From NCBI GenBank assembly GCA_007753915.1, contig CP036352.1, positions 3,845,306 to 3,909,305 on the forward strand: a DNA stretch of 64,000 nt. The letters run 5' to 3'. The notes below the pieces were generated by a model. The model was not told the DNA's origin, did not search any database, and worked only from the letters and a program-made list of their open reading frames with translations. Origin of the DNA: Phycisphaerae bacterium RAS2 (GTDB taxonomy: Bacteria > Planctomycetota > Phycisphaerae > UBA1845 > UTPLA1). Below are positions 1 through 64,000 of this stretch, in pieces (position 1 is the first letter of the stretch; each line of letters opens with the position of its first letter). The position numbers and the translations under genes were made by a program.

Positions 1-2
1 AC

Positions 3-77
3 CCATTCGAATTGGCCGGGTACACACCGGCCGAAGCCCGCGTTGAGAGCAAGTCCAACTGGAGCTGGGACTGGTAG
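3..77 (+). CDS. C-terminal end of an unidentified protein (5' truncated by window)
   Basis: Frame 3 is open from the window edge to a TAG at 75-77 and gives 24 residues ending in ESKSNWSWDW. Codon choice is GC-rich at third positions, as in the real genes here, and the tail is aromatic, as in many envelope proteins. Nothing identifies the family. It would lie 115 bases upstream of the lipoprotein gene on the same strand. It could be chance, since the reading is short. Confidence 0.4.
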   Translation, partial: PFELAGYTPAEARVESKSNWSWDW

Positions 78-192
78 CGAGATTTCCGTCCCGGCTGACC
101 CTGTACAGATACAACATCGTGATCGGCGAATTGTTTCCAGCATCCGCCAAGCGGTTGGAAGCAGCGTAGCCATTACCCGGAGGCTTGAAGCA

Positions 193-1527
193 ATGCCAAT
201 CGTGACTGATCGACGGCACCACACTGGACTGGCCTTGCTGGCGCTGATCGTGGGCGGCGGTTGCCAGGTCGGCCCCGTTGCCCTGCAAATAGGTCAGGCG
301 GAGTACAACGAGGCGATCCAGCACTCATCGGCACGGCAGATGCTTCTGAACCTGGTCCGCCTCAAGTACCGCGAGCTGCCGCTCGTTCTGGATATCAGCA
401 GCATCTCGTCCCAATTTGAAATCGCCAGCGCTGCAGGAGTCAGCGGGCGCCTCAATGAAAACGTCGGCCAGGGCGCGCGAGGAATTTCGTCATCCGCGGG
501 CTTTGATCCCGACGGCCCGACCGGCGGCCTCGGCACAAGCGGAAGCCGCGTTACCGGGAGCAATCCCGACTGGCTCGATTTGAGCGCGTCGTTCAGTTAC
601 ACCGAGCGTCCGACGATTACCTATAGCCCGCTTCACGGCGGTGATTATGTCCAGCGCATGCTTTCCCCCATCGGTGTCGAGACGGTCGTTACCCTCTGCA
701 ACACCGGCTGGCGCATCGACCGCGTCCTGAATCTCACCGTGCAAGACATGAATGGTCTGGACAATCTCGGATCGGCATCCGGGCCGACGCCGACGCTCGC
801 GCCGGACTGCAAGGCATTTCGCGCCGCGCTGCGTCAGATGCGCAAGCTTCAGGTACTCCGAGCGATCAGCCTCGAGTTTGAATCGATTCCCGACGATCTC
901 GCCTCGCCCATAGAAAAGGACCGGATCACGGCAGAGGACCTCCTGACCGCGGCCGCAGCGAACGCAAAATTTCGCCCGATCGACAACGGCGAACGCTTTG
1001 TCCTATCGCGCGATCGAAAGCGCGCGATCCTGCGCCTGAGCGATGCGCCGGAGCACGCCGAACAAGTTGCCGCGCTGCGCGATCAACTCGAATTGGCGGC
1101 GGATCAGTTTGTTTATGAACTCGTCCCCGCGCGAACCCAGACGGCTGGATACATCCCCGAAAAAGGACCGAAAACTCGAATCGTCCTCGATACGCGCTCG
1201 CTGGGAGGCGTGCTCTTCTTCCTTTCGGAATGCACGGTGCCGCCGGATTCTCACGTCGAAGCCGGGCTGGTTACCCAGACCGTCGATCGCGACGGGCAGC
1301 CCTTCGACTGGGGGTCGGTCATGAACGAGTTAATGGTCATTCACACGTCGCGCTGGCCCTCAAAGGACGCCTACGTCTCGGTGCGCAAGCGCGGCCATTG
1401 GTTCTACATTCGCTACGATGATCTAAATTCAAAGAGCACGTTCATGTTGCTCGGTCAGATTTTCAGGCTTCAGGCGGGCGAAGCCAAGAGTACGGCTCCG
1501 GTGCTCACGCTGCCCATCGGCGGTTGA
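193..1527 (+). CDS. Probable lipoprotein of unknown function
   Basis: A 444-residue protein. The start at 193 is preferred over upstream in-frame codons because GGAGG lies at 179-183, nine bases ahead, and because it exposes a signal peptide: two Arg and two His, a Leu/Ala-rich core, then VGGGC with the candidate lipidated Cys at residue 24. The mature part shows no domain I recognise. It has a Gly/Ser-rich stretch near residues 95-130 and ends with an alternating hydrophobic pattern. It is probably an envelope protein exported by Sec. It runs convergently toward tatC with only six bases between stop codons, so no separate terminator fits there. A function cannot be assigned from sequence. 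Confidence 0.75.
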   Translation: MPIVTDRRHHTGLALLALIVGGGCQVGPVALQIGQAEYNEAIQHSSARQMLLNLVRLKYRELPLVLDISSISSQFEIASAAGVSGRLNENVGQGARGISSSAGFDPDGPTGGLGTSGSRVTGSNPDWLDLSASFSYTERPTITYSPLHGGDYVQRMLSPIGVETVVTLCNTGWRIDRVLNLTVQDMNGLDNLGSASGPTPTLAPDCKAFRAALRQMRKLQVLRAISLEFESIPDDLASPIEKDRITAEDLLTAAAANAKFRPIDNGERFVLSRDRKRAILRLSDAPEHAEQVAALRDQLELAADQFVYELVPARTQTAGYIPEKGPKTRIVLDTRSLGGVLFFLSECTVPPDSHVEAGLVTQTVDRDGQPFDWGSVMNELMVIHTSRWPSKDAYVSVRKRGHWFYIRYDDLNSKSTFMLLGQIFRLQAGEAKSTAPVLTLPIGG

Positions 1528-1533
1528 GTGAAA

Positions 1534-2553
1534 CTACGACGCGACCATGTCGTGATCCGCAGCCTGCCGGCGCTCGATCACCCGGCCGACCATCAGCCCC
1601 GCCTCGAACAACACCAGCATCGGCACCGCCAGCATCAGCATCGTGCCGATATCCGGCGTCGGCGTGATGACGGCCGACGCGACCAGCACCGCCAGCACCA
1701 CAAACCGTCGCGCGCTGCGCATCTGCACCGATGTCACAATGCGCATGGCAATGAGAAACACCACCACGATCGGCACCTGAAACCCCAGCCCGAACGCCAG
1801 CGCCAGATTGGTGACAAACCCGAGGTACTCCGCCACGCTGAAAAACGGCTGCACGATCTGCTTCGCGCTGGCTTTCTGCATCGGCATGTAATACGTCTCG
1901 CCATCGTGATACACGTTCAGCCGCCGCGTGCGCGGGTCCAGCCAGATCTGGCCGTCGACCGGGTCGGCCGGCTCCACCGTCGCAACGGGAATGTTCATGC
2001 GCACGTCCGCGGGCTGCGTCGCGACCATCTCGCTGTCGCCGCGCATCCATGCATACAGGCCCATGTTGGGATCCGGCAGCGGGAACCATCCGGCGATGCC
2101 GATGAGAAACTTGATCAGCCCCGACAGCACCACGAGTACCAGGAACGACGCACCGAGAAGGAACAGTCCGATTGAGGCCGGCGCGAAGTACGTCACGATC
2201 TTTCGCTCGTTCGGATACAACCCCGCCGCGATAAACAGCCAGAGCTGATACAAAATCCACGGCGCCGCCAGGACCAGCCCGAACTCGAGCGAGATTTTGA
2301 AATACTCCATGAACGACTCGAGCGGGTTGAGCTGGACGAGCCGCGCCTCCTGCCCGATCTCATTCATCGCGACCATGTACGGCGTGGTGAGAATCGTGAT
2401 GAGCCTGTCGCCGAAGTGAAAGCAAAGCACCGTCGCCGCGACAAGGCCGAAGATGGCCCAGATCAGCCGCTTGCGCAGTTCTTCCAGGTGCTCGCCGAAA
2501 GACATTCGGACGGCATCGGGATCGGTAGGTTGCTTGTCGGCGGCGTCAGTCAC
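1534..2553 (-). CDS. tatC: Sec-independent protein translocase subunit TatC
   Basis: TatC is the core receptor of the twin-arginine translocase, which exports folded proteins bearing an RR signal across the inner membrane. The family signature is at the N-terminus (residues 17-30, MSFGEHLEELRKRL), followed by six hydrophobic segments. The segment entering TM4 (SVAEYLGFVTNLALAFGLGF) is typical. At 339 residues it is longer than the usual ~250. The excess is mostly an insert of about 70 residues, roughly 154-222, in the periplasmic loop between TM3 and TM4, plus a longer C-terminal tail. No tatA or tatB lies nearby. The DUF362 protein at 15.5 kb has an RR signal and is a likely client. Confidence 0.95.
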   Translation of the reverse strand: MTDAADKQPTDPDAVRMSFGEHLEELRKRLIWAIFGLVAATVLCFHFGDRLITILTTPYMVAMNEIGQEARLVQLNPLESFMEYFKISLEFGLVLAAPWILYQLWLFIAAGLYPNERKIVTYFAPASIGLFLLGASFLVLVVLSGLIKFLIGIAGWFPLPDPNMGLYAWMRGDSEMVATQPADVRMNIPVATVEPADPVDGQIWLDPRTRRLNVYHDGETYYMPMQKASAKQIVQPFFSVAEYLGFVTNLALAFGLGFQVPIVVVFLIAMRIVTSVQMRSARRFVVLAVLVASAVITPTPDIGTMLMLAVPMLVLFEAGLMVGRVIERRQAADHDMVAS

Positions 2554-2611
2554 GCGGACAGATTACGGCCGATGTTCGCGCGGGTCCACGGGGAGAGAGA
2601 ATTTCAACTAA

Positions 2612-2684
2612 TGGGCGATGAGGGACTTGAACCCCCGACCCCCTCGGTGTAAACGAGGTGCTCTGCCAATTGAGCTAATCGCCC
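2612..2684 (-). tRNA. tRNA-Val (anticodon TAC)
   Basis: On the minus strand a full 73-base cloverleaf is readable. The acceptor stem is GGGCGAT/ATCGCCC with discriminator A. The D arm contains TTAGCTCAATTGGCAGAGC. The anticodon stem is CCTCG/CGAGG around loop TTTACAC, giving anticodon TAC. The T arm contains GGTTCAAGTCC. CCA is not encoded. It sits 58 bases upstream of tatC and may be cotranscribed with it. Confidence 0.96.
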
Positions 2685-2892
2685 GGATGCGGCACGCCCA
2701 TTCTAACTCACTCTGAAGGCCGGCTCAATTCGTGGATGCAAACTCGAAACTCAAGACTTGGATTGGAAGGCTTCGCGGTTGACCATTCTGTTCTGCGTCC
2801 GCGGTGCCCGCTCGCTCGCGCTCGGGGCTAGGTTGACGGCGCCAGCCCTTCTTAATTCTCAATTCTTCATTCTGCATTCGCCTTTACCACTT

Positions 2893-3372
2893 TCATCGCG
2901 CCGGGCCGTCGCCGAGGTCATCTTCACCCAGCAAGACAAACTTCCGAGACCGAAGCACCGTCACCGCCGTCTCCAGGTCCTCGGTGTGAATCGCCAGCGC
3001 TGCCCGGCCCGTCGGGCGCACGAGCAGCGGATACGCATAATCAATGTTCACTTCGCCGGCGATCAGCGCGCCGCAAATCGAAATCAACCCCTGCCCGTGC
3101 GGCACTTCCACCACCACCAACTCCGAGACAGACACCGGAAAGTCGCGGCTCTTGAGCAGGTCAATCGCTTTGTCGGCGTCATCGCAAATGATGCGAATGA
3201 TCGCGCAATCAATCGCATGCACGACCGACATGCCGACCACTTTCACCGGCGACCCTTCGAAGCAACGGAACATCCGCAGCAGCGCCCCGACCCGATCCTC
3301 CAGAAAGATCGAGAGCTGCCGGACATACGCCGACCCGAATCCGGGAACCGTTCCAAATGGTTGATTGGCCAT
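2893..3372 (-). CDS. ACT domain-containing protein
   Basis: A 159-residue protein with two ACT-like halves. Each half has the beta-alpha-beta pattern of amino-acid sensing modules: RQLSIFLEDRVGALLRMF near residues 18-35, and a second copy starting near GLISICGALIAGEVNIDYAY. ACT domains bind amino acids and regulate metabolic enzymes. No catalytic domain is attached. It is divergently arranged from trpB across 107 bases, so it could share a control region with tryptophan synthesis, but that is inference. The 208 bases between its stop and the tRNA hold no gene, only short low-complexity and palindromic sequence (for example around 2802-2835). Confidence 0.85.
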   Translation of the reverse strand: MANQPFGTVPGFGSAYVRQLSIFLEDRVGALLRMFRCFEGSPVKVVGMSVVHAIDCAIIRIICDDADKAIDLLKSRDFPVSVSELVVVEVPHGQGLISICGALIAGEVNIDYAYPLLVRPTGRAALAIHTEDLETAVTVLRSRKFVLLGEDDLGDGPAR

Positions 3373-3479
3373 ATCGTTATTCTATCGGCCAACCGGCCGC
3401 TACGGATCGCGCCGAATCGGCCGTTTTGGCGGCCCGCCGGGACCGGCCGTAAGATGCCCCGCGTTCCCGAAGGCAGACC

Positions 3480-4694
3480 ATGAGCCGAACCCATCACGAA
3501 ACCCCTGCCAATCCCGATGCCAACGGACGCTTTGGCGAGTTTGGCGGGCAATATGTGCCGGAAACGCTCATGGCGGCGCTGGCCGAATTGGACTCCGCGT
3601 ACGCCGCCGCGAAGGTGGACGACGCCTTTTGGACCGAACTGGACGGTTATCTTCGCGACTACGTCGGTCGGCCCAGCGCGCTCTATTTCGCGCGCCGCCT
3701 GACCAACCACCTCGGCGGGGCGCAGGTCTGGCTCAAGCGCGAAGACCTCAACCACACCGGCGCGCACAAGATCAATAACACGCTGGGCCAGGCCATTCTC
3801 GCGCGACGCATGGGCAAACGCCGGTTGATCGCCGAGACCGGCGCGGGGCAGCACGGTGTCGCGACGGCCACCGCGGCAGCCGTGTTCGGTATGCCTGCAA
3901 CCGTCTATATGGGTGCCGAAGACGTGCGCCGGCAGGCGCTGAACGTCTATCGCATGCGCCTGCTCGGCGCGCAGGTCGTGCCGGTCGAGTCGGGCCAGCG
4001 CACTCTGAAAGATGCCATCAATGAGGCGTTACGCGACTGGATGGCCTCCGTCGCTGACACGCATTACGTTATCGGTTCGGTCATGGGGCCACACCCGTTC
4101 CCGATGCTTGTGCGCGATCTGCAGTCGGTCATCGGGCGCGAGACGCGCGAGCAGATGCTTTCAGCGACAGGTCGCTTGCCAACGGCCGTGGTCGCGTGCG
4201 TCGGCGGCGGCAGCAACGCGGCGGGAATCTTCTACCCGTTTGTCAACGACGCGGCCGTGCGGCTGATCGGCGTCGAAGCGGCCGGCGAGGGATTAGACCG
4301 GCGGCACAGCGCGACGATCTCGCGCGGCCGACCCGGCGTGCTGCACGGCATGCATACGTATGTCTTGCAGGACGACGACGGCCAGACCAGCGCGGTGCAT
4401 TCGGTTTCGGCCGGGCTGGACTACCCCGGCGTCGGCCCCGAGCACGCTTTCTGGGCGGCGAGCGGCCGCGTGCGGTACGAATCGGCCACCGATGAGGAGG
4501 CCCTCGCGGCATTTGAATTGCTTTGTCGAATGGAGGGAATCATCCCCGCATTGGAGACCGCGCACGCCGTGGCCCACGTGATCCGGCTGGCCCCGACGCT
4601 GGGCAAGAATGATACAATTGTAGTCAATCTGTCCGGGCGCGGCGACAAGGACTGCGTGGAAGTCGCGCGCCTCCGCGGCACGAAGCTGGAATGA
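3480..4694 (+). CDS. trpB: Tryptophan synthase beta subunit
   Basis: TrpB condenses indole with L-serine to form tryptophan in the cytoplasm, using pyridoxal phosphate. The PLP lysine is K97 in the motif [13 protein letters not shown]. The phosphate-binding glycine loop is [10 protein letters not shown]. The N-terminal [16 protein letters not shown] and the 404-residue length are standard for the TrpB1 class that pairs with TrpA. trpA follows 90 bases downstream on the same strand, so the two alpha2-beta2 subunits are probably cotranscribed. Other trp genes are absent from the window. Confidence 0.97.
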
Positions 4695-4723
4695 TCCGAG
4701 GCGTCGCGGTCGAGGCAAAGATT

Positions 4724-4742
4724 GGTGCGTCTGGGACGCACC
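4724..4742. repeat. Short inverted repeat between trpB and trpA
   Basis: GGTGCGTC at 4724-4731 and GACGCACC at 4735-4742 form an 8-bp stem with a three-base loop. It is one member of a family of GGTGCGTC/GACGCACC and GGTGGGC/GCCCACC palindromes dispersed in intergenic gaps of this window. Confidence 0.7.
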
Positions 4743-4784
4743 CTGCAAGACTTGTAGAATCTCAAGAGCGTACCAACCGGCCCC

Positions 4785-5600
4785 ATGAACTCATCCCCAT
4801 CCGACAACCGCATCGACCGCCGCCTCGCCGAGCAACCGCCGGGCCTGTGGCCGTTCATCCCTGCCGGCTATCCATCACTTGATTTCACCGAGCAATTGCT
4901 CGCGCGACTCGCCGCGCTGCCGATACGCGGCGTCGAACTCGGCATCCCCTTCTCCGACCCCATCGCAGACGGCCCCGTCATTCAGCACGCGTTCGCGCAC
5001 GCATTAGCAGCCGGTGTACGACTCGCGGACATCTTCGCCATGGTGACGCGCATTCGAAGTTCGAATCCCCATCCAATGCTGGCGATGGTCTCCGCGTCGA
5101 TCATCTACCGCCGCGGCGCGGACCGCTTCGTGGACGAAGCCGCTTTCGCCGGTTTCGACGGCCTCATCGTCCCCGACCTGCCGCTCGAAGAAGCCGCCGA
5201 CCTGACAGACCGTTGCGCCAAGAAAAATATGCGATTGTCGATGCTGGTCGCCCCCACGACGCAGCCCGAGCGCGCCGAGCGTATCGCCCGCGCCGCCGGC
5301 GGATTCCTCTACTACGTTTCGATTCAGGGCACCACCGGCGAACGCACCGCCCTGCCTGCCGACCTCGCCGCGAACGTCACGCGTATCCGGCGGGAATCGA
5401 GCCGCCCGATTCTCATCGGATTCGGAATCGGTACGGCCGCCCAGGTCCGCGAGGTCTGCTCATTCGCCGATGGCGCGATCGTCGGCAGCGCCCTCGTCCG
5501 CCGCATTCAAGACGCATCCGCCAGAGGCGGCGAATCGGCTGCGCTCGCCGCTGCCATCGACTTCGTGCGGGACTTGGCCGCCGCAGGAAGTGACACCTGA
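4785..5600 (+). CDS. trpA: Tryptophan synthase alpha subunit
   Basis: TrpA cleaves indole-3-glycerol phosphate and channels indole to TrpB. The TIM-barrel signature ELGIPFSDPIADGP is present. The catalytic acids are E51 (in VELGIPFSDP) and D62 (in PIADG). The phosphate-binding GFGIG motif is near residue 211. Length is 271 residues, normal for the family. Upstream of the ATG there is only a weak ribosome-binding site (no clear GGAGG), so translation may rely on the upstream trpB message. The RNA hairpin at 4724-4742 lies in the gap. Confidence 0.97.
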   Translation: MNSSPSDNRIDRRLAEQPPGLWPFIPAGYPSLDFTEQLLARLAALPIRGVELGIPFSDPIADGPVIQHAFAHALAAGVRLADIFAMVTRIRSSNPHPMLAMVSASIIYRRGADRFVDEAAFAGFDGLIVPDLPLEEAADLTDRCAKKNMRLSMLVAPTTQPERAERIARAAGGFLYYVSIQGTTGERTALPADLAANVTRIRRESSRPILIGFGIGTAAQVREVCSFADGAIVGSALVRRIQDASARGGESAALAAAIDFVRDLAAAGSDT

Positions 5601-5725
5601 CCCGGCGCGAAAGGCTCTCGCCGTGGTCTCGTTAACATACGAGGGAATCATCACGGACGCCCTCTCGCCGCAGCGCGAGGCGCCGCGACAGAACTTTCAA
5701 TCGCACACCCATACAAGGAGACAAG

Positions 5726-7762
5726 ATGAACACCCGGAGTCATGCTTCCATTGCCGTCCTCGCGCTGGCCCTGATGACAGGCTGCCAGGCAACGAGTCGC
5801 TCGTCCGTCCCGATCCCGAAGGACCAGGCCGCAACGCCCCTCATCTCGCGGTCCGTTCTTTTCAGCAATCCCGAGCGCGCCGCGCCGCAGATCAGCCCCG
5901 ATGGAGCGCACCTCGCCTGGCTGGCCGACAAGGACGGCGTGCTGAATGTCTGGGTCGCGCCGGTCGGTGACCTCGCCGCTGCCAAACCCGTCACGAACGA
6001 CACGACGCGCGGCGTCCGTACTTTCCAGTGGGCCTACGACAACAAGACGATTCTCTATCCGCAGGACAAGGGCGGCGACGAAAACTGGCACATCAATGCG
6101 ACGGATGTCACCGCGATGACCACGCGCGACCTCACCCCGATCGACGGCATCCAGGGGCGCATTCTCGCCGTCAGCCATCGCATTCCCGCCGACATCCTCG
6201 TGCAGATCAATGACCGCGACAAAAGTCTGCACGATGTCCATCGCATCAACCTCGCCTCCGGCGAGCGCAAGCTCGTCCTCAAGAACGAAGGCTTCGTCTC
6301 CATCGTCGCCGACGACGATTACAACATCCGATTCGGCAGCAAGATGACCCCCGCCGGCGGCATCGACTTCTACCAACTCAACGGGAACGACTGGAGCCTC
6401 TTCACCAGCATCCCGGCTGACGACGCCCTCACGACCGACGCCATGGGCTTCGACAAGACCGGCCAGACGCTCTACATGGTCGACAGCCGCGGCCGAAACA
6501 CCTCCGCCGTCGTCGCGACCGATCTCAAGTCCGGCACGCAAACCGTCATCGCTTCCAGCAGCAAGGCCGATGTCAGCGATGCGATGGTCCATCCGACGGA
6601 GAACACGATTCAGGCGGTCACGACCAACTACGATCGCGAGGAACGGCAGATTCTCGACGCGAGCATCAAGCCCGACATGGACCTGCTCGCCAAGGTGAAC
6701 CCCGGCGACTTCCAGATCACTTCGCGCACCCTCGACGACAAACACTGGATCGTCACCTACGTCGTCGATGACGGCCCGGTCCGCTACTACCACTACGACC
6801 GCGCCAATCGCAATGCGAAGTTTCTTTTCACGAACCGCCCCAAGCTGGAGAACCTTCCCCTCGCCGCCATGCACCCGGTTGTCATCAAGGCGCGCGACGG
6901 CCTCAATCTTGTCAGCTATCTGACACTCCCCGTCTGGACCGATCACGACCGCAACGGCAGACCCGATCGCGGCCCGGTGCCGATGGTCCTGCTTGTCCAC
7001 GGCGGCCCGTGGGCGCGCGACACGTGGGGTTACAACGGCATGCACCAGTGGCTTAGCAACCGCGGCTACGCCGTGCTAAGCGTCAACTTCCGCTCCTCCA
7101 CCGGCATGGGCAAGCAGTTCATCAACGCCGGCAACAAGGAATGGGCCGCCGCCATGCACAACGACCTGCTCGACGCCGTCGACTGGGCCGTCCGCAAGAA
7201 CATCGCCGACCGCAACAAGGTCGCCATCATGGGCGGCAGCTACGGCGGCTATGCAACGCTCGTGGGGCTAAGCTACACACCCGACCGATTCGCATGCGGT
7301 GTGGACATCGTCGGCCCATCCAACCTGATGACGCTCTTGCAAAGCATTCCCGAGTATTGGAAGCCGATGATGGACATGTTTACGTCGCGCGTCGGCGATC
7401 CGCGAACCGAGGAGGGCAAGCTGCTGCTCCGCGAGCGGTCTCCGCTCACGTTTGCGAATCGAATTCGCCGACCACTGCTCATCGGCCAGGGTGCCAACGA
7501 CCCGCGCGTCAAGCAGGCCGAGTCGGATCAGATCGTCAAGGCGATGAAGGAGCAGAAGATTCCCGTCGCGTACGTGCTGTATCCCGATGAGGGCCACGGT
7601 TTCCATCGACCGCAGAATCGCACGTCGTTCAACGCCGTCACCGAGGCATTTCTCGCGAAGCACCTCGGCGGGCGATTTGAACCGATCGGCGACGACCTGA
7701 AGGGATCGAGCATTCAGATCCCTGAAGGCCGCGACCAGATCCCCGGCCTCCCGCCGGCGTGA
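5726..7762 (+). CDS. S9 (prolyl oligopeptidase) family peptidase, probable lipoprotein
   Basis: A 678-residue serine peptidase of the dipeptidyl-peptidase/acylaminoacyl-peptidase type. It has a signal peptide with a lipobox-like LMTGC (Cys20), then a seven-bladed-propeller-like region with WD/TolB-type repeats (QISPDGAHLAWLADKDG), then an alpha/beta hydrolase domain. The catalytic triad is visible: S505 in GGSYGGYA, D592 in GANDPRVKQ, and H624 in DEGHGF. An AAGGAGACAAG ribosome site precedes the ATG. It probably degrades oligopeptides outside the inner membrane. The Tris-like hairpin at 7871-7894 ends its transcript. It has no functional partner nearby, and substrate specificity is unknown. 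Confidence 0.93.
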   Translation: MNTRSHASIAVLALALMTGCQATSRSSVPIPKDQAATPLISRSVLFSNPERAAPQISPDGAHLAWLADKDGVLNVWVAPVGDLAAAKPVTNDTTRGVRTFQWAYDNKTILYPQDKGGDENWHINATDVTAMTTRDLTPIDGIQGRILAVSHRIPADILVQINDRDKSLHDVHRINLASGERKLVLKNEGFVSIVADDDYNIRFGSKMTPAGGIDFYQLNGNDWSLFTSIPADDALTTDAMGFDKTGQTLYMVDSRGRNTSAVVATDLKSGTQTVIASSSKADVSDAMVHPTENTIQAVTTNYDREERQILDASIKPDMDLLAKVNPGDFQITSRTLDDKHWIVTYVVDDGPVRYYHYDRANRNAKFLFTNRPKLENLPLAAMHPVVIKARDGLNLVSYLTLPVWTDHDRNGRPDRGPVPMVLLVHGGPWARDTWGYNGMHQWLSNRGYAVLSVNFRSSTGMGKQFINAGNKEWAAAMHNDLLDAVDWAVRKNIADRNKVAIMGGSYGGYATLVGLSYTPDRFACGVDIVGPSNLMTLLQSIPEYWKPMMDMFTSRVGDPRTEEGKLLLRERSPLTFANRIRRPLLIGQGANDPRVKQAESDQIVKAMKEQKIPVAYVLYPDEGHGFHRPQNRTSFNAVTEAFLAKHLGGRFEPIGDDLKGSSIQIPEGRDQIPGLPPA

Positions 7763-7866
7763 CGCGGCGCTGCGACCGTGAATCGAGCTGCGGCATGATG
7801 CTTCATTCGACATGACGCCTGATGTGGTTTGATCCACGACGCCGGATCAGCATCGCAACGCGCATG

Positions 7867-7900
7867 AAAAAGCCCACGGAACTTTCCGTGGGCTTTTTTT
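7867..7900. terminator. Bidirectional rho-independent terminator
   Basis: AGCCCACGGA (7871-7880) pairs with TCCGTGGGCT (7885-7894) around the loop ACTT. An A run precedes the stem and seven T follow it, so it can stop both the S9 peptidase transcript and the convergent sigma factor transcript. Confidence 0.93.
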
Positions 7901-7934
7901 ATTTTGCTCGCAGAAGGGTCGTTCAGCAGCTTCG

Positions 7935-8927
7935 CTAGGCCGCCAGAAAATCATCCTGCAATTTGCTGCGGAGCTTGGCCAGCGCCCGGTTCTGAATCTG
8001 CCGCACACGCTCCTTGGTCACGCCGATCATGTCGCCCACCTGCTCAAGCGTCTTGGGCGCCGGCTCCACGTCGCCGCCCGCCTGCGCCGCCTGGCCCAGC
8101 GCGAACCGCGCCTGAATGACTCGGACCTCCACGTCGTTCAGGTCGGCCAGGTTCTGCCGGAGAATGCCGCGCAGCTCATCCACGCAGTCGATCTCCACCT
8201 GCTCGCGGAGCAGCTCCGCGTGGCGGCTCTTCTCCAGCGACGGATCGAACTCCGTCGGAAATCGGCCGCGATAGCGGTTGGACTTCAGTGCCACCCGGCT
8301 GAAGCTCTTGAGAATCGCCCGGCAGGCGTAGGTGCTGAACTTGAACCCGCGCCCGCAGTCGAACTTATCGACGCTGCGAAGCAGCGCCATGTTTCCTTCG
8401 CTGATCAATTCAGCGTAATCGACGTTGCCCATCCGCGTCCGCTTGGCCATCGCCAGAACCAGCGGCACGTTCGCCTGCACGATCTCGCACCGCGTCGCGA
8501 TCACCTGACGCTGCCAGAAGAGCAACTCGCTTGCAGCCTTGCCCGTCAATCGCTTCCCGGCATGCGCCTGGAAAAGTTTGGCCATGCGATAACGGGCATA
8601 GTTCATCCGCAGGAACAGCTTCTGCTCCTGGTTATTGGTCAACGTCGCGTTTGTGCCGCAGCCCTTCGCCACCGGCCGCGCATCGGCGCTGTTCACCCAT
8701 GGCTGCGCCGCCTGTTCCGCCGTCACGCCGAACAAGTCCTTGGCCGTTCGCGCCCGCGCGAAGCTCGGATGATCGAGGTACTCGACCGTCTCGGTGAGCA
8801 ATCGATCCAGCGCGGCCCGATCCTCGATGCTGATCCGCGCCAGAACCGACTCCAGCGGCGGCTTCGCGCTCGGAACGACCGACCGCGCTACCGGTGACAC
8901 GATCTCGACTTCATGTTCGTGCGTCAT
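7935..8927 (-). CDS. RNA polymerase sigma-70 family sigma factor
   Basis: A 330-residue sigma factor. The start at 8927 (MTHEHEVEIV) is preferred because GGGAG lies about ten bases upstream; an in-frame start at 8984 has no such site. Region 2 is clear: LVLAMAKRTRMGNVDYAELI, then NMALLRSVDKFDCGRGFKFSTY. A region 4 helix-turn-helix ends the protein: GVTKERVRQIQNRALAKLRSKL. The N-terminal 120 residues are unlike RpoD, with no region 1.1, so this is an alternative, group 2/3-like factor. It directs core polymerase to its own promoter set, which cannot be told from sequence. It follows a long AT-rich upstream region with a candidate promoter at 9168-9195. Confidence 0.92.
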   Translation of the reverse strand: MTHEHEVEIVSPVARSVVPSAKPPLESVLARISIEDRAALDRLLTETVEYLDHPSFARARTAKDLFGVTAEQAAQPWVNSADARPVAKGCGTNATLTNNQEQKLFLRMNYARYRMAKLFQAHAGKRLTGKAASELLFWQRQVIATRCEIVQANVPLVLAMAKRTRMGNVDYAELISEGNMALLRSVDKFDCGRGFKFSTYACRAILKSFSRVALKSNRYRGRFPTEFDPSLEKSRHAELLREQVEIDCVDELRGILRQNLADLNDVEVRVIQARFALGQAAQAGGDVEPAPKTLEQVGDMIGVTKERVRQIQNRALAKLRSKLQDDFLAA

Positions 8928-9167
8928 GGCTGGGACTCCCACGGCCTCCAGGGGCCGTTGCCTTCGCCCGGGCTGATTTGCCAATCAGCGGCCTTCGCGC
9001 GAATACGCTGGGAGCGCGCGCGAAACCTCGGACCTGGGCGATCTGCGAATTTCTGGTTGTGTTCTCGAAGCGGATGGTCGCTCTCAAAACCACCCGCCCC
9101 GGCTAACTCGACCCCGGTTCACCCGGAGCCATGCGGGGGGAGTCTGTTACAACAAACCGACAAGAGG

Positions 9168-9195
9168 AATATATCACGCCTTTTTTGTTACGCAA
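9168..9195 (-). promoter_or_regulatory. Candidate promoter of the sigma factor gene
   Basis: On the minus strand TTGCGT (9195-9190), a 16-base spacer and TATATT (9173-9168) fit a sigma-70 consensus. It lies in the only strongly AT-rich non-coding stretch of the first 10 kb. The gap between the sigma start (8927) and the receiver-like gene (9426) is about 500 bases and holds no other gene I can support. The leader would be roughly 230 bases. Confidence 0.5.
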
Positions 9196-9425
9196 ATCAT
9201 CGCTACCGTTAAATGTTATGGCCGGTAACCTGTACCTTTCGGAACAAACTTAAACAACTACAGGGAAACACCTTAAGCGAATTAGGGCATGGCGAGAAAT
9301 CCGAAAAAAACTTGCCGGACAACTTGTAACAGGACTTATAACTCGCATTACCGAAAACCGTGCACTGTGACACCCAAAGACTGATAATGTTAACTTAGCT
9401 CCCTTTCGGCGAATTGCTACCCTCG

Positions 9426-9815
9426 TTAGCCCCTTCGGGAAAGGTAACGCGACAACAAGGCCACCGTATCCGGCGAATCGACGACCGCTTTGCCAAACCC
9501 CATCACACCGCCCGCGGCCACACTCTTCGCCTGCGCTTTCTCAAAGTTGCTGATCATCATGATCGGCGCCTGCTTCACGGTTGAATCGCCTTTCGCGCGG
9601 TGCAACAGCTCGATTCCCTCGCTCCCGTCGTCAAAGATCAGGCGATTAAACAGCACCAGGTCGTACTGATTCGCACGCAGTTTCGCCAATGCCTCGTCGA
9701 CGAACATCACGCGATCAATGGACACGTTGAAATTCTTCTCCAACATGCCCCGGATCATCCCATGGTCCGGGTCGCAATTGCCCACATCCAGCACCCGCGA
9801 AGCGTCTTTCGCCAT
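9426..9815 (-). CDS. Receiver-like domain protein lacking the phospho-acceptor aspartate
   Basis: A 129-residue stand-alone protein with the response-regulator receiver pattern: beta1 RVLDVGNCDPD, beta3 YDLVLFN, beta4 APIMMIS, and a late Lys in GFGKA. In normal receivers beta3 ends with the phosphorylated Asp; here that position is Asn57 (LVLFN). The acidic pocket is reduced to the CDPD motif. The start at 9815 is chosen over 9818 because GAGGA lies five bases ahead of it. It resembles an atypical or pseudo-receiver that would act through protein binding, not phosphotransfer. The next gene downstream on the same strand is the sigma factor, about 500 bases away, so a partner-switch-like link is possible but unproven. 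Confidence 0.78.
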   Translation of the reverse strand: MAKDASRVLDVGNCDPDHGMIRGMLEKNFNVSIDRVMFVDEALAKLRANQYDLVLFNRLIFDDGSEGIELLHRAKGDSTVKQAPIMMISNFEKAQAKSVAAGGVMGFGKAVVDSPDTVALLSRYLSRRG

Positions 9816-9886
9816 CATTTCCTCACTCGTGTTAACTTCGATAAAATGCCGTCGCCACCGAGCAACCCGGCACCGGAGCGGATTAT

Positions 9887-11071
<1,185 letters not shown>

Positions 11072-11148
11072 TTTGTCGTTTGCAGTTCTCTGGCAACTTG
11101 TCTTGATGCACTTGTAGAGCCTACAAGGCCACTTAATAGGACTAATTG

Positions 11149-12006
11149 ATGCTTGACATTAGACACGCTTCCACTGCTTTACTTTTCTCGACAGTACGAG
11201 TTGAGTGCACTTCGCCAGATGGCTCAACTTGTGTTGGCACAGCGTTCTTTTTTGAATTTCGCGGAATTGAAAAACATGTTCTTCCCCTGCTTGTGACCAA
11301 TAGACATGTTGTTGAAGGAAGTGTGTACGCAGAGTTCTTGGTACACCTTGCATGCAAGTCAGGCGATAAAAGGTACGATCAAGGGGACCCTCCATCGGGT
11401 GATTCGATCCGTATTAGGGTTGATACTGACAATAACTGGATTCTTCATCCAACAGAGGATTTGTGCGCATTGCCAATCGCATCATTACTTGATGCCGCAG
11501 ATACAGACGCTAATAGAATTTTCTACCGTCCATTGCATGACGGAATCCTTCCTGATGAGCGTGAACTACGGATGATGGCTGCTGTTGAATCTGTATTAAT
11601 GATCGGCTATCCAACTGGATTGTGGGATAGAACAAATAATTTGCCCTTGATTAGACAAGGAATTACAGCAACACCGCCGATTGTTGATTACGAAGGCACC
11701 GCAAGAGGGATTGTGGACATTGCTTGTTTTCCGGGTTCATCGGGATCGCCGATTGTAGTCGCACACGAGGGGGCGTTCTTGCGAGGACGAAGCTTAGTAA
11801 CTACTAAGGCTCCCTATGTTAGGCTGATCGGCATCTTGTCATCTGGACCATTATTTGATACAGAGGGAAGCGTAGAAGTCGTAGAAGCCCCCGCGACACG
11901 TGTGCCAATTGCACGCCTCGGAATCCCAGTCCATCTCGGTTATTACGTCAAAGCGAAAGCACTGAATTATTTCAGGGAATACGCAATGACATTATCATCT
12001 TTGTAA
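11149..12006 (+). CDS. Trypsin-like serine protease
   Basis: A 285-residue protein with a chymotrypsin-fold catalytic triad: H53 in VTNRHVV, D104 in PTEDLCALPI, and S198 in FPGSSGSPIVV. No signal peptide or membrane segment is evident, so it looks cytoplasmic. The start at 11149 (ATG) is preferred over an in-frame TTG three bases upstream. Base composition is clearly AT-richer than the flanking aminotransferase, with codons such as TTA, AAT and ATT common, which suggests recent transfer. Stand-alone proteases of this type (Trypsin_2) occur as effectors in bacterial defence modules. It converges with the cyclase-like gene at 12073 across a 66-base gap. A housekeeping role is equally possible. 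Confidence 0.85.
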   Translation: MLDIRHASTALLFSTVRVECTSPDGSTCVGTAFFFEFRGIEKHVLPLLVTNRHVVEGSVYAEFLVHLACKSGDKRYDQGDPPSGDSIRIRVDTDNNWILHPTEDLCALPIASLLDAADTDANRIFYRPLHDGILPDERELRMMAAVESVLMIGYPTGLWDRTNNLPLIRQGITATPPIVDYEGTARGIVDIACFPGSSGSPIVVAHEGAFLRGRSLVTTKAPYVRLIGILSSGPLFDTEGSVEVVEAPATRVPIARLGIPVHLGYYVKAKALNYFREYAMTLSSL

Positions 12007-12072
12007 AGAAAGAACGCTCTTAACCGATGGCTCTAGCTTGAGCCCTTGCACTGAAGCCCGCTTTCCCATCGG

Positions 12073-12852
12073 CTAGAGTCTCGCACGAGTATTTGGACCA
12101 AGAGGTTTGACGGGATTTGACTTCTGTATTGTTGACATTGCATAATCGAAGAAAGCAATCGTATTCGCAAATTTGCCTTCTGTCCCAAAGGGGATTCTGT
12201 GATTTGACAGGAATTGGAGTAGTTTTTCCTTGGGCTCCTCACCACTCTGGCATGGCGTTAGCGCCGGGACATTAAAAACTTTCGGCCAATTAACTGCCTT
12301 TAACGGAATACATCGCCCATCCTTAACAGGAACCGCATAGTTCAATATCAAATGCTCCTTTTTGCTTTGTGAGCTATTCTGAGTCATTTGTTGAATGATA
12401 AGAGACGCGCGAGGTGTAGCGTGAATCCCAATCCAATCCGCCTTGTCATACCAAGCAGCAGCGTCCGTTACTGCATTACCGAGCACTGTATTCGTATCGT
12501 CATTCAAGTAGAACTCGCCTAGTGCAACCGCTCCTCGAAATAGGATTCCGTATTCAAGTGAATCCACAAAGAATTTTCTCATCAACGTGAAGAATTTCGT
12601 GATTTGATCAAGAGTCGGGGGTATTGCTCGTGTTCGCAAGATAATCAAGACAGTATCATTGAATGTGAATGTCTTAAGCATCCCCGGTAATATCGCGTCT
12701 CCAATTTTAAGCGCCTTTTCTTCGAGAAGTTGCATGACCTGCTCACGCGAGTCAATAAACCGCATTATTTCTTCGTCACTGTAGTTTGCCGCGCCAAGCG
12801 CATCGAGTATCGCGACAATGCCATGTTCCTTCTTGCTATTGGGACTCTTCAT
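12073..12852 (-). CDS. Protein resembling a class III nucleotide cyclase catalytic domain
   Basis: A 259-residue AT-rich gene. The order of motifs matches the class III cyclase fold: AILDALG with D17 at the place of metal-binding Asp 1, FNDTVLI with D66 at the place of metal-binding Asp 2, then FRGAVALGE and GNAVTDAAAWYDKADW at the region of the VNxAxR helix. Both metal ligands are kept, but the conserved Asn and Arg of that last helix are Thr129 and Trp134. Activity as a cyclic-nucleotide synthase is therefore uncertain. No membrane segment or sensor domain is seen. Homologues of this general type occur as single small genes in accessory regions; related true cyclases (Pycsar) act in antiphage signalling. 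It ends 66 bases from the protease. Confidence 0.55.
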   Translation of the reverse strand: MKSPNSKKEHGIVAILDALGAANYSDEEIMRFIDSREQVMQLLEEKALKIGDAILPGMLKTFTFNDTVLIILRTRAIPPTLDQITKFFTLMRKFFVDSLEYGILFRGAVALGEFYLNDDTNTVLGNAVTDAAAWYDKADWIGIHATPRASLIIQQMTQNSSQSKKEHLILNYAVPVKDGRCIPLKAVNWPKVFNVPALTPCQSGEEPKEKLLQFLSNHRIPFGTEGKFANTIAFFDYAMSTIQKSNPVKPLGPNTRARL

Positions 12853-13310
12853 GTTCGCTTGATCCGTTTATCGAGAACTGCGATATGCCCGAATAGATTG
12901 ACAGCCGTCAGAAGGTATTATGTTATTGCGTAGAGTAATCCCTTGCAAATGAACCGTGGTGGAGCCGACATGCGGGCGCGTTGATAATACTCGTGTGAGG
13001 GCCGCACGCACGTTGCCGGGGGCGCGGTGAGCGAAGTGAGCAAGCCCCTGGAGGGCAAGCCTGTTTCAATTTGCACTTTCTTTCCCCGCCCGGAGGGCGG
13101 ACGAAGTGGGCACGAGCGTGCACGCAGTGAGAATGCTCACCTGAAAAGAGAATCTTGCTTGTTGCGCATGTCCTCGTTCGCCCTCCTGGCGAAATGGTCC
13201 CTTTGGGGGCAGCTTTCCGGCGGCTGAAGCCGCCGGCGACGTGCGCGCGCCCTGCCGGGCGGCGAGACCGTGGCACGGTGCGGCGTTGCGGGGCACCGTG
13301 CGTCGTTGAA
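12853..13310. other. Gene-free stretch rich in palindromes
   Basis: No open frame here has a recognisable product. The stretch contains several palindromes: GCGGTGAGCGAAGTGAGCAAG (13024-13044), CCGCCC/GGGCGG at 13086-13100, and the 47-base element at 13216-13262. Very similar elements recur at 28.75-28.99 kb. It may be a mosaic of REP-like repeats marking a recombination-prone boundary of the accessory patch. Confidence 0.7.
13216..13262. repeat. Dispersed palindromic element, copy 1
   Basis: CCGGCGGC (13217-13224), loop TGAA, GCCGCCGG (13229-13236), followed by ACGTGCG and a second short GCCC/GGGC palindrome. It matches the element at 28941-28985 over nearly its full length with only a few differences. 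This is the REP-like type common in planctomycete intergenic DNA. Confidence 0.75.
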
Positions 13311-13547
13311 TTACGCGTATCGCCCAACGGGCACTTCGACGGTGTGATCAGCCGGGACGGTTCCCCGGCCGATCTCGGCGACCTTGCGAACGACCGACGC
13401 GTCGAAGTACCGCGCGCCGCACTTCTCGCAGACGCCGATCGGGACATTCTCCAACACGACGAACCCGCCCTTGTGCCGCAACAGCTCGCGCTCCATCACG
13501 CGCTCGCACACCATTCCGCCGCAGTGTTCGCAAGAGAAGTTGTACAT
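13311..13547 (-). CDS. YgiT-type zinc finger protein, probable antitoxin
   Basis: A 78-residue protein. A zinc-binding module uses C6, C9 (CEHCGG) and C40, C43 (CEKCG), the arrangement of the N-terminal domain of MqsA/YgiT. It lacks the C-terminal HTH of full MqsA, as do many short YgiT antitoxins. It lies ten bases downstream of the DUF4258 gene on the same strand, in the toxin-first order seen in mqsRA. Such antitoxins bind and silence the toxin and can repress the operon. Confidence 0.82.
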   Translation of the reverse strand: MYNFSCEHCGGMVCERVMERELLRHKGGFVVLENVPIGVCEKCGARYFDASVVRKVAEIGRGTVPADHTVEVPVGRYA

Positions 13548-13557
13548 GACTTCTATT

Positions 13558-13857
13558 CTACTCGATTTCGTAAACCGTGATGACCAGCAGTTGGTCGCCC
13601 TCGACGAACCGAACCACTACGCCCACTTGCGTCGTCAGATCGCATGCAGTCCCGATAACCACATAGCGAATGCCTCGCGGATCATCCGTCATTTGCCGGT
13701 CAACTTTCCCCGTCAGAACCGCCGACTCGACGTCTAGCACATCCAGAGAATCCGCGTCCATTTCATCATAGGCATGCTCCGAAAGAGCATACGCATGGTC
13801 TTCGATGCACCCGCGAATACGTTGCAGAATATCGACTGCCATGAGTAGCCCGCACAT
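13558..13857 (-). CDS. DUF4258 domain protein, probable toxin
   Basis: A 99-residue protein with the DUF4258 pattern: LSEHAYDEMDADSL, then YVVIGTACDL and VVVRFVEGDQLLVITVYE. DUF4258 is a RelE/MqsR-like fold, and pairing with a YgiT-type zinc finger protein is the usual context. A mRNA interferase activity is a family-based inference. A second start at 13842 (MAVDIL) is possible; neither ATG has a strong ribosome site. The pair is more GC-rich than the two genes upstream, so it may have arrived separately. Confidence 0.8.
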   Translation of the reverse strand: MCGLLMAVDILQRIRGCIEDHAYALSEHAYDEMDADSLDVLDVESAVLTGKVDRQMTDDPRGIRYVVIGTACDLTTQVGVVVRFVEGDQLLVITVYEIE

Positions 13858-13870
13858 CCCCGACCGATGC

Positions 13871-13887
13871 GGTGGGCGGTGCCCACC
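13871..13887. repeat. GGTGGGC/GCCCACC inverted repeat
   Basis: GGTGGGC (13871-13877), loop GGT, GCCCACC (13881-13887), followed by CTAC. It is the same element as at 41062-41078 and 49252-49268. It sits between the toxin start and the stop of the UDP-sugar pyrophosphorylase. Confidence 0.8.
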
Positions 13888-13895
13888 CTACCAAG

Positions 13896-15305
13896 TCATT
13901 CCAAATGCAGGCGCGCGGCGGGGGCTACGGTCAACGCCGGCGATCGCGCGATGACATCCTCCGCATCCAGCGCATACAGCGGGCTGATTTCAAACACGCC
14001 GTCCGGCTCATCGCCCACGCGCGGGATGGCCACACCCGCCCGCGCCAGCCATGCGGCCGCACGGCGGCTGATGTCGCGCTTGGCCGTCTCCACCGAATCG
14101 ACGCCCGTCGCGTTTTTCACCGGGCTGAACTCCTCGGCGCGCGAGGTCTCCATCAGCACGGCCCGCTCGGCCAGCGGCAGGGCGTCGAAGATGAACGCCT
14201 CGAGCTTCACCGCGTTGGGCGCGGTCGGCTCGACCCGCCGGCCGGTGTTCAAATCCATACACGGAACTTTTTTCTCCGCCCGGTGCCACGGCAGACCGAA
14301 CGACGTGCGGTCGCGGGTCAGCCGCTCGACGAACGCGCGCGTCAGCACATGCACGGCGATGTTGGCCGAGTCAAAGGTGCGCGAGCCGTCGGCGTTGCGC
14401 CGCCGCGCGAGGGCCTCGGGCAGGTCGGAATACTCAATCACCGACAACCGCCCGCCGACCATCACGAAGTTCCCCACGCGCTCGAGATCGTCGGCCTTGG
14501 GCAGCGTCTTACTCGACATCTCCGAGCCGCTCGCGGCGTGCAACCCGAGAAACGCCGGGTCCAGCGGCTTCACCAGCGGGTTGTCCACCTGAAAGTAGCT
14601 GATGTGCTCGATGCCGCGCGCCGCCATGTCGGCCAGCGTGCCGCTCGTCGCCATGGCCAGCAGCGAGCCGCCGTGGCCATCGGGCGAAAGCGCGACGCGA
14701 TGCGGTTGCTCGAGCAGGATGCGCCCGTCGCGGTCGAAGGCCGGCATGACGCCCTGCGTGAAGAAATGCACGCGATCGGCGGGCAGCCCGAAATATCGAA
14801 ACTCGTCGAAAAATGCCCGCGTCGCTGCGTCGTTCTGCGGGCTGGTCATGATGTACCAGTGGGTCGCGCCGCCGAACTTGCGATCCGTCGCGAGGATCGC
14901 TTCCGCGAACAACTGAAACAGCGGCTTGTTGCTGATCGGCCCGATGGGAAACGCGCCCTTCGGCCCGTCGTACCCCAGCCGCGTGCCCTGCCCGCCGGCC
15001 ACCGTGAACGCCGCGACCTTGCCCTCGGCAAGCAACCGGCGACCACGCTGCACCTGTTCGGTCGTCACCGCATCGCGACGAATCACCGACGGCGGCTGGA
15101 CGTTGCCCGGCGCGGCGTGCGCAGCGCCCGTGCCCAGCACAACCTGCCGCAAGTGTGGAAGTTGCTCGGCTGAAATCAGCGAAAGGTCGGCAAGCAGTTC
15201 CTGTCGCTGATCGGAGTCGAGACCGTCCCAGAAGGCGAAGACGTGCTCCTGCCCGACGGTTCGGAAGGCGGCGCGGATCGACGACTCGTTCGATGGTGTT
15301 GACAT
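13896..15305 (-). CDS. UDP-sugar pyrophosphorylase (UDPGP/AGX type)
   Basis: A 469-residue nucleotidyltransferase of the eukaryote-like UDPGP type 1 family, which makes UDP-N-acetylglucosamine (or UDP-hexose) from UTP and sugar-1-phosphate. The UTP-binding loop GGQGTRLGYDGPKGAFPIG is intact, as are YFQVDNPL and GGRLSVIEYSDLP, typical of AGX proteins. The ATG at 15305 is preferred to a TTG at 15317. It would supply UDP-GlcNAc for LpxA and cell-wall synthesis. Whether the substrate is GlcNAc-1-P, GalNAc-1-P or glucose-1-P cannot be fixed from sequence. Confidence 0.92.
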   Translation of the reverse strand: MSTPSNESSIRAAFRTVGQEHVFAFWDGLDSDQRQELLADLSLISAEQLPHLRQVVLGTGAAHAAPGNVQPPSVIRRDAVTTEQVQRGRRLLAEGKVAAFTVAGGQGTRLGYDGPKGAFPIGPISNKPLFQLFAEAILATDRKFGGATHWYIMTSPQNDAATRAFFDEFRYFGLPADRVHFFTQGVMPAFDRDGRILLEQPHRVALSPDGHGGSLLAMATSGTLADMAARGIEHISYFQVDNPLVKPLDPAFLGLHAASGSEMSSKTLPKADDLERVGNFVMVGGRLSVIEYSDLPEALARRRNADGSRTFDSANIAVHVLTRAFVERLTRDRTSFGLPWHRAEKKVPCMDLNTGRRVEPTAPNAVKLEAFIFDALPLAERAVLMETSRAEEFSPVKNATGVDSVETAKRDISRRAAAWLARAGVAIPRVGDEPDGVFEISPLYALDAEDVIARSPALTVAPAARLHLE

Positions 15306-15346
15306 TGCGAGTATCAATGAGCGGACGCAGTGGCCAGCGATTGCAA

Positions 15347-15385
15347 TCCACCCTCACCCCGGCCCTCTCCCGACAAGGGAGAGGG
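15347..15385. repeat. Intergenic inverted repeat of the CCCTCACCCC...GGGAGAGGG type
   Basis: CCCTCTCCC (15363-15371) and GGGAGAGGG (15377-15385) pair across GACAA, preceded by CCCTCACCCCGG. This compact palindrome is a widespread kind of dispersed bacterial repeat. It lies in the divergent gap between the pyrophosphorylase and the DUF362 gene and could also act as a hairpin in the leader. Confidence 0.75.
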
Positions 15386-15509
15386 GGATACGATCGCGCC
15401 GCATCAGCCGCGATGGCAAGGCCATTGATGCATGGGCGAGGCGGTTGGTCGATAACGTATGTAGGCCTCGTGAGTGTGTCAATTGCATGGGGCCAGGCGC
15501 GTTCTGCAT

Positions 15510-16529
15510 ATGAAACCAACCCGACGTGATTTCCTTCGATCCGGTCTTTGCGGAGCAGCCGCAGCACTGACCAGCGCGCGACTGCTGGCAGAAGGCGGCG
15601 GTGTAAAGACCAACCTCCCCATGGCGGTCGGCGGCGCATCCGGCGCAGCGACCACGCAGCGTACGACAATCGCTGCGGCAGCCGTGGCGCGCGTCGTGCA
15701 GACGCGCTCGCCGTACATTTGCGGCGCTCACGGCATCGAAAAGAGCATCCTGCACGACTTCATCGAGGAAGGCCTCTGTGCCGTCACCGGCGCGCCCAAC
15801 GGCACCGACGCGTGGAACAAACTGCTCAAACCCAGTGACGTCGTCCTCATCAAATGCAATCAATCCGCGCGCGAGCAGCTCGGCACGACGCCGCCCGTCA
15901 TCGACGAAATGTTGCGCTCGATGGTGACGGCCGGCTTTTCGCTCGACCAGATCATGGTGCTGGAAGCGGGAGAGCTGTCGCTGCTGCGCAAGACGCGCAA
16001 GCCCGACCTGCGCTGGCAGGGCAAGCTCGTGCAGTTCGGCAGCGCGGGGGAGGATTCGTTCCTCGCGGCGCTCAACGAAGCCACCGCGATCATCAACGTG
16101 CCGTTCATTAAGACCCACTCGATGGCGACGATGTCCGGCTGCCTCAAGAACCTCTCGCACGGCCTGATCCGCCACCCCGCGCGCTTTCACGCCAACGGCT
16201 GCGACCCAGCGATCGGGCAAATTGTCGCGTCCGAGCCGATTCGCTCGAAATTGCGGCTCAATGTGGTCAACGGAATTCGGCTGGTGTTCGACAAAGGCCC
16301 GGATGCCCAACGCAGCACGATCCACGATGCGGGAACCATGCTCTTTTCGACCGACCCGGTTGCAGCGGATTCGGTCGCCTTCGGGCTGCTCAATTCGGTG
16401 CGGTCCGAACGGGGGTTGAAGCCGCTCAATTCAGATACCCACATCCCAAAACAACTTTCCACAGCCCACAATCTTGGCCTGGGTCAGTGTGACGGGACAC
16501 AGATCCAAAGCCTGGTACTGGACTTATGA
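15510..16529 (+). CDS. Tat-exported DUF362 domain protein
   Basis: A 339-residue protein. The start at 15510 gives MKPTRRDFLRSGLCGAAAAL, a textbook twin-arginine signal, so the protein is exported folded by the Tat pathway. The body matches DUF362: SDVVLIKCNQSAREQLGTTP, INVPFIKTHSMATMSGCLKN, and a late FSTDPVAADSVAFG. The family is often linked to iron-sulfur proteins, but no ferredoxin CxxCxxC cluster is visible here. The enzymatic role is unknown. It needs the TatC encoded at 1.5-2.6 kb. The neighbours give no further clue. Confidence 0.87.
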   Translation: MKPTRRDFLRSGLCGAAAALTSARLLAEGGGVKTNLPMAVGGASGAATTQRTTIAAAAVARVVQTRSPYICGAHGIEKSILHDFIEEGLCAVTGAPNGTDAWNKLLKPSDVVLIKCNQSAREQLGTTPPVIDEMLRSMVTAGFSLDQIMVLEAGELSLLRKTRKPDLRWQGKLVQFGSAGEDSFLAALNEATAIINVPFIKTHSMATMSGCLKNLSHGLIRHPARFHANGCDPAIGQIVASEPIRSKLRLNVVNGIRLVFDKGPDAQRSTIHDAGTMLFSTDPVAADSVAFGLLNSVRSERGLKPLNSDTHIPKQLSTAHNLGLGQCDGTQIQSLVLDL

Positions 16530-17197
16530 GACTTTCGTGGCTGGGAATCCACGCCTTCAAACGCATTCTTTCTGGGTCCGAAATACGAGGGTTGGAGCGC
16601 CGCCTGGCGCCTGGTCGATCGCGGAAATAGGGTGAAAAAAGTCTTGACGTGGGCGGAGGTTATGTTACGATAATAAGTGGAGTATTGAGACAAGCCGGCC
16701 TCCGGGGCTGGAAGCGGAAGACGCGAAAGAGTCGAGCGTCATCATCGGATTATTCGCCCGCGCGGGGGCGCAAGCCCGCGAGTCATACCTTCCTTCCGCC
16801 TTCCTTCCAATCCCACCGGCAGATGTCTCTGGCACACCAGAGGTTGATCGACTGCGCGACATGAAACGTTCGCGCCGGCGGTTGCCGTTTCAGCCCGCGT
16901 TCTGGCAGAGCGCTGGCCGGCTCGGTGCCCATCGACGACGAATGTCATTCAGGCCAGGCCCTCGGCAGCGCTGCCGAGATTTGCCCAGCCTCACCTTGAC
17001 CGGCGTGCAAAGCCGAAGGCACTGCACACCTGACGAAGCTTGACTCTCCATCGCCCGAGGCGGGAACACTGTGATACGCAAAGCGGCCCCTCGTGGTTCG
17101 CCGCTTAACTCGGAGTCATCGATCCCATTTGGTGTCCCGACGGAGGGTGCTGGGAACTCGTCAGAAGCCGGAACACACTTGAAGGAGGTATGCGATC
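16530..17197 (+). promoter_or_regulatory. Prepilin leader region with candidate promoter
   Basis: This 668-base gap has no supported gene. TTGACG (16644-16649), a 16-base spacer and TACGAT (16666-16671) form a good sigma-70-type promoter, preceded by an A-rich GTGAAAAAAG. That would give the downstream prepilin a leader of about 520 bases with several GC-rich hairpins (for example CGCGG...CCCGCG near 16760-16780). An AAGGAGGTA ribosome site lies just before the prepilin start. The architecture suggests strong, possibly post-transcriptionally controlled expression. Confidence 0.55.
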
Positions 17198-18049
17198 GTG
17201 AAGAAACTGAAGGCCTTTACCTTGATCGAGCTGCTGGTGGTGATCGCCATCATCGCCCTGCTGATCTCGATCCTTTTGCCGAGCCTTTCTCGCGCACGGG
17301 AGCTGTCCAAGCGGACGGTCTGCTCTACCAACCTGCGCGGTCTGGGCCAGGCGATGTTCATCTACGCCCAGGACGATCCGGGCGTCTTCCCGATGATTGC
17401 CCAGCCGCTGGAAGGCACTCCGAACATGGCGAACTTCCAGGCGATCCATCGCTCCGTTGAGCCGCCGACCAGCGGTATTCCGTCGGTCACGGTTGACATG
17501 TGGACGATCGTCCGCGGCAACAACACGACGCCGAAGCAGTACATCTGCCCGAGCACGACCGACGTGCCCGATCCGGCCCAGGACACGACGATCTACTACG
17601 ACTTCCTCGGCCCGACCAACTTGAGCTACGCGTACATGTATCAGCATGACATGCAACGCCGCGCCCTGGGCACCAGCTCCGAGCCGGTTTTCCCCTTCAT
17701 GGCGGATTCCAATCCGTACATCAAGGGCGCATCGACGGTCGGCAGTGTGCTGATCGACGTGGATCGATCTGGTGCCAATCGCGGCAACAGCACCAACCAC
17801 ACCAACCGCGAAGGGCAGAACGTTCTCTTTGTCGACTCGCACGTCGAGTTTGCCAAGGGTCCGGACCTGGGTCTGGTCGGTAAGCCCGCCACGGGAACCG
17901 TCGCGAAGGTCTCGCGTGGTCGTGACAACATCTACTCGGTCGCGCAAAGCAGTACTTCGGACCTCGACCCGGGCGTGAAACCAACTGCCAGCGGCACGAG
18001 CTGGACGGCTGACCTCAAGAGCCGATCCGACGGTTGTCTGGTTCCCTAA
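17198..18049 (+). CDS. Type II/IV prepilin-like protein (DUF1559-type pseudopilin)
   Basis: A 283-residue protein. The short basic leader MKKLKAF is followed by [20 protein letters not shown], the prepilin N-methylation site and the long assembly helix. The globular part has the planctomycete DUF1559 look, with the C-terminal [11 protein letters not shown] motif (related to H-x-DGH in other members). Translation starts at GTG 17198; a closer ATG at 17188 opens a three-codon frame ending in TGA, which overlaps that GTG. AAGGAGG is upstream. It is probably processed by PilD and displayed in a periplasmic pseudopilus or surface array. No pilus assembly gene is nearby. A strong terminator follows. 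Confidence 0.93.
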
Positions 18050-18102
18050 ACACCTCTTGGGCCGATGCGGCCCACCGAGGCTGCAAAGAGTTGTCTATAC
18101 AC

Positions 18103-18140
18103 GCGGCGGCTTGCAAGGGCCTTGCAAGCCGCCGCTTTTA
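18103..18140 (+). terminator. Strong rho-independent terminator of the prepilin gene
   Basis: GCGGCGGCTTGCAAG (18103-18117) pairs perfectly with CTTGCAAGCCGCCGC (18121-18135) around GGC, followed by TTTTA. The 15-bp stem is among the strongest in the window and fits a highly expressed pilin. Confidence 0.95.
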
Positions 18141-18166
18141 TTCGGCACCATTGCAACAGCAGCTCT

Positions 18167-19312
18167 TCACTCACAAGCATCTGGAATATCATTTTCATTT
18201 TCATCGGGCAAGTCATCGTAGATGCCTTCAAAGACATCGCGATCATTAGCGCTTATTACACCGTCTAAATCAAAATCTGCTCGTGGCGTATAACCTGTCT
18301 GTTCAATCTCGACGGCGCCGGTCAAGTTTTTCATCATATCTTCGTCGTCGGGGCAAACATTCCCGTCTCCATTAATATCGCCATCATGCCGTGGAAATGC
18401 ATCCGCATTGACTGAAAGTGATGCATATTCGTAGCCTTCCTTTCCAAGTGCGTCAACGCATTCAAGAGTCCATGTATTGCCATCCCAGCCGGTTGAACTA
18501 CAGCTAGAGAAAAGTGATCCGAGCGTAATTGTCGAATATCCATTCACTGGATCGTAAACTTCAGCTAGAACTCCGTGCTTTCGAGACACATCCCCGCCTC
18601 CCTCGACGACTATTTCAACGAATGAAACCTCGATCAACTCGAGCGTTGACGTAGATGAGCTACCGCTACACGTCGCATGTATCTCGCCATAGTTTCTATA
18701 GAACCTAACGGTCGAAGCCATCCCAATAGTACCGCACGGTTCCTCGAAAACGACCATCGAACTCGCGCCACCGCCTGAACTACTCATTGCAAGGGCTAAT
18801 CCTTCGACGTGCATTGTCTGATCACCAGGGCAAGTACAGTTTCCAACTATTGTGTGATGCCCCTCCCACTTCTGAAGGTGTGATCCAACATCCACATTAA
18901 CGCCCCCGCCTGCGGCGTAGCTCATTGCACCACCCCCGGTACTGACATCTAAGGGGCATGGTTGAATTGGTGAGCTGGATGAATTGGCGGCCGCAGCCCA
19001 ACCCGAATCGAAATCCGCGTCAGAATCATAGTCAGCAGATGAGCACTCCCAAGGCTCCCCGCAGTCGAGGCCGCTCAGTTCGTTAACATAGAACGAACTT
19101 GCACGGGTGTGTGCGCTACTAATGCTTAGGTCAATCCAGCAATTGGTATAGGTTAGCATGCTATCTACTTCAATCCCTCGCGTTGAATTCGTAAAAGTCT
19201 GACTTTGAGAATAGCATTGGCCACATTGTGCGCGGACGTCATGTACAGACAAAAGGATCAATGAGTAAACGGGGACCACAAGGCCGAACTGTTTAACTCT
19301 CTTTGTGTTCAT
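18167..19312 (-). CDS. Secreted dockerin-like protein of unknown function
   Basis: A 381-residue protein. The start at 19312 has GGAGACG about ten bases upstream and exposes a signal peptide (MNTKRVKQFGLVVPVYSLIL, cleavage near VRA-QC). The C-terminus carries paired Ca-binding loops (DINGDGNVCPDDEDM and ADFDLDGVISANDRDV), a dockerin-like module, and ends DENENDIPDACE, a tail frequent in planctomycete secreted proteins. The middle is Ser/Gly-rich and Cys-containing, with no enzyme fold recognised. The gene is AT-richer than its neighbours. It is convergent with the prepilin, whose terminator lies in the gap. Confidence 0.8.
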   Translation of the reverse strand: MNTKRVKQFGLVVPVYSLILLSVHDVRAQCGQCYSQSQTFTNSTRGIEVDSMLTYTNCWIDLSISSAHTRASSFYVNELSGLDCGEPWECSSADYDSDADFDSGWAAAANSSSSPIQPCPLDVSTGGGAMSYAAGGGVNVDVGSHLQKWEGHHTIVGNCTCPGDQTMHVEGLALAMSSSGGGASSMVVFEEPCGTIGMASTVRFYRNYGEIHATCSGSSSTSTLELIEVSFVEIVVEGGGDVSRKHGVLAEVYDPVNGYSTITLGSLFSSCSSTGWDGNTWTLECVDALGKEGYEYASLSVNADAFPRHDGDINGDGNVCPDDEDMMKNLTGAVEIEQTGYTPRADFDLDGVISANDRDVFEGIYDDLPDENENDIPDACE

Positions 19313-19470
19313 TACAGGCGTCTCCTTGCTTCTGACAATTAACCATGGTCGCGCCCCCATGTTGACAGGAATGTGAACGCCTCTGCTGGTTTTGTCAATC
19401 ATCGACTAACAATCTGCCCGAGATAACAAGGCGACGGGACCAAACTCAAACCGTACTTGTCCAATGCCGA

Positions 19471-20784
19471 TTATGAGCAATCCCTGAATGAGACAATAGA
19501 AAAGGCGGCATCACGCGTGCGATTCACGACGCCCAGCAGCTGAAGCGTGATCAGTTGTGAGGCGACCCGCCCCGGCGGCTCGCCGACTGCCTCGCAGATG
19601 TCATCCAAGGCCCGCGCGCCCTCACGGACCGCCGCAACGATTCGACCTTGCAACTCCGTCAACGCGGCCGCACCCGCCTGCGGCGGTTCGGTGCCCTCGC
19701 TCCCATGCGATGGAGATTCCGATCGGCCCGGCGGTTCGGACGAACCACTCTCTCCAGCCTGCATCAGCAGCGCGCCGGCCTCACCCAGTTCCGTGAGCAC
19801 ATCCTCCAGGCGCATGACCAGCTTGGCCGCGCCCTGACGGATCAGGTCATTCGTCCCCTCGGCATAGGGCGAATCGACCGGGCCGGGCACGGCGAAGACC
19901 TCCCGGTTGTATTCGTTTGCCAGTCGCGCCGTGATCAGCGCGCCGCTTCGCTGGGCCGCCTCGATCACCATCACCCCCAGCGAAAGCCCGGCGATGATGC
20001 GGTTGCGCGGCGGGAAGTTCTTCGCGTCGGGCGCAATCGTCATGGGCAACTCGCTGATCACCGCCCCCTGCACGGCGACCTCGCCCGCGAGGCCCTCCTG
20101 CTCTTGCGGGAACACGTGCGCCAGACCGCAGCCGGTGACGGCCAGCGTGCGCCCGCCGGCCTTGAGCGCGCCGCGATGCGCGAACGAGTCGATGCCGCGC
20201 GCCATGCCGGAGACGACGGTCATCCCCGCGCGCACCGAGAGGGCCGCAAAACGCTCGGCCTGCTCCGCGCCGTACCGCGAACAACGTCGCGAGCCGACAA
20301 TGGCCAGCGCCAGCCCGTCGGCCCGATCCAGCGATCCGCGGTAGTACAGACACGCCGGTGGGTCAGCGATCATCTTCAGAATCGCGGGGTACTCCGGATC
20401 GGCGAGGCAGAGGATTCGGCACCCGAGATCACCAGCGAGTCGCGCCTCCGCGTCGACGTCGACTTCGTCGCGATATCGCACGATGCTTTCCACGGTTTTC
20501 GCGCCGACGCGAAAGGCATTCTGAAGCCGGCCTGCGCCCGCGCGGAGCACGTCATCGATGCTGCCCAGCTCGCGAATAAGATTGCCGAATCGAATGCTGC
20601 CGACTTCGGGGCACAGGTGCAGCCGGAGGTATTTGAGCGCGATCGGCGAGGCAACGATTGAGTCGGTGGATGGAGTCGATGCCTCACTCGTCGCGGCGGG
20701 CGATGCTGCGGCGAATGCGTCCTGCGAATCAAACAGGGAACGTGCGTCGGCCATGAGCAAGTCGCTCCAAGTCAGAGCACTCAT
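19471..20784 (-). CDS. dprA: DNA-processing protein DprA
   Basis: DprA protects incoming single-stranded DNA and loads RecA during natural transformation. The Rossmann-like core is clear: AIVGSRRCSRYGAEQAERFA, SGMARGIDSFAHRGAL, ISELPMTIAPDAKNFPPRNRI, and ALITARLANEYNREVFAVPG. At 437 residues it has a Ser/Ala-rich N-terminal extension and a C-terminal winged-helix-like DML1 region. A start at 20754 has a better ribosome site (GGAG) than 20784. No com genes are in the window, but the presence of dprA suggests DNA uptake. Confidence 0.95.
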   Translation of the reverse strand: MSALTWSDLLMADARSLFDSQDAFAAASPAATSEASTPSTDSIVASPIALKYLRLHLCPEVGSIRFGNLIRELGSIDDVLRAGAGRLQNAFRVGAKTVESIVRYRDEVDVDAEARLAGDLGCRILCLADPEYPAILKMIADPPACLYYRGSLDRADGLALAIVGSRRCSRYGAEQAERFAALSVRAGMTVVSGMARGIDSFAHRGALKAGGRTLAVTGCGLAHVFPQEQEGLAGEVAVQGAVISELPMTIAPDAKNFPPRNRIIAGLSLGVMVIEAAQRSGALITARLANEYNREVFAVPGPVDSPYAEGTNDLIRQGAAKLVMRLEDVLTELGEAGALLMQAGESGSSEPPGRSESPSHGSEGTEPPQAGAAALTELQGRIVAAVREGARALDDICEAVGEPPGRVASQLITLQLLGVVNRTRDAAFSIVSFRDCS

Positions 20785-20864
20785 TTAGCCGCTTGAATGG
20801 AATTGTGTCAATGCCGTGGCGAGGCAGGGCGGGCGGAGAGCACCGCTTGGCTAACGGCAATGCA

Positions 20865-21335
20865 TCAACCCGCGACGGCTTCGGCAGGGCGTGGCTCGAA
20901 GAAACCTTCGTCGATGGGCTGGCGACCGGAGAAGCCGGCGTTGATCTCGTGCCAGAAAGCGATGCGATCCTCGCCCAGACGCCAGCAGAGTTCGATCTCC
21001 CGGCCCTGGTGCAGGCTGCGAAAGTCGATCAGGCCGATGCGCCAGTCTTTGATCTCGCAGCCGACGGCGGAGAGCTCCTCGGCCAAGTCGCGCAGCCTTT
21101 CCAGCTCAATGCCGTACTGGCGGGTTAGCTCTTCCTGCTTCTCGCGCGGCACGTCGGGCCGGCGAATGTGACACTTGTCTTCAAGAGACGACACGAGCTT
21201 ATGCTGGCGGACGATGTCGGCCACGATGCGCCGCACGAGCGGCAGTGTGCGATTGGCATGCTCCAGCGTAAAATGGCGACGGCGCGGCGCGGCGCGCGGC
21301 GGCCGAGGGGTGCGAATGGTGCCCGGCGAGTCCAT
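20865..21335 (-). CDS. DUF2203 domain protein
   Basis: A 156-residue cytoplasmic protein. The DUF2203 signature is present: FTLEHANRTLPLVRRIVADI, then EELSAVGCEIKDWRIGLIDF and ELCWRLGEDRIAFWHEINAG. The start at 21335 is chosen because GAGG lies six bases upstream. The family is alpha-helical with conserved Cys/Asp/Trp positions, and no function is established. It lies 80 bases upstream of dprA on the same strand and may share its transcript. Confidence 0.85.
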   Translation of the reverse strand: MDSPGTIRTPRPPRAAPRRRHFTLEHANRTLPLVRRIVADIVRQHKLVSSLEDKCHIRRPDVPREKQEELTRQYGIELERLRDLAEELSAVGCEIKDWRIGLIDFRSLHQGREIELCWRLGEDRIAFWHEINAGFSGRQPIDEGFFEPRPAEAVAG

Positions 21336-21620
21336 GTCTGCCTCAACAAACGTCGAAAATGGCGTCGCCGAGCGAGCCGGCGCCGCGTTCAATGCCCAGT
21401 CCGAAGTTACCAGTATGGCCCGACGATGTCAACGCAAACGGCGCGAAACTTCGCGCGCTTTTTCATGTCGCAATTCGCGCGCTCGCGCGCATCAGAAAGG
21501 TCCGTGAAAATCATTGCTCCGGACCGCGCGAATCACGCGACGGATCGTCGCATTTGAAATGCGGCGAGACGGTTATCGGGCACGATCCATCTTCACGACA
21601 CGAAGCCGCCTGCCGCTGCG

Positions 21621-22247
21621 TCAGCCCCCGCCCGCACGATTCGCCATCGCCTCCAGGCACGTCATACCGCAAAGCAATAACACCGAGCCCGCTACGACTA
21701 TCACCGCCACAATCGCCGGCCAGCGCGGCTGCTTCTTGTTCACAACTCCGATGATGCCGGTCACGAGCGCCGTGAGGTAGGCGACGATACCCAGGCACGC
21801 CATGCCGCTTGCGGTCATCACAGACGGGGGTGCCTGACCGCTCGCTTGAATCTCCCCCAATCGCTTCTGAAGCTCCGCGGTCGTCTTAATTCCTTCCGAT
21901 GCGATCCACGAACCATACACAAAGGCGGTCGCAATGATGCAAATCACGCTTAAAATCGCGAAGACAAGGGCCACCCAGCCGATCGTGTTGCGCCCAGTCG
22001 GGAGCGGCGACCCCATCGTTCCGTGGGTCAGCGGCGACAGCGTGCCGCCGGATGCCGGCTGCGGCGCCGCGCCCAGCGGCCCCGCCTCGCGCATCGCCCC
22101 GCCGCTCGGCATGCGCACGCTCGGGTCCGACGAGAACGGCGCAGTCACGACCTTGCGGCAATATGGACAGGTCACCGACTGATTCGCCGCGTCATCGTCC
22201 ACTTCGATTGGCTGATGACAGGCAGCGCAGAAGAACTGAATGGCCAT
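21621..22247 (-). CDS. Zinc-ribbon membrane protein of unknown function
   Basis: A 208-residue protein. An N-terminal zinc ribbon uses CAAC (residues 8-11) and CPYC (27-30), in the MJ0042/zf-ribbon style. A Pro/Gly-rich linker and three hydrophobic segments follow (about 92-112, 147-168, 178-197). This architecture is common in planctomycetes and is poorly characterised. Divergent or tandem partners are not informative. The gap 21336-21620 holds no other supported gene. Confidence 0.75.
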   Translation of the reverse strand: MAIQFFCAACHQPIEVDDDAANQSVTCPYCRKVVTAPFSSDPSVRMPSGGAMREAGPLGAAPQPASGGTLSPLTHGTMGSPLPTGRNTIGWVALVFAILSVICIIATAFVYGSWIASEGIKTTAELQKRLGEIQASGQAPPSVMTASGMACLGIVAYLTALVTGIIGVVNKKQPRWPAIVAVIVVAGSVLLLCGMTCLEAMANRAGGG

Positions 22248-22393
22248 GCAGAAGACTCACTGAACCGGCCCACAAGGCGGCACTGGGAAATCGTGTGAAC
22301 AGACGGAACAATTCCGCCGAAGGCCGACATGCTACCGACGGACCGGCGGCGGCTCAACCGAGCGGTCGATCCTGCGCCCGGCGTCAAATTGAA

Positions 22394-23695
22394 TCAGAAG
22401 AGCATGTTCACGAGAGCGGGTACATCGACGCCGTTGACCTGGCCATCGCCGTTCGCATCGGCGGTGAAGGTCTCACAGGGTTCAAGCCCCGGCGACTGGA
22501 GCAGCGCCTGAACAAACGGATCGACGTCGGTGATCTCGACAAGCTGGTTGCAATCCACGTCGCCGCGCAGGCACGCAGGCCCCCAGCGCGCCCAATAGTT
22601 CGCCGTCATGCTGTCTACCTGAAGGAACTGCCCGCCGACGTGCAGGTCTCCCGCGAAGGACGCCAGCGCACGGCCGGTGGCCGAGATGCCGCCGCCCAAC
22701 GCCTGCCAACTCGCACCGTTCCATCGGGCAATGCGGAAAGCCGATGCACCACCGGCCAGGATAAACTCGCCCGATGCGATCAGGTCGCCGCCCAGGCGTC
22801 CCAGCGCGACGACCGGTCCATTGATGCCCGCGTGGAGCGGCGACCATGCCGCGCCATCCCATCGCGCGATGTTGCTGCAGGGCGCGCCGCCGGCATGCGT
22901 GAAGTAACCGCCAGCGTAAAGGTCTCCCGCTTCGCTGCGCAACGCCAGCACCTGCGGCGTGCCCGCGCTGGTCACACCGCCGCCCAGCGCGTGCCACGCG
23001 CCGTCCCACCGCGCGATGCGATTTGCCGCTATGCCGCCGGCTGTCTGGAACTGCCCCGCGGCAATCAGACTGCCGTCGTGAACCGTGAGCGCAAAGACAA
23101 TCTCGACCGCGTCGGGGCCTCCCATGCCGCTGCCCAGTGCCTGCCAACCGCCGCCGGACGACCAGCGGGCAATGGCGCTCACCAGCGTACCTCCGGCGTT
23201 GGTAAAAACGCCGCCGACAACCAGCTCGCCGTTGTAGGAAGCCAGAGAATAGACAAACTCATTCAGCCCGGACCCCAGCGGCTGCCAGGCGCTGCCATCC
23301 CATCGTGCGACGCGGTTGCAGGCCGAGCCCCCCGCGCTCGTAAACGGACCGCCCGCGAACAACTCGCCTTCGTGCACCGCCAAGGCGCGCACGTCGGTAT
23401 TCATGCCGGAGCTGAAGGAGTGCCAGGCGCTGCCGTCCCACGCAGCGATGCGGGACGCACTTGTCCCGCCGACCTGCGTGAAGCTGCCGCCGATGACAAG
23501 CCACGGCGCCAGCGGCCCGGTACCGTCCGGGTCCCACGTTGTCATAGCATAAACGGGGCCGTTCGGGCCGCCCGCCAAAGGCGCTTCACGCCAGTCAAGC
23601 GGACAATCCGCCGCCAACGTATACGGCCCACTCCATGACACCATCAGTGCCACGGTGATAATGGCCGAGCAGCGGGTCCAGCAATGCGCTGTCAT
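22394..23695 (-). CDS. Secreted repeat protein with C-terminal dockerin
   Basis: A 433-residue protein. The start at 23695 follows a GAGG and opens a signal peptide (MTAHCWTRCSAIITVALMVS, cleavage near TLAA-DC). At least seven repeats of roughly 40-45 residues share the pattern GGxFTxAGG...IARWDGxxWxxLGxG, likely the blades of a beta-propeller. The C-terminus has two Ca-binding loops (DVDCNQLVEITDVDPFV, DANGDGQVNGVDVPALV), a dockerin type I module. It is probably secreted and cell-surface associated. The binding partner is unknown. Confidence 0.85.
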   Translation of the reverse strand: MTAHCWTRCSAIITVALMVSWSGPYTLAADCPLDWREAPLAGGPNGPVYAMTTWDPDGTGPLAPWLVIGGSFTQVGGTSASRIAAWDGSAWHSFSSGMNTDVRALAVHEGELFAGGPFTSAGGSACNRVARWDGSAWQPLGSGLNEFVYSLASYNGELVVGGVFTNAGGTLVSAIARWSSGGGWQALGSGMGGPDAVEIVFALTVHDGSLIAAGQFQTAGGIAANRIARWDGAWHALGGGVTSAGTPQVLALRSEAGDLYAGGYFTHAGGAPCSNIARWDGAAWSPLHAGINGPVVALGRLGGDLIASGEFILAGGASAFRIARWNGASWQALGGGISATGRALASFAGDLHVGGQFLQVDSMTANYWARWGPACLRGDVDCNQLVEITDVDPFVQALLQSPGLEPCETFTADANGDGQVNGVDVPALVNMLF

Positions 23696-23901
23696 GGTGG
23701 TGCCTCGGGTTTGGAACGGTTCGACACGAGCCGCGGCAACTCGCGCCATGGCATCGTACCGGAATCGCAGCGTGGACTCAAGCGATCCGGTGCGTAAACC
23801 GGCGCTCGTGAACCCCGGCCGGTGCGTGCGTTAGCGATTATAATGCCGCGTCGAATCGGCGCGCCGGGCCGCGCCGGTTCCTGCAATCACGAGGCGACAG
23901 C

Positions 23902-25332
23902 ATGCTGCATATTCCCATCCTGCGACACGGCAAGGCATATACAAGTGTCGATTCCATCGAGATCGTCCACCACGCGACCGGCGAGCCGCTCGCCCGCGTC
24001 AGCCAGGCGAACAGCGGCATGATCGCCCGAGACGTGCATCGCATGGATTGGCGCGGCCTGGAGCGATTTTCCGTCGCGGAATTGATGGCGATGAGCCGCA
24101 AGGCGGGCAAGCTGTTCACCACCGCCGCCCTGCCGCTGGGCGACTCGACGCAGTCCTTCGAAGATTACATTCACCAGCTTTCCGGTACGACCGGCATGCC
24201 GCAGGCGCTGTGCCGCGCCAATGCGCAAAAAATCTTCCGCATGTTTGATGAGATCGAACTGGTCGTCGCCGGGCTGACGCGCGGGTTTGATCTGTCCATT
24301 CTCGATCGCGGCTTCGGCAGCGACGACGGCCGCACGTTGAGCTACTTCCGCGAGGCGCGGACGTTCGGCGCGGTGCTCCCGAGCAATTCGCCCGGCGTGC
24401 ACTCGCTCTGGATGCCGGCCATCGCGCTGAAGACGCCGGTCGTGCTCAAGCCGGGCCGCGAGGAGCCGTGGTCGCCGCTTCGGATCATTGAAGCGTTCTG
24501 TGCCGCGGGCGTGCCGCGCGAGGCGTTTGGCTTCTACCCCACCGATCACGCCGGGGCGGGCGAACTGCTCCGCGTCGTCGATCGCGCCATGCTGTTCGGC
24601 GACGCCTCCACGACCCGGGCGTGGGCCAACGATCATCGCGTCGAGCTGCACGGACCCGGTTACTCGAAGGTCGTCCTCGGCGATGACGCCGCCGACGATT
24701 GGCAGAAATACGTCGACATCATGGTCACGTCCATCGTCGCCAACGGCGGCCGCTCGTGCATCAACGCGTCGGCCATCTGGACGCCGCGATACGGGCGCGA
24801 GATCGCCGACGCCGTCGCCCGCGAACTGGCAAAGGTTCGCGCCCTGCCGGCCGACGATCCCGACGCGAAGATCGCCGCGTTCGCCAATCCGAAAATGGCC
24901 GAGGCGATCAGCGGCGCAATCGACGCCGGCCTGCGCGACCCCGGCGCGACGGAGTTGACCGTCGTACATCGCGGTTCGCCGAGGCTCGCCACCATCGGGC
25001 GCTGTGCCTATTTGCTCCCCACCCTCATTCACTGCGAGGACCGCGAGCATCCGCTGGCCAATCGCGAGTTTCTGTTTCCATTCGCAACCGTGATCGAGTG
25101 CCCCACGCGCGACATGCCCGGCGCGATCGGCAAGTCACTGATCGTCTCCGCCATCACGGCTGACAAGGGCTTCGCCGCCGATCTGATGGCCTGCGGCGAT
25201 ATCGACCGGCTGAACATCGGCGCGATCCCAACGGTGCGCATCAGTTGGGACCAGCCGCACGAAGGAAATCTGTTCGAGCATTTGTATCGGCAGCGGGCGT
25301 TTCAATGTGAGTCGGCGTCTTGTGGTTGGTGA
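23902..25332 (+). CDS. Aldehyde dehydrogenase family protein
   Basis: A 476-residue NAD(P)-dependent ALDH-fold protein. The catalytic Cys is C286 in NGGRSCINAS. The cofactor-binding region VLPSNSPGVHSLWMPAIALK corresponds to the usual PWNFP segment. The sequence is divergent from well-known ALDHs and may act on acyl-CoA or a specific aldehyde. It was followed by an iron alcohol dehydrogenase, now separated by an inserted gene; such pairs interconvert an alcohol, its aldehyde and the acid. Substrate unknown. Confidence 0.85.
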   Translation: MLHIPILRHGKAYTSVDSIEIVHHATGEPLARVSQANSGMIARDVHRMDWRGLERFSVAELMAMSRKAGKLFTTAALPLGDSTQSFEDYIHQLSGTTGMPQALCRANAQKIFRMFDEIELVVAGLTRGFDLSILDRGFGSDDGRTLSYFREARTFGAVLPSNSPGVHSLWMPAIALKTPVVLKPGREEPWSPLRIIEAFCAAGVPREAFGFYPTDHAGAGELLRVVDRAMLFGDASTTRAWANDHRVELHGPGYSKVVLGDDAADDWQKYVDIMVTSIVANGGRSCINASAIWTPRYGREIADAVARELAKVRALPADDPDAKIAAFANPKMAEAISGAIDAGLRDPGATELTVVHRGSPRLATIGRCAYLLPTLIHCEDREHPLANREFLFPFATVIECPTRDMPGAIGKSLIVSAITADKGFAADLMACGDIDRLNIGAIPTVRISWDQPHEGNLFEHLYRQRAFQCESASCGW

Positions 25333-25364
25333 AAATATCGAAGTACGGGCCTCACAAGGGTTCA

Positions 25365-25916
25365 ATGACTATCGGAGAGTTCAACAAGGTGGGCGCGTAT
25401 AACGACAACTGTGGAGACATCTACGACGCGCTTAGGGCGCTTGTGGTAGAATTGGAGCAAGAGCAAGAGCTCTTGAATGATTCAGCGCTCAATGAGATGG
25501 CGCACTTGCTGCGATCCGCGGCTCAATTGGTTGAGTCATGTGCTCACCAAGAGCGGATCCCTGATCGTCAATCCATCAAGAGGGCCACCTTCACTACTAG
25601 GCATTGGTATTGCATCAGTGAAGAGGCGCTAGCGGAGATAGAAGAATTGTTGAAACAGGCGATGCAATGCATGCGTGGATTGCCTAGGTCCACGTCTGAA
25701 CTTGAACGGATAATTGAGTTTCGACAAATGTTGCGACGAGTGATTACGCGAAGGGCTGCACAGAATATTCTCATAAAACTCCCAAATGCAAAGATAATGA
25801 GGTATGCATGCGGGCTAAGAGAGAAAATAGCTAGTATTTTGAACCTCATTGACGAAACATGGGCCGCATTTAACAGTGAAACAATTGGGGGAACTGGTCA
25901 AGTGGATGATAGCTGA
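25365..25916 (+). CDS. AT-rich gene of unknown function between two dehydrogenases
   Basis: A 183-residue protein, mostly helical and charged, with no recognised domain. The start at 25365 (MTIGEFNKVG) lies 30 bases after the aldehyde dehydrogenase stop. Codon use is markedly AT-richer than both neighbours. Its end overlaps the start of the alcohol dehydrogenase by 11 bases, so the three are cotranscribed if it is expressed. The heptad-like region around residues 25-65 could be coiled coil. It could be a transferred cargo gene. Confidence 0.6.
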   Translation: MTIGEFNKVGAYNDNCGDIYDALRALVVELEQEQELLNDSALNEMAHLLRSAAQLVESCAHQERIPDRQSIKRATFTTRHWYCISEEALAEIEELLKQAMQCMRGLPRSTSELERIIEFRQMLRRVITRRAAQNILIKLPNAKIMRYACGLREKIASILNLIDETWAAFNSETIGGTGQVDDS

Positions 25917-27054
25917 CCTCCTTCAACATTCCGCCGTGCGGGTGACGTTCGGCGCGGGGACGCTTCACAAGCTGGGCGAGATCGCCGTCGAGCTGGGCGG
26001 CACGCGCGTGCTGCTCGTGACCGACCCCGGCATTCGCCGCGCGGGGCATGCCGATCGCGGCGCGGAGATTCTGCGCGACGCCGGTTTGGAAGTGACCGTC
26101 TTTCACGACGTGCACGAGAATCCCACGACGCACGTCGTCGACGCCGGCGTGCGAATCGCCCGCGAGCTGGGCATCGATCTCATCGTCGGCCTCGGCGGCG
26201 GCAGCAGCATGGACGCGGCCAAGGGCATCAACTTCCTGCTCACCAATGGCGGCCGCATGAGCGATTACTGGGGCGTCGGCAAGGCGTCGCAACCGATGCT
26301 GCCGCTCGTGGCCGTGCCCACGACAGCCGGCACCGGCAGCGAGGCGCAGTCGTTCGCGCTGATCACCGACCCCGACACGCATCAGAAGATGGCCTGCGGC
26401 GATGAGAAGGCGCTGCCCCGCGCGGCGATCCTCGACCCGGAGCTGACGGCAACCGCCCCGCACGCCGTTACGGCCGCGACCGGGATTGACGCCGTGGCGC
26501 ACGCCGTGGAGACGGCCGGCTGCAACCGGCGAAATGATTTATCGCGACGGATGTCGCGCGAGGCGTGGCGATTGCTGGATGCGGCGTTTGAGACGGTGAT
26601 GCGCGCAGCGGGAACCAACGGCGGGACGATCGACGGCGATCCCGAGATTGATACCGCGCGGCAGCGAATGCTCTTCGGCGCGCACCTCGCCGGCGTGGCG
26701 ATTGAGAAGTCGATGCTCGGCGCGGCACACTCGTGCGCCAATCCGTTGACCAGCGAGTTCGGAGTCGTGCACGGGCAGGCCGTCGGGCTGATGCTGCCGC
26801 ACGTGATTCGCTTCAACGCGGCCGACAGCGCGAATCCATACTCGGATCTGTGCGCAGACGCTCACATCCTCGCGGACCGGATCGACCACCTGCTCGCCGC
26901 CGCAGGCCTGCCGCGCTGCTTGTCGCAATTGGACATCCCCGCCGACGCGCTGCCGCGCCTCGCCGAACTCGCGGCGCAGCAATGGACCGCCCGATTCAAC
27001 CCGCGTCCGGTCGATGCCGACTTGTTGCTCTCCATCTATCGCGCGGCGTTGTGA
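25906..27054 (+). CDS. Iron-containing alcohol dehydrogenase
   Basis: A 382-residue group III dehydrogenase. The NAD-binding GLGGGSSMDAAKG, the substrate region PTTAGTGSEAQSF, and the metal ligands in GIDAVAHAVE (Asp, His) and SCANPLTSEFGVVHGQAV plus LMLPHV are all present. It oxidises an alcohol or reduces an aldehyde or ketone, with Fe or Zn. The ATG at 25906 has a GGGGGAA site upstream. It overlaps the upstream AT-rich gene by 11 bases and pairs functionally with the aldehyde dehydrogenase. Confidence 0.93.
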   Translation: MIADLLQHSAVRVTFGAGTLHKLGEIAVELGGTRVLLVTDPGIRRAGHADRGAEILRDAGLEVTVFHDVHENPTTHVVDAGVRIARELGIDLIVGLGGGSSMDAAKGINFLLTNGGRMSDYWGVGKASQPMLPLVAVPTTAGTGSEAQSFALITDPDTHQKMACGDEKALPRAAILDPELTATAPHAVTAATGIDAVAHAVETAGCNRRNDLSRRMSREAWRLLDAAFETVMRAAGTNGGTIDGDPEIDTARQRMLFGAHLAGVAIEKSMLGAAHSCANPLTSEFGVVHGQAVGLMLPHVIRFNAADSANPYSDLCADAHILADRIDHLLAAAGLPRCLSQLDIPADALPRLAELAAQQWTARFNPRPVDADLLLSIYRAAL

Positions 27055-27065
27055 TCCATGCGCCG

Positions 27066-27260
27066 CTACAGCACGTCCGCCGGCTGCCGCGCGTTCACGC
27101 AGTGCAGCGCTTCACTTCGCTCCATGAATCGCTCGACAATGTGCGCGACTTCCTCCGCAATGGCGAGCTGGCCTGCTCCGTGGACGCGCCCACATGATGC
27201 GTCCCGCAAGAGTGCGGGGCCGACCCGACCGGGTCCTTGAACTCGCTGTCCGTCGTGGCC
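27066..27260 (-). pseudogene. Frameshifted C-terminal remnant of D-3-phosphoglycerate dehydrogenase
   Basis: On the minus strand one frame gives EFKDPV...CGTHHVGASTEQA and the next frame continues QLAIAEEVAHIVERF...ALHCVN before a TAG at 27068-27066. THHVGASTEQA followed by an IAEEV helix and CVN is the C-terminal part of the SerA catalytic domain. Restoring one C in GCAGGCC(C)AGCTC would rejoin the frames. No Rossmann or active-site half can be found upstream. The piece is a degraded remnant of a serine-biosynthesis enzyme. The rest of the gap 27055-27465 has no supported gene. Confidence 0.68.
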
Positions 27261-27465
27261 AATTGAGGGACTTCCCGGCGGACCGCATGGGGCGCTCGAT
27301 GCAACGGGGATGCCACGGCCGTTCAACCCGCGACGCGCTCGGCTTCGGCGTTCACCGGGAATCGGGGGTGTGGAAATCCGCTCGCGATTTTGAGAACATC
27401 TCCACGGGATCGATCTCTTCAACCCAAACACGGTCCCGCGGCTGATGCCGGCGCGAGGGTCAACG

Positions 27466-27894
27466 ATGACCGCTGACAAACTTCATGAGATCGCACGGGC
27501 CGCGCTGCAGATCGTCGGATCGCCCGTCTTTACGTCGCCCGACGACGCCGACGCAAACGAGGAACTAATCTTTCTCCCCGGCGCGCAAGGCCACGAGTCG
27601 GGCCGCTGGGCGCTGGTATCGGCGGAGGATGACGCCGCGAAGGACGACGCCGTCGGCGTGGACGTCGAGATGGCGGCTGATCTGATCCGTTCGCACCTGC
27701 GCGATTACCTCGCGACCGGCGGCTGGCAGGTGCAACTGGCGATTCGCCAGGGCCGCGCGATGTGGCGACTGGCCGATTGCGTCAGCCCGACCGAGGGCGG
27801 CGGCGACCGGCTCGATGACGACTACCCCGGTGGCGAAGACGAATTACTTGTTTTGTGCAGGAGTGTGGAAGTGATTTCGAGTCATCGAGGGTAA
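27466..27894 (+). CDS. Hypothetical acidic protein
   Basis: A 142-residue protein, strongly acidic, with no membrane segment or recognised domain. The start at 27466 (MTADKLHEIA) follows a GAGGG. Predicted alternating helix and strand, with GGWQVQLAIRQGRAMWRLADC in the second half. It ends two bases before the stop of the PEP-CTERM gene on the other strand. Codon use is native to the genome. Confidence 0.6.
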   Translation: MTADKLHEIARAALQIVGSPVFTSPDDADANEELIFLPGAQGHESGRWALVSAEDDAAKDDAVGVDVEMAADLIRSHLRDYLATGGWQVQLAIRQGRAMWRLADCVSPTEGGGDRLDDDYPGGEDELLVLCRSVEVISSHRG

Positions 27895-27896
27895 CT

Positions 27897-28685
27897 TCAT
27901 GAATTCCTTGCTGACAGGCATCGGGAGCAACGCGGCGGGCGGCGGTGGATCAGGAATGGAATGGCAAAGCCGATCAGCGCGAGCGTCGCCGGTTCGGGGA
28001 TGGGAGCGACAGTGATGTCGATGGAGCCGTTGCCGAGCCAGAGGGCGCTGGCGGGCGGTGTATCAAAGTTTGAAGTGGTAATACTATAGCTAAGAGAGTA
28101 GAGCACGCCGGCCTGAAGCAGCGCCGAGCCGGACAGATTGAATGTGCCGAACGGCGGCAACAAGTCTATGGTCCCACCACCTCCCGAATCACTCCAAAGA
28201 TCGCTGCCGGTGCCGACCGGCCCCGCCCGCATGTGAAAAGTGGTGCCACCCAACAGCGCGGGGTAGTGGTTGTAGGTCCAGGTGCCGGAGAGGGTCACGA
28301 TGGAATCGACAGCCGGGCGGACGCGGATGCCGCCGCTGCTGGACAAACCTCCGCGGAAGCCCTGCAAGCGGTGGTCAATCGTCGATTGAAAATGCGCGAC
28401 TTCGCCGGACCAGGACACGTCGTAAGTACCGGAGGAATAGGATGGTGGAATCGTGGCCGCCTGTGAAAAGGCGATGGCGTTGGGTGAGGGAGGGAACTCG
28501 ACAAAATACTGTTGTGACTCCGAAAACGAGCCACTTGGTGTGACGCGGTCGCGAATCAGAACTTGCTCTACGATGAGGTCTCCGAACGCGCGCGAAGCAA
28601 CTCCCGACGCAGCCACAAGAAAGAAGCCAACAATTAATCTAGAAAGCGAAGAACCCTCTTGACGCCTCCCGCGTACTCTCCTCAT
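27897..28685 (-). CDS. PEP-CTERM sorting domain protein
   Basis: A 262-residue exported protein. After a signal segment (GFFLVAASGVASRAFG) comes a beta-rich body of unknown function. The C-terminus has PEPATLALIGFAIPFLIHRRPPR, the PEP motif, hydrophobic span and basic tail that an exosortase recognises. Such proteins are processed and released, or attached to exopolysaccharide. No exosortase gene is in the window. The start at 28685 is tentative; 28748 is also in frame. Confidence 0.82.
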   Translation of the reverse strand: MRRVRGRRQEGSSLSRLIVGFFLVAASGVASRAFGDLIVEQVLIRDRVTPSGSFSESQQYFVEFPPSPNAIAFSQAATIPPSYSSGTYDVSWSGEVAHFQSTIDHRLQGFRGGLSSSGGIRVRPAVDSIVTLSGTWTYNHYPALLGGTTFHMRAGPVGTGSDLWSDSGGGGTIDLLPPFGTFNLSGSALLQAGVLYSLSYSITTSNFDTPPASALWLGNGSIDITVAPIPEPATLALIGFAIPFLIHRRPPRCSRCLSARNS

Positions 28686-28748
28686 CGTGGTCAGTACGGG
28701 ACAACCGCTTATTCCTATCTTCCCTTGCATCGCCACAACTCGCTGCAT

Positions 28749-29210
28749 GCCTCTTCGCCCGCAGGGCGCACGCCTGTTGTTAGGGACTTCAGTCCCTGGT
28801 TCGCTGAATTGACACCTTACTTATTGTACCGCCCGGCAGGGCGGACGAGTCATCAGGCAGGGCGAATTCACTACTGATTTACGTTCGAAATCCGGCTTCG
28901 TTCGTCCTCCGGACGAGGTGATTTATTGGATGAACCTTTATCCGGCGGCTGAAGCCGGCGGCTACGTGCGTGCGCCCTCCGGGCGATGAAGCGTGCCGCT
29001 GTTTGGCGAAGGCTCTGCCAATAAGGTTGCAGTGACACGGCGGGGGTGAGTCGTTCGAAAGTGGCACTGTATTAAACATTGGCGCAGGTGAGTGTGACTC
29101 GTCCGAGGGCGCCACTGCTTCAAGCAGTGGCACGGGGAAGAGTATGTTTCTTACCGGAGAGACGCCGGTACCACAGGTGATGGCTCATAGCGGCTTCATT
29201 TGGGCTTGCC
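28749..29210. repeat. Intergenic mosaic of palindromic repeats (includes copy 2 of the 13.2-kb element)
   Basis: No gene is supported here. Palindromes include CGCCC/GGGCG (28756-28768), GGGACT/AGTCCC (28783-28796), CCGCCC/GGGCGG (28829-28844) and the element at 28941-28985, which matches 13216-13262. The CCGCCC...GGGCGGACGA piece also matches 13086-13104. The sequence is a patchwork of the same short modules as at 12.9-13.3 kb. Confidence 0.75.
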
Positions 29211-29244
29211 GTGAGTTTTCAACACGCAAGGAGTGCGGCTCGAT

Positions 29245-29664
29245 TCATTCCCCGATGATTTTGACGAGTACGCGTTTCTTGCGGCGGCCGTCGAACTCGC
29301 CGTAAAAGATCTGCTCCCACGGGCCGAAATCCAGCTCGCCGCCGGTGACGGCGACGACAACCTCTCGACCCATGATGGTGCGCTTCAGGTGGGCGTCGGC
29401 GTTGTCTTCGCCCGTGTCGTTGTGGCGGTATTGATCGGTCGGCGCGTGCGGGGCGAGGCCCTCCAGCCAGCGATCCAGGTCCTCGTGCAGGCCGCGCTCG
29501 TCGTCGTTGATGAAGACGCTCGCCGAGATGTGCATCGCGTTGACAAGGCAAAGCCCTTCGCGGATGCCGCTCTTGGCGATGGCCGCCTGCACCTGCGACG
29601 TGATATTGATAAAGGCCCGGCGCGTCGGCGTGTTGAACCAAAGCTCCTCGCGATGGTGCCTCAC
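29245..29664 (-). CDS. YjbQ family protein (secondary thiamine-phosphate synthase)
   Basis: A 139-residue UPF0047 protein. Diagnostic stretches are [34 protein letters not shown] and [18 protein letters not shown]. The family has weak thiamin-phosphate synthase activity; its physiological role is uncertain. Translation starts at GTG 29664, which forms GTGA with the TGA of the upstream gene, a four-base overlap that implies translational coupling to the pectate-lyase-like gene. Confidence 0.9.
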
Positions 29665-31652
29665 GACGGGTCCCCGGCGAGGCTGGAGAGGTATTCCTCG
29701 ATGTTGAGATAGCCGTCGCCGTCGGAGTCGGTCAGGCTGTCGGCGACGTTTGGATCGCCGCCGAATTCCAGCTCGCGGTTGTTGGGGATGTAGTCGCCGT
29801 CGGTGTCGGTGGGCAGGGCCGGCGAGTTGTTTGAGACATACAGACCGTTCAAGGTGGTGCGATCGGGGATGACGCGCTGCACGACGACGAAGGGATACTT
29901 GACCGGGTCGGCGAGGATCTGCGCCGCGCCGCCTGGCAGGGCGATGCCGTCGATGGTGCAGGACATTTGGGCGAGCAGGGCCAGCTTGGCTTCGGCCAGC
30001 GTCTGGCCCGGCTCCATCTGATACTGCCGCGGCTGGCAGAGGATGGTCGGATCGGCATTGGGCCGGAACCACAGGACGTTGGCGATTGCACCATGATGAG
30101 GCCCGATGCGTCGCAGATTCGGGTCGCCCACGGGTTGCGAATCCACGAACAAGTTATTGTCCACGATGTATCGCAGCTCGTTGGCGAGTGCCGTATCGAT
30201 TGCATCGCGGCGCGGCTTGGTCGCGCCGGCGCCGTCGATGACGCGCTGCACGGCCTCCTCAACCGGGTAAGTCGTGACCGCCGGCGCGGGCAACGGCTCG
30301 GGCAGTTCGACCTGATTGCGCAGATGATCCGGGGTGATAAACACGTTGCAGACTGAAGCGCCTCCGCCGCATAGGCCACCGACGTTGGGCGTCCCGTAGG
30401 CCACCCCGACATCCCAATCATCCTGGGTGCTCGCCGTGCGAAGTGGAGCGAGATTGTCCTGCAAGAAGATGCGAGGCAATGCCCCCTCGGCAGGCGAGTT
30501 GATGTCGATCAGATTTCGAATTTCGGGTGGCGCGAAGGACGTATCGAGGCCCGGAATATAGCGATTTCCAATAAAGTTTACGCTCGCGCCAAACTGAAAT
30601 TGCGCCGGCTGTGAAACATTCCAGTTGTATTCAACGTTGTTGCGAAAATCCCAGACTTTGCCCTCCGAGACCAGCGGGTTGCGCGCCGAATTGTGCGCGA
30701 ACAAATTATGATGAATTGAGGCGTATGTGAGGTCAGGCGGGGTCAATCCGCCCGGCGTGGGCGCCGCGAGCATCCCGAAGCCCGTCGGCCCCTGGGGATT
30801 CCCAAAGAGCGATGCCTCGGAGATGATGGACCATTGAATCGTAAAGTTCCGCACCCAGTTCCATGTGCTGATGTTCTTGTCAATCGCCCATGAGATCGAA
30901 CAGTGATCGATGATCAGGTTGTAGACTGACTGTTGCGCGGAATTCGCTTCAAAGTCGTTTCGAAAAATCGAAATCCCATCCAGCAACAGTACGTCGGCAT
31001 CCCCTTTCTCATACAGGATTCGCAGACGCAAGTGACGAAGAATCACGTCGTGCGTGCGAACAATCAACGGCTGATGCGCCACGACGATGCCGTCGCTTCC
31101 GGCCGTCTGCCCGGCGACGGTCACGAACGGATTGAGAACCCGGATCGGCTCGTCAAGGTAAATCACACCATGCACATCAAACACAATGAACCGCGGTCCC
31201 GATGCTTCCAGCGCTTCGCGCAAGCTCCCCGGTGCCGTGATAAATCCGCCCATCCCGTTGGGAATCTTGTCCGAAAGCGTCGTGACTTTGATGATTCGCG
31301 GCGCAGAACCGGAGCCGTCGCCCCGGCCGCCGAACGCATACGCACCAAAGCCCTCCGCTCCGGGGAAGTTCGGAAACGCCGCGCTGGGGACCAGTGGATC
31401 AGTCAGGATCGCTGATTCCTGATCGTTGGGAATCCCATCGCCGTCGTCGTCGGCGCTGGGATCGAGATCCCCATAGATCATCTCGAAGTCATCCGCGATC
31501 CCGTTGCCGTTGTTGTCCGTGAAATCGCTTCGCAACCCGCCGGTCGGCGTGTCGCAGGTCAGGGCGATCGAAACGACCGCGATGAGCAGGACACCGGTGA
31601 TGCGCGAAAACCGGGATGCGTGGAACCATCGCGATGCGAAATACGGTGTCAT
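29661..31652 (-). CDS. Secreted pectate-lyase-like parallel beta-helix protein
   Basis: A 663-residue exported protein. The N-terminus ([20 protein letters not shown], hydrophobic core, LTCDT) looks like a lipoprotein or signal peptide. A Ca-binding thrombospondin type 3-like stretch ([26 protein letters not shown]) is followed by a polysaccharide lyase 1-type beta-helix: [51 protein letters not shown]. The C-terminus repeats [14 protein letters not shown]. It probably degrades pectin or a related uronic polysaccharide outside the cell. It is coupled to yjbQ. The upstream 372-base gap to the prepilin is a divergent promoter region and contains a 23-bp tandem duplication. Confidence 0.85.
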
Positions 31653-31842
31653 AATCCCTGCCCCAGAATCGACACGTTTTCCGCATCAACTCTATGTTTT
31701 GTGCAATGCATTGCAACCGAACGACACCCAAAACTCAAGCTGCAGGCCCGTTTTCCAGCAAAATGGAGCAGCCCAAACACGTCCATCGTGACCGGGTTCG
31801 GCTTATGCTCGCACGCTGTTACCTTGTTCTCGGCACTCTCGC

Positions 31843-31888
31843 GGGACCGGGCAGAACCTGCGACCGGGACCGGGCAGAACCTGCGACA
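31843..31888. repeat. 23-bp tandem duplication in the divergent promoter region
   Basis: GGGACCGGGCAGAACCTGCG plus three bases occurs twice back to back (31843-31865 and 31866-31888) and differs only at the last base. It lies about 140 bases ahead of the second prepilin. Confidence 0.9.
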
Positions 31889-32024
31889 AGGAGGCATGCC
31901 CGCTCCCTTCACCGTCGGGATTTCAAAGCAAGCAAGCGATTCCCGGGGTCCGATTGGCTGGTTCGCTGCAATCGCCCTACCATGTTCGCCGAGCCACCTT
32001 CGCGGTGATCCGCAGCGAGGCGCC

Positions 32025-32930
32025 ATGCGCAATCCCGTCAGACTTCGCCACGCCTTTACTCTGATCGAGTTGCTCGTCGTAATCAGCATCATCGCGCTCA
32101 TTGTCGCGATCCTGCTCCCGTCGCTCTCTGGCGCGCGGCGGCAGGGCCAGTCGATTCAGTGTCTGGCACGACTCTCACAATTGGGAATGGGCTGGCATAT
32201 GTACGCTGACGACTTCGACGACGTAGCCGTGCCAGGCCGATACGGCAACCTCTCCGGCGGGGCTTCAAATCCTGCAAACTTTTATGACGTAGGCAGCGGA
32301 TTGAAATTCCGCCCGCGCTGGATCGCACTGATGGGGAAATACGTCGGCGCGGTGGCCTTTGAGAATCCCCTCCCCGCAGACCGGCAGGATTATGATCACA
32401 AGGTCTATCAATGTCCGTCCGTGCCCGACTGGATGGACGAGCGCAACCACGCGTACGGATACAATCACCAGTTTCTCGGCAACGCCCGCATCACCAACAA
32501 CCAGTACCACAATTTCCCCGTCAATCGCTCAAAGATCACCAGCTTCGCCAGCACCGTCATGGCGGCCGACACGCTGGGGACCGCAGCCGGATTCGCGCCG
32601 GAGAATCGCAAGCCGTACAACAACAACGGCACGGATTTCGCGGAGCTGGCCAATCACGGCTGGACGCTTGACCCGCCGCGTCTCAAGCCCGAATCCGAAC
32701 GCGGCAGCGGCGACCCGGGCAGCCCGCGCACAGCCGTCGATCCGCGACACTTAAACAAGTCAAACGTCGTTTTCTGCGACGGGCACGGCGAAACCGTCAC
32801 ACCGCGCCGGCTTGGTTATCGCACCGACATCGCCGGCGCGTTCGTGGATGACGCCGCGGACGACCGCCCCCATAATCGGGAATTCTCCGGGACCGGCCGC
32901 GACACCGATCCGCCGCTTCCTCCGACATGA
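32025..32930 (+). CDS. Second prepilin-like protein (DUF1559-type)
   Basis: A 301-residue protein starting [20 protein letters not shown], with the same methylation site and hydrophobic helix as the prepilin at 17.2 kb (here ISIIALIVAILLPSLSGARR). The globular part has YMYADDFDD-like and SNVVFCDGHGETV segments, the H-x-DG motif of the family. It is likely processed by a prepilin peptidase. No assembly gene is near. The two prepilins are diverged, so this is not a recent duplication. Confidence 0.9.
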   Translation: MRNPVRLRHAFTLIELLVVISIIALIVAILLPSLSGARRQGQSIQCLARLSQLGMGWHMYADDFDDVAVPGRYGNLSGGASNPANFYDVGSGLKFRPRWIALMGKYVGAVAFENPLPADRQDYDHKVYQCPSVPDWMDERNHAYGYNHQFLGNARITNNQYHNFPVNRSKITSFASTVMAADTLGTAAGFAPENRKPYNNNGTDFAELANHGWTLDPPRLKPESERGSGDPGSPRTAVDPRHLNKSNVVFCDGHGETVTPRRLGYRTDIAGAFVDDAADDRPHNREFSGTGRDTDPPLPPT

Positions 32931-32973
32931 GCGCGGCCCGTGTCGCCGCCGAAGCATGAGGATGCAATCCGCC

Positions 32974-33672
32974 ATGTGGGAACAAGTTCGACCCTGGCTG
33001 GGCGATGTCCACTCGCTGCTCGCGCCCGAACTGGTCGGCCCCGTCGTCAGTTTCGCCGCCATTCTCTGCGGCGGACTCACAGGGTTCGAACGTCAGCGCG
33101 CCGCCAAGCCTGCCGGCTTTCGCACGATGATTCTCATCTGCCTCGGTTCGGCCGTCTTCACGCAGGCATCCATTCTGCTCGGCGGCGGTCCAACCCACGC
33201 TGACCGCGCGCGAGTCGCGGCACAAGTAGTCACCGGCATCGGGTTTCTTGGCGCGGGTGCGATCATCCGCGAACGTGGACAGGTCGTCGGCATCACCACG
33301 GCGGCCGGCATCTGGGCGACCGCAGCCGTCGGGCTGATCCTCGGAACGGGTTACCTCGCACTCGGATTCTTTTTCACGCTTCTCATCGTTGGCACGCTCT
33401 CTGCGGCCCGCGCCCTGGAGCGCGTCGTCGAAGGGCCCTGCCGCCTTTGCACCCTGTCACTGCATCTTGCGGACAACGAAGCGCGAACGCGCCTGCAGGT
33501 CGAAAGCATTCTGGAAGACCACCCCTTCCCCATCGTTCCGGAGTACACGAAAAATGCAGACGGCAAGACCATCGCGCGAATCCGGTATTGCACGCTTCAT
33601 CGAGACCATCACACGTGGCTGGATGAACTGCTTTCCTCCCCCGCGATTGCAAGGGTCGAGCAATCCGATTGA
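32974..33672 (+). CDS. MgtC/SapB family membrane protein
   Basis: A 232-residue protein. The start at 32974 is chosen for the GAGGAT ten bases upstream; 32956 and 32962 are alternatives. The MgtC core of four to five hydrophobic segments includes CGGLTGFERQRAAKPAGFRT, AQVVTGIGFLGAGAIIRERG and GITTAAGIWATAAVGLILG, all family hallmarks. A soluble C-terminal ACT-like domain follows. MgtC proteins influence growth at low magnesium and modulate the ATP synthase in pathogens; here the role is unknown. It begins 43 bases after the prepilin stop. Confidence 0.9.
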   Translation: MWEQVRPWLGDVHSLLAPELVGPVVSFAAILCGGLTGFERQRAAKPAGFRTMILICLGSAVFTQASILLGGGPTHADRARVAAQVVTGIGFLGAGAIIRERGQVVGITTAAGIWATAAVGLILGTGYLALGFFFTLLIVGTLSAARALERVVEGPCRLCTLSLHLADNEARTRLQVESILEDHPFPIVPEYTKNADGKTIARIRYCTLHRDHHTWLDELLSSPAIARVEQSD

Positions 33673-33942
33673 TGGCCTTCTCCATTCCAAACCCGCCGCG
33701 GCACACCTGAAAACGCAGGTCCACTAATAATCGCCTTCCCAGACTTGTCACGCACGGCTTGGAAGGTGCCGCTTTCAGCCGGGCTGCATCTCGACGGGAT
33801 TCAAGATTCTTCCGCACAGGCTCCGGGGCCAACAAGTTCCCCCTTTGGCCGGCCGCGCGCGCGTGTCGATGGATTGAGTGGCCTCGCGGGAGTGGTGTGT
33901 TTCCGCGGGCCGCGCACATCTGTCACGGGTCCGAGGTGGTGT

Positions 33943-34425
33943 ATGACAAGTTGGCATGGATCGTCGCGAGTGGGGTTTCAACTGGCGCAGGTCGGCCGGT
34001 TCACTTTCGCACTGATCGTCGGCGCGCTGTTCGGCATCGCTGCGTGGGAGTCGCCTGCGCAGGAGGCCCAGGGGGTGACAGCATCCCCGGCCCGATGGCA
34101 CGCCCCGGATGGCGCGATCGCGTACGGGTCGCAGTGGATGCTCGACAAGCCCGCAGCGCCCAGCGACGGCTCGACTTCGGCACTGGCGCCGATTGGCGAG
34201 GCCGCCGGCAACAAGTCGCATAAGAAGCAACAAGCCGCGGCAGCCATGCCGCTGCGATGGTCCATCGACGATGAATCGATCTCTTCGCGGGGAGCAACGG
34301 CTCAAGGCGGGGAGATCACTTTCCGCACTACGGACCTGCACTCACGCGGTCCTCCGTCGCGGCTGGCGAATCGATCCGACGACGCGCAACGAGCGGATCA
34401 ATCGCCTGATCTTTCCGGCGACTGA
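33943..34425 (+). CDS. Hypothetical membrane-anchored protein
   Basis: A 160-residue protein. The start at 33943 follows GAGGTGGT. It has one hydrophobic segment near the N-terminus (FTFALIVGALFGIAAW, residues 25-40), then a polar Ala/Ser-rich tail without a recognised domain. It is followed 34 bases later by a clear terminator. It could be a secreted or anchored small protein. The gap 33673-33942 has no other supported gene. Confidence 0.5.
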   Translation: MTSWHGSSRVGFQLAQVGRFTFALIVGALFGIAAWESPAQEAQGVTASPARWHAPDGAIAYGSQWMLDKPAAPSDGSTSALAPIGEAAGNKSHKKQQAAAAMPLRWSIDDESISSRGATAQGGEITFRTTDLHSRGPPSRLANRSDDAQRADQSPDLSGD

Positions 34426-34459
34426 CGCTGGACCACTCAAAACACTTGCGTTGAATCAG

Positions 34460-34494
34460 GGGCCTTCGGCATGGCATGCCGGGGGCCCTTTTTT
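34460..34494 (+). terminator. Rho-independent terminator
   Basis: GGGCC-TTC-GGCAT (34460-34472) pairs with ATGCC-GGG-GGCCC (34476-34488) with two wobble pairs, around loop GGC, followed by six T. It separates the hypothetical protein from lpxA. Confidence 0.88.
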
Positions 34495-34620
34495 GTTGCC
34501 CGCGTTGCGCGTTTTCAACGCCGTCTCGCCGTCGTAGAATGCTCGCGCCGCCTCCGAATTGACTGGCGACGGATTCGCCCCAACGCGGCACAACGGATTC
34601 CACACCTTGAGACGCGCAAC

Positions 34621-35442
34621 ATGCCCATTCATCCGACGGCCATCATCGACCCCAAGGCGCAAGTCGCCAAGTCCGCCGACATCGGCCCCTACGTCATCAT
34701 CGAAGGCGAGGTCAAGATCGGCGAGAATGTACACATCTATCCGCACGCATTCGTTTCCGGCTGGACCGAGATCGGCGATCGATGCGTGATTCATCCCGGC
34801 GCGGTGATCGGCCATCTTCCGCAGGATTTCCATTTCACGGGTGAGCGGTCGTATTGCCGGATCGGCGCGGGGACGATCGTGCGCGAATTCGCGTCCATCC
34901 ACCGCGGCACGCAGCCCGAGTCGTGGACGATCATCGGGCAGGATTGCTTCATCCTCGGCTACGCGCACATCGGACACAATTGCGAACTTGGCAATGGCGT
35001 CAAGCTGTACAACGGGTCGGCCGTCGCCGGGCATGCCATCATCGGCGACAACGCGATCGTGAGCGGCCATGTCCTCGTGCATCAATTCGCGCGAATCGGC
35101 GAGCACACGATGATCGGCGGCGGCTCGCGCGTCATCAAGGACATCCCGCCCTTCATGAAAGTTCTGGGCGAGTCGATGTGCGTGGCGCACAACGGCCTCG
35201 GCATGCGTCGAAGCGGCAAGTTCTCGACCGACGAGATCAATGAGGTGCGCACCGCCTACCGCGTCCTGTTTCGGTCCACCCAACCGTTCACGATGTCGAT
35301 TGAGGAGTTCGCGCCAACCGTCCGTACGGCAGCCGGGCGGCGCATTCTGGACTTCCTGAAAAGTCCGTCCAAGTTGGGAATCGCCGGCGGACGCAAGGCG
35401 GCTGCGCAGCGCGAGCTTGACAGCGGCGACGGAGAAGCATGA
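34621..35442 (+). CDS. lpxA: UDP-N-acetylglucosamine acyltransferase LpxA
   Basis: LpxA transfers an acyl chain from acyl-ACP to UDP-GlcNAc, the first step of lipid A synthesis, in the cytoplasm. Left-handed beta-helix hexapeptide repeats run through most of the 273 residues. The catalytic His is H119 in HIGHNCELGN, aligned with E. coli H125, and GHVLVHQFARIGEHTMIGGG matches the family. lpxB is 24 kb away in this window. lpxC, lpxD and fabZ are not adjacent, unlike proteobacteria. It supports an outer membrane with lipopolysaccharide. Confidence 0.96.
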   Translation: MPIHPTAIIDPKAQVAKSADIGPYVIIEGEVKIGENVHIYPHAFVSGWTEIGDRCVIHPGAVIGHLPQDFHFTGERSYCRIGAGTIVREFASIHRGTQPESWTIIGQDCFILGYAHIGHNCELGNGVKLYNGSAVAGHAIIGDNAIVSGHVLVHQFARIGEHTMIGGGSRVIKDIPPFMKVLGESMCVAHNGLGMRRSGKFSTDEINEVRTAYRVLFRSTQPFTMSIEEFAPTVRTAAGRRILDFLKSPSKLGIAGGRKAAAQRELDSGDGEA

Positions 35443-35597
35443 GCGATACGAAGAAGGAAAAGAGAAACGAGCCCAGCGTAGACCCTGCTCACCAATTCCC
35501 ATGCAACTCGCGGCGAGCAAGCTCGCCGGCTGAATGTAAGGAAACGTAATCTCGCTGATTACTGACCACTAGCCACTGACTTCCAACCGCTGCGATC

Positions 35598-36920
35598 ATG
35601 TCCATCCTGCAAGACATCCTCGGCCCACGAAAAGACTTCGAGGGTGGATTGTATTTGCCGGATTTCAAGAACGTCTCCGCAAAACGAGCGATTCAGAGAC
35701 TCCCCGCGACCGCCGCGCTGCACGTACCGCTCTGCCTCCGAAACGACCTGCCGACGACACCGATCGTCGCGGTCGGCGATCGGGTCTTGCGCGGCCAGGC
35801 GCTGGCCATCCCGCAGACACCTGACGGCATCCCGGTGTACGCACCGACTTCGGGAAGAATTGAAGCCCTCGGGCCCGTGGAGACGGTCGCACACGGGGCG
35901 GTTCCGGGCATGATTCTTCTCCCGGACGGACGCGACGAAACAGCACAAACAGACCCCGCAATGCGAGTCGATTCGTTCTTTGGACGGCTTCACGATCGCG
36001 GCATCGTTTGCGCCGGATCGCGCAGCCCGGCGCACATCGTCCTGCAGCAAGCCATCGCCGCCGGGGTCACCGACCTCATCGTCAACGGCATGGAGACCGA
36101 ACCGTATCTGACGGCCGATCTTCGTACGCTCGTCGAGGAACCAGGCCTGCTCGTTGACACCACCTGCGAAATCGCCGATGCCCTCGGCGTCGTGAACGTG
36201 TACATGGCCGTCCCTTATCGGCATCGGCGCGTCGTCCGACGATTGACCACTGAAGCGGCCGGCCGGTATGTCGAGATCGCGGCGCTAAGCGACAAGTACC
36301 CGCAGTGCCACCCCACGCTGTTGGTGAAGACCATGCTCGATCGCGAGATCCCGACCGGTGGTACCGCGCTGGACATGGAAACGCTCGTCCTGCCGCTGTC
36401 AACCGTTCGCGCGATCGGCCATGCACTCTGGCACGATGAACCGATGACCCATGTCGTCATGACGGTCGCGGGAGACGCCGTCGATCATTCAGGAACCTAC
36501 CGCGTCGCGATCGGAACACCGCTTCGCGAGCTGGCCGAGCGAGTCGGCATGTATCGAGCCGTCAAATCCGCCGTCTGGGGAGGGCCCTTTACCGGGCTGG
36601 CGATCACCAGCGATCACGCGGTCGTGACGGCCGACACCACCGCGCTGCTGCTCTTCGCCGAGGCCGAAGAAGAGCCGACCGCTCCGTGCGTGCATTGCGG
36701 CTGGTGCGTCGAGGATTGCCCGGTGGGGCTATCGCCGACTTCGCTGATTGATCCGGGCTACGCGCGGCGTTCCTCGACCTTCGGTGCGGAAGTCAACGCG
36801 TGCATCGACTGCGGCCTGTGCACCTATGTCTGCCCGTCGAAGCTACCTCTTGCGGAAACGATCCGCACCGAGCGCGTGCGATTGAACCAGCACCGCGCCG
36901 GCGAGGGGTCAAAGGGATGA
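35598..36920 (+). CDS. rnfC: Electron transport complex subunit RnfC
   Basis: RnfC is the NADH-dehydrogenase-like subunit of the Rnf (or Rsx) complex, which couples electron transfer between ferredoxin and NAD to ion flux. The 440-residue protein has the RnfC N-terminal barrel (VYAPTSGRIEA), the flavin/NADH region near VNGMETEPYLTADLRT, and two C-terminal 4Fe-4S ferredoxin motifs: C364, C367, C370, C374 (CVHCGWCVEDCP) and C402, C405, C408, C412 (CIDCGLCTYVCP). Its stop overlaps the rnfD start (ATGA). Subunits A, B, E and G are absent next to it. Confidence 0.92.
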   Translation: MSILQDILGPRKDFEGGLYLPDFKNVSAKRAIQRLPATAALHVPLCLRNDLPTTPIVAVGDRVLRGQALAIPQTPDGIPVYAPTSGRIEALGPVETVAHGAVPGMILLPDGRDETAQTDPAMRVDSFFGRLHDRGIVCAGSRSPAHIVLQQAIAAGVTDLIVNGMETEPYLTADLRTLVEEPGLLVDTTCEIADALGVVNVYMAVPYRHRRVVRRLTTEAAGRYVEIAALSDKYPQCHPTLLVKTMLDREIPTGGTALDMETLVLPLSTVRAIGHALWHDEPMTHVVMTVAGDAVDHSGTYRVAIGTPLRELAERVGMYRAVKSAVWGGPFTGLAITSDHAVVTADTTALLLFAEAEEEPTAPCVHCGWCVEDCPVGLSPTSLIDPGYARRSSTFGAEVNACIDCGLCTYVCPSKLPLAETIRTERVRLNQHRAGEGSKG

Positions 36921-38107
36921 CCACGGCCGCCTGGTTGCTACCGTCCGCACCCGCGACCCGTTCGGCGCCGCACCGGCTAAGCGGAAGCTCGATTGAAGAC
37001 ATTCTTCGCGCCTGGATCTTCGCCGCCGGGTTCTGCGCGATCAGCGGTGTTGTGTTGTTCGGCATCGCGGCGATGCGAATCCTTGCAGCGACCGTCCTGA
37101 CGGCCATCGCCTGTGAACTTCTGTGGTACGGCGTCAGTCGAAGGCGCTCCATCGGCGGCGTGACTCACTCCGCCCTGACCGGTCTGCTCGTCGCGCTCAC
37201 CCTTCCTGCAACGGCGCCCTGGTACGTCGGGGCAGTCGCTTCGGCAGTCGCCGTGATCCTCGCGAAGGGTTTGTTCGTCGGAGAGGGCCGGTACCTGTGG
37301 CAGCCCGCGCTCGTGGGTCGAGTTGTGGCGCAGTTTGTTTTCTCCTCCACCTTCGCCATGGCCGGCAGCACCGCGTTGTGGCCGGTCCTGGCGCCGGGCC
37401 ACCTGCTCACCGGCCGGTTGTCGCGCGCCGTTCCGATCGACGTGGCGACATATGGCGGCTGGAGCGGAGTCGGAGGATCGTCGCCGCAGGATGCCTGGCT
37501 GATGCCCGTGCCTGTCGCGTCGCTTCGTGAGTTCGCCGAGGGGCGCATCGCGCCCGATGGCGATTTGCTTTACGAGCCGTTGATTCGCGATCGACTTCCC
37601 CCCTGGAGCGACACGGTCATTGGGACCGTCCCCGGCGGGCTTGGCGAGACCTGCACCCTGGCGATCATCGCCGCGGGGCTTTACCTCATTTATCGAGGCT
37701 ACCTGCGCTGGCAACTGCCCGTCGCCATGCTCGCGGCGGCGGCGGCGGCGGCGGCCGTCTTTCCCGTCGAGAGTGCCCGGGCGGGCAACGCCTATTTGTG
37801 GTTTCCGGGGTTGGCCGTGGAGGGCGGACGCGCCGTCGGCCCGGCCTATGTGTTGTACCACCTCACGTCGGGGCAGCTCATGCTGGGGGCGTTTCTGCTC
37901 GCAGGTGACATGATTGCGACACCTCTGCGCGTGCGCGGGCAGATCGCCTTCGCAGCCGGAGCGGGCGTACTCACGATTTTCATGCGGCTTTACGGCGTGC
38001 TCGAGGGCGAGTGCTATTGGGCGATCCTGATCATGAACACCGTCGTGCCACTCATCGACCGCCGAACCCGGCGCGACGTCATCGGCGTGGAACCGATGGA
38101 GAATTGA
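36917..38107 (+). CDS. rnfD: RnfD-like membrane subunit lacking the flavin-attachment threonine
   Basis: A 396-residue membrane protein of the RnfD/NqrB family with about nine hydrophobic segments and the conserved WQPALVGRV and NTVVPLIDRRTR ends. In RnfD the FMN is covalently bound to Thr in a (S)GAT-P motif. Here the matching segment reads DAWLMPVPVASLREF, with V198 where the Thr should be. The protein overlaps rnfC by ATGA and is clearly cotranslated. It may carry no covalent flavin or belong to a different RnfC/D-based complex. The following gene is an unrelated zinc-ribbon protein, so the operon ends here. Confidence 0.88.
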   Translation: MTTAAWLLPSAPATRSAPHRLSGSSIEDILRAWIFAAGFCAISGVVLFGIAAMRILAATVLTAIACELLWYGVSRRRSIGGVTHSALTGLLVALTLPATAPWYVGAVASAVAVILAKGLFVGEGRYLWQPALVGRVVAQFVFSSTFAMAGSTALWPVLAPGHLLTGRLSRAVPIDVATYGGWSGVGGSSPQDAWLMPVPVASLREFAEGRIAPDGDLLYEPLIRDRLPPWSDTVIGTVPGGLGETCTLAIIAAGLYLIYRGYLRWQLPVAMLAAAAAAAAVFPVESARAGNAYLWFPGLAVEGGRAVGPAYVLYHLTSGQLMLGAFLLAGDMIATPLRVRGQIAFAAGAGVLTIFMRLYGVLEGECYWAILIMNTVVPLIDRRTRRDVIGVEPMEN

Positions 38108-38193
38108 AAACTCGATACACCGTGAGAGCGAAATCGACACAGGGTGGACATCGCCCACCGATTCCCCCGAGCCCCAGACCTCCGCTCGCCACC

Positions 38194-38646
38194 ATGAATG
38201 CCACCATCGCACCACGCTGCACGAATCACACCTGTCGCGCTCGGTTCACCCGCCAATCCGTGCAGGCCGGCTCGCAGACCTGCACTTGCCCGCGCTGCGA
38301 TGGAACGGTCACGATGAACGTTTCAGGCGAATTGGCCGCCGGGCGCGTTGAATCCTGCCCCGTCTGCCATGGGACCGAATTCTTTATCCGCAAGGACTTT
38401 CCGCAGCGGCTTGGCCTGCTCATGGTGGTCGTTTTCGGCCTGGTCGCCTCGGTCTTCTATTACTTCCAAAACATTGTCGCGACCTTTGCCACGCTTGGGT
38501 CGCTCGTTGTGGTCGATGCGCTGATCTACCTGTTTGTCGGGCGCGTCACGGTCTGCTACCGCTGCCGGGCCGAGTTCCGAGGGGTCGCATATAATCCCGA
38601 CCACGGCGGCTTTGACCTGGCAACCAGCGAAAAATACGACGCCTGA
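38194..38646 (+). CDS. Zinc-ribbon membrane protein
   Basis: A 150-residue protein. Cys pairs occur at CTNHTC, CPRC, CPVC and CYRC, suggesting two zinc-binding ribbons. Two hydrophobic segments lie at about residues 74-90 and 96-113. No function is known. It begins 86 bases after rnfD and is followed 63 bases later by folE, so it may share the operon. The Met at 38194 gives a compact protein; an open frame continues upstream into rnfD but is not supported. Confidence 0.72.
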   Translation: MNATIAPRCTNHTCRARFTRQSVQAGSQTCTCPRCDGTVTMNVSGELAAGRVESCPVCHGTEFFIRKDFPQRLGLLMVVVFGLVASVFYYFQNIVATFATLGSLVVVDALIYLFVGRVTVCYRCRAEFRGVAYNPDHGGFDLATSEKYDA

Positions 38647-38709
38647 CTCGCCGCGATCCGCGGCGACGCGCGATTTCATCCGCCGCCAACTTCCTTGAGG
38701 CAACACCCC

Positions 38710-39291
38710 ATGAAAGCCGACGACGCTCGCTCGCGTTTTGACCTGGACCGCATCGCTGCCGCCGTGCGCGAGATTCTTCTGGCGGTCGGCGAAGACCCGA
38801 ATCGCGAGGGGCTGCGAAAGACGCCGCAGCGCGTGGCACGGATGTACGCCGAGATGTTTGAGGGGCTGGCAGCCGACCCGCGCGACCACCTCAAGACATT
38901 CTTCGAGGAAAAGTACGACGAACTGGTCGTCCTGCGAGACATCCCCTTTCACTCGATGTGCGAGCACCACTTGCTGCCGTTCATGGGAAAGGCGCACATC
39001 GCCTACCTGCCCGACGGCAAGGTGATCGGGCTGTCCAAAATGGCCCGCGTGGTGGACGCCTTCGCCCATCGGCCGCAAGTGCAGGAGCGCCTGACGACGC
39101 AGGTCGCCGAGATTCTGATGCAGGAGCTTGGGGCCAAGGGCGTGGCCGTGGTGATTGAGGCGGAGCATTCGTGCATGACCTGCCGCGGCGTGAAGAAACC
39201 CGGCAGCGTGATGGTCACGTCGGCGGTGCTGGGGCTTTGTCGCACGAACGCCTCGACGCGAGCCGAAGTCATGGCACTGCTTCACAAGTAG
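38710..39291 (+). CDS. folE: GTP cyclohydrolase I
   Basis: FolE converts GTP to 7,8-dihydroneopterin triphosphate, the first step of folate and pterin (and queuosine) synthesis. The 193-residue protein has [20 protein letters not shown] and [16 protein letters not shown], which contain the Cys/His zinc ligands and catalytic His. TTGAGG precedes the ATG at 38710. The cytoplasmic enzyme is a decamer in other bacteria. Convergent with the TPR-like gene, 15 bases apart. Confidence 0.97.
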
Positions 39292-39306
39292 CGATGCCGC
39301 TCTGCG

Positions 39307-41049
39307 TCAGTTCGGGCGCGACGTCGCGGTGTCCTGGCTCTGCGGAAGCGGCGGGATGCCGAGTTTCGCGCAGATGTTCTCGTATGTCGCGCGATACATG
39401 CGCCCGCCGTACTCGTGGGCGATTCGCTGGACCATCTGCGGAAACGTCTGGGAGAACTTCTGCCTGCCGGATACGACGCTCTTGTGGTAGCCGTCGTAGA
39501 CTTCCTTCGCCCGATTCAGATACCGCAGCGCGCTTTCGTCCTCGTCGTAGGCGTAATCGAGCAGGCCGCGGGCGATGAGCGCCTCCACCCGCGCGAGGGC
39601 CTTGGGATAGTCATTGATCTCACGGTCGAACTTGAACTGGGCCTCGAGAAAACCGCTCAACCCACGCTCGTACATCGGATCGGGAAAGGTCTTGTTGAGG
39701 TAATCAAACAGCTCCTGGGCCTTGGTGTCCTGATTCTGTTCGTGCAAACGAAGAATCGCCGTCCGCATGAAGTTGACAAAAGTGGATTTGAAATTCTCCG
39801 ACACCGGCGACTGCTGCCGCTCGGTCTTGAGATACTCCTTCGAGTCTTCCAGAAACGCCCGCATCAGCGCGGGGATCACGCGCGTGTCCGGCGACATCAG
39901 CGGCGGCTCGCCCAGCCTGGCCTGCCGGCTCATCGTCAGCCGGCCGCGCTGGAACATCTTCTGCAGGCAAAAGAACTCGATGCGGTTGGTGTTCAGGCGA
40001 TGGATATCGAGCCGCGTCTTGGGGTCCGCCCCCTTCTCCATTCCCATGTTCGCCCAATACAGCGCGTGCGCCTCGGGCAGGCGAAAATCCAGCGTCAGCT
40101 CAAACCCCTTCTGCATCTCGACGATCCGCGCCGGGTCCAGCTTCACCTCGTTGCGGAGCCGCCACGCGCGCCAGTACTGCTCCAGCGAAGTGCGCGCCGC
40201 GGCAAGTTCGGGGTCTTCCATCAGTTTCTTCAACGCGACTTTGCGATCCTCCTGCTCACCCGGCGCGGCGTTGGCGACCTGGTACTCGCCGGTTTTCAGA
40301 TTCTCCAGCAGGCTCAAATACACGCCCGGCTGCGACGCATCGAACGCAAACCCGCGCAACGACTCGACGAGCTTTCGAACGCCCGCATCGCGCAACAATA
40401 CATCAAACTGCGTCGGCATCGCCGCCAGCGTCTCGTACGGATAATCCCGGTAGTAATCCCCCTCAACGCGCCCGGGTTTGACCCACCCTTCCGGCGGCGG
40501 GCCGAGGATGTCTTCCATTTGCATGGCGAATTGCAGCTTGTAGTACGAGTGCATCTCGTCCATGAAGTCGCCGACTTTGTGGAAGAGGATCCATGACAGC
40601 TCCCGGTAGAGCTGCGTGCTGTTCGGATTCAGCGGGATGCCCTTGTCCCGAATCAGCTCGTAGCCGTTCTTCACCCAGCGCCAGCGCTCCTCGGGCGATT
40701 TCAGCGTCACCGAAATGTTGTACGCCATGTTCCAGCCCTGGAACGCCCACACCGCCGCGAACTTCGGCTGCAATTCGCATATCCGGCGTGACAATTGATA
40801 CGCGTCGAACGTGCGGCCCTCTTCCTTCAGCTTCGTCGCGCGCAGCCACAGATAATCCACGATCACCGCGCGACCCAGCGCCAGCAGCGGCGTCAACAAC
40901 AACGACGGCTGCACCTCGCGCGGAACCGGCGGCTGCGAAAGGTGGTGCAGCGCGCGCTGCGCGTTCAACGGGCCGATCAGCAACGACGACATCGAGATCG
41001 TCGCCGCTCCGGCAGCGCCAAACAGCCATTTTTTTGTTCTAGGTCGCAT
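39307..41049 (-). CDS. Membrane-anchored TPR-like protein of unknown function
   Basis: A 580-residue protein. An N-terminal anchor (WLFGAAGAATISMSSLLIG) and a hydrophobic stretch around LLALGRAVIVDYLWLRA are followed by helical repeats of TPR type: ISRRICELQPKFAAVWAF-like and ALRYLNRAKEVYDGYHK. It matches a class of planctomycete conserved hypothetical proteins in style. It is the last gene of a minus-strand series with the ABC exporter and SPFH proteins, and the only one with a helical-repeat fold, so it could act as an assembly or scaffold factor. The gap to the permease is 117 bases and holds a repeat. Confidence 0.72.
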   Translation of the reverse strand: MRPRTKKWLFGAAGAATISMSSLLIGPLNAQRALHHLSQPPVPREVQPSLLLTPLLALGRAVIVDYLWLRATKLKEEGRTFDAYQLSRRICELQPKFAAVWAFQGWNMAYNISVTLKSPEERWRWVKNGYELIRDKGIPLNPNSTQLYRELSWILFHKVGDFMDEMHSYYKLQFAMQMEDILGPPPEGWVKPGRVEGDYYRDYPYETLAAMPTQFDVLLRDAGVRKLVESLRGFAFDASQPGVYLSLLENLKTGEYQVANAAPGEQEDRKVALKKLMEDPELAAARTSLEQYWRAWRLRNEVKLDPARIVEMQKGFELTLDFRLPEAHALYWANMGMEKGADPKTRLDIHRLNTNRIEFFCLQKMFQRGRLTMSRQARLGEPPLMSPDTRVIPALMRAFLEDSKEYLKTERQQSPVSENFKSTFVNFMRTAILRLHEQNQDTKAQELFDYLNKTFPDPMYERGLSGFLEAQFKFDREINDYPKALARVEALIARGLLDYAYDEDESALRYLNRAKEVYDGYHKSVVSGRQKFSQTFPQMVQRIAHEYGGRMYRATYENICAKLGIPPLPQSQDTATSRPN

Positions 41050-41061
41050 GATCAGTGAGTT

Positions 41062-41160
41062 GGTGGGCGGTGCCCACCCTACGCCGTTTCCTAGTTCCCT
41101 ATTCCCGTTTCTCTTTCTTCCGTCCCCTTGTTTCTACTCTTCTGATTTTCGACGTTCCGA
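41062..41160. repeat. Composite intergenic repeat A (downstream of ABC permease)
   Basis: GGTGGGC (41062-41068)/GCCCACC (41072-41078) then CTACGCCGTTTCC, a pyrimidine-rich tract of TTCCC-like pieces, and CGACGTTCCGACGTTTC next to the permease stop. The same order of modules follows the 46742 gene and, less exactly, the 50540 stop. Confidence 0.78.
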
Positions 41161-41166
41161 CGTTTC

Positions 41167-42903
41167 TCACACAATCACCGCCGCGATCTCGCGACGGCGC
41201 AGCGTGAACACGCCGATCAGCATCGCCAACGTTCCTTTCAACAGCACGAACTTCCAAGTCTGGTCCCAGATAACGGCCCAGCCCACGGCGCGCCCGTCGA
41301 TCAGCTTATCGACCGGACCGACATCGCCCAGCGCCATGACCCAACTGATCGAATCAACCGTCATCCGACGAATCTCGAACGCCAGCCCGGGACTGTCGAT
41401 GCCGACAAAATCCTTGGTCACCGCCAGCGCTTCAGCGAGAAAGCCCGTGCTGCACGAGATGATGTAAATCGTCACACAGATCAAGGCGCCGACCGGGAAA
41501 CTCAAGAACGTGGAGGCCGCGACCGCGATCGCCGCCAGGCACGCCAGTGGGATCATCGTCGCGAGCCACACCTGAACCAGACCGGTCTCAAAAGTCCCGA
41601 CCCGGTACAACACTTCCAGATCGCGTGCCTCAAGATTGAACACCGCCGTAAGATTGCGCGGATCCATGTTCTGAAACACCACGCTGATTGCGCCGTCATC
41701 GCCGACACTCTGTACCGGAATCTCTACTTCATAGGCCGAGTTAATCGGAAACGCATCCAACGTCTCAAGGTAGCTCGGCTTCGTCGGGTCCCCGATCCCC
41801 CACACGCACAAGATCGTATTCTCTTCCAGTGTGCGGCCACCCACCTCGACGGCTTCGGAAGGCCCACCGAGATTTTGAATCTTGAATCGGATGCTCATGA
41901 CAAACGACGGGTCGCGCCGGGGCGGCGGACCTTTCATGACAAACTGCCGCCCTTCGAACCGCGGCACCGTGCAGAACATCCCGCCCAACTCCTGCAGAAT
42001 CTGATCGCGCGTCCGCTGCTCGGTCCAGCCCTCCGGCAGACGGCCCTCTTCGCGCAATTGGTTGTAGCGCTCGTCCACGAATTTCGTGAAGTCGGGAAGC
42101 TCCGCCGCGATCGCCGCTCGCGACACCAGCACCTGCCGGCGCACTTCGTCGTAGCGCCGCAGATTCACGCGCATCGGCTCCGACAGCTTCAACAGCAGGT
42201 CGAACACCTGCTGCGTCGTGAACCCCAGCGTCTCGGCGAATTTCTCCACGATCGGGCTGGCAATGCCGGGCTTTCCGATTCCGCTCACGCGGTCGAGCGA
42301 TTCAACGAGGCTTGCGGCCTGCGCCGGCGTCAGGCCGCTCTTGGTGGACAGCTCCGCCGCAAGGTCGCGCTTGAACCCGCTGACGATCGCGCGCGAGCCG
42401 GCATACGTCGCCGCCGTTGCGATGAATAACAGGCAGGCGTTCATCACCATGACACCGGTCCACTTACCCATCACGATCTGCCAGCGCGCGATCGGCTTGC
42501 TCACGATTGAATAGATCTGCCGGCTGGCGATCTCCACCGAGAGCGACCGGCACGCGAAGAAGACCGTCAGCAGCGCGAGAATAAAAGACGTGAAGCCCAG
42601 GCTGTAGCTCATGAACATCTGGACGCGGCCTTTGATCGTGCCGTCGCCCTCCGCCGTCAAATAGAAAAACGGCAGGCTCACCAGAATCAGCAGCGCAAAG
42701 CCCGATGCCGTCTTCGCGCGAATGCCCTCGGCCAGCGTCGTCCGCGCGACCGCCGCGATGCGCCGGCCGGCGCCGCCCAGTTCCCATCCGCCGATCTCGC
42801 CCCCCTGTCGCGAAAACGCCCGGCGCAGCACGTAGCCCAGCGTCACGAGGCCCATGAAGGCCCCGATGCTGAACATCACCATGAAGAACGTGTTGTCTTC
42901 CAC
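41167..42903 (-). CDS. ABC-2 type transporter permease
   Basis: A 578-residue membrane protein with several hydrophobic segments, both at the N-terminus and near the C-terminus. The motif EIASRQIYSIVSKPIARWQI is the ABC-2 permease hallmark (E...SKPIsRwq...GKW). A large soluble domain lies between segments and contains RYDEVRRQVLVSRAAIAAE. The ATPase lies 53 bases upstream on the same strand. Together with the 49341 permease it probably forms an exporter of a lipid, polysaccharide or small molecule from the cytoplasm, but substrate is unknown. Confidence 0.87.
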   Translation of the reverse strand: MEDNTFFMVMFSIGAFMGLVTLGYVLRRAFSRQGGEIGGWELGGAGRRIAAVARTTLAEGIRAKTASGFALLILVSLPFFYLTAEGDGTIKGRVQMFMSYSLGFTSFILALLTVFFACRSLSVEIASRQIYSIVSKPIARWQIVMGKWTGVMVMNACLLFIATAATYAGSRAIVSGFKRDLAAELSTKSGLTPAQAASLVESLDRVSGIGKPGIASPIVEKFAETLGFTTQQVFDLLLKLSEPMRVNLRRYDEVRRQVLVSRAAIAAELPDFTKFVDERYNQLREEGRLPEGWTEQRTRDQILQELGGMFCTVPRFEGRQFVMKGPPPRRDPSFVMSIRFKIQNLGGPSEAVEVGGRTLEENTILCVWGIGDPTKPSYLETLDAFPINSAYEVEIPVQSVGDDGAISVVFQNMDPRNLTAVFNLEARDLEVLYRVGTFETGLVQVWLATMIPLACLAAIAVAASTFLSFPVGALICVTIYIISCSTGFLAEALAVTKDFVGIDSPGLAFEIRRMTVDSISWVMALGDVGPVDKLIDGRAVGWAVIWDQTWKFVLLKGTLAMLIGVFTLRRREIAAVIV

Positions 42904-42955
42904 CGACTCGCTCGTTGAAGGGGTTTCCTCGCGCCGCGTGCCCGCGCGATCGCGA

Positions 42956-44143
42956 CTACGGGCCGTCCTTACGTTTCGTCAACCGATCGAGAACCGAGCG
43001 ATCCGGCTTCGAGTCGGCAGAATGGCTGGGCGGAGGCGCCGGCTCGACCGGCGTCGTCTGCGGCTTGCCCTTGCTCGTCAAATCCGCCAGCACGTCGGCG
43101 CGCGGCGCGGGCAACGCTTCCACCGGTTCGGTGGCCACATGCGGCATGCCCTCGGTCGGCGTCGCGCGGCCCGCCTGAATAAGCGAATCCACCAGCGCCG
43201 CCCCGCCTTTCTTCTCGGCCGAAAGGAACCCCGCCACACCGGTCGACACTTCCGCCCCGCTCGTCTGCAACTGATCCCGCTGCGCCTGGCCCACCACGCG
43301 CAGGAAAAACGCCTCCAGCCGATCGGTCGGATGCTCCACCGCCACCACTTCGCTGCCGGCCGCCGTCACGACCGAGCGAACCTGCGCGATGGTCTTCTCA
43401 TCCAACTGGCGCGCGACGATCTGGGTCACCTCGCGCCGCTCAAGCAGTTCATTCACCGGCCCCAGCGCGCGACGCTTGCCGCCGTACATGATGCAAACGC
43501 GATCGCAAACGTCTTCCACGTCGGCCAGCAGGTGACTGCATAGCAGCACGGTCTTTCCGTGTTCGGCCAGCGCCTTGATGACATCCTTGATCTGACTGGT
43601 GCCGACGGGATCCAGGCCGGTCGTCGGCTCATCGAGAATCAGGAGGTCAGGGTCGTTGATCAGCGCCTGGGCGAGGCCGATGCGCCGGGCCATGCCCTTT
43701 GAATACGTTCCGACGGTTCGGCGGCCCGCGCGGCGCAGGCCCACCATCTCGATCAGCTGCTCGGTGCGACGGCGGCGCTCGTGCCGATCCAGCTTGAACA
43801 ATCGCCCGTAGTAGTCGAGCGTCTCATACGCGTTGAGAAAGCGATACAGGTACGATTCCTCGGGCATGAACCCAATACGGGATTTCACCGCCGTGTCGGT
43901 CGGCGGTCGGCCGAAGACGCGGGCCGCCCCGGTCGTGGGGTACAGCAGGCCGAGCAGCATCTTGATGGTTGTCGATTTACCGGAGCCGTTCGGCCCGAGC
44001 AGCCCGAACACTTCGCCCGGCTGAATCTCCATGTCGAGGTGGTCGACGGCCAGCACCTTGTCCCGCCCCCAGAAGTCCTGAAAGACCTTGGTCAGCGACA
44101 GGCACTGAACGACGGGCGGCGCAGTGGACGGGGATTGGCTCAT
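42956..44143 (-). CDS. ABC transporter ATP-binding protein
   Basis: A 395-residue ATPase of the CcmA/NodI/YxlF group. Walker A is GLLGPNGSGKSTT, the Q-loop follows in FMPEESYLYRF, the signature is YSKGMARRIGLAQAL, and Walker B is LLILDEPTTGLDP. The H-loop is in VLLCSHLLADVED. After the ATPase domain an Ala/Pro-rich tail of about 80 residues has no recognised domain. The start overlaps the stop of the HflK-like gene by four bases, so the proteins are translationally coupled. It energises the 41167 permease. Confidence 0.94.
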   Translation of the reverse strand: MSQSPSTAPPVVQCLSLTKVFQDFWGRDKVLAVDHLDMEIQPGEVFGLLGPNGSGKSTTIKMLLGLLYPTTGAARVFGRPPTDTAVKSRIGFMPEESYLYRFLNAYETLDYYGRLFKLDRHERRRRTEQLIEMVGLRRAGRRTVGTYSKGMARRIGLAQALINDPDLLILDEPTTGLDPVGTSQIKDVIKALAEHGKTVLLCSHLLADVEDVCDRVCIMYGGKRRALGPVNELLERREVTQIVARQLDEKTIAQVRSVVTAAGSEVVAVEHPTDRLEAFFLRVVGQAQRDQLQTSGAEVSTGVAGFLSAEKKGGAALVDSLIQAGRATPTEGMPHVATEPVEALPAPRADVLADLTSKGKPQTTPVEPAPPPSHSADSKPDRSVLDRLTKRKDGP

Positions 44144-45564
44144 TGGATCCGTTTGGGCGCTTCGAAGGGCTTGGGGGTCTCTTCGCTGTGTCGCTTCTTT
44201 TCGTCAGGCTTCTGCAGCGGAGGCCTCGCGATCTGCAGCCAGAATCGGTCCCCCGTTCGCGGGACAAACGTCTTGAGAATCTTCTCGTTGTTCATCGCCG
44301 CCGCGAACGTCTCGTCGTACATGCGAGACATGAAAATATCCGGGTTGCGAAGGTACTCCGGCAGCAGGGCCGTGTACTGATTGAACTCGCCCTCGGCTTC
44401 TTTCACGATCTGATCGCGACGCACCTCGGCGTTACGGATGACTTCCTGCACCTGGCCGCTGGCCGCGTGCATCATCTGCTCCGTTGCCGACCGCGCCGCC
44501 GCGAGTTCATCCGACATCGGCCCGGTCGTGTCGGTCGAAGCCTGCTTGAGCATCAACTGAAACTCTTTGTTTACCTGCTCCGCCAGCGGTGCGTAGTTCG
44601 GGCCAGCCGTCTGGAAAAGCTTCGACTGCGCATCGGCTTCGGCCTTTTTGATCGCCACGGCCATCTGCGACTGCGCCGAGAGGACCAGGTCGAAAACTTC
44701 CTGCGTTTGCCGCGGCGGGAGAATCGCCTCGACCGTGCCGGTCTTCGGTGCGAGCACGCCCGTCGCCGGATCGAGCGACAGCCCCAGCGGCATCCCGGCC
44801 TGCTCGTACTCGCGGAACTTGCCGAGCAACCGCAGCGCCACGGCCTCGAGAAACTCGTTCTGCTTCGTGCCGCGAATGTCCAGCGCGCCGCGCTGGGCAG
44901 CCGTCTCGATCACCGCGTCGCGCACGAGGCTCGTGAGCAGCGTGTACTCCGGATAAAGCCGATAGGGATACGACCGCACGTCGGCGGCAGGGTCGGGCGC
45001 GGGTTTGATGTTCGTCAGGTAGGCAACCGCGTCGGCGACTTTGTACTTGATGATCAGCGAGGCATGAAGGATGTTCACGTCGCCGGTGATCAGATAATCA
45101 TCGCGGTCGGGGCTAAGCGTGCCGTATTTGTAGCCCTTGATGCCGCCGGTCCTTTCTTCGTCCGACAACTGGAACATGAACTCAACCGGCAGCTCGCGCT
45201 CGTTGACCGCGACCGTCTCGAAGCGCTCAAACGGGTACGGCCAGGACCAGTGCCACCCTGGCGGCAGCACGGGGTTCTGGCTCATGTCGTCCTTCGATGC
45301 GCCGACGATCCGCCCGTAGCGCAGCTTCAGGCCGACCTCGTTGGGCTGCACCGTCGAAAAGCCGCTAAGAAAGTAAACGACGACCAGCACCAGCATCAGC
45401 AGCTTCAGGATGCTGAAGCTCTTGCGCAGCGCATCGGCCAGCGATTGATTCGCCAGGTCGAGATCGCCGTCGGGCAGCACCTTGAGCGGACCGTATCCGC
45501 CCGCGGCCCCAGCGCCGTGGTCGTGATCGTGCCCATGAGAATGATCGTGATGTCCGCTGCTCAT
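44140..45564 (-). CDS. HflK-like SPFH/band 7 protein with histidine-rich N-terminus
   Basis: A 474-residue protein. The first 20 residues hold HHDHSHGHDHDHGAGA, a metal-binding-like tail. One transmembrane helix (LLMLVLVVVYFLSGFST) is followed by the SPFH domain: NEVGLKLRYGRIVG, PPGWHWSWPYPFERFE, a coiled-coil ending, and a long C-terminal tail (QIVKEAEGEFNQYTALL). It resembles HflK, which with HflC forms a periplasmic-facing cage around FtsH in proteobacteria. Here it is joined to ABC genes, not to ftsH. It overlaps both neighbours by four bases. Confidence 0.85.
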   Translation of the reverse strand: MSSGHHDHSHGHDHDHGAGAAGGYGPLKVLPDGDLDLANQSLADALRKSFSILKLLMLVLVVVYFLSGFSTVQPNEVGLKLRYGRIVGASKDDMSQNPVLPPGWHWSWPYPFERFETVAVNERELPVEFMFQLSDEERTGGIKGYKYGTLSPDRDDYLITGDVNILHASLIIKYKVADAVAYLTNIKPAPDPAADVRSYPYRLYPEYTLLTSLVRDAVIETAAQRGALDIRGTKQNEFLEAVALRLLGKFREYEQAGMPLGLSLDPATGVLAPKTGTVEAILPPRQTQEVFDLVLSAQSQMAVAIKKAEADAQSKLFQTAGPNYAPLAEQVNKEFQLMLKQASTDTTGPMSDELAAARSATEQMMHAASGQVQEVIRNAEVRRDQIVKEAEGEFNQYTALLPEYLRNPDIFMSRMYDETFAAAMNNEKILKTFVPRTGDRFWLQIARPPLQKPDEKKRHSEETPKPFEAPKRIQ

Positions 45565-46574
45565 GGGCGATGCCTCGGCTTCTCGATGGGCGTGCGATCA
45601 CCGGCCGGATGATTCATCGCGGCGCGGTCGGGTTCGTCCGCATCCGCTGCGCCGACCTGGTTCGACCCCACGACACCGCGCACCGCCTTGGTTGCGTCGC
45701 GCAGCAGTTTGAACAACTCGATCACGTCGGCATCGAGCACGAGCGTCGTCTGGCCGGCCAGCACCTTGAGCAGTGTTTCGCGCTTCTTGAGGAAATCGCT
45801 CAAGGCGCGGTTCTTGTCGAACTCCTTGTAATACTTCGCCGCCTCGGCTTCGCCCTTGCCCTCGATCGACTTCGCATACGCCGCGGCGCGGGCCAGGATC
45901 TTGTTGGAAATCTCTTCGGCGGTGACGCGAACCTCCCGCGCCTTCGCGTCGCCCTCGGCCGACAGCTCCTTGATCGTCTTGGTGCGGTCTTCCTTCATGC
46001 GGTTGAAGACTTCGCCCGTCACCGACTCCGGAATGCCCAACCGCTTGATGCCGACGCTCACCACCTCGATCCCGTAATTGTCCCGCGCCGGCTGCTTGAT
46101 GCCCTCGAGAAACTCCTTCTCGATCTGCGCGAACTTCATCTCGTCGGGATTCACATTCACGAGGTGACTCAACGGGTGCCCGCGCAGGACGATCGAAACG
46201 CGATTCTCGAGCATGTCCCGAATCTTCACGCCGGCCGTGTCCTCGCGGCCCACGGCCTTGAGGAATTGCTTCCCATCGCGGATTCGCCACGTCGCGTAGG
46301 CCGTCAGCACGACCGTCTTCTGATCTTCCGTGCCGATCTGGCGAAACTCGGTCTCAAAACTCCGCAGGCGCGTGTCGTAGCGATGCACCGCCTCGAACGG
46401 CCACGGCAGCTTGAAATGCAGCCCGGCCTGCTCGGCGGGGATGACTTCCTTGATCTGGTCGAATCGCGTGACGACGGCCGTCTCCGTGAAGCGAACCTGA
46501 AACGCGCACATCATGAGACAGATGACGGCCAACAGAATCGCCGCGACAAAGAGTGTGGATACTTTCGGTGACAT
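45561..46574 (-). CDS. HflC-like SPFH/band 7 protein
   Basis: A 337-residue protein with one N-terminal transmembrane helix (STLFVAAILLAVICLMMCAF), then an SPFH domain (FTETAVVTRFDQIKEVI, AGLHFKLPWPFEAVHRYD), and a coiled-coil (EEISNKILARAAAYAKSIEG, FLKKRETLLKVLAG). These are HflC hallmarks. It starts the four-gene overlapping set hflC-like, hflK-like, ABC ATPase, permease. The two SPFH proteins probably assemble as a hetero-oligomeric ring in the inner membrane and organise the exporter or its quality control; this is family-based inference. Confidence 0.88.
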   Translation of the reverse strand: MSPKVSTLFVAAILLAVICLMMCAFQVRFTETAVVTRFDQIKEVIPAEQAGLHFKLPWPFEAVHRYDTRLRSFETEFRQIGTEDQKTVVLTAYATWRIRDGKQFLKAVGREDTAGVKIRDMLENRVSIVLRGHPLSHLVNVNPDEMKFAQIEKEFLEGIKQPARDNYGIEVVSVGIKRLGIPESVTGEVFNRMKEDRTKTIKELSAEGDAKAREVRVTAEEISNKILARAAAYAKSIEGKGEAEAAKYYKEFDKNRALSDFLKKRETLLKVLAGQTTLVLDADVIELFKLLRDATKAVRGVVGSNQVGAADADEPDRAAMNHPAGDRTPIEKPRHRP

Positions 46575-46626
46575 AGTTTGTTTCCAGCAGGGGTCGGATG
46601 GCGGTTAGTGCATCGCAATGCGGATT

Positions 46627-46740
46627 GGTGGATACTGCCCACCCTACGCCGTTTCCCTGCTCCCTGTTCTCTGTTCCCTTGCCTTTATGCCTTCTTGCCT
46701 TCGTTTCGACCTTTCGACTTTTTGACGTTTCGACGTTTCG
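46627..46740. repeat. Composite intergenic repeat B (between SPFH genes)
   Basis: GGTGG...GCCCACCCTACGCCGTTTCC, TTCCC-rich tract, then CGACGTTTCGACGTTTCG immediately next to the stop of the third SPFH gene (46742). This is the same composite as at 41062-41160, with a degenerate left palindrome arm. Confidence 0.75.
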
Positions 46741-46741
46741 C

Positions 46742-48820
46742 CTAGTCCCCCTTCGCCTCGCTCGCAGCCAATTCGGCACCGAGCGCTTCGAATCCGACAG
46801 GCGGCTTGAGATCCAAGTCGTACACCACCTTTTCCGGATCATCGAGGAGAATCACGTACTTGCGGACGCCCTCCAGCCCTTCCTCGAGCATTCGAAGATA
46901 CGAACGAAGCATGTACGTGTAAGGCGACGACTCAAACGCGGCCAGGTGCAACCGGTAGTACTCCGCATCCGACTTCTCGCGGAACACGCGGTTCATGGTC
47001 GTCATCTGGGCCATCGCCACGACTTCGCGCGCCGTGCCGCCGGCCACTTCGCGCAGCATGCGCTCCACCTGCTCGGCGGACGCTGACACATTCGCGGCAT
47101 TCGCCTGCCGCGCCGCGTCTTCCGATTGAATCGCATCGAATATCTCCTGCCAGCGCGGTCCGGCCGCCAGCATCTTCGTCGCCGTCGCTTCCCCTTCGGC
47201 CTTGCGGATCGCCGCCTCGCGCTTCTCGAACGCGCTGACCACGTCCTCATACGTCTTGGCCACTTCCTGATCCGGCGGCGGATGCACGCCACCGATGCCG
47301 ACGTACACCACCTGCACGCCCAGCCCCTCGCCGTCGTCACCCGCCTCATCGCACGCGCGCTGCAACCCCTCATGCAGGTGCGCCGCCGCGTCCAGGCCGC
47401 CCTTGCCGAGCAGGTCCAGAATGTCCGCACCGGCCGCGTAACGCGTCAACTCGCGAAACGCCAGCGACTCCACGATCTTCGCGACATCGTTCGACTGCGC
47501 GTGATACCGAATCACTTCCGTGTCGGCGTCCTTCACACGCCACTGCACCGGCATGTTCATGCTGACGAGATTAATCGGTGTCTTTGACGCAGCCGACGCC
47601 GCCCGATCCGCCACGAGCAACTGATACTCTTTCTTGTAATGCTTCCTGGTCCAGAGAATCGGCTGACCGGCCAGACTCCTCTCCGTGTCGGCATCCATCT
47701 CGTAGCCGATCTCCAACCGCTGTACGCGCTCAACGGGAATCAGCGTCGCGCGATCCAGCGGCCACGGCCATGTCAGATGCACACCCGGCTTGGCCGTCGT
47801 CGTCGGTCGCCGACCCAGTCGCTCAATCACCGCCTGATGACCCGGTGGCACGACCACGATGCACGTGACCGCCATGATGACTGCCGCCTGAACCAGCAGC
47901 AGCGGCACGACCACGCGCCCCATCAACTTGTAGAACCAAGTCTCGCTGACTTTGAAGCCGAATTGATAGTCAATCGTGCGCGAAATGTTTCGCACGATGC
48001 CGCCCGGCTCGCTGAACATCCCCAGGAGTCGGCTGTCGTAAAACGGCCGCTGCTCCTGACCCGGCGTGCGCGGGCGATAGAAGTCCAGAATGAAGTTCAC
48101 CACCGTCTCGACTGCCAGCAGGGCCAGCAGGAAGCCGATTCCGATGCCGACAAAGTAGTCGGCCGTCTCGATGCCGATGAGATTGAGCAGAATTCCAATC
48201 GAGGCCGCGAAGCAAACAACGCACGCGCCGAACATGAAGTTGCCGCCGGCGCGCAAATGCGAATAGCCCGCCACCCGGCTCATGCCCAGGGCGTAACGGC
48301 TCATCATGAAGCAGACGAATGCGAGGCCGCCGGTGAAGAAGATCAGCACCCGGTCATTGATGATCGGTCCGCCGACGTTGCCGGCGATCGGTGGAAACTG
48401 AAACTTCCACGGGAGAATGAGAATCGCCGCTGCCAAGCTTGCCGCCGCGGTGATCAGCGCGATCGTGGGAACAAGGTAGCGCTCGATCGCCCGGAGCCGC
48501 CGGCCCATGGCCAGCTTTTCCATCTGATCGGTGTCTTCGTCGTCGAAGATCGTCTGGGCGCCGCCGAGCTTTTCCTGCCGTTGGCGCTCCAGCTCCGCCA
48601 GTTCGAGCTTCTCGTCCTCCAGCAACCTCTGCTGGTGGATTTGGACCCAGCAGAGGACCCAAACGCCGATTGTACAGAAGACCTGAAATGCCGCGGCCCA
48701 GACGGTTATGGAACTGCCGCGGGTCCACACCCCGAGGATGCCCAGGACCACGGACGCCACGAGCGCCAGCACGGCCCCCAGCAAGGCGACGGTTTCTCCA
48801 CGTCGATCGGTCGATTGCAT
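46742..48820 (-). CDS. Multi-spanning SPFH-domain protein
   Basis: A 692-residue protein that joins two parts. The first 330 residues are a polytopic membrane region with about seven hydrophobic segments (for example VLALVASVVLGILGVW, YLVPTIALITAAASL, ILIFFTGGLAFVCFMM, IGIGFLLALLAVE). The second is an SPFH/HflK-like domain: VVVPPGHQAVIERLGRR, AKPGVHLTWPWPLDRA, then PVQWRVKDADTEVIRY and a coiled-coil (FEKREAAIRKAEGEA). Such a fused multi-pass N-terminus is unusual for HflK. It stands 167 bases upstream of the HflC-like gene. It may anchor the two simpler SPFH proteins. Confidence 0.85.
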   Translation of the reverse strand: MQSTDRRGETVALLGAVLALVASVVLGILGVWTRGSSITVWAAAFQVFCTIGVWVLCWVQIHQQRLLEDEKLELAELERQRQEKLGGAQTIFDDEDTDQMEKLAMGRRLRAIERYLVPTIALITAAASLAAAILILPWKFQFPPIAGNVGGPIINDRVLIFFTGGLAFVCFMMSRYALGMSRVAGYSHLRAGGNFMFGACVVCFAASIGILLNLIGIETADYFVGIGIGFLLALLAVETVVNFILDFYRPRTPGQEQRPFYDSRLLGMFSEPGGIVRNISRTIDYQFGFKVSETWFYKLMGRVVVPLLLVQAAVIMAVTCIVVVPPGHQAVIERLGRRPTTTAKPGVHLTWPWPLDRATLIPVERVQRLEIGYEMDADTERSLAGQPILWTRKHYKKEYQLLVADRAASAASKTPINLVSMNMPVQWRVKDADTEVIRYHAQSNDVAKIVESLAFRELTRYAAGADILDLLGKGGLDAAAHLHEGLQRACDEAGDDGEGLGVQVVYVGIGGVHPPPDQEVAKTYEDVVSAFEKREAAIRKAEGEATATKMLAAGPRWQEIFDAIQSEDAARQANAANVSASAEQVERMLREVAGGTAREVVAMAQMTTMNRVFREKSDAEYYRLHLAAFESSPYTYMLRSYLRMLEEGLEGVRKYVILLDDPEKVVYDLDLKPPVGFEALGAELAASEAKGD

Positions 48821-48840
48821 GAACTTGATCCGTAAAGGCA

Positions 48841-49340
48841 GTCGTCAGGCGGTGCGACAGGAACGCACCCTACGGCTGGTAATGGCGTAAGGCATTGGGC
48901 TTAAGGCTTAAGCCGCGCGGATCGCCGCAACGCCGGTCGCTATTGTAGGGGCCTCACGCCCTGTGCCAAGTCGGGCAAAAAGCAGGAAGCCGCATGCTTA
49001 AGAGCCTTTGGCTGTGAGCCTTGAGCCAATCCGATGGTGCGTCGAGTCGAAGATCCGCCGTGGCGGAGACGCACCCTACGCTTAGATCCCAATTCCCTGT
49101 TCCCTCTTCTCCAGTTCCCTTTTCACCGCTCCCCTGCTCTCGCGCGTCCGGCCTGTCAATCTTCCGCCGAACTATTCTGTCATTCCCACCGTCCTTGACC
49201 ATGCACGCGCGTCAACGTATCTATGCGGGACAGGAGCCATTGGCCCTGATTGGTGGGCAGTGCCCACCCTACGGCTGATCGGTGGGCAAACCCCACCCTA
49301 CGACTGACCACTAACCACTAACCACTGACCACTGATCCCA
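48841..49340. repeat. Repeat-rich divergent gap between SPFH and permease genes
   Basis: No gene is supported in these 500 bases. They hold GGTGCG/CGCACC (48851-48870), GGCTTAA-GGC-TTAAGCC (48898-48914), an extended element at 49002-49103, the GGTGGGC/GCCCACC palindrome at 49252-49268, a variant at 49281-49297, and a run of ACTGACCACTAACCACTG-like units up to the permease start. Promoters for both divergent genes must lie in this patchwork, but none is obvious. Confidence 0.75.
49002..49103 (-). repeat. Extended repeat, left copy of an inverted pair flanking the permease
   Basis: Reading on the minus strand: GGGAACAGGGAATTGGGATC, TAAGCGTAGGGTGCGTC, palindrome, GACGCACC, CGGATTGGCTCAAGGCTCAC, and GGCTC. 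The right copy at 50582-50671 has the same modules in the same order on the plus strand. The two differ mainly by the length of the central palindrome loop and one small duplication. Confidence 0.85.
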
Positions 49341-50540
49341 ATGACCCAACTTCTCGGCGTTGCCAAGAACTCCTATCTTCAGACCCTCCGACAGCCGGTC
49401 TATGGGATCATTGTGCTCGTCACGCTGGGTGGGCTGGCCATCGCCCCGACCGTTACCGGCTGGACCCTCGACGATGACAACAAGATGCTGCGTGACCTGG
49501 GGCTTTCTACGCTGCTCATCCAGGGTTTGTTCTTGGCATGTTTCGCGGCGTCCAGCGTCCTGAACAACGAAATCGACGACAAGACCGTCCTTTCCGTCGC
49601 CGCGAAGCCCGTGGCGCGATCCGTTTTTCTCTCCGGCAAGCTGTTCGGCGTCTTCGGGGCCATCGCCACCGCCCACTATCTCGCAGGGCTGGTTCTCTAC
49701 ATGGTCATTCGCCATGGCGTGCTTCAGGCCGCCTATGAGAAATCCGACCTCACCGTGATCTTACTGGGGTTGATTCCGCTCGCGTCGATGCTGATCTTCG
49801 GCGCCGTGCTGAACTATTTGTTCGATTGGCGGTACCTCCCCACCGTGGTGATGCTTTTCCTGATCACCGGCTCCATCTCAACGCTGGTCCTGCTCGCCAT
49901 CGACCGCGACTGGAAAATCCAGGCCTACGAAGTCGTTCAGATTGTCGATCCGCTTCCGCAGGAGATCGGCGACCCGGCGCTGTTTCGCGGCATCGTCGAG
50001 TTTCGCCCTGACGCCGGGCAGGCCCATCTCACCGGCCACAAAGGCGTCATCGTTCGCAAGATTTGGAAAGGCCCGATAACCGAACAGGACCTTGAATACC
50101 TCATGGGGCTTTCTCCAAGCATCGTGTGGAAGAACAACTGCCGATTTCTTGCTGACAAAGCACGCGAGCTGCAGGGAAGCGAGGTATTCAAATCCGCGGT
50201 TCTTATCCTCGGCGCGCTCGGTTTGCTCACCGCCATCGCCCTGGCTGCTTCGACCCGGCTCGGGCTGATGTCAACGTTTTTGATCTGCCTTGCGGCCGTG
50301 GGAATCGGGTTGACGGTCGATCACATCATTCGCCCCATTGCGGACGCCGGCGCGACGTGGGCGCGAATTGCCGCCAATGCCCTGCCGAACTTTCAGATGT
50401 TCTGGATGGTAGATGCCTTGGCGGATGATCGCGTGATCCCGTGGAGCTACGTCGGCTCGGCGATGGGTTACTGCGCCGTCTACTCGCTGGGCCTGCTACT
50501 GCTGGGCATCGCACTGTTTGAGACGCGAGAAGTGGGATAG
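49341..50540 (+). CDS. Second ABC-2 type transporter permease
   Basis: A 399-residue membrane protein with six to seven hydrophobic segments. NEIDDKTVLSVAAKPVARSV is the same ABC-2 permease motif as in the 41167 permease (EIASRQIYSIVSKPIARWQI), followed by SGKLFGVFG. It encodes no ATPase, so it probably shares the ATPase at 42956. It is oriented opposite to the ABC/SPFH genes and is flanked by inverted copies of a ~100-bp repeat. It starts directly after a repeat tract ending ACTGATCCCA. Confidence 0.87.
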   Translation: MTQLLGVAKNSYLQTLRQPVYGIIVLVTLGGLAIAPTVTGWTLDDDNKMLRDLGLSTLLIQGLFLACFAASSVLNNEIDDKTVLSVAAKPVARSVFLSGKLFGVFGAIATAHYLAGLVLYMVIRHGVLQAAYEKSDLTVILLGLIPLASMLIFGAVLNYLFDWRYLPTVVMLFLITGSISTLVLLAIDRDWKIQAYEVVQIVDPLPQEIGDPALFRGIVEFRPDAGQAHLTGHKGVIVRKIWKGPITEQDLEYLMGLSPSIVWKNNCRFLADKARELQGSEVFKSAVLILGALGLLTAIALAASTRLGLMSTFLICLAAVGIGLTVDHIIRPIADAGATWARIAANALPNFQMFWMVDALADDRVIPWSYVGSAMGYCAVYSLGLLLLGIALFETREVG

Positions 50541-50581
50541 AATTGATCGTCGAAACGTCGGCACGGAGGCACGGAGAGACT

Positions 50582-50671
50582 GGGGAACAGGGAATTGGGA
50601 TCTAAGCGTAGGATGCGTCCACGACGCACCAGCGGATTGGCTCAAGGCTCAAAGCTCACGGCTAAAGGCTC
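50582..50671 (+). repeat. Extended repeat, right copy of the inverted pair
   Basis: GGGGAACAGGGAATTGGGAT, CTAAGCGTAGGATGCGTCC, ACGACGCACC, AGCGGATTGGCTCAAGGCTC, AAAGCTCACGGCTAAAGGCTC. It is inverted relative to 49002-49103. The A-to-G change in AGGATGCGTC and a duplicated AAGCTCA distinguish the copies. Confidence 0.85.
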
Positions 50672-50680
50672 TTTTTCAAC

Positions 50681-52762
50681 ATGGCTCATCAAATCATCGG
50701 CGTCGGCGCGGCGGAGGCGGAACACTACGCCCACCATCACGACCACAAACACGATCACGGTCACGACCACAGCCATTTCCACGAACACGCCAGTTCGGCT
50801 GCGAACGCCGCCCGCTCGGCGACCTTCTGGCTCTTCCTCACCTTTGCCGGCGGCATCCTCGTCCTGACCAGCTACTACATCCAGTGGTTCAGCCCCGTCA
50901 TTGAGACGGTTGACGAATTAGGCCGCGTCACGGAAACCTATCAATACCAGTTCCACATGGATCTTGTCGCCGCTGTCGGCGCGCTGCTCCTGGCCTTTCG
51001 CATCATCGGCTACGCCCTGCGAAACCTGCTAAGCGGCCACATGCACATGGACGAACTAGTCGCCCTCGCCATCGTCGCCAGCATCGGCATCGGCGACTAT
51101 CGCGCAGCCGGCGTCATCGGTTTCTTTCTCCTGCTTTCCGAGATCGTCGAGACGCGCACCGCCATCGGCGCGCGGGCCAGCATCGAGGAGTTGATTCGCC
51201 TCACCCCCAAGACGGCCCGCCTCATCACGCCGCAGGGCGAGCGCGAAGTCGAGGCCGTCTCGCTTCAAAAGGGCCAGCGCGTGCGCGTTCTGCCCGGTGA
51301 CAACGTGCCCGCCGACGGCGTCGTCGTCTCCGGCGAATCAACCATCAACCAGGCGAACATCACCGGCGAATCGCTTCCGGTGGACAAGCACCCCGGCGAT
51401 CCGGTCTTTTCCGGCACGTCCAATCTCACCGGCGCCCTCGAGGTCGAAGTCACCCGCGTCGGCGAGGAGACCACCCTCGGCAAGGTTCAGGAACTGATCC
51501 TCGCCGCCGAACGCACGCGCATCCCCATCATGCGACTGATCGACCGCTACGTCGGCTGGTACACACCGGTCATTCTCATGCTCGCGTCCCTCGTGCTCTT
51601 CTTCACCAAAGATGACAACGGCATGTATCGTGCGATCACCATGCTCGTGGCGAGCTGCCCCTGCGCGCTCATCATGGCGACGCCCACCGCCATGGTCGCC
51701 GGCCTGTCGTGCGCGGCCCGACTGGGCATCCTGATCAAAGACGTGACGCACCTCGAAGGCGCGGGCCGGCTCAACGCCGTCGTCTTCGACAAAACCGGCA
51801 CCCTGACGACGGGCGAATTGTCCGTCACGCGGCTGATCCCGCTCGAAGGGGTCGACGGAGCCGATCTGCTGGCGACCGCCGCATCGGCCGAATTGCAGAG
51901 CAATCACCCGGCGGCACGCGCGATCAATGACGTGGCGCGCGAGGCGAACGTCGGCGTCGCGCGGCCGGAGAAGTTCGAGGAAGTTGCCGGGCGCGGCGTG
52001 GTGGCGCAGGTCGGCGGCGCGGAGGTGCTGGTCGGCCGCGAGATGTTTCTGCGTGAGCGCGGGGTGGACACAACGATAGCGGCGTCGGTTGTGGAGCAGA
52101 TCGAGGGCATGAGCCAGCTTTACGTCGCGCGGGGCGGGCGCGTGCTGGGCGTCGTGGGCCTGGAGGATCGCACGCGGCATGCGGCGCGCGAGGCGGTCGA
52201 TGAGCTGCGCGAGATCGGCATGCGCCGCGTGGCGATGCTGACCGGCGACCGGCAGGGCGTGGCCCGGCGCGTGGCGGCGGAGATGGGCTGCACCGAGTTC
52301 AAGGCCGATTGCCTGCCGCAGGAGAAGCTCGATCTCGTCGAACAGATGAAGCGCGAAGGTTATCGCGTCGTGGTGATTGGCGACGGCGTGAACGATGCAC
52401 CGGCGCTGGCGGCGGGCGATCTCGGCGTGGCGATGGGGGCGGTCGGCAGCGATGTCGCCATCAACTCCGCGTCGATCGCGCTGTTGAACAATGACCTGAC
52501 GCGCATTCCGTTTCTCATTCGCTTGAGCCGCGCGACGCGGCGAGTCGTCGTGCAGAACCTCGTCTTCGGTGTGCTGTTCGTGGTGACGGTCATGGCGCTC
52601 GGCGCGTTTGATGTCATCCGTCCGACACTCGCGGCCGCCCTGCACACGGCTTCCACACTCGTTGTCGTGTTCAACTCGGCGCGGCTGGTGCGCTTCGGCG
52701 AAGAAAAGCAGACGCACGAGCAGATGATGCACGGCGCGAGCGTCGCCCCGGCGCGTGCTTAA
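50681..52762 (+). CDS. Heavy-metal translocating P-type ATPase (P1B)
   Basis: A 693-residue ion pump. The first 35 residues hold a histidine-rich tail (HHHDHKHDHGHDHSHFHEH). Membrane segments follow, with the metal motif C326-P-C328 in TM6. The phosphorylated D370 is in FDKTGTLTTG, the HP motif in NHPAAR, and the hinge in GDGVNDAPAL. TGES is present as ITGESLPVD. The last helix has HTASTLVVVFNSARL. CPC favours Zn/Cd/Pb or Cu; the His-rich tail and lack of a CxxC domain favour Zn or a similar divalent ion. It likely exports metal from the cytoplasm. It is in the same cluster as the HflK-like protein with a matching His tail. Confidence 0.95.
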   Translation: MAHQIIGVGAAEAEHYAHHHDHKHDHGHDHSHFHEHASSAANAARSATFWLFLTFAGGILVLTSYYIQWFSPVIETVDELGRVTETYQYQFHMDLVAAVGALLLAFRIIGYALRNLLSGHMHMDELVALAIVASIGIGDYRAAGVIGFFLLLSEIVETRTAIGARASIEELIRLTPKTARLITPQGEREVEAVSLQKGQRVRVLPGDNVPADGVVVSGESTINQANITGESLPVDKHPGDPVFSGTSNLTGALEVEVTRVGEETTLGKVQELILAAERTRIPIMRLIDRYVGWYTPVILMLASLVLFFTKDDNGMYRAITMLVASCPCALIMATPTAMVAGLSCAARLGILIKDVTHLEGAGRLNAVVFDKTGTLTTGELSVTRLIPLEGVDGADLLATAASAELQSNHPAARAINDVAREANVGVARPEKFEEVAGRGVVAQVGGAEVLVGREMFLRERGVDTTIAASVVEQIEGMSQLYVARGGRVLGVVGLEDRTRHAAREAVDELREIGMRRVAMLTGDRQGVARRVAAEMGCTEFKADCLPQEKLDLVEQMKREGYRVVVIGDGVNDAPALAAGDLGVAMGAVGSDVAINSASIALLNNDLTRIPFLIRLSRATRRVVVQNLVFGVLFVVTVMALGAFDVIRPTLAAALHTASTLVVVFNSARLVRFGEEKQTHEQMMHGASVAPARA

Positions 52763-52825
52763 GCGCCATCCGCCGCGCCATCACACACGCAATCCCATAG
52801 GCGTTTTGCTTGCTCTTTCATCGAC

Positions 52826-52849
52826 GCCGACGGATTTCGATCCGTCGGC
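52826..52849. terminator. UUCG-loop hairpin in the convergent gap
   Basis: GCCGACGGAT (52826-52835) pairs with ATCCGTCGGC (52840-52849) around TTCG, a very stable tetraloop. No T run follows on either strand. It lies between the convergent ATPase and rhodanese genes, so it may act as a processing stop or terminator. Confidence 0.6.
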
Positions 52850-52893
52850 ATCCCAGGCATGCATTCAATCCGCCGGTTTCCATCGCTGCGTCG

Positions 52894-53265
52894 TCAATCC
52901 GTGACAACCGAATGGCCTGCTTCGTTCCACGCGCGGAAGCCGCCGTCCATCGAGATGACGTTGCGATAGCCCATCTTCTGCAAACTCTCGGCGACCAGCG
53001 CCGAGCGAAAGCCGCCGCCGCAATAGAGCACCAGTTCGGCCGTCGGATCGGGATACTTCGTCTCGATGTCGCGCTCGATGATCCCGCGGGCCAGGTGCAC
53101 CGCGCCGGGCAGATGGCCGGCGGCCCATTCGTTGTCTTCGCGCACATCGACCAGCACGAATTTCTCGCCGCGATCCATTCGCGCCTTGATCGTCGGGACG
53201 TCCGTCTCGCGCACGCTCTTCTTCGCGTCGCTGACGAGTTTGAGAAAACCGGGGGCATGTTTCAT
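52894..53265 (-). CDS. Rhodanese-like domain protein
   Basis: A 123-residue single-domain rhodanese. The active-site loop is LYCGGGFRSALVAE with a catalytic Cys, and the N-terminal LVDVREDNEWAAGHLPGAVH is the CDC25/rhodanese hallmark. It transfers sulfur or binds persulfide in the cytoplasm. The start at 53265 has GAAGGAG nine bases upstream, and an upstream in-frame start is not supported. Its neighbour mnmA uses activated sulfur for tRNA thiolation, so a sulfur-relay role is plausible but not shown. Confidence 0.92.
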   Translation of the reverse strand: MKHAPGFLKLVSDAKKSVRETDVPTIKARMDRGEKFVLVDVREDNEWAAGHLPGAVHLARGIIERDIETKYPDPTAELVLYCGGGFRSALVAESLQKMGYRNVISMDGGFRAWNEAGHSVVTD

Positions 53266-53344
53266 GTGAACTGCTCCTTCGAGCAAACCTGTAACGGATG
53301 AACGGTACGCGATGTCATCCAGCATGGCCGCCAGAGGCCGCGGC

Positions 53345-53440
53345 CATGCCACCCAATTGCGGCATGTCATGCGTAGGCACTATGCCCTCCAATTGCGACA
53401 TGCCAACCAATTGCGCCATGCCACCCAATCGCGGCATGCC
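53345..53440. repeat. 18-bp tandem repeat upstream of the rhodanese gene
   Basis: Five consecutive 18-base units: 53345-53362 CATGCCACCCAATTGCGG, 53363-53380 (degenerate), 53381-53398 TATGCCCTCCAATTGCGA, 53399-53416 CATGCCAACCAATTGCGC, 53417-53434 CATGCCACCCAATCGCGG, and the start of a sixth. The unit has an internal GCATGCC/ATTGC symmetry. It lies between mnmA and the rhodanese gene. In the plus frame it would encode a six-residue repeat (MPxNCx). Confidence 0.92.
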
Positions 53441-53455
53441 AACCCTTGTTCTGCG

Positions 53456-54718
53456 CTACGACAACGGCGAATCGATCCAGCCGCCGCCGAGGACCACGTC
53501 GCCGCCGTAGAACACCGCCGCCTGACCCGGCGCGACAGCCCACTGCGGCTCATCGAAGCGCACCGTAACGGCATCGGTGCTTTCCCGCGCGGCGCTCGGC
53601 GTGATCGTCGCCGGCGCGGCCGCGTGGTTGTATCGCACGCGCACGTGCGCGCGGATCGGGCCGGTCGGCCGGTCGGTGAGCCAGTGTACGCCGCTTGCGC
53701 GCAGAGCGATTGTGAGCGCCGCCTCGCGCGGGCCGACGGTCAGCGTGCCAGTCGATGTGTCCAATCCAGTGACATAAATCGGCGCGCCCTCGGCAACACG
53801 CACGCCGCGCCGCTGGCCGACGGTGAACTGCGGCAGGCCGTCATGCCGGCCGAGCACGCGCCCGTCGACATGGCGAATCTCGCCCGGCACGAATGCCTCG
53901 GGCCGCCGCGCGCGAACCACTGCTGCGTAGTCCCGATCGGGCACGAAGCAAATGTCCTGCGATTCGGCCTTGTCATGCACAGCCAACCCCAGCCGACGCG
54001 CGTGCGCCCGGACCTGCTCCTTCGTCAAATCGCCCAGCGGGAACAACGTGCGCCGAAGCATCCTCGGCGAGACGCCGAACAAGAAATACGATTGATCCTT
54101 CTCGGTGTGCCTCGCGGTGCGCAGAATCGGCCTCGCCATGCCCGCGCCGTCTTCGCGCCAGTCGAGCCGGGCGTAGTGGCCGGTGGCGATGTATTCCGCG
54201 CCGACGGCGTCGGCGTAGTTTCGCAGCTTGCCGAACTTGAGCCACGAGTTGCAAAGGACGCAGGGATTGGGCGTGCGCCCGACGGCGTACTCGTCCGCGA
54301 AGCGGTCGATGAGCTTTGAGAAGTCTTTCTCAAAGTTGAGCGCGTAGAACGGAATGCCCAGACTTCCGGCGACGACGCGGGCATCGGTCGCGTCCTCGGC
54401 CGAGCAACAACCGCGATGGCGATCACCGCGCGGCGCAGCCGATTGCACCGGCAGGGGTACCGTGCGCGGTGCTGCGCCGCGGGCCTCATCGGACCGGTCA
54501 ACGGCACATGCGTCCTTCGCACATGCATCAACGGGGTTCGCGGCCGGCGCCGCGGCAGCGTCGTGCGCCGAATCGCTGCCCTGCGAAGGATGATCGTGCG
54601 AGCCGAGGCGCATGAAGACGCCAACCACGTCATGGCCCTGCTCGTGGAGCAGGCAGGCCGCGACGCTGGAATCAACGCCGCCGCTCATGGCGACCAGAAC
54701 TCGTGATTGATTCGACAT
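53456..54718 (-). CDS. mnmA: tRNA-specific 2-thiouridylase MnmA with insertion
   Basis: MnmA inserts sulfur at U34 of Glu, Lys and Gln tRNAs, using ATP and a persulfide. The PP-loop SGGVDSS, the catalytic Cys of NPCVLCN, and the second Cys in ESQDICFVPDRDY are intact. The 420 residues are longer than the usual 360. An Ala/Asp-rich insertion of about 55 residues lies between GVFMRLG (33-39) and GCCSAEDATDAR. This loop corresponds to the tRNA/adenylate region between alpha1 and the second motif. Otherwise the C-terminal barrel is normal. Confidence 0.94.
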   Translation of the reverse strand: MSNQSRVLVAMSGGVDSSVAACLLHEQGHDVVGVFMRLGSHDHPSQGSDSAHDAAAAPAANPVDACAKDACAVDRSDEARGAAPRTVPLPVQSAAPRGDRHRGCCSAEDATDARVVAGSLGIPFYALNFEKDFSKLIDRFADEYAVGRTPNPCVLCNSWLKFGKLRNYADAVGAEYIATGHYARLDWREDGAGMARPILRTARHTEKDQSYFLFGVSPRMLRRTLFPLGDLTKEQVRAHARRLGLAVHDKAESQDICFVPDRDYAAVVRARRPEAFVPGEIRHVDGRVLGRHDGLPQFTVGQRRGVRVAEGAPIYVTGLDTSTGTLTVGPREAALTIALRASGVHWLTDRPTGPIRAHVRVRYNHAAAPATITPSAARESTDAVTVRFDEPQWAVAPGQAAVFYGGDVVLGGGWIDSPLS

Positions 54719-54779
54719 AGGGGAATTATAAGCGTTGGGCGCAACGTCAGAAACCTTCGGCGGAATTCAGCGAATGACG

Positions 54780-54873
54780 AATAGCGAATGGCGAAAAGCG
54801 AAATGAAGGCACTCCCATCCGACGCGGCGCGAACGTTCCCGTTTTCGCCAATCGCTCTTCGCCATTCGCTATT
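54780..54873. repeat. 22-nt arm inverted repeat between mnmA and the radical SAM gene
   Basis: AATAGCGAATGGCGAAAAGCGA (arm 54780-54801) and its near-perfect complement at 54852-54873 (one mismatch) enclose about 50 bases. The right arm overlaps the TAG of the radical SAM gene (54869-54871). The arm looks like a multimer of GCGAA-type words. A hairpin would form at the mRNA end. Confidence 0.85.
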
Positions 54874-55996
54874 GATGGAGCGGCCCGATCACCGGCAGCG
54901 GAATACCCGTCCCGACCGAGCGCACCGGCATGGCCGCGTCCCACACGCCGGCAACGGCGGCCGCACACTGCGGGCACTTGCCCGGTTCGCGCATGCGATT
55001 CTCCCGGACAAAGAATCCCTCGCGACGAATCACGACCGCGTCGCACGCCGGGCAATGGGTCGATTCCAGATCGCCGACCATCCCGTGCAGATTGCCGGGA
55101 TAGACGAAGCGCAAACCGGCCGCCTTGCCGATCTCGTACGCCCGCAGAAGCGTCTGTTTCGGCGTGCGCGGCGTGTCGGACATTTTGTAATCGGGATGAA
55201 ACGCGGTGACGTGCCAGGGGATATCGCGCGAGACGCCCGCGAGAAACCTCGCGATGCCCTCCAGCTCGTCGTCGCCATCGTTGAATCCCGGGACGACCAG
55301 CGTCACCACTTCGACCCAGTATCGCATCTCGACAAGTTGCTCAATCGTTGCCAGCACGTTGCCAAGCACGCCGCCCAGATCCCGATAGCGCCGGTCGTCA
55401 AAGCCCTTGAGATCGACCTTGTACAAATCCACGTACGGCCGCAGGAACTTCAGCACCTCCGGTGTACCGTTGCCGTTGGAGACGAACCCGCACGTCAGGC
55501 CGCGCTCCTTCGCGGCTCGAAACACTTCAACCGCCCACTCGGCCGTAATGAGCGGCTCGTTGTACGTGGAGACGACGACCGGCGCGCCGTGCTCGACGGC
55601 AAGCTCCGCCAGGCGCGCAGGATCGGTGAAGCGCGGCAGGCTGACGGCCTGATCGTCGCGCAGCGCCTGCGACGTGATCCAATTCTGGCAGTATGAGCAG
55701 TGCAGATCGCAGCCGAGCATGCCGAACGATAGTGCATCGCGACCGGGGAAGGCGTGGTAGAACGGTTTCTTCTCTATCGGATCAATCTGCAAGCCCGCGA
55801 CGTAACCGTACGGGACGCGCAGCACGCCGCCGGCGTTGAATCGCGCGCGACACACGCCGCTACGCCCGTCGCGAACGCTGCACCGATGGCCGCAGGCAAG
55901 ACAGCGGATGGCGTCGCCCTCGCCCCGCACCAGCGCCGGGTCCGCCGCGGCGGTGTTGTGGTGGAGCACTTGCTTGAGCGATGTCATGGCCGACAT
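54869..55996 (-). CDS. amrS: AmmeMemoRadiSam system radical SAM enzyme
   Basis: A 375-residue radical SAM protein. The cluster ligands are C96, C100, C103 in CDLHCSYCQNW. A zinc-ribbon-like N-terminus has CLACGHRC and CRAR, and a C-terminal CPAC...CPQC likely binds another zinc. The start at 55996 has GAGGATTCCGCC upstream. In other genomes it pairs with MEMO1 and AMMECR1-family proteins and probably matures or modifies an unknown product. Those partners are not in this window. It lies divergent from fbp. Confidence 0.92.
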   Translation of the reverse strand: MSAMTSLKQVLHHNTAAADPALVRGEGDAIRCLACGHRCSVRDGRSGVCRARFNAGGVLRVPYGYVAGLQIDPIEKKPFYHAFPGRDALSFGMLGCDLHCSYCQNWITSQALRDDQAVSLPRFTDPARLAELAVEHGAPVVVSTYNEPLITAEWAVEVFRAAKERGLTCGFVSNGNGTPEVLKFLRPYVDLYKVDLKGFDDRRYRDLGGVLGNVLATIEQLVEMRYWVEVVTLVVPGFNDGDDELEGIARFLAGVSRDIPWHVTAFHPDYKMSDTPRTPKQTLLRAYEIGKAAGLRFVYPGNLHGMVGDLESTHCPACDAVVIRREGFFVRENRMREPGKCPQCAAAVAGVWDAAMPVRSVGTGIPLPVIGPLHQ

Positions 55997-56245
55997 GGTG
56001 GCGGAATCCTCATGTGCCGTCTGAATTATAGAGGAACCGCGATCGGCAATTGCCCTGAAGACCAGCATCCACCCCAGTTTCGAGCAACATAAAACGTTTA
56101 TCCAGTGATTCGGACGATCATGCTCAACGTGAGGTGACCGTGGCATGAAGCGTGCCCACACTCCGCTTGGGAAAGGCCAATGGGCAGGATAAAATGGAGG
56201 TTCTGATTCGCGCTCGCCGGCGCGGTCGAACCCGGGGTTTACTTC

Positions 56246-57295
56246 ATGAGCATGCCGCCGTCCGACACGATCCGACCCGCACGCAAGCGCGACAACAATC
56301 ATCTTGTCACGATTCAGGAACACATCCTCTGCCAGCAGCGACATCATCAGACCGCCACCGGCGGATTCTCTTGGCTGCTCTCCGGAATCACGCTGGCGGC
56401 TCGAATTATCTCCGCGAACGTCCGCCGCGCGGGAATTCTCGACGTGCTGGGTGAGGCCGGCGGCTCCAATGTGAGCGGCGAACAACAGCAGAAGCTCGAT
56501 GTCCTTGCCAATAAGAGCATTCAATTGTGCCTCGAGTATCGCGGCAACGTCGGCATCATTGCCTCGGAAGAGCTTGACGAGCCGACCGTGCTGACCAACG
56601 CGGGATCGGCCGGGAAATACGTCGTCGTGTTCGATCCGCTGGATGGCTCGAGCAACATCGATGTGAACGTATCCGTCGGGACGATCTTCTCCATCCTCGA
56701 GCGCGATCCGGACGGCTTCAACGCGAACGACCCGGCGGCGGATGTCTTGCAGCCCGGCATGCGCCAGTTGGCGGCAGGCTACATCGTCTATGGTTCCAGC
56801 ACGGTTCTGGTCTACACCACCGGCGAAGGTGTGCACTTCTTCACGCTCGATCCGTCGGTCGGTGCGTTCGTGCTGTCCAACGAAAACGTGCGCATGCCGG
56901 AGAAGGGAAAGATCTACTCGGTGAACGAAGGAAATTACAACTCCTTCCCCGAGGGCGTGAAGCGCTACCTCCAATGGTGCAAGACCGAGGAAGCCGGGCC
57001 GTTCACCAGTCGCTACATCGGCTCGCTCGTGGCGGATTTTCATCGCACGCTGCTGCGCGGCGGCATTTTCCTCTATCCGCCGACCGCCAAGGCGCCGACC
57101 GGCAAGCTGCGCCTGCTTTACGAGGCCAATCCCATTGCATTCATCGCCGAACAGGCCGGCGGCGTCGCGACCGACGGCACGGGGCGAATCCTCGAGAAGA
57201 ATCCGACCAGCCTTCACCAGCGCACGCCGCTGTTCGTCGGCAGCAAATGGGAAATGGACCGATTGCAGAAGTGCCTCGACGAGTTTCCCGACTGA
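56246..57295 (+). CDS. fbp: Class I fructose-1,6-bisphosphatase
   Basis: FBPase hydrolyses fructose-1,6-bisphosphate to fructose-6-phosphate in gluconeogenesis. The 349-residue protein has the metal-binding DPLDGSSNID, the AGYIVYGSSTVLVY segment and the C-terminal NPIAFIAEQAGG and DGTGRILEKNP. All match class I. It follows 249 bases after the divergent radical SAM gene; that gap holds the promoters. It precedes prmC by 95 bases. Confidence 0.96.
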   Translation: MSMPPSDTIRPARKRDNNHLVTIQEHILCQQRHHQTATGGFSWLLSGITLAARIISANVRRAGILDVLGEAGGSNVSGEQQQKLDVLANKSIQLCLEYRGNVGIIASEELDEPTVLTNAGSAGKYVVVFDPLDGSSNIDVNVSVGTIFSILERDPDGFNANDPAADVLQPGMRQLAAGYIVYGSSTVLVYTTGEGVHFFTLDPSVGAFVLSNENVRMPEKGKIYSVNEGNYNSFPEGVKRYLQWCKTEEAGPFTSRYIGSLVADFHRTLLRGGIFLYPPTAKAPTGKLRLLYEANPIAFIAEQAGGVATDGTGRILEKNPTSLHQRTPLFVGSKWEMDRLQKCLDEFPD

Positions 57296-57390
57296 TTGAA
57301 CCGATCCCGCATCGGGCTACACTCTGCAGACCAGCGCGGCGACTTCGCCGGATCGGCGGGACCCCGTCGCCCATGCGCGCACGAGGTTTC

Positions 57391-58287
57391 ATGACGCAGA
57401 CCCGCCCCGCGGACACCACCGACTGGACGATCGGAAAGTTGCTCGATTGGACGCGCGCCCATTTCGAGTCGCGCGGCGTTGAAGAGCCGCGTCTCTGTGC
57501 CGAGATTCTTCTCGCCAAGGCGCTCGCTTGCCGGCGGATCGATCTTTATGCGCAATATGAGCGCCGGCCGGATGACGCGCAGCGCACCGCGTTTCGCGAG
57601 ATGGTCAAAGCGGCTGCCGACCATCGACCCATCGCCTACCTCGTCGGGAGGAAAGAGTTCTACTCGCTCGAGTTCGACGTAACGCCCGATGTCCTGATCC
57701 CGCGGCCGGAAACGGAGATCATCGTCGAGAAAGCGCTGGCGCATGCAGCAACGCGCACCGGCGAGCGCGTGACCGTGCGGGATGTGGGCACCGGCTCGGG
57801 CTGCATCGCGGTGACCATCGCAAAACGCGAACCGAGGGCGCACGCCGTCGCGACGGACATCAGTGAGCCGGCGCTGGCGGTGGCGCGGGGCAACGCGGCC
57901 AAGCACGGAGTCACCGATCGCGTAACGTGCGCCGTGGCCGATTTGCTGGAGCGAAACGGCGGCGATCCCGGCGAAGCGTTCGACATCATCACGGCGAACC
58001 TGCCCTATGTGGCAACGGCCGATGCCCCGACGCTGCCGAAGATGGTGCGCGACTATGAGCCTGCGACGGCGCTGTTTGCCGGCGCGGACGGTCTGGACTT
58101 GTTTCGCCGAATGGCACCGCAAGTCGCGCCGCGGCTGCGCCCGGGCGGTTTGCTGTTGCTGGAGATTGGAAAAGGCCAGGCCGAAGCGGTGACGCAGTTG
58201 TTCGTCGACGCCGGGCTGGAGCTGACCGGTGCGTACGCGGATCTTCGCGGGATTGTGCGGACGCTGGGCTTTACACTATCGGCATGA
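57391..58287 (+). CDS. prmC: Peptide chain release factor N5-glutamine methyltransferase PrmC
   Basis: PrmC methylates the GGQ glutamine of RF1 and RF2 using SAM. An N-terminal helical domain (EEPRLCAEILLAKALACRRI) leads to the SAM-binding DVGTGSGCIAVTIAKR. The substrate motif normally NPPY is NLPY here (TANLPYVATA); such variants exist in several phyla. The start at 57391 follows GAGG; 57373 is in frame too. Its stop overlaps the next start (ATGA at 58284), so the glycosyltransferase is coupled. Confidence 0.93.
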   Translation: MTQTRPADTTDWTIGKLLDWTRAHFESRGVEEPRLCAEILLAKALACRRIDLYAQYERRPDDAQRTAFREMVKAAADHRPIAYLVGRKEFYSLEFDVTPDVLIPRPETEIIVEKALAHAATRTGERVTVRDVGTGSGCIAVTIAKREPRAHAVATDISEPALAVARGNAAKHGVTDRVTCAVADLLERNGGDPGEAFDIITANLPYVATADAPTLPKMVRDYEPATALFAGADGLDLFRRMAPQVAPRLRPGGLLLLEIGKGQAEAVTQLFVDAGLELTGAYADLRGIVRTLGFTLSA

Positions 58288-59357
58288 GCGAACTCGCGCA
58301 GCGCGAATTCCATCGCATCCTGATGATCAAGCCCAGCTCGCCGGGCGACATCCTGCATGCGCTGCCGGTGCTTCACGCGCTGCGGCGGCGCTACCCCTCG
58401 GCGCACATCGCGTGGCTCGTGGCAAGCACTTTTGTCGATATCATCGCCGCTGACCCGGCATTGAACGAAGTCATACCGTTTGATCGAAAGCGCTTCGGGC
58501 GGCTGGGGCGGAGCCTGTCCGTCACGGCCGATTTCCTGTCCTTTGTGCGGCAGTTACGCCGCGAGCGATTCGATCTCGTCGTGGATCTACAGGGGCTTTT
58601 CCGCAGCGGCTTTCTGGCGATGGCGTCGGGCGCGTCGGTGCGGATCGGGTTCGCCGACGCACGGGAGCTGGCCCCGGCGTTCTATTCCCATCGCATTCCG
58701 CGCGCCGCGAACCGCGATGTTCACGCGGTCGACAAAAACCTCGGCGTCGCCCGGTTGCTGAATCTCGACGCCGCGCACCCCGATGTGCGCATAACGCTGA
58801 CGGCTGAAGACCGCACGGCGGCGGCGCAGTTGCTCGCAACCGTTGGCGTCGTCGAGGGCGAACGTTTCGTGGCGCTCGTGCCGGGCACGCGATGGGAGAC
58901 GAAATGCTGGCCCGCGGAACGGTTCGGCGAACTCGCGGAGAAGCTGTCCGTTCAGTGCGGCGTCAAAGCGGTGCTGGTCGGCGGAAAAGATGACGAGCCG
59001 CTCGCGGCGACTGCGATTCGCGCGGCGCACGATCGCGCGGCGAGCCTCTGCGGCCGGACAACGCTTCGCCAGGCCGCGGCGGTCATCGAGCGCGCGGCGA
59101 TCGTCGTGACGGCCGACTCCACGCCGATGCACATGGCGGCGGCGCTGGGCCGGCCGCTCGTGGCGTTGTTCGGGCCGACCAATCCGGCGCGGACCGGGCC
59201 CTACGGACGGTCGGACGACGTGCTGCGATTGCCGTTGAACTGTTCCCCCTGCTATTTTCGCAAACTGTCGCAATGCCCCTACGGCCTGCGATGCATGAAA
59301 GACCTGTCGGTCGAAGCCGTCTTCAACGCGACGGTCGCTCGCCTGAACCCGCGGTAA
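58284..59357 (+). CDS. Glycosyltransferase family 9 (heptosyltransferase-like) protein
   Basis: A 357-residue GT-B protein of family 9. IKPSSPGDILHALPVLHALR is the family N-terminus, ALVPGTRWETKCWP and TADSTPMHMAAALGRPLVALFG complete the fold. It probably adds a heptose or similar sugar to lipopolysaccharide core in the cytoplasm from an activated donor. Its 3' end overlaps the convergent lpxB by 35 bases. The position near lpxA/lpxB fits an LPS role. Confidence 0.9.
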   Translation: MSELAQREFHRILMIKPSSPGDILHALPVLHALRRRYPSAHIAWLVASTFVDIIAADPALNEVIPFDRKRFGRLGRSLSVTADFLSFVRQLRRERFDLVVDLQGLFRSGFLAMASGASVRIGFADARELAPAFYSHRIPRAANRDVHAVDKNLGVARLLNLDAAHPDVRITLTAEDRTAAAQLLATVGVVEGERFVALVPGTRWETKCWPAERFGELAEKLSVQCGVKAVLVGGKDDEPLAATAIRAAHDRAASLCGRTTLRQAAAVIERAAIVVTADSTPMHMAAALGRPLVALFGPTNPARTGPYGRSDDVLRLPLNCSPCYFRKLSQCPYGLRCMKDLSVEAVFNATVARLNPR

Positions 59358-60513
59358 GCATTTCTTCCAGCACGGCGGCGGCGTTGTCGGCCGCGCCGGG
59401 TCGCACGATCGGCTCAATCACCTGCCGCAGACGCTCGCGCATGGCATCGAGCCGTCCGGGCGCGCAGAGCATTTCCAAGGCCCTCGCCGAGATCGCCGCG
59501 GTGTTCACGTAGTACGGCATGAACTCCGGCACGATCTCCTCACCCGCGAGGATGTTTGGAATCGACAGGTGCTTCGTGGTGATGAACCACCGGCCAATCA
59601 GGTTGTAGAGCAAGCGATTGGTGTTGTACATCACGATCATCGGCGTGCGACGAAACGCGACCTCCAGCGTCACCGTGCCCGACGCCACCAGGGCCAGGTC
59701 GGCTGCAGCGATGGCTGCGGCGCGATCGGCCGCCCCCGCCACGACGGTCAGCCCCACGGTTCGACGGCTGTGCGCGTTGATGTCCTGGATCAGCGCGTTC
59801 ACCTGTCCGTTGGCGGCGGTGACGATGAACCGCGCCCGGCGAAACCGCGCGGCGATGGCGCGAGCGACTTCAAGCTGGCCGGGGAAGACCTCGCGCACGA
59901 CGTGCTCGCGCGAACCGGGGAGGATCGCAATCACCGGTTGCGCGTCGTGACGAAATTCCGCCACGCGTGCCGGATCGGCCGGTGTTGCCAGCAACCGGTC
60001 AAACGACGGATGGCCGACGTATTTCGCGTCGATGCCCCATTCGTGAAAGTACGGTTCCTCGAACGGCCAGATGCAGGCGACGCGCGTCGTTCGCGCGCGG
60101 ATGCGCTTGTTGCGCCAGCGCCGCCATCCCCAGGCCCAGCTTTGCGGCGCGATGTAGTACAACACCGGTACGCCGGCCTTGCGCGCGATCTTCGCGATGG
60201 GCAGGTTCAGCGCGGGCGAGTCGATCATCACGGCTGCGTCGTGCGGCTCGCGCGCGAAATGCTTCTTAAACATCGAAAGCATGCGCAGCGCTTCGGGGAC
60301 GCGCGACACAGCGGCATGGGCCATCGCCGAGCGCGTGGTCATGTCGGCCAATGCCCGACACCCTGCGGCCTGCATCGCCGGACCGGCAAGCCCGACAAAA
60401 GTCGCATCGGGTCGGCGGCGTCGAAACGCGGTGATGAACGCGGCGGCGTGCTCGTCGGCGCTCTGTTCGGCTGCGCTGATGAAGATTCTGGGTGGAGGGG
60501 CATCGTCGTTCAT
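59323..60513 (-). CDS. lpxB: Lipid-A-disaccharide synthase LpxB
   Basis: LpxB joins UDP-diacylglucosamine and lipid X. The 396-residue GT-B protein has IFISAAEQSADEHAA (normally AGEASGD-like), YYIAPQSWAWGWRRWRNKRI, and the C-terminal ALVASGTVTLEVAFRRTPMIVMYN. The start at 60513 (MNDDAPPP) is preferred to an upstream frame. It is separated from lpxA by about 24 kb, so the Raetz pathway is dispersed here. Its C-terminal coding end overlaps the GT9 gene. Confidence 0.93.
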   Translation of the reverse strand: MNDDAPPPRIFISAAEQSADEHAAAFITAFRRRRPDATFVGLAGPAMQAAGCRALADMTTRSAMAHAAVSRVPEALRMLSMFKKHFAREPHDAAVMIDSPALNLPIAKIARKAGVPVLYYIAPQSWAWGWRRWRNKRIRARTTRVACIWPFEEPYFHEWGIDAKYVGHPSFDRLLATPADPARVAEFRHDAQPVIAILPGSREHVVREVFPGQLEVARAIAARFRRARFIVTAANGQVNALIQDINAHSRRTVGLTVVAGAADRAAAIAAADLALVASGTVTLEVAFRRTPMIVMYNTNRLLYNLIGRWFITTKHLSIPNILAGEEIVPEFMPYYVNTAAISARALEMLCAPGRLDAMRERLRQVIEPIVRPGAADNAAAVLEEMLTAGSGERPSR

Positions 60514-60713
60514 GCGTCTATCCGAGCGGCAGTATCCGCCCCTCGGCCCCAAACTCCAACCCCCCAATGGGTAGTGGCCGGCTGTGGGCCGGAAGGCCAT
60601 CCGTGGGGAGCGAAGGGGGCCTATTGCATGGACTCGAGGCTTGCCGAGCATCTAAACCCATGCAGGGGAGCGGGTTGCGTGAGGCCCGGCCAAGTTTGGT
60701 GGAGGGATTGCGG

Positions 60714-60818
60714 TTGACGCATTGAGCTGGGTGGCTTAAGCTTTGAGATTCGTCGAAATCGAGCGTATTCGTCCGTCGAATACCGTGTGCAACATTTTAG
60801 CTGCAAGGGAGGTGACGA
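60714..60818 (+). promoter_or_regulatory. Candidate rpsB promoter and ribosome-binding site
   Basis: TTGACG (60714-60719), a 17-base spacer and TAAGCT (60737-60742) resemble a sigma-70 promoter. The anti-Shine-Dalgarno match GGGAGGTGA (60807-60815) lies five bases before the TTG start at 60819. The rest of 60514-60713 has no supported gene. Confidence 0.5.
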
Positions 60819-61682
60819 TTGTCATCGGAGTTGGTCCGCGAGTTGATTGCATCGGGCGTTCATTTTGGCCACCGCGTGAGCCGGTGGAACCCCAAGATGG
60901 GCTCGTACATCTTCGGCAAGCGGAATGGGATTCACATCATCGACATTCGCGAGACCATCAAAGGTCTGCTTCGATCGAAGAAGTTTCTCGGCGCGATGGT
61001 CGCCCAGGGCAGCGACGTGCTGCTGGTGGGCACCAAGCGACAGGCTCGGGAAACCGTGGCAAAGCAGGCACAGCGCGTAGGCATGCACTACGTCAACGAA
61101 CGATGGCTCGGCGGTACGCTCACGAACTTCAAAACCATTCGCTCCCGTCTGGCGCGTCTCGAAGAGCTGGAAAGCTACGAGACGACCGGTCGCATCGCTG
61201 CGCTCACCAAGAAGGAACGCGCGATGGTCGACCGTGAACGCAAGAAGATCACCCGCAACCTCGACGGCATCCGACGCATGACGCGGCTGCCCGGCGTGCT
61301 GGTGGTGCTGGACGTGCGGCGCGAGTACATCGCACTCAAAGAGGCCCGCAAGCTGGGCATCCCCACGATCTGCCTGGTCGATACCGACAGCGATCCGGAT
61401 TCGGCAGACATCGTGATCCCCGGCAACGACGACGCCATGCGCGCGATCGACATCATCGTGACGCAATTGGCCGACGCCATTGAAGAGGGCAAGCGCAGTC
61501 GACCGGCCCCCGGCGAGGGTGGCGGGGATTCGGCCGGCGGCCCGGGCGCGGCGCGTCCGCGGCGGTCCAAGCGCATGTCGACCTCGGAAATCGCGGCCAT
61601 GGAATCGGGCGGCGGTTCGCCTTCGGATGACGCCGGTGAAGCCGGTGCAGTCGCCGGCGCCGGGTCGCAGGCGGCGCAGTAA
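60819..61682 (+). CDS. rpsB: 30S ribosomal protein S2
   Basis: S2 binds the 16S rRNA head in the small subunit. The 287-residue protein has the family order: LIASGVHFGHRVSRWNPKMG, FGKRNGIHIIDIRETI, VGTKRQARETVAKQA, NERWLGGTLTNFKTI and GIPTICLVDTDSDPD. It starts at a TTG, justified by the strong ribosome site. An extra C-terminal tail of about 50 Gly/Ala/Ser-rich residues exceeds the usual length. It leads the rpsB-tsf-pyrH-rlmN series. Confidence 0.97.
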   Translation: MSSELVRELIASGVHFGHRVSRWNPKMGSYIFGKRNGIHIIDIRETIKGLLRSKKFLGAMVAQGSDVLLVGTKRQARETVAKQAQRVGMHYVNERWLGGTLTNFKTIRSRLARLEELESYETTGRIAALTKKERAMVDRERKKITRNLDGIRRMTRLPGVLVVLDVRREYIALKEARKLGIPTICLVDTDSDPDSADIVIPGNDDAMRAIDIIVTQLADAIEEGKRSRPAPGEGGGDSAGGPGAARPRRSKRMSTSEIAAMESGGGSPSDDAGEAGAVAGAGSQAAQ

Positions 61683-61861
61683 TCGGCCCTCGGGACCGGC
61701 CACTTCCAGCCTGGGTTCGGCGGGCGGCAGGCCTGCCCCGGGCGTTACAATAACCAGAACCAGATGCGCCCTCCGGAGTCGTTGAACCGGCGCGGCGCAC
61801 GACACCGATGCGACCCACCGGTCTGCCGGGCCGTGGAATTTGCACCCAGGAGAGAACACCA

Positions 61862-62677
61862 ATGCCGGAGATCAGTGCGAAACAGGTTCAGACCCTTCGA
61901 TCCAAGACCGACCTTGCGATGATGGACTGCAAGAACGCTCTCGTCGAAGCAGGCGGCGACGAGGCGAAGGCGCTGGAGATTCTGCGCAAGAAGTTCGCCG
62001 ACAAAATGAGCGTTCGCGCCGACAAGGAGGCCGCGAACGGCCGCATCGGCATCTTCGCGAATGAGAAGGGCGCCGCCCTGTGCGAAGTGCGCTGTGAGAC
62101 GGACTTCGTCGCGACGAACGATACCTTCCGCGAGCTGGCCAACCAGATCGCCCAGGCCGCGCTGGACAGCGGTCTCACCGATGGCGAGAAGATCAAAGCC
62201 GCCAAGGCCGCTGATGGCCGCGCAGTGAACGATCACCTGGTCGATGCCTTCGGCAAGCTGAAGGAGAACATGAACGTGCAGCGCGCCAAGCTGGTGTCCG
62301 GCATCGGCGCGGCCTACGTGCATCACAACGGCAAGGTCGGCGCGGCCATCGGTTGCGACGGCGCGCCGGGCGAGGCCGGTCGGCACATCTGCATGCACAT
62401 CGCATCGACGCAGTTGATCACCGGCCTGTCGCGCGAGGATGTGCCGTCGGCCGAGGTTGAAACCGCCCGGGCCAAGTTCAAGGAAGAGGTCAAGGGCAAG
62501 CCGGAGCAGATCATCGACAAGATCGTGAGCGGCAAGATGGACCGCTGGTTCGGCGAGCGCGTGCTGGTCGAGCAGCCGTTCGTGATGGACGACAAGAAGA
62601 CGGTCGGGGCCTATGCGAAGGAGCACGGGTTCACGATCAAATCGTTCACGAAGATGGAAGTCGGGGCGATGAACTGA
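61862..62677 (+). CDS. tsf: Elongation factor Ts
   Basis: EF-Ts exchanges GDP on EF-Tu. The 271-residue protein has an N-terminal UBA-like domain (LRSKTDLAMMDCKNALVEAG) with TDLAMMDCK, then the core with CEVRCETDFVATN and AAYVHHNGKVGAAI, and HICMHIAST. AGGAGAGAACACC precedes the ATG. It follows rpsB by 179 bases, the standard order in bacteria. A terminator is right after its stop. Confidence 0.97.
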   Translation: MPEISAKQVQTLRSKTDLAMMDCKNALVEAGGDEAKALEILRKKFADKMSVRADKEAANGRIGIFANEKGAALCEVRCETDFVATNDTFRELANQIAQAALDSGLTDGEKIKAAKAADGRAVNDHLVDAFGKLKENMNVQRAKLVSGIGAAYVHHNGKVGAAIGCDGAPGEAGRHICMHIASTQLITGLSREDVPSAEVETARAKFKEEVKGKPEQIIDKIVSGKMDRWFGERVLVEQPFVMDDKKTVGAYAKEHGFTIKSFTKMEVGAMN

Positions 62678-62685
62678 TTTCTTCC

Positions 62686-62709
62686 AAAGCCGCGAAAGCG
62701 GCTTTTTTT
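62686..62709 (+). terminator. Rho-independent terminator after tsf
   Basis: AAAGCCGC (62686-62693), a GAAA tetraloop, GCGGCTTT (62698-62705), and a T run to 62709. It would isolate rpsB-tsf from pyrH, although the genes are close. Confidence 0.93.
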
Positions 62710-62729
62710 ATGCGCAGGTGCATGCCATC

Positions 62730-63485
62730 ATGCCAAAGTCAGGACGAGCAAGATCGATGGGCGGAAAAAAGGCCGGCGGCATTCGTCGTGCGTTGCTGAA
62801 AATCTCCGGCGAGGGAATCGGCACGCCCGGCGGCTTCGGCATCGACGGGGCCGCGCTTCGTCGCATCGCGGAAGAAGTCATCACCGTGACGAAGACCGGC
62901 GTGCAGGTCGCCATCGTCGTCGGCGGCGGGAACTTTCTCCGAGGCGAGACGACCGCTTCGGCCCTGCGCATCCAGGAGGCCACCGCGCATTACATGGGCA
63001 TGCTCGCGACGGTCATCAACGCCCTCGCCTTGCAGGACACGCTCGAAGACCTCGGCCAGCCGACGCGCGTGCAGTCCTCCATCGCCATTCACAGCGCCTG
63101 CGAAAGCTACATCCGCCGACGATGCATCCGGCATCTCGAAAAGGGCCGCGTGGTCATCATCGCCGCCGGCACCGGCCGCCCCTATGTGACCACCGACACG
63201 GCCGCGGCCCTGGCGGCGGTCGAGATTAATGCCGACGTGCTGTTCAAGGCGACGAAGGTGGACGGCGTGTACACCGCCGATCCGAAGAAGGACAAGCGCG
63301 CGAAGTTCATGCCGACCTTGAGCTACAATCAGGTGATCGACCAGCGGCTGCGCGTGATGGACGTGTCGGCGGTCGATCTTTGCCAGCGCCATGGCGTGCC
63401 GATCCGCGTGTTCAATTTGATGACACCGGGGAACATGAAGAAGGCGGTCTCCAGCAGCAAGATCGGCACGCTGATTTCAGAATGA
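62730..63485 (+). CDS. pyrH: Uridylate kinase PyrH
   Basis: PyrH phosphorylates UMP to UDP in pyrimidine nucleotide synthesis. The 251-residue protein has the amino-acid-kinase fold: ALLKISGEGIGTPGGFGID, VAIVVGGGNFLRGE, TGRPYVTTDTAAALAAVEI, and ATKVDGVYTADPKKDKRAK. The ATG at 62730 has AGGTG ten bases upstream. It follows the tsf terminator by 20 bases, so it needs its own promoter or read-through. Confidence 0.97.
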   Translation: MPKSGRARSMGGKKAGGIRRALLKISGEGIGTPGGFGIDGAALRRIAEEVITVTKTGVQVAIVVGGGNFLRGETTASALRIQEATAHYMGMLATVINALALQDTLEDLGQPTRVQSSIAIHSACESYIRRRCIRHLEKGRVVIIAAGTGRPYVTTDTAAALAAVEINADVLFKATKVDGVYTADPKKDKRAKFMPTLSYNQVIDQRLRVMDVSAVDLCQRHGVPIRVFNLMTPGNMKKAVSSSKIGTLISE

Positions 63486-63582
63486 GCCCGCGGGAAGTGT
63501 CTGCCGAGCGCGAGGCGTGTACCGAATGAGAAGCATCCACCAAGCGTGAAAAGTATTTGCAAGACGATTGAATGATCTCAAG

Positions 63583-63610
63583 AAGCCGACGGATGGCCAT
63601 CCGCCGGCTT
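63583..63610. terminator. Hairpin downstream of pyrH
   Basis: AAGCCG and CGGATGG (63583-63596) are complementary to CCATCCG and CGGCTT (63597-63610), with one A/C mismatch and almost no loop. A T run is lacking, so its terminator function is uncertain. Confidence 0.45.
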
Positions 63611-63635
63611 TGCAACGTTCCAAATTGGCGAACCC

Positions 63636-64000
63636 ATGCAAGCGCATCGCGAACACCTGCTGGACTTCGACCTGCCCGGGCTGACGGAGCAATTCAAAGC
63701 AGCCGGCGAGGCGGCATTTCGCGCGAAGCAGGTACTCGAATGGGTCTTCGAGCGCGGCGCGACGACTTTCGAGCAAATGACGAACCTGTCCAAGCCGTTG
63801 CGCGAGAAGCTCGCGACGCAATACGACCTTTACGCCTCCACGATCACACGCCGCGCCGCATCCAGCGACGGCACGGTCAAACTGCTGCTCGGCTGGCCCG
63901 ACGGCGCGACGACCGAATGCGTGCTCATTCCCGTGCCGGTCGAAGGACGCTACACCGCCTGCATCAGTTCGCAGGTCGGCTGCCCGGTGGGCTGTCGCTT
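63636..64000 (+). CDS. rlmN: Dual-specificity RNA methyltransferase RlmN (3' truncated by window)
   Basis: The first 121 codons are open to the window end. They encode MQAHREHLLDFDLPGLTE, then FRAKQVLEWVFERGATTFEQ, and ACISSQVGCPVGCRF, the start of the radical SAM motif of RlmN. RlmN methylates C2 of A2503 in 23S rRNA and A37 in some tRNAs. The rest lies outside the window. It follows pyrH by 150 bases. Confidence 0.92.
   Translation, partial: MQAHREHLLDFDLPGLTEQFKAAGEAAFRAKQVLEWVFERGATTFEQMTNLSKPLREKLATQYDLYASTITRRAASSDGTVKLLLGWPDGATTECVLIPVPVEGRYTACISSQVGCPVGCR

What the first reader, a model, noticed from the sequence alone, without database searches (positions are those of the whole stretch)
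12073..12852. Cyclase-like protein with both metal Asp residues but altered transition-state residues
Seen: D17 in AILDALG and D66 in FNDTVLI fit the two metal ligands; FRGAVALGE and GNAVTDAAAW follow in order. The Asn and Arg of the catalytic VNxAxR helix are Thr129 and Trp134. Known: class III cyclases need these residues for turnover. Inference: either a divergent enzyme with a different product, or a binding-only relative.
Basis: partly seen in the sequence, partly recalled or inferred. Interest (0 to 1): 0.63.

Follow-up and report, generated by a model that had tools for sequence, protein, structure and literature searches.

The report
Cyclase-fold protein with remodelled active site
The gene encodes a protein built like the enzymes that make cyclic nucleotide signals; it keeps the metal-holding residues but, like the family found around it, lacks the usual catalytic pair, and some relatives sit beside antiviral defence genes.

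Summary
In detail: an intact 259-aa gene on the MINUS strand (12852 to 12073). Its predicted fold is the class III cyclase palm (all 50 listed PDB matches; VIA Z 14.8). D17 and D66 take the positions of the two metal aspartates. One assignment is off by one: Asn of VNxAxR is Thr129, but Arg (Asn+4) is Ala133, not Trp134; three profile alignments agree. The substitution is not a private defect. Among 40 family members found here (P0001 included) the metal Asps are kept in 39 and 40, while none keeps both Asn and Arg (Asn 1, Arg 7); 19 ordinary class III domains keep both in 19. The family has its own conserved residues (W140, W189, K227, N230). P0001 matches no Pfam, NCBIfam or PADLOC model. 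The gene shares a low-GC patch with a trypsin-like peptidase (PADLOC candidate PDC-S45); some relatives lie beside TIR, SIR2, DISARM or restriction genes, or in a prophage-like contig. Best reading: a metal-dependent nucleotide enzyme with a rebuilt catalytic site, carried as mobile and possibly defence-related cargo. Activity and product are untested; binding-only remains possible.

The parts
12073..12852 (-). gene for the 259-aa class III cyclase-fold protein (P0001)
12802..12804 (-). codon of D17, first metal aspartate (in predicted strand 7-18)
   Evidence: profile alignments; 39 of 40 members
12655..12657 (-). codon of D66, second metal aspartate (turn between predicted strands 59-64 and 67-73)
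   Evidence: 40 of 40 members
12517..12537 (-). R106-G112, counterpart of the R-x-G-x-x-x-G strand of class III cyclases
   Evidence: R106 39 of 40, G112 39 of 40
12451..12480 (-). G125-W134 helix, counterpart of the GDxVNxAxRL helix; Asn is T129, Arg is A133, W134 is at the Leu
12322..12324 (-). codon of K177 (VPVK), aligned with the Lys of the canonical vKGK strand
   Evidence: one alignment; Lys in 27 of 40; phosphate-binding role recalled, not tested
12286..12288 (-). codon of W189 (NW motif), family-specific
   Evidence: 32 of 40 members, 7 of the other 8 gapped
12163..12174 (-). K227-N230 (KxxN), family-specific C-terminal motif outside the part of the model that aligns with cyclases
   Evidence: K 32 of 40, N 27 of 40; low-confidence part of the model
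11146..12006 (+). convergent neighbour: trypsin-like peptidase, PADLOC candidate family PDC-S45
   Evidence: Trypsin_2 E 5.5e-6, just at the curated cut-off; PDC-S45 E 1.1e-83
12019..12083 (.). hairpin between the two convergent genes, possibly a shared terminator
   Evidence: sequence; ViennaRNA -19.8 kcal/mol, no shuffled control
11000..12950 (.). patch of 45-48% GC holding both genes; most 500-base windows from 6 to 18 kb outside it have 56-70%, apart from a dip to 51-52% at 9.0-9.75 kb

Best explanation
P0001 is a class III cyclase-fold protein that binds a metal-nucleoside triphosphate through D17 and D66 (helped by R106 and K177) and acts on it with a rebuilt catalytic site: the classic Asn/Arg pair of the partner helix is gone, and residues conserved in this family (W140, W189 and the C-terminal K227-x-x-N230 motif) probably take over part of its role. 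It belongs to a patchily distributed family, some members of which sit beside defence genes or in a prophage-like contig, so its most likely job is to make a nucleotide-derived signal, or otherwise modify nucleotides, upon phage attack. Shown: the gene, the predicted fold, the residue correspondences, family-wide conservation, the defence or prophage context of some relatives, the low-GC patch. Inferred: catalysis, the role of K177/K227/N230, horizontal arrival, the defence role of this copy. Unknown: substrate, product, effector.
For: Fold: AF2 model (pLDDT 69.7, pTM 0.70; ten-residue blocks 66-89 up to residue 160); all 50 listed Foldseek matches are class III cyclases or PycC proteins, best E 4.8e-7; VIA Z 14.8 over residues 3-190. 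Profile: A2 against 19 canonical domains Prob 92.5, 40-row set 95.7, against 0.0-2.4 for five reversed or shuffled controls. Conservation in 40 members over 180 aa, P0001 included: D66 40, D17 39, R106 39, G112 39, W140 34, K227 32, W189 32, N230 27, K177 27. Control: 19 of 19 canonical domains keep Asn and Arg, including the one in this genome (L026). Context: PADLOC matches beside relatives; TIR-like PDC-S35 within 3 kb in 2 places where 0.017 were expected, DrmMI/type IIG-like in 4 where 0.10 were expected (families chosen after being seen there); prophage-like contig L013.
Against: No activity data. Both transition-state residues and the base-contacting Lys are lost. No conserved partner gene: the peptidase next door has no homologue among the 502 gene calls of the 42 loci gathered. 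No adjacent cNMP receptor; the only PF00027 match of the genome is 2.1 Mb away. For the closest relatives the context is not defence-like: the one neighbour of L001 tested (PIN-like, L133) matched no PADLOC family, and no neighbour of L002 was tested. The C-terminal motif region is modelled with low confidence.
Confidence: 0.5

Rival explanations
1. Binding-only relative: the protein keeps metal-NTP (or cyclic nucleotide) binding but no turnover, and works as a nucleotide sensor or as a non-catalytic subunit.
For: Loss of Asn and Arg and of the base-contacting Lys. One solved structure with this fold, 6yii, is titled 'Class III adenylyl cyclase-like ATP-binding protein'.
Against: Metal Asps and R106 are conserved in 39-40 of 40 members and the K177 position in 27, although 16 relatives compared are only 15-50% identical to P0001; this is more than binding alone usually demands. 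6yii is called a clade A PycC in PMC11224242.
Confidence: 0.24
2. An ordinary cNMP cyclase that tolerates the substitutions, as Rv1900c tolerates loss of Asn, feeding the single PF00027 (cNMP-binding) protein of the genome.
For: Rv1900c lacks the Asn according to PMC4886424; the genome encodes one PF00027 protein; Thr122 is the residue that 16 of 19 canonical domains have at that position.
Against: Arg is lost too (kept in only 7 of 40 members); the base-contacting Lys is Phe62; the genome already has a canonical cyclase with Asn and Arg.
Confidence: 0.19
3. A decaying gene on a mobile patch.
For: Low-GC patch; none of the same-class genomes in the samples is listed with a match.
Against: Full-length intact frame; the residues invariant in the seven closest members are all present.
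Confidence: 0.04

Closest known systems
Class III adenylyl/guanylyl cyclases (Pfam PF00211 Guanylate_cyc)
   Same: Predicted fold, two metal aspartates, the RxGxxxG strand, Thr at the Asn-7 position, a Lys at the vKGK position
   Different: No PF00211 match; Asn to Thr129, Arg to Ala133, base-contacting Lys to Phe62; extra C-terminal region with a KxxN motif
Pycsar pyrimidine cyclases PycC (8jsz AnPycC, 6yii PaPycC)
   Same: Class III fold, metal Asps, changed base-recognition residues; a few relatives lie beside a TIR-like gene
   Different: No PADLOC PycC match for P0001; no adjacent cNMP-binding receptor; the stretch 176-216 of PaPycC (one of its two cyclase domains) keeps the Asn and has Lys for Arg (weak alignment)
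DUF2652 nucleotide cyclase-like proteins (PMC4886424)
   Same: Class III-like proteins of about 250 aa; the mycobacterial ones lack the Asn
   Different: In that paper the mycobacterial ones keep the Arg, the Bacteroidetes ones vary there, and base-contacting K/E or E/K pairs are present; P0001 matches no Pfam family
phrog_23933 (phage family of unknown function)
   Same: Matched by 11 of 17 members, best E 1.8e-23; P0001 itself E 0.032
   Different: No function assigned

Membership tests
Class III nucleotidyl cyclase | palm-type cyclase fold | tested here: met
   (predicted model)
Class III nucleotidyl cyclase | two metal-binding aspartates | tested here: met
   D17, D66; 39 and 40 of 40 members
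Class III nucleotidyl cyclase | transition-state Asn and Arg of VNxAxR | tested here: not met
   T129 and A133; both present in 0 of 40 members and 19 of 19 canonical controls
Class III nucleotidyl cyclase | base-contacting pair (Lys, and Asp or Thr) | tested here: inconclusive
   Lys position is Phe62, second position is Thr122 as in 16 of 19 canonical domains
Class III nucleotidyl cyclase | match to PF00211 | tested here: not met
   0 Pfam families at E up to 1; PF00211 finds only L026 in this genome
Class III nucleotidyl cyclase | head-to-tail dimer with the active site at the interface | not testable with these tools
   single-chain prediction without coordinates only
Class III nucleotidyl cyclase | cyclises an NTP | not testable with these tools
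   needs purified protein
Pycsar PycC | match to the PADLOC PycC models | tested here: not met
   no family at E up to 1; 1 of 17 members at E 0.0041
Pycsar PycC | adjacent effector with cyclic-nucleotide-binding domain | tested here: not met
   peptidase next door; only PF00027 match is at G000:C1:1723200-1723451
Pycsar PycC | makes cUMP or cCMP | not testable with these tools
   needs assay
DUF2652 | match to the Pfam model | tested here: inconclusive
   no Pfam family at E up to 1, but I did not check that this Pfam copy holds DUF2652
Defence-island family | relatives lie beside defence genes more often than chance | tested here: inconclusive
   more than expected, but the two families were chosen post hoc and neighbours were hand-picked; for the window copy only a candidate family, PDC-S45

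The most novel reading that the evidence does not exclude
An uncatalogued family of class III-fold enzymes makes a nucleotide signal by a catalytic mechanism that does not use the Asn/Arg pair, with the C-terminal KxxN motif acting in its place, and serves as signal generator in new antiphage systems (with TIR, SIR2 or DISARM partners, and here perhaps a trypsin-like protease).
Probability: 0.25. Interest if true: 0.82.

Novelty: new variant of a known kind. Interest (0 to 1): 0.46.

Why it matters
If the family is catalytic, it would show that class III cyclase chemistry can run without its signature transition-state pair, and could add a nucleotide signal to bacterial antiviral immunity. The conserved metal pair and the KxxN motif give point mutants that test this directly.

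Tried and rejected
Chance resemblance: rejected; five reversed or shuffled profiles give Prob 0.0-2.4 against 92.5 and 95.7. The close profiles alone (A1, A3) do NOT reach class III (Prob 0.4 and 2.1); only the wider sets do. Library scans of 17 members gave, besides phrog_23933, only families matched by single members; the strongest of these are phrog_21097 (E 1.4e-5, unknown function), DUF3684 (E 0.002) and PycC (E 0.0041). PycC membership: rejected by model and context. The PycC model matched 167 of 294 genomes, at several of the places that PF00211 also matched, so it looked unspecific and was not used further. A fixed operon with the peptidase: not supported. Sequence collections: tblastn of P0001 in 50,697 phage records (E up to 1) and of the L013 protein (E up to 1e-3) found none; both found only a Fusobacterium record among plasmids; viral contigs gave none with P0001 and only the L013 contig with A1 and with the L013 protein. 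Viral structures gave one match at E <= 0.001, a giant-virus protein named response regulator. Direct D17-D66 distance: not obtained, since no call returned coordinates; equivalence rests on alignments and secondary structure. CyaB1 and the Burkholderia PycC are not among the 50 chains listed by Foldseek or VIA; that excludes nothing. The second structure job and the third Foldseek job were not used. One search scanned 10 neighbour proteins with Pfam, 8 of them also; it confirmed helicase, methylase, AAA and restriction domains and added no conserved partner.

Choices that bias counts: the 18 neighbour proteins given to PADLOC (1, 10, 7) were picked by eye as defence-like or adjacent, from 502 gene calls in 42 loci (the window's own locus included; one locus, L132, where my gene caller missed the cyclase-like gene); 14 of 18, from 9 of 11 loci, matched at E <= 1e-5. 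The two families tested for proximity were chosen after seeing them beside relatives, so the Poisson values (1.4e-4 and 3.8e-6) are optimistic; the 59 places were merged by hand from the table. The 19 canonical domains are 22 picked of the 25 loci, less 3 cut by contig ends (L030, L039, L047); L045, L049 and L050 were not taken. The 40 members are the 50 matches less 10 pieces of 180 aa or fewer. The genome samples overlap.

I therefore moved the odds slightly from binding-only (0.25 to 0.24) to ordinary cyclase (0.17 to 0.19), and set the defence-association row to inconclusive.

Literature: none of the papers listed in the searches is by its title or abstract about this family; PMC4886424 is the nearest. 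The library is open-access only, and the first Pycsar paper is not among the five listed. PMC4886424 was read in parts 1 and 2 of 6; PMC11224242 in passages and section 6; PMC12429752 in passages; all others only as search listings.

Full report
What is there. The window encodes a 259-aa protein on the minus strand at 12073-12852. Close homologues (51%, and 46-49% depending on the alignment) exist in a Deltaproteobacteria and a Nitrospira assembly, a 30% one in a Planctomycetota assembly. It has no second copy in its genome. P0001 matches no Pfam, NCBIfam or PADLOC family and no PDB sequence above noise.

Fold. AlphaFold2 with a five-row alignment gave pLDDT 69.7 and pTM 0.70, with strands and helices in the order expected of the class III core (recalled); residues 190-259 are poorly modelled. 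Foldseek against the PDB gave 43 matches at E <= 0.001, and all 50 rows listed are class III cyclases or PycC proteins, with AnPycC (8jsz) at rank 46 and PaPycC (6yii) at rank 49. VIA-align gave Z 14.8 to cyclases over model residues 3-190. D17 lies in the first strand and D66 in the turn between the second and third, as expected for the two metal ligands; their distance could not be measured.

Residues. A 17-row profile (A2) had adenylate cyclase 3mr7 as its best PDB match (E 0.14, below significance but collinear) and reached 19 canonical class III domains with Prob 92.5, E 4.8e-7; the 40-row set gave Prob 95.7, E 9.7e-9, against 0.0-2.4 for five reversed or shuffled controls. All three alignments put D17 and D66 on the metal Asps, T129 on Asn, A133 on Arg and W134 on the Leu after it. 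One search also puts K177 (VPVK) at the Lys of the vKGK strand, recalled to bind the triphosphate. Of the base-contacting positions, the Lys (16 of 19 canonical domains) is Phe62, but Thr122 is the residue that 16 of 19 canonical domains have. The narrow profiles A1 and A3 did not reach class III on their own.

The family. Searches of 294 genomes (with P0001) and 392 (with A1) of the window's phylum, overlapping samples, and of 295 and 297 genomes from the phyla of the L002 and L001 assemblies, found matches in 8, 12, 19 and 8 genomes, centre genomes included. Iterated search over the fetched loci gave 50 proteins, 40 longer than 180 aa, P0001 among them. In these 40: D66 40, D17 39, R106 39, G112 39, W140 34, K227 32, W189 32, N230 27, K177 27; at position 129 Asn 1, at 133 Arg 7, both together 0. 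Ordinary cyclase domains from the same phylum keep both in 19 of 19, including the single one of this genome. In the seven closest members neither occurs. Loss of the pair with strict retention of the metal site is thus a property of the family as sampled. A tree puts P0001 in a clade of 11 (support 99/95), nearest the Nitrospira and Deltaproteobacteria proteins (99/96) rather than the same-phylum proteins of the sample, as horizontal transfer would give; the window's phylum itself is not named to me.

Surroundings. The gene and a convergent trypsin-like peptidase (11146-12006, PADLOC PDC-S45, E 1.1e-83) share a patch of 45-48% GC; most windows around it have 56-70%, with another dip to 51-52% at 9.0-9.75 kb. 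A hairpin lies between the two genes. PDC stands for phage defense candidate; a PDC-S45 was reported in a Sinorhizobium prophage (PMC12429752, passages). Among 42 loci hand-picked neighbours matched PADLOC models: PLD-Snf2 helicase and type IIG enzyme (L126), type IIG and a GajB-like helicase (L115), DrmMI with TIR-like PDC-S35 and SIR2 (L075), DrmMI (L132), TIR-like PDC-S35 (L128), AriAB-like ATPase and HmaB/DUF1156-like methylase (L123), type I R-like (L072), SIR2 (L135); no match for one gene each of L126, L075, L069 and L133. TIR-like PDC-S35 lies within 3 kb of the family gene in 2 of 8 places, 0.017 expected; DrmMI or type IIG-like in 4 of 59, 0.10 expected (families chosen post hoc). 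L013 carries the gene between an endolysin-like and an integrase gene of a prophage-like contig (these two gene names are my reading of the sequences, not from a family scan).

How it works. Most likely a metal-dependent nucleotide enzyme whose catalytic helix has been rebuilt. Retained parts would hold metal and triphosphate; the missing Asn/Arg must be replaced, and K227 and N230 are the conserved polar residues C-terminal to the part that aligns with cyclases. That replacement is inference. Rv1900c shows that the Asn can be absent (PMC4886424, parts 1-2). PycC enzymes show that base-recognition residues can change within the fold (PMC11224242, passages and section 6).

Verdict. Observation right but for one residue; interpretation partly supported. 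A new variant of the class III cyclase kind: by fold it belongs, by the catalytic signature it does not, and the same holds for the family around it. Not shown: activity, product, partner, defence role of this copy.

Noticed in passing
window 11146-12006 (+): Trypsin-like peptidase matching PADLOC phage-defence candidate PDC-S45 (E 1.1e-83), convergent with the cyclase-like gene in the same low-GC patch.
   Followed up: partly
L128 5421-7098; L075 5424-8368: TIR-like PDC-S35 genes directly upstream (L128), or with one SIR2-like gene between (L075), of cyclase-like genes; one genome from the search of the window's phylum, the other from the search around the L001 genome: a possible new signalling pair.
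   Followed up: partly
L012 4717-6501: N-terminal repeats that look like TPRs fused to the cyclase-like domain in Fusobacterium vincentii SB055 (no family scan of that part alone); the 2.1-Mb record is labelled a plasmid but has the size of a chromosome.
   Followed up: no
L013 5333-7388: Three-gene run between endolysin-like gene and integrase-like gene in a prophage-like contig: an integron-cassette-like protein (PF21648, E 4.4e-8), the cyclase-like protein, and a 240-aa protein without Pfam match.
   Followed up: partly
L126 6582-7523; L115 6491-7414: Cyclase-like genes next to type IIG restriction and helicase genes; in L126 the called start overlaps the stop of the type IIG gene by one base.
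   Followed up: partly
window 9000-9750: A second, smaller GC dip (51-52%) not looked into.
   Followed up: no
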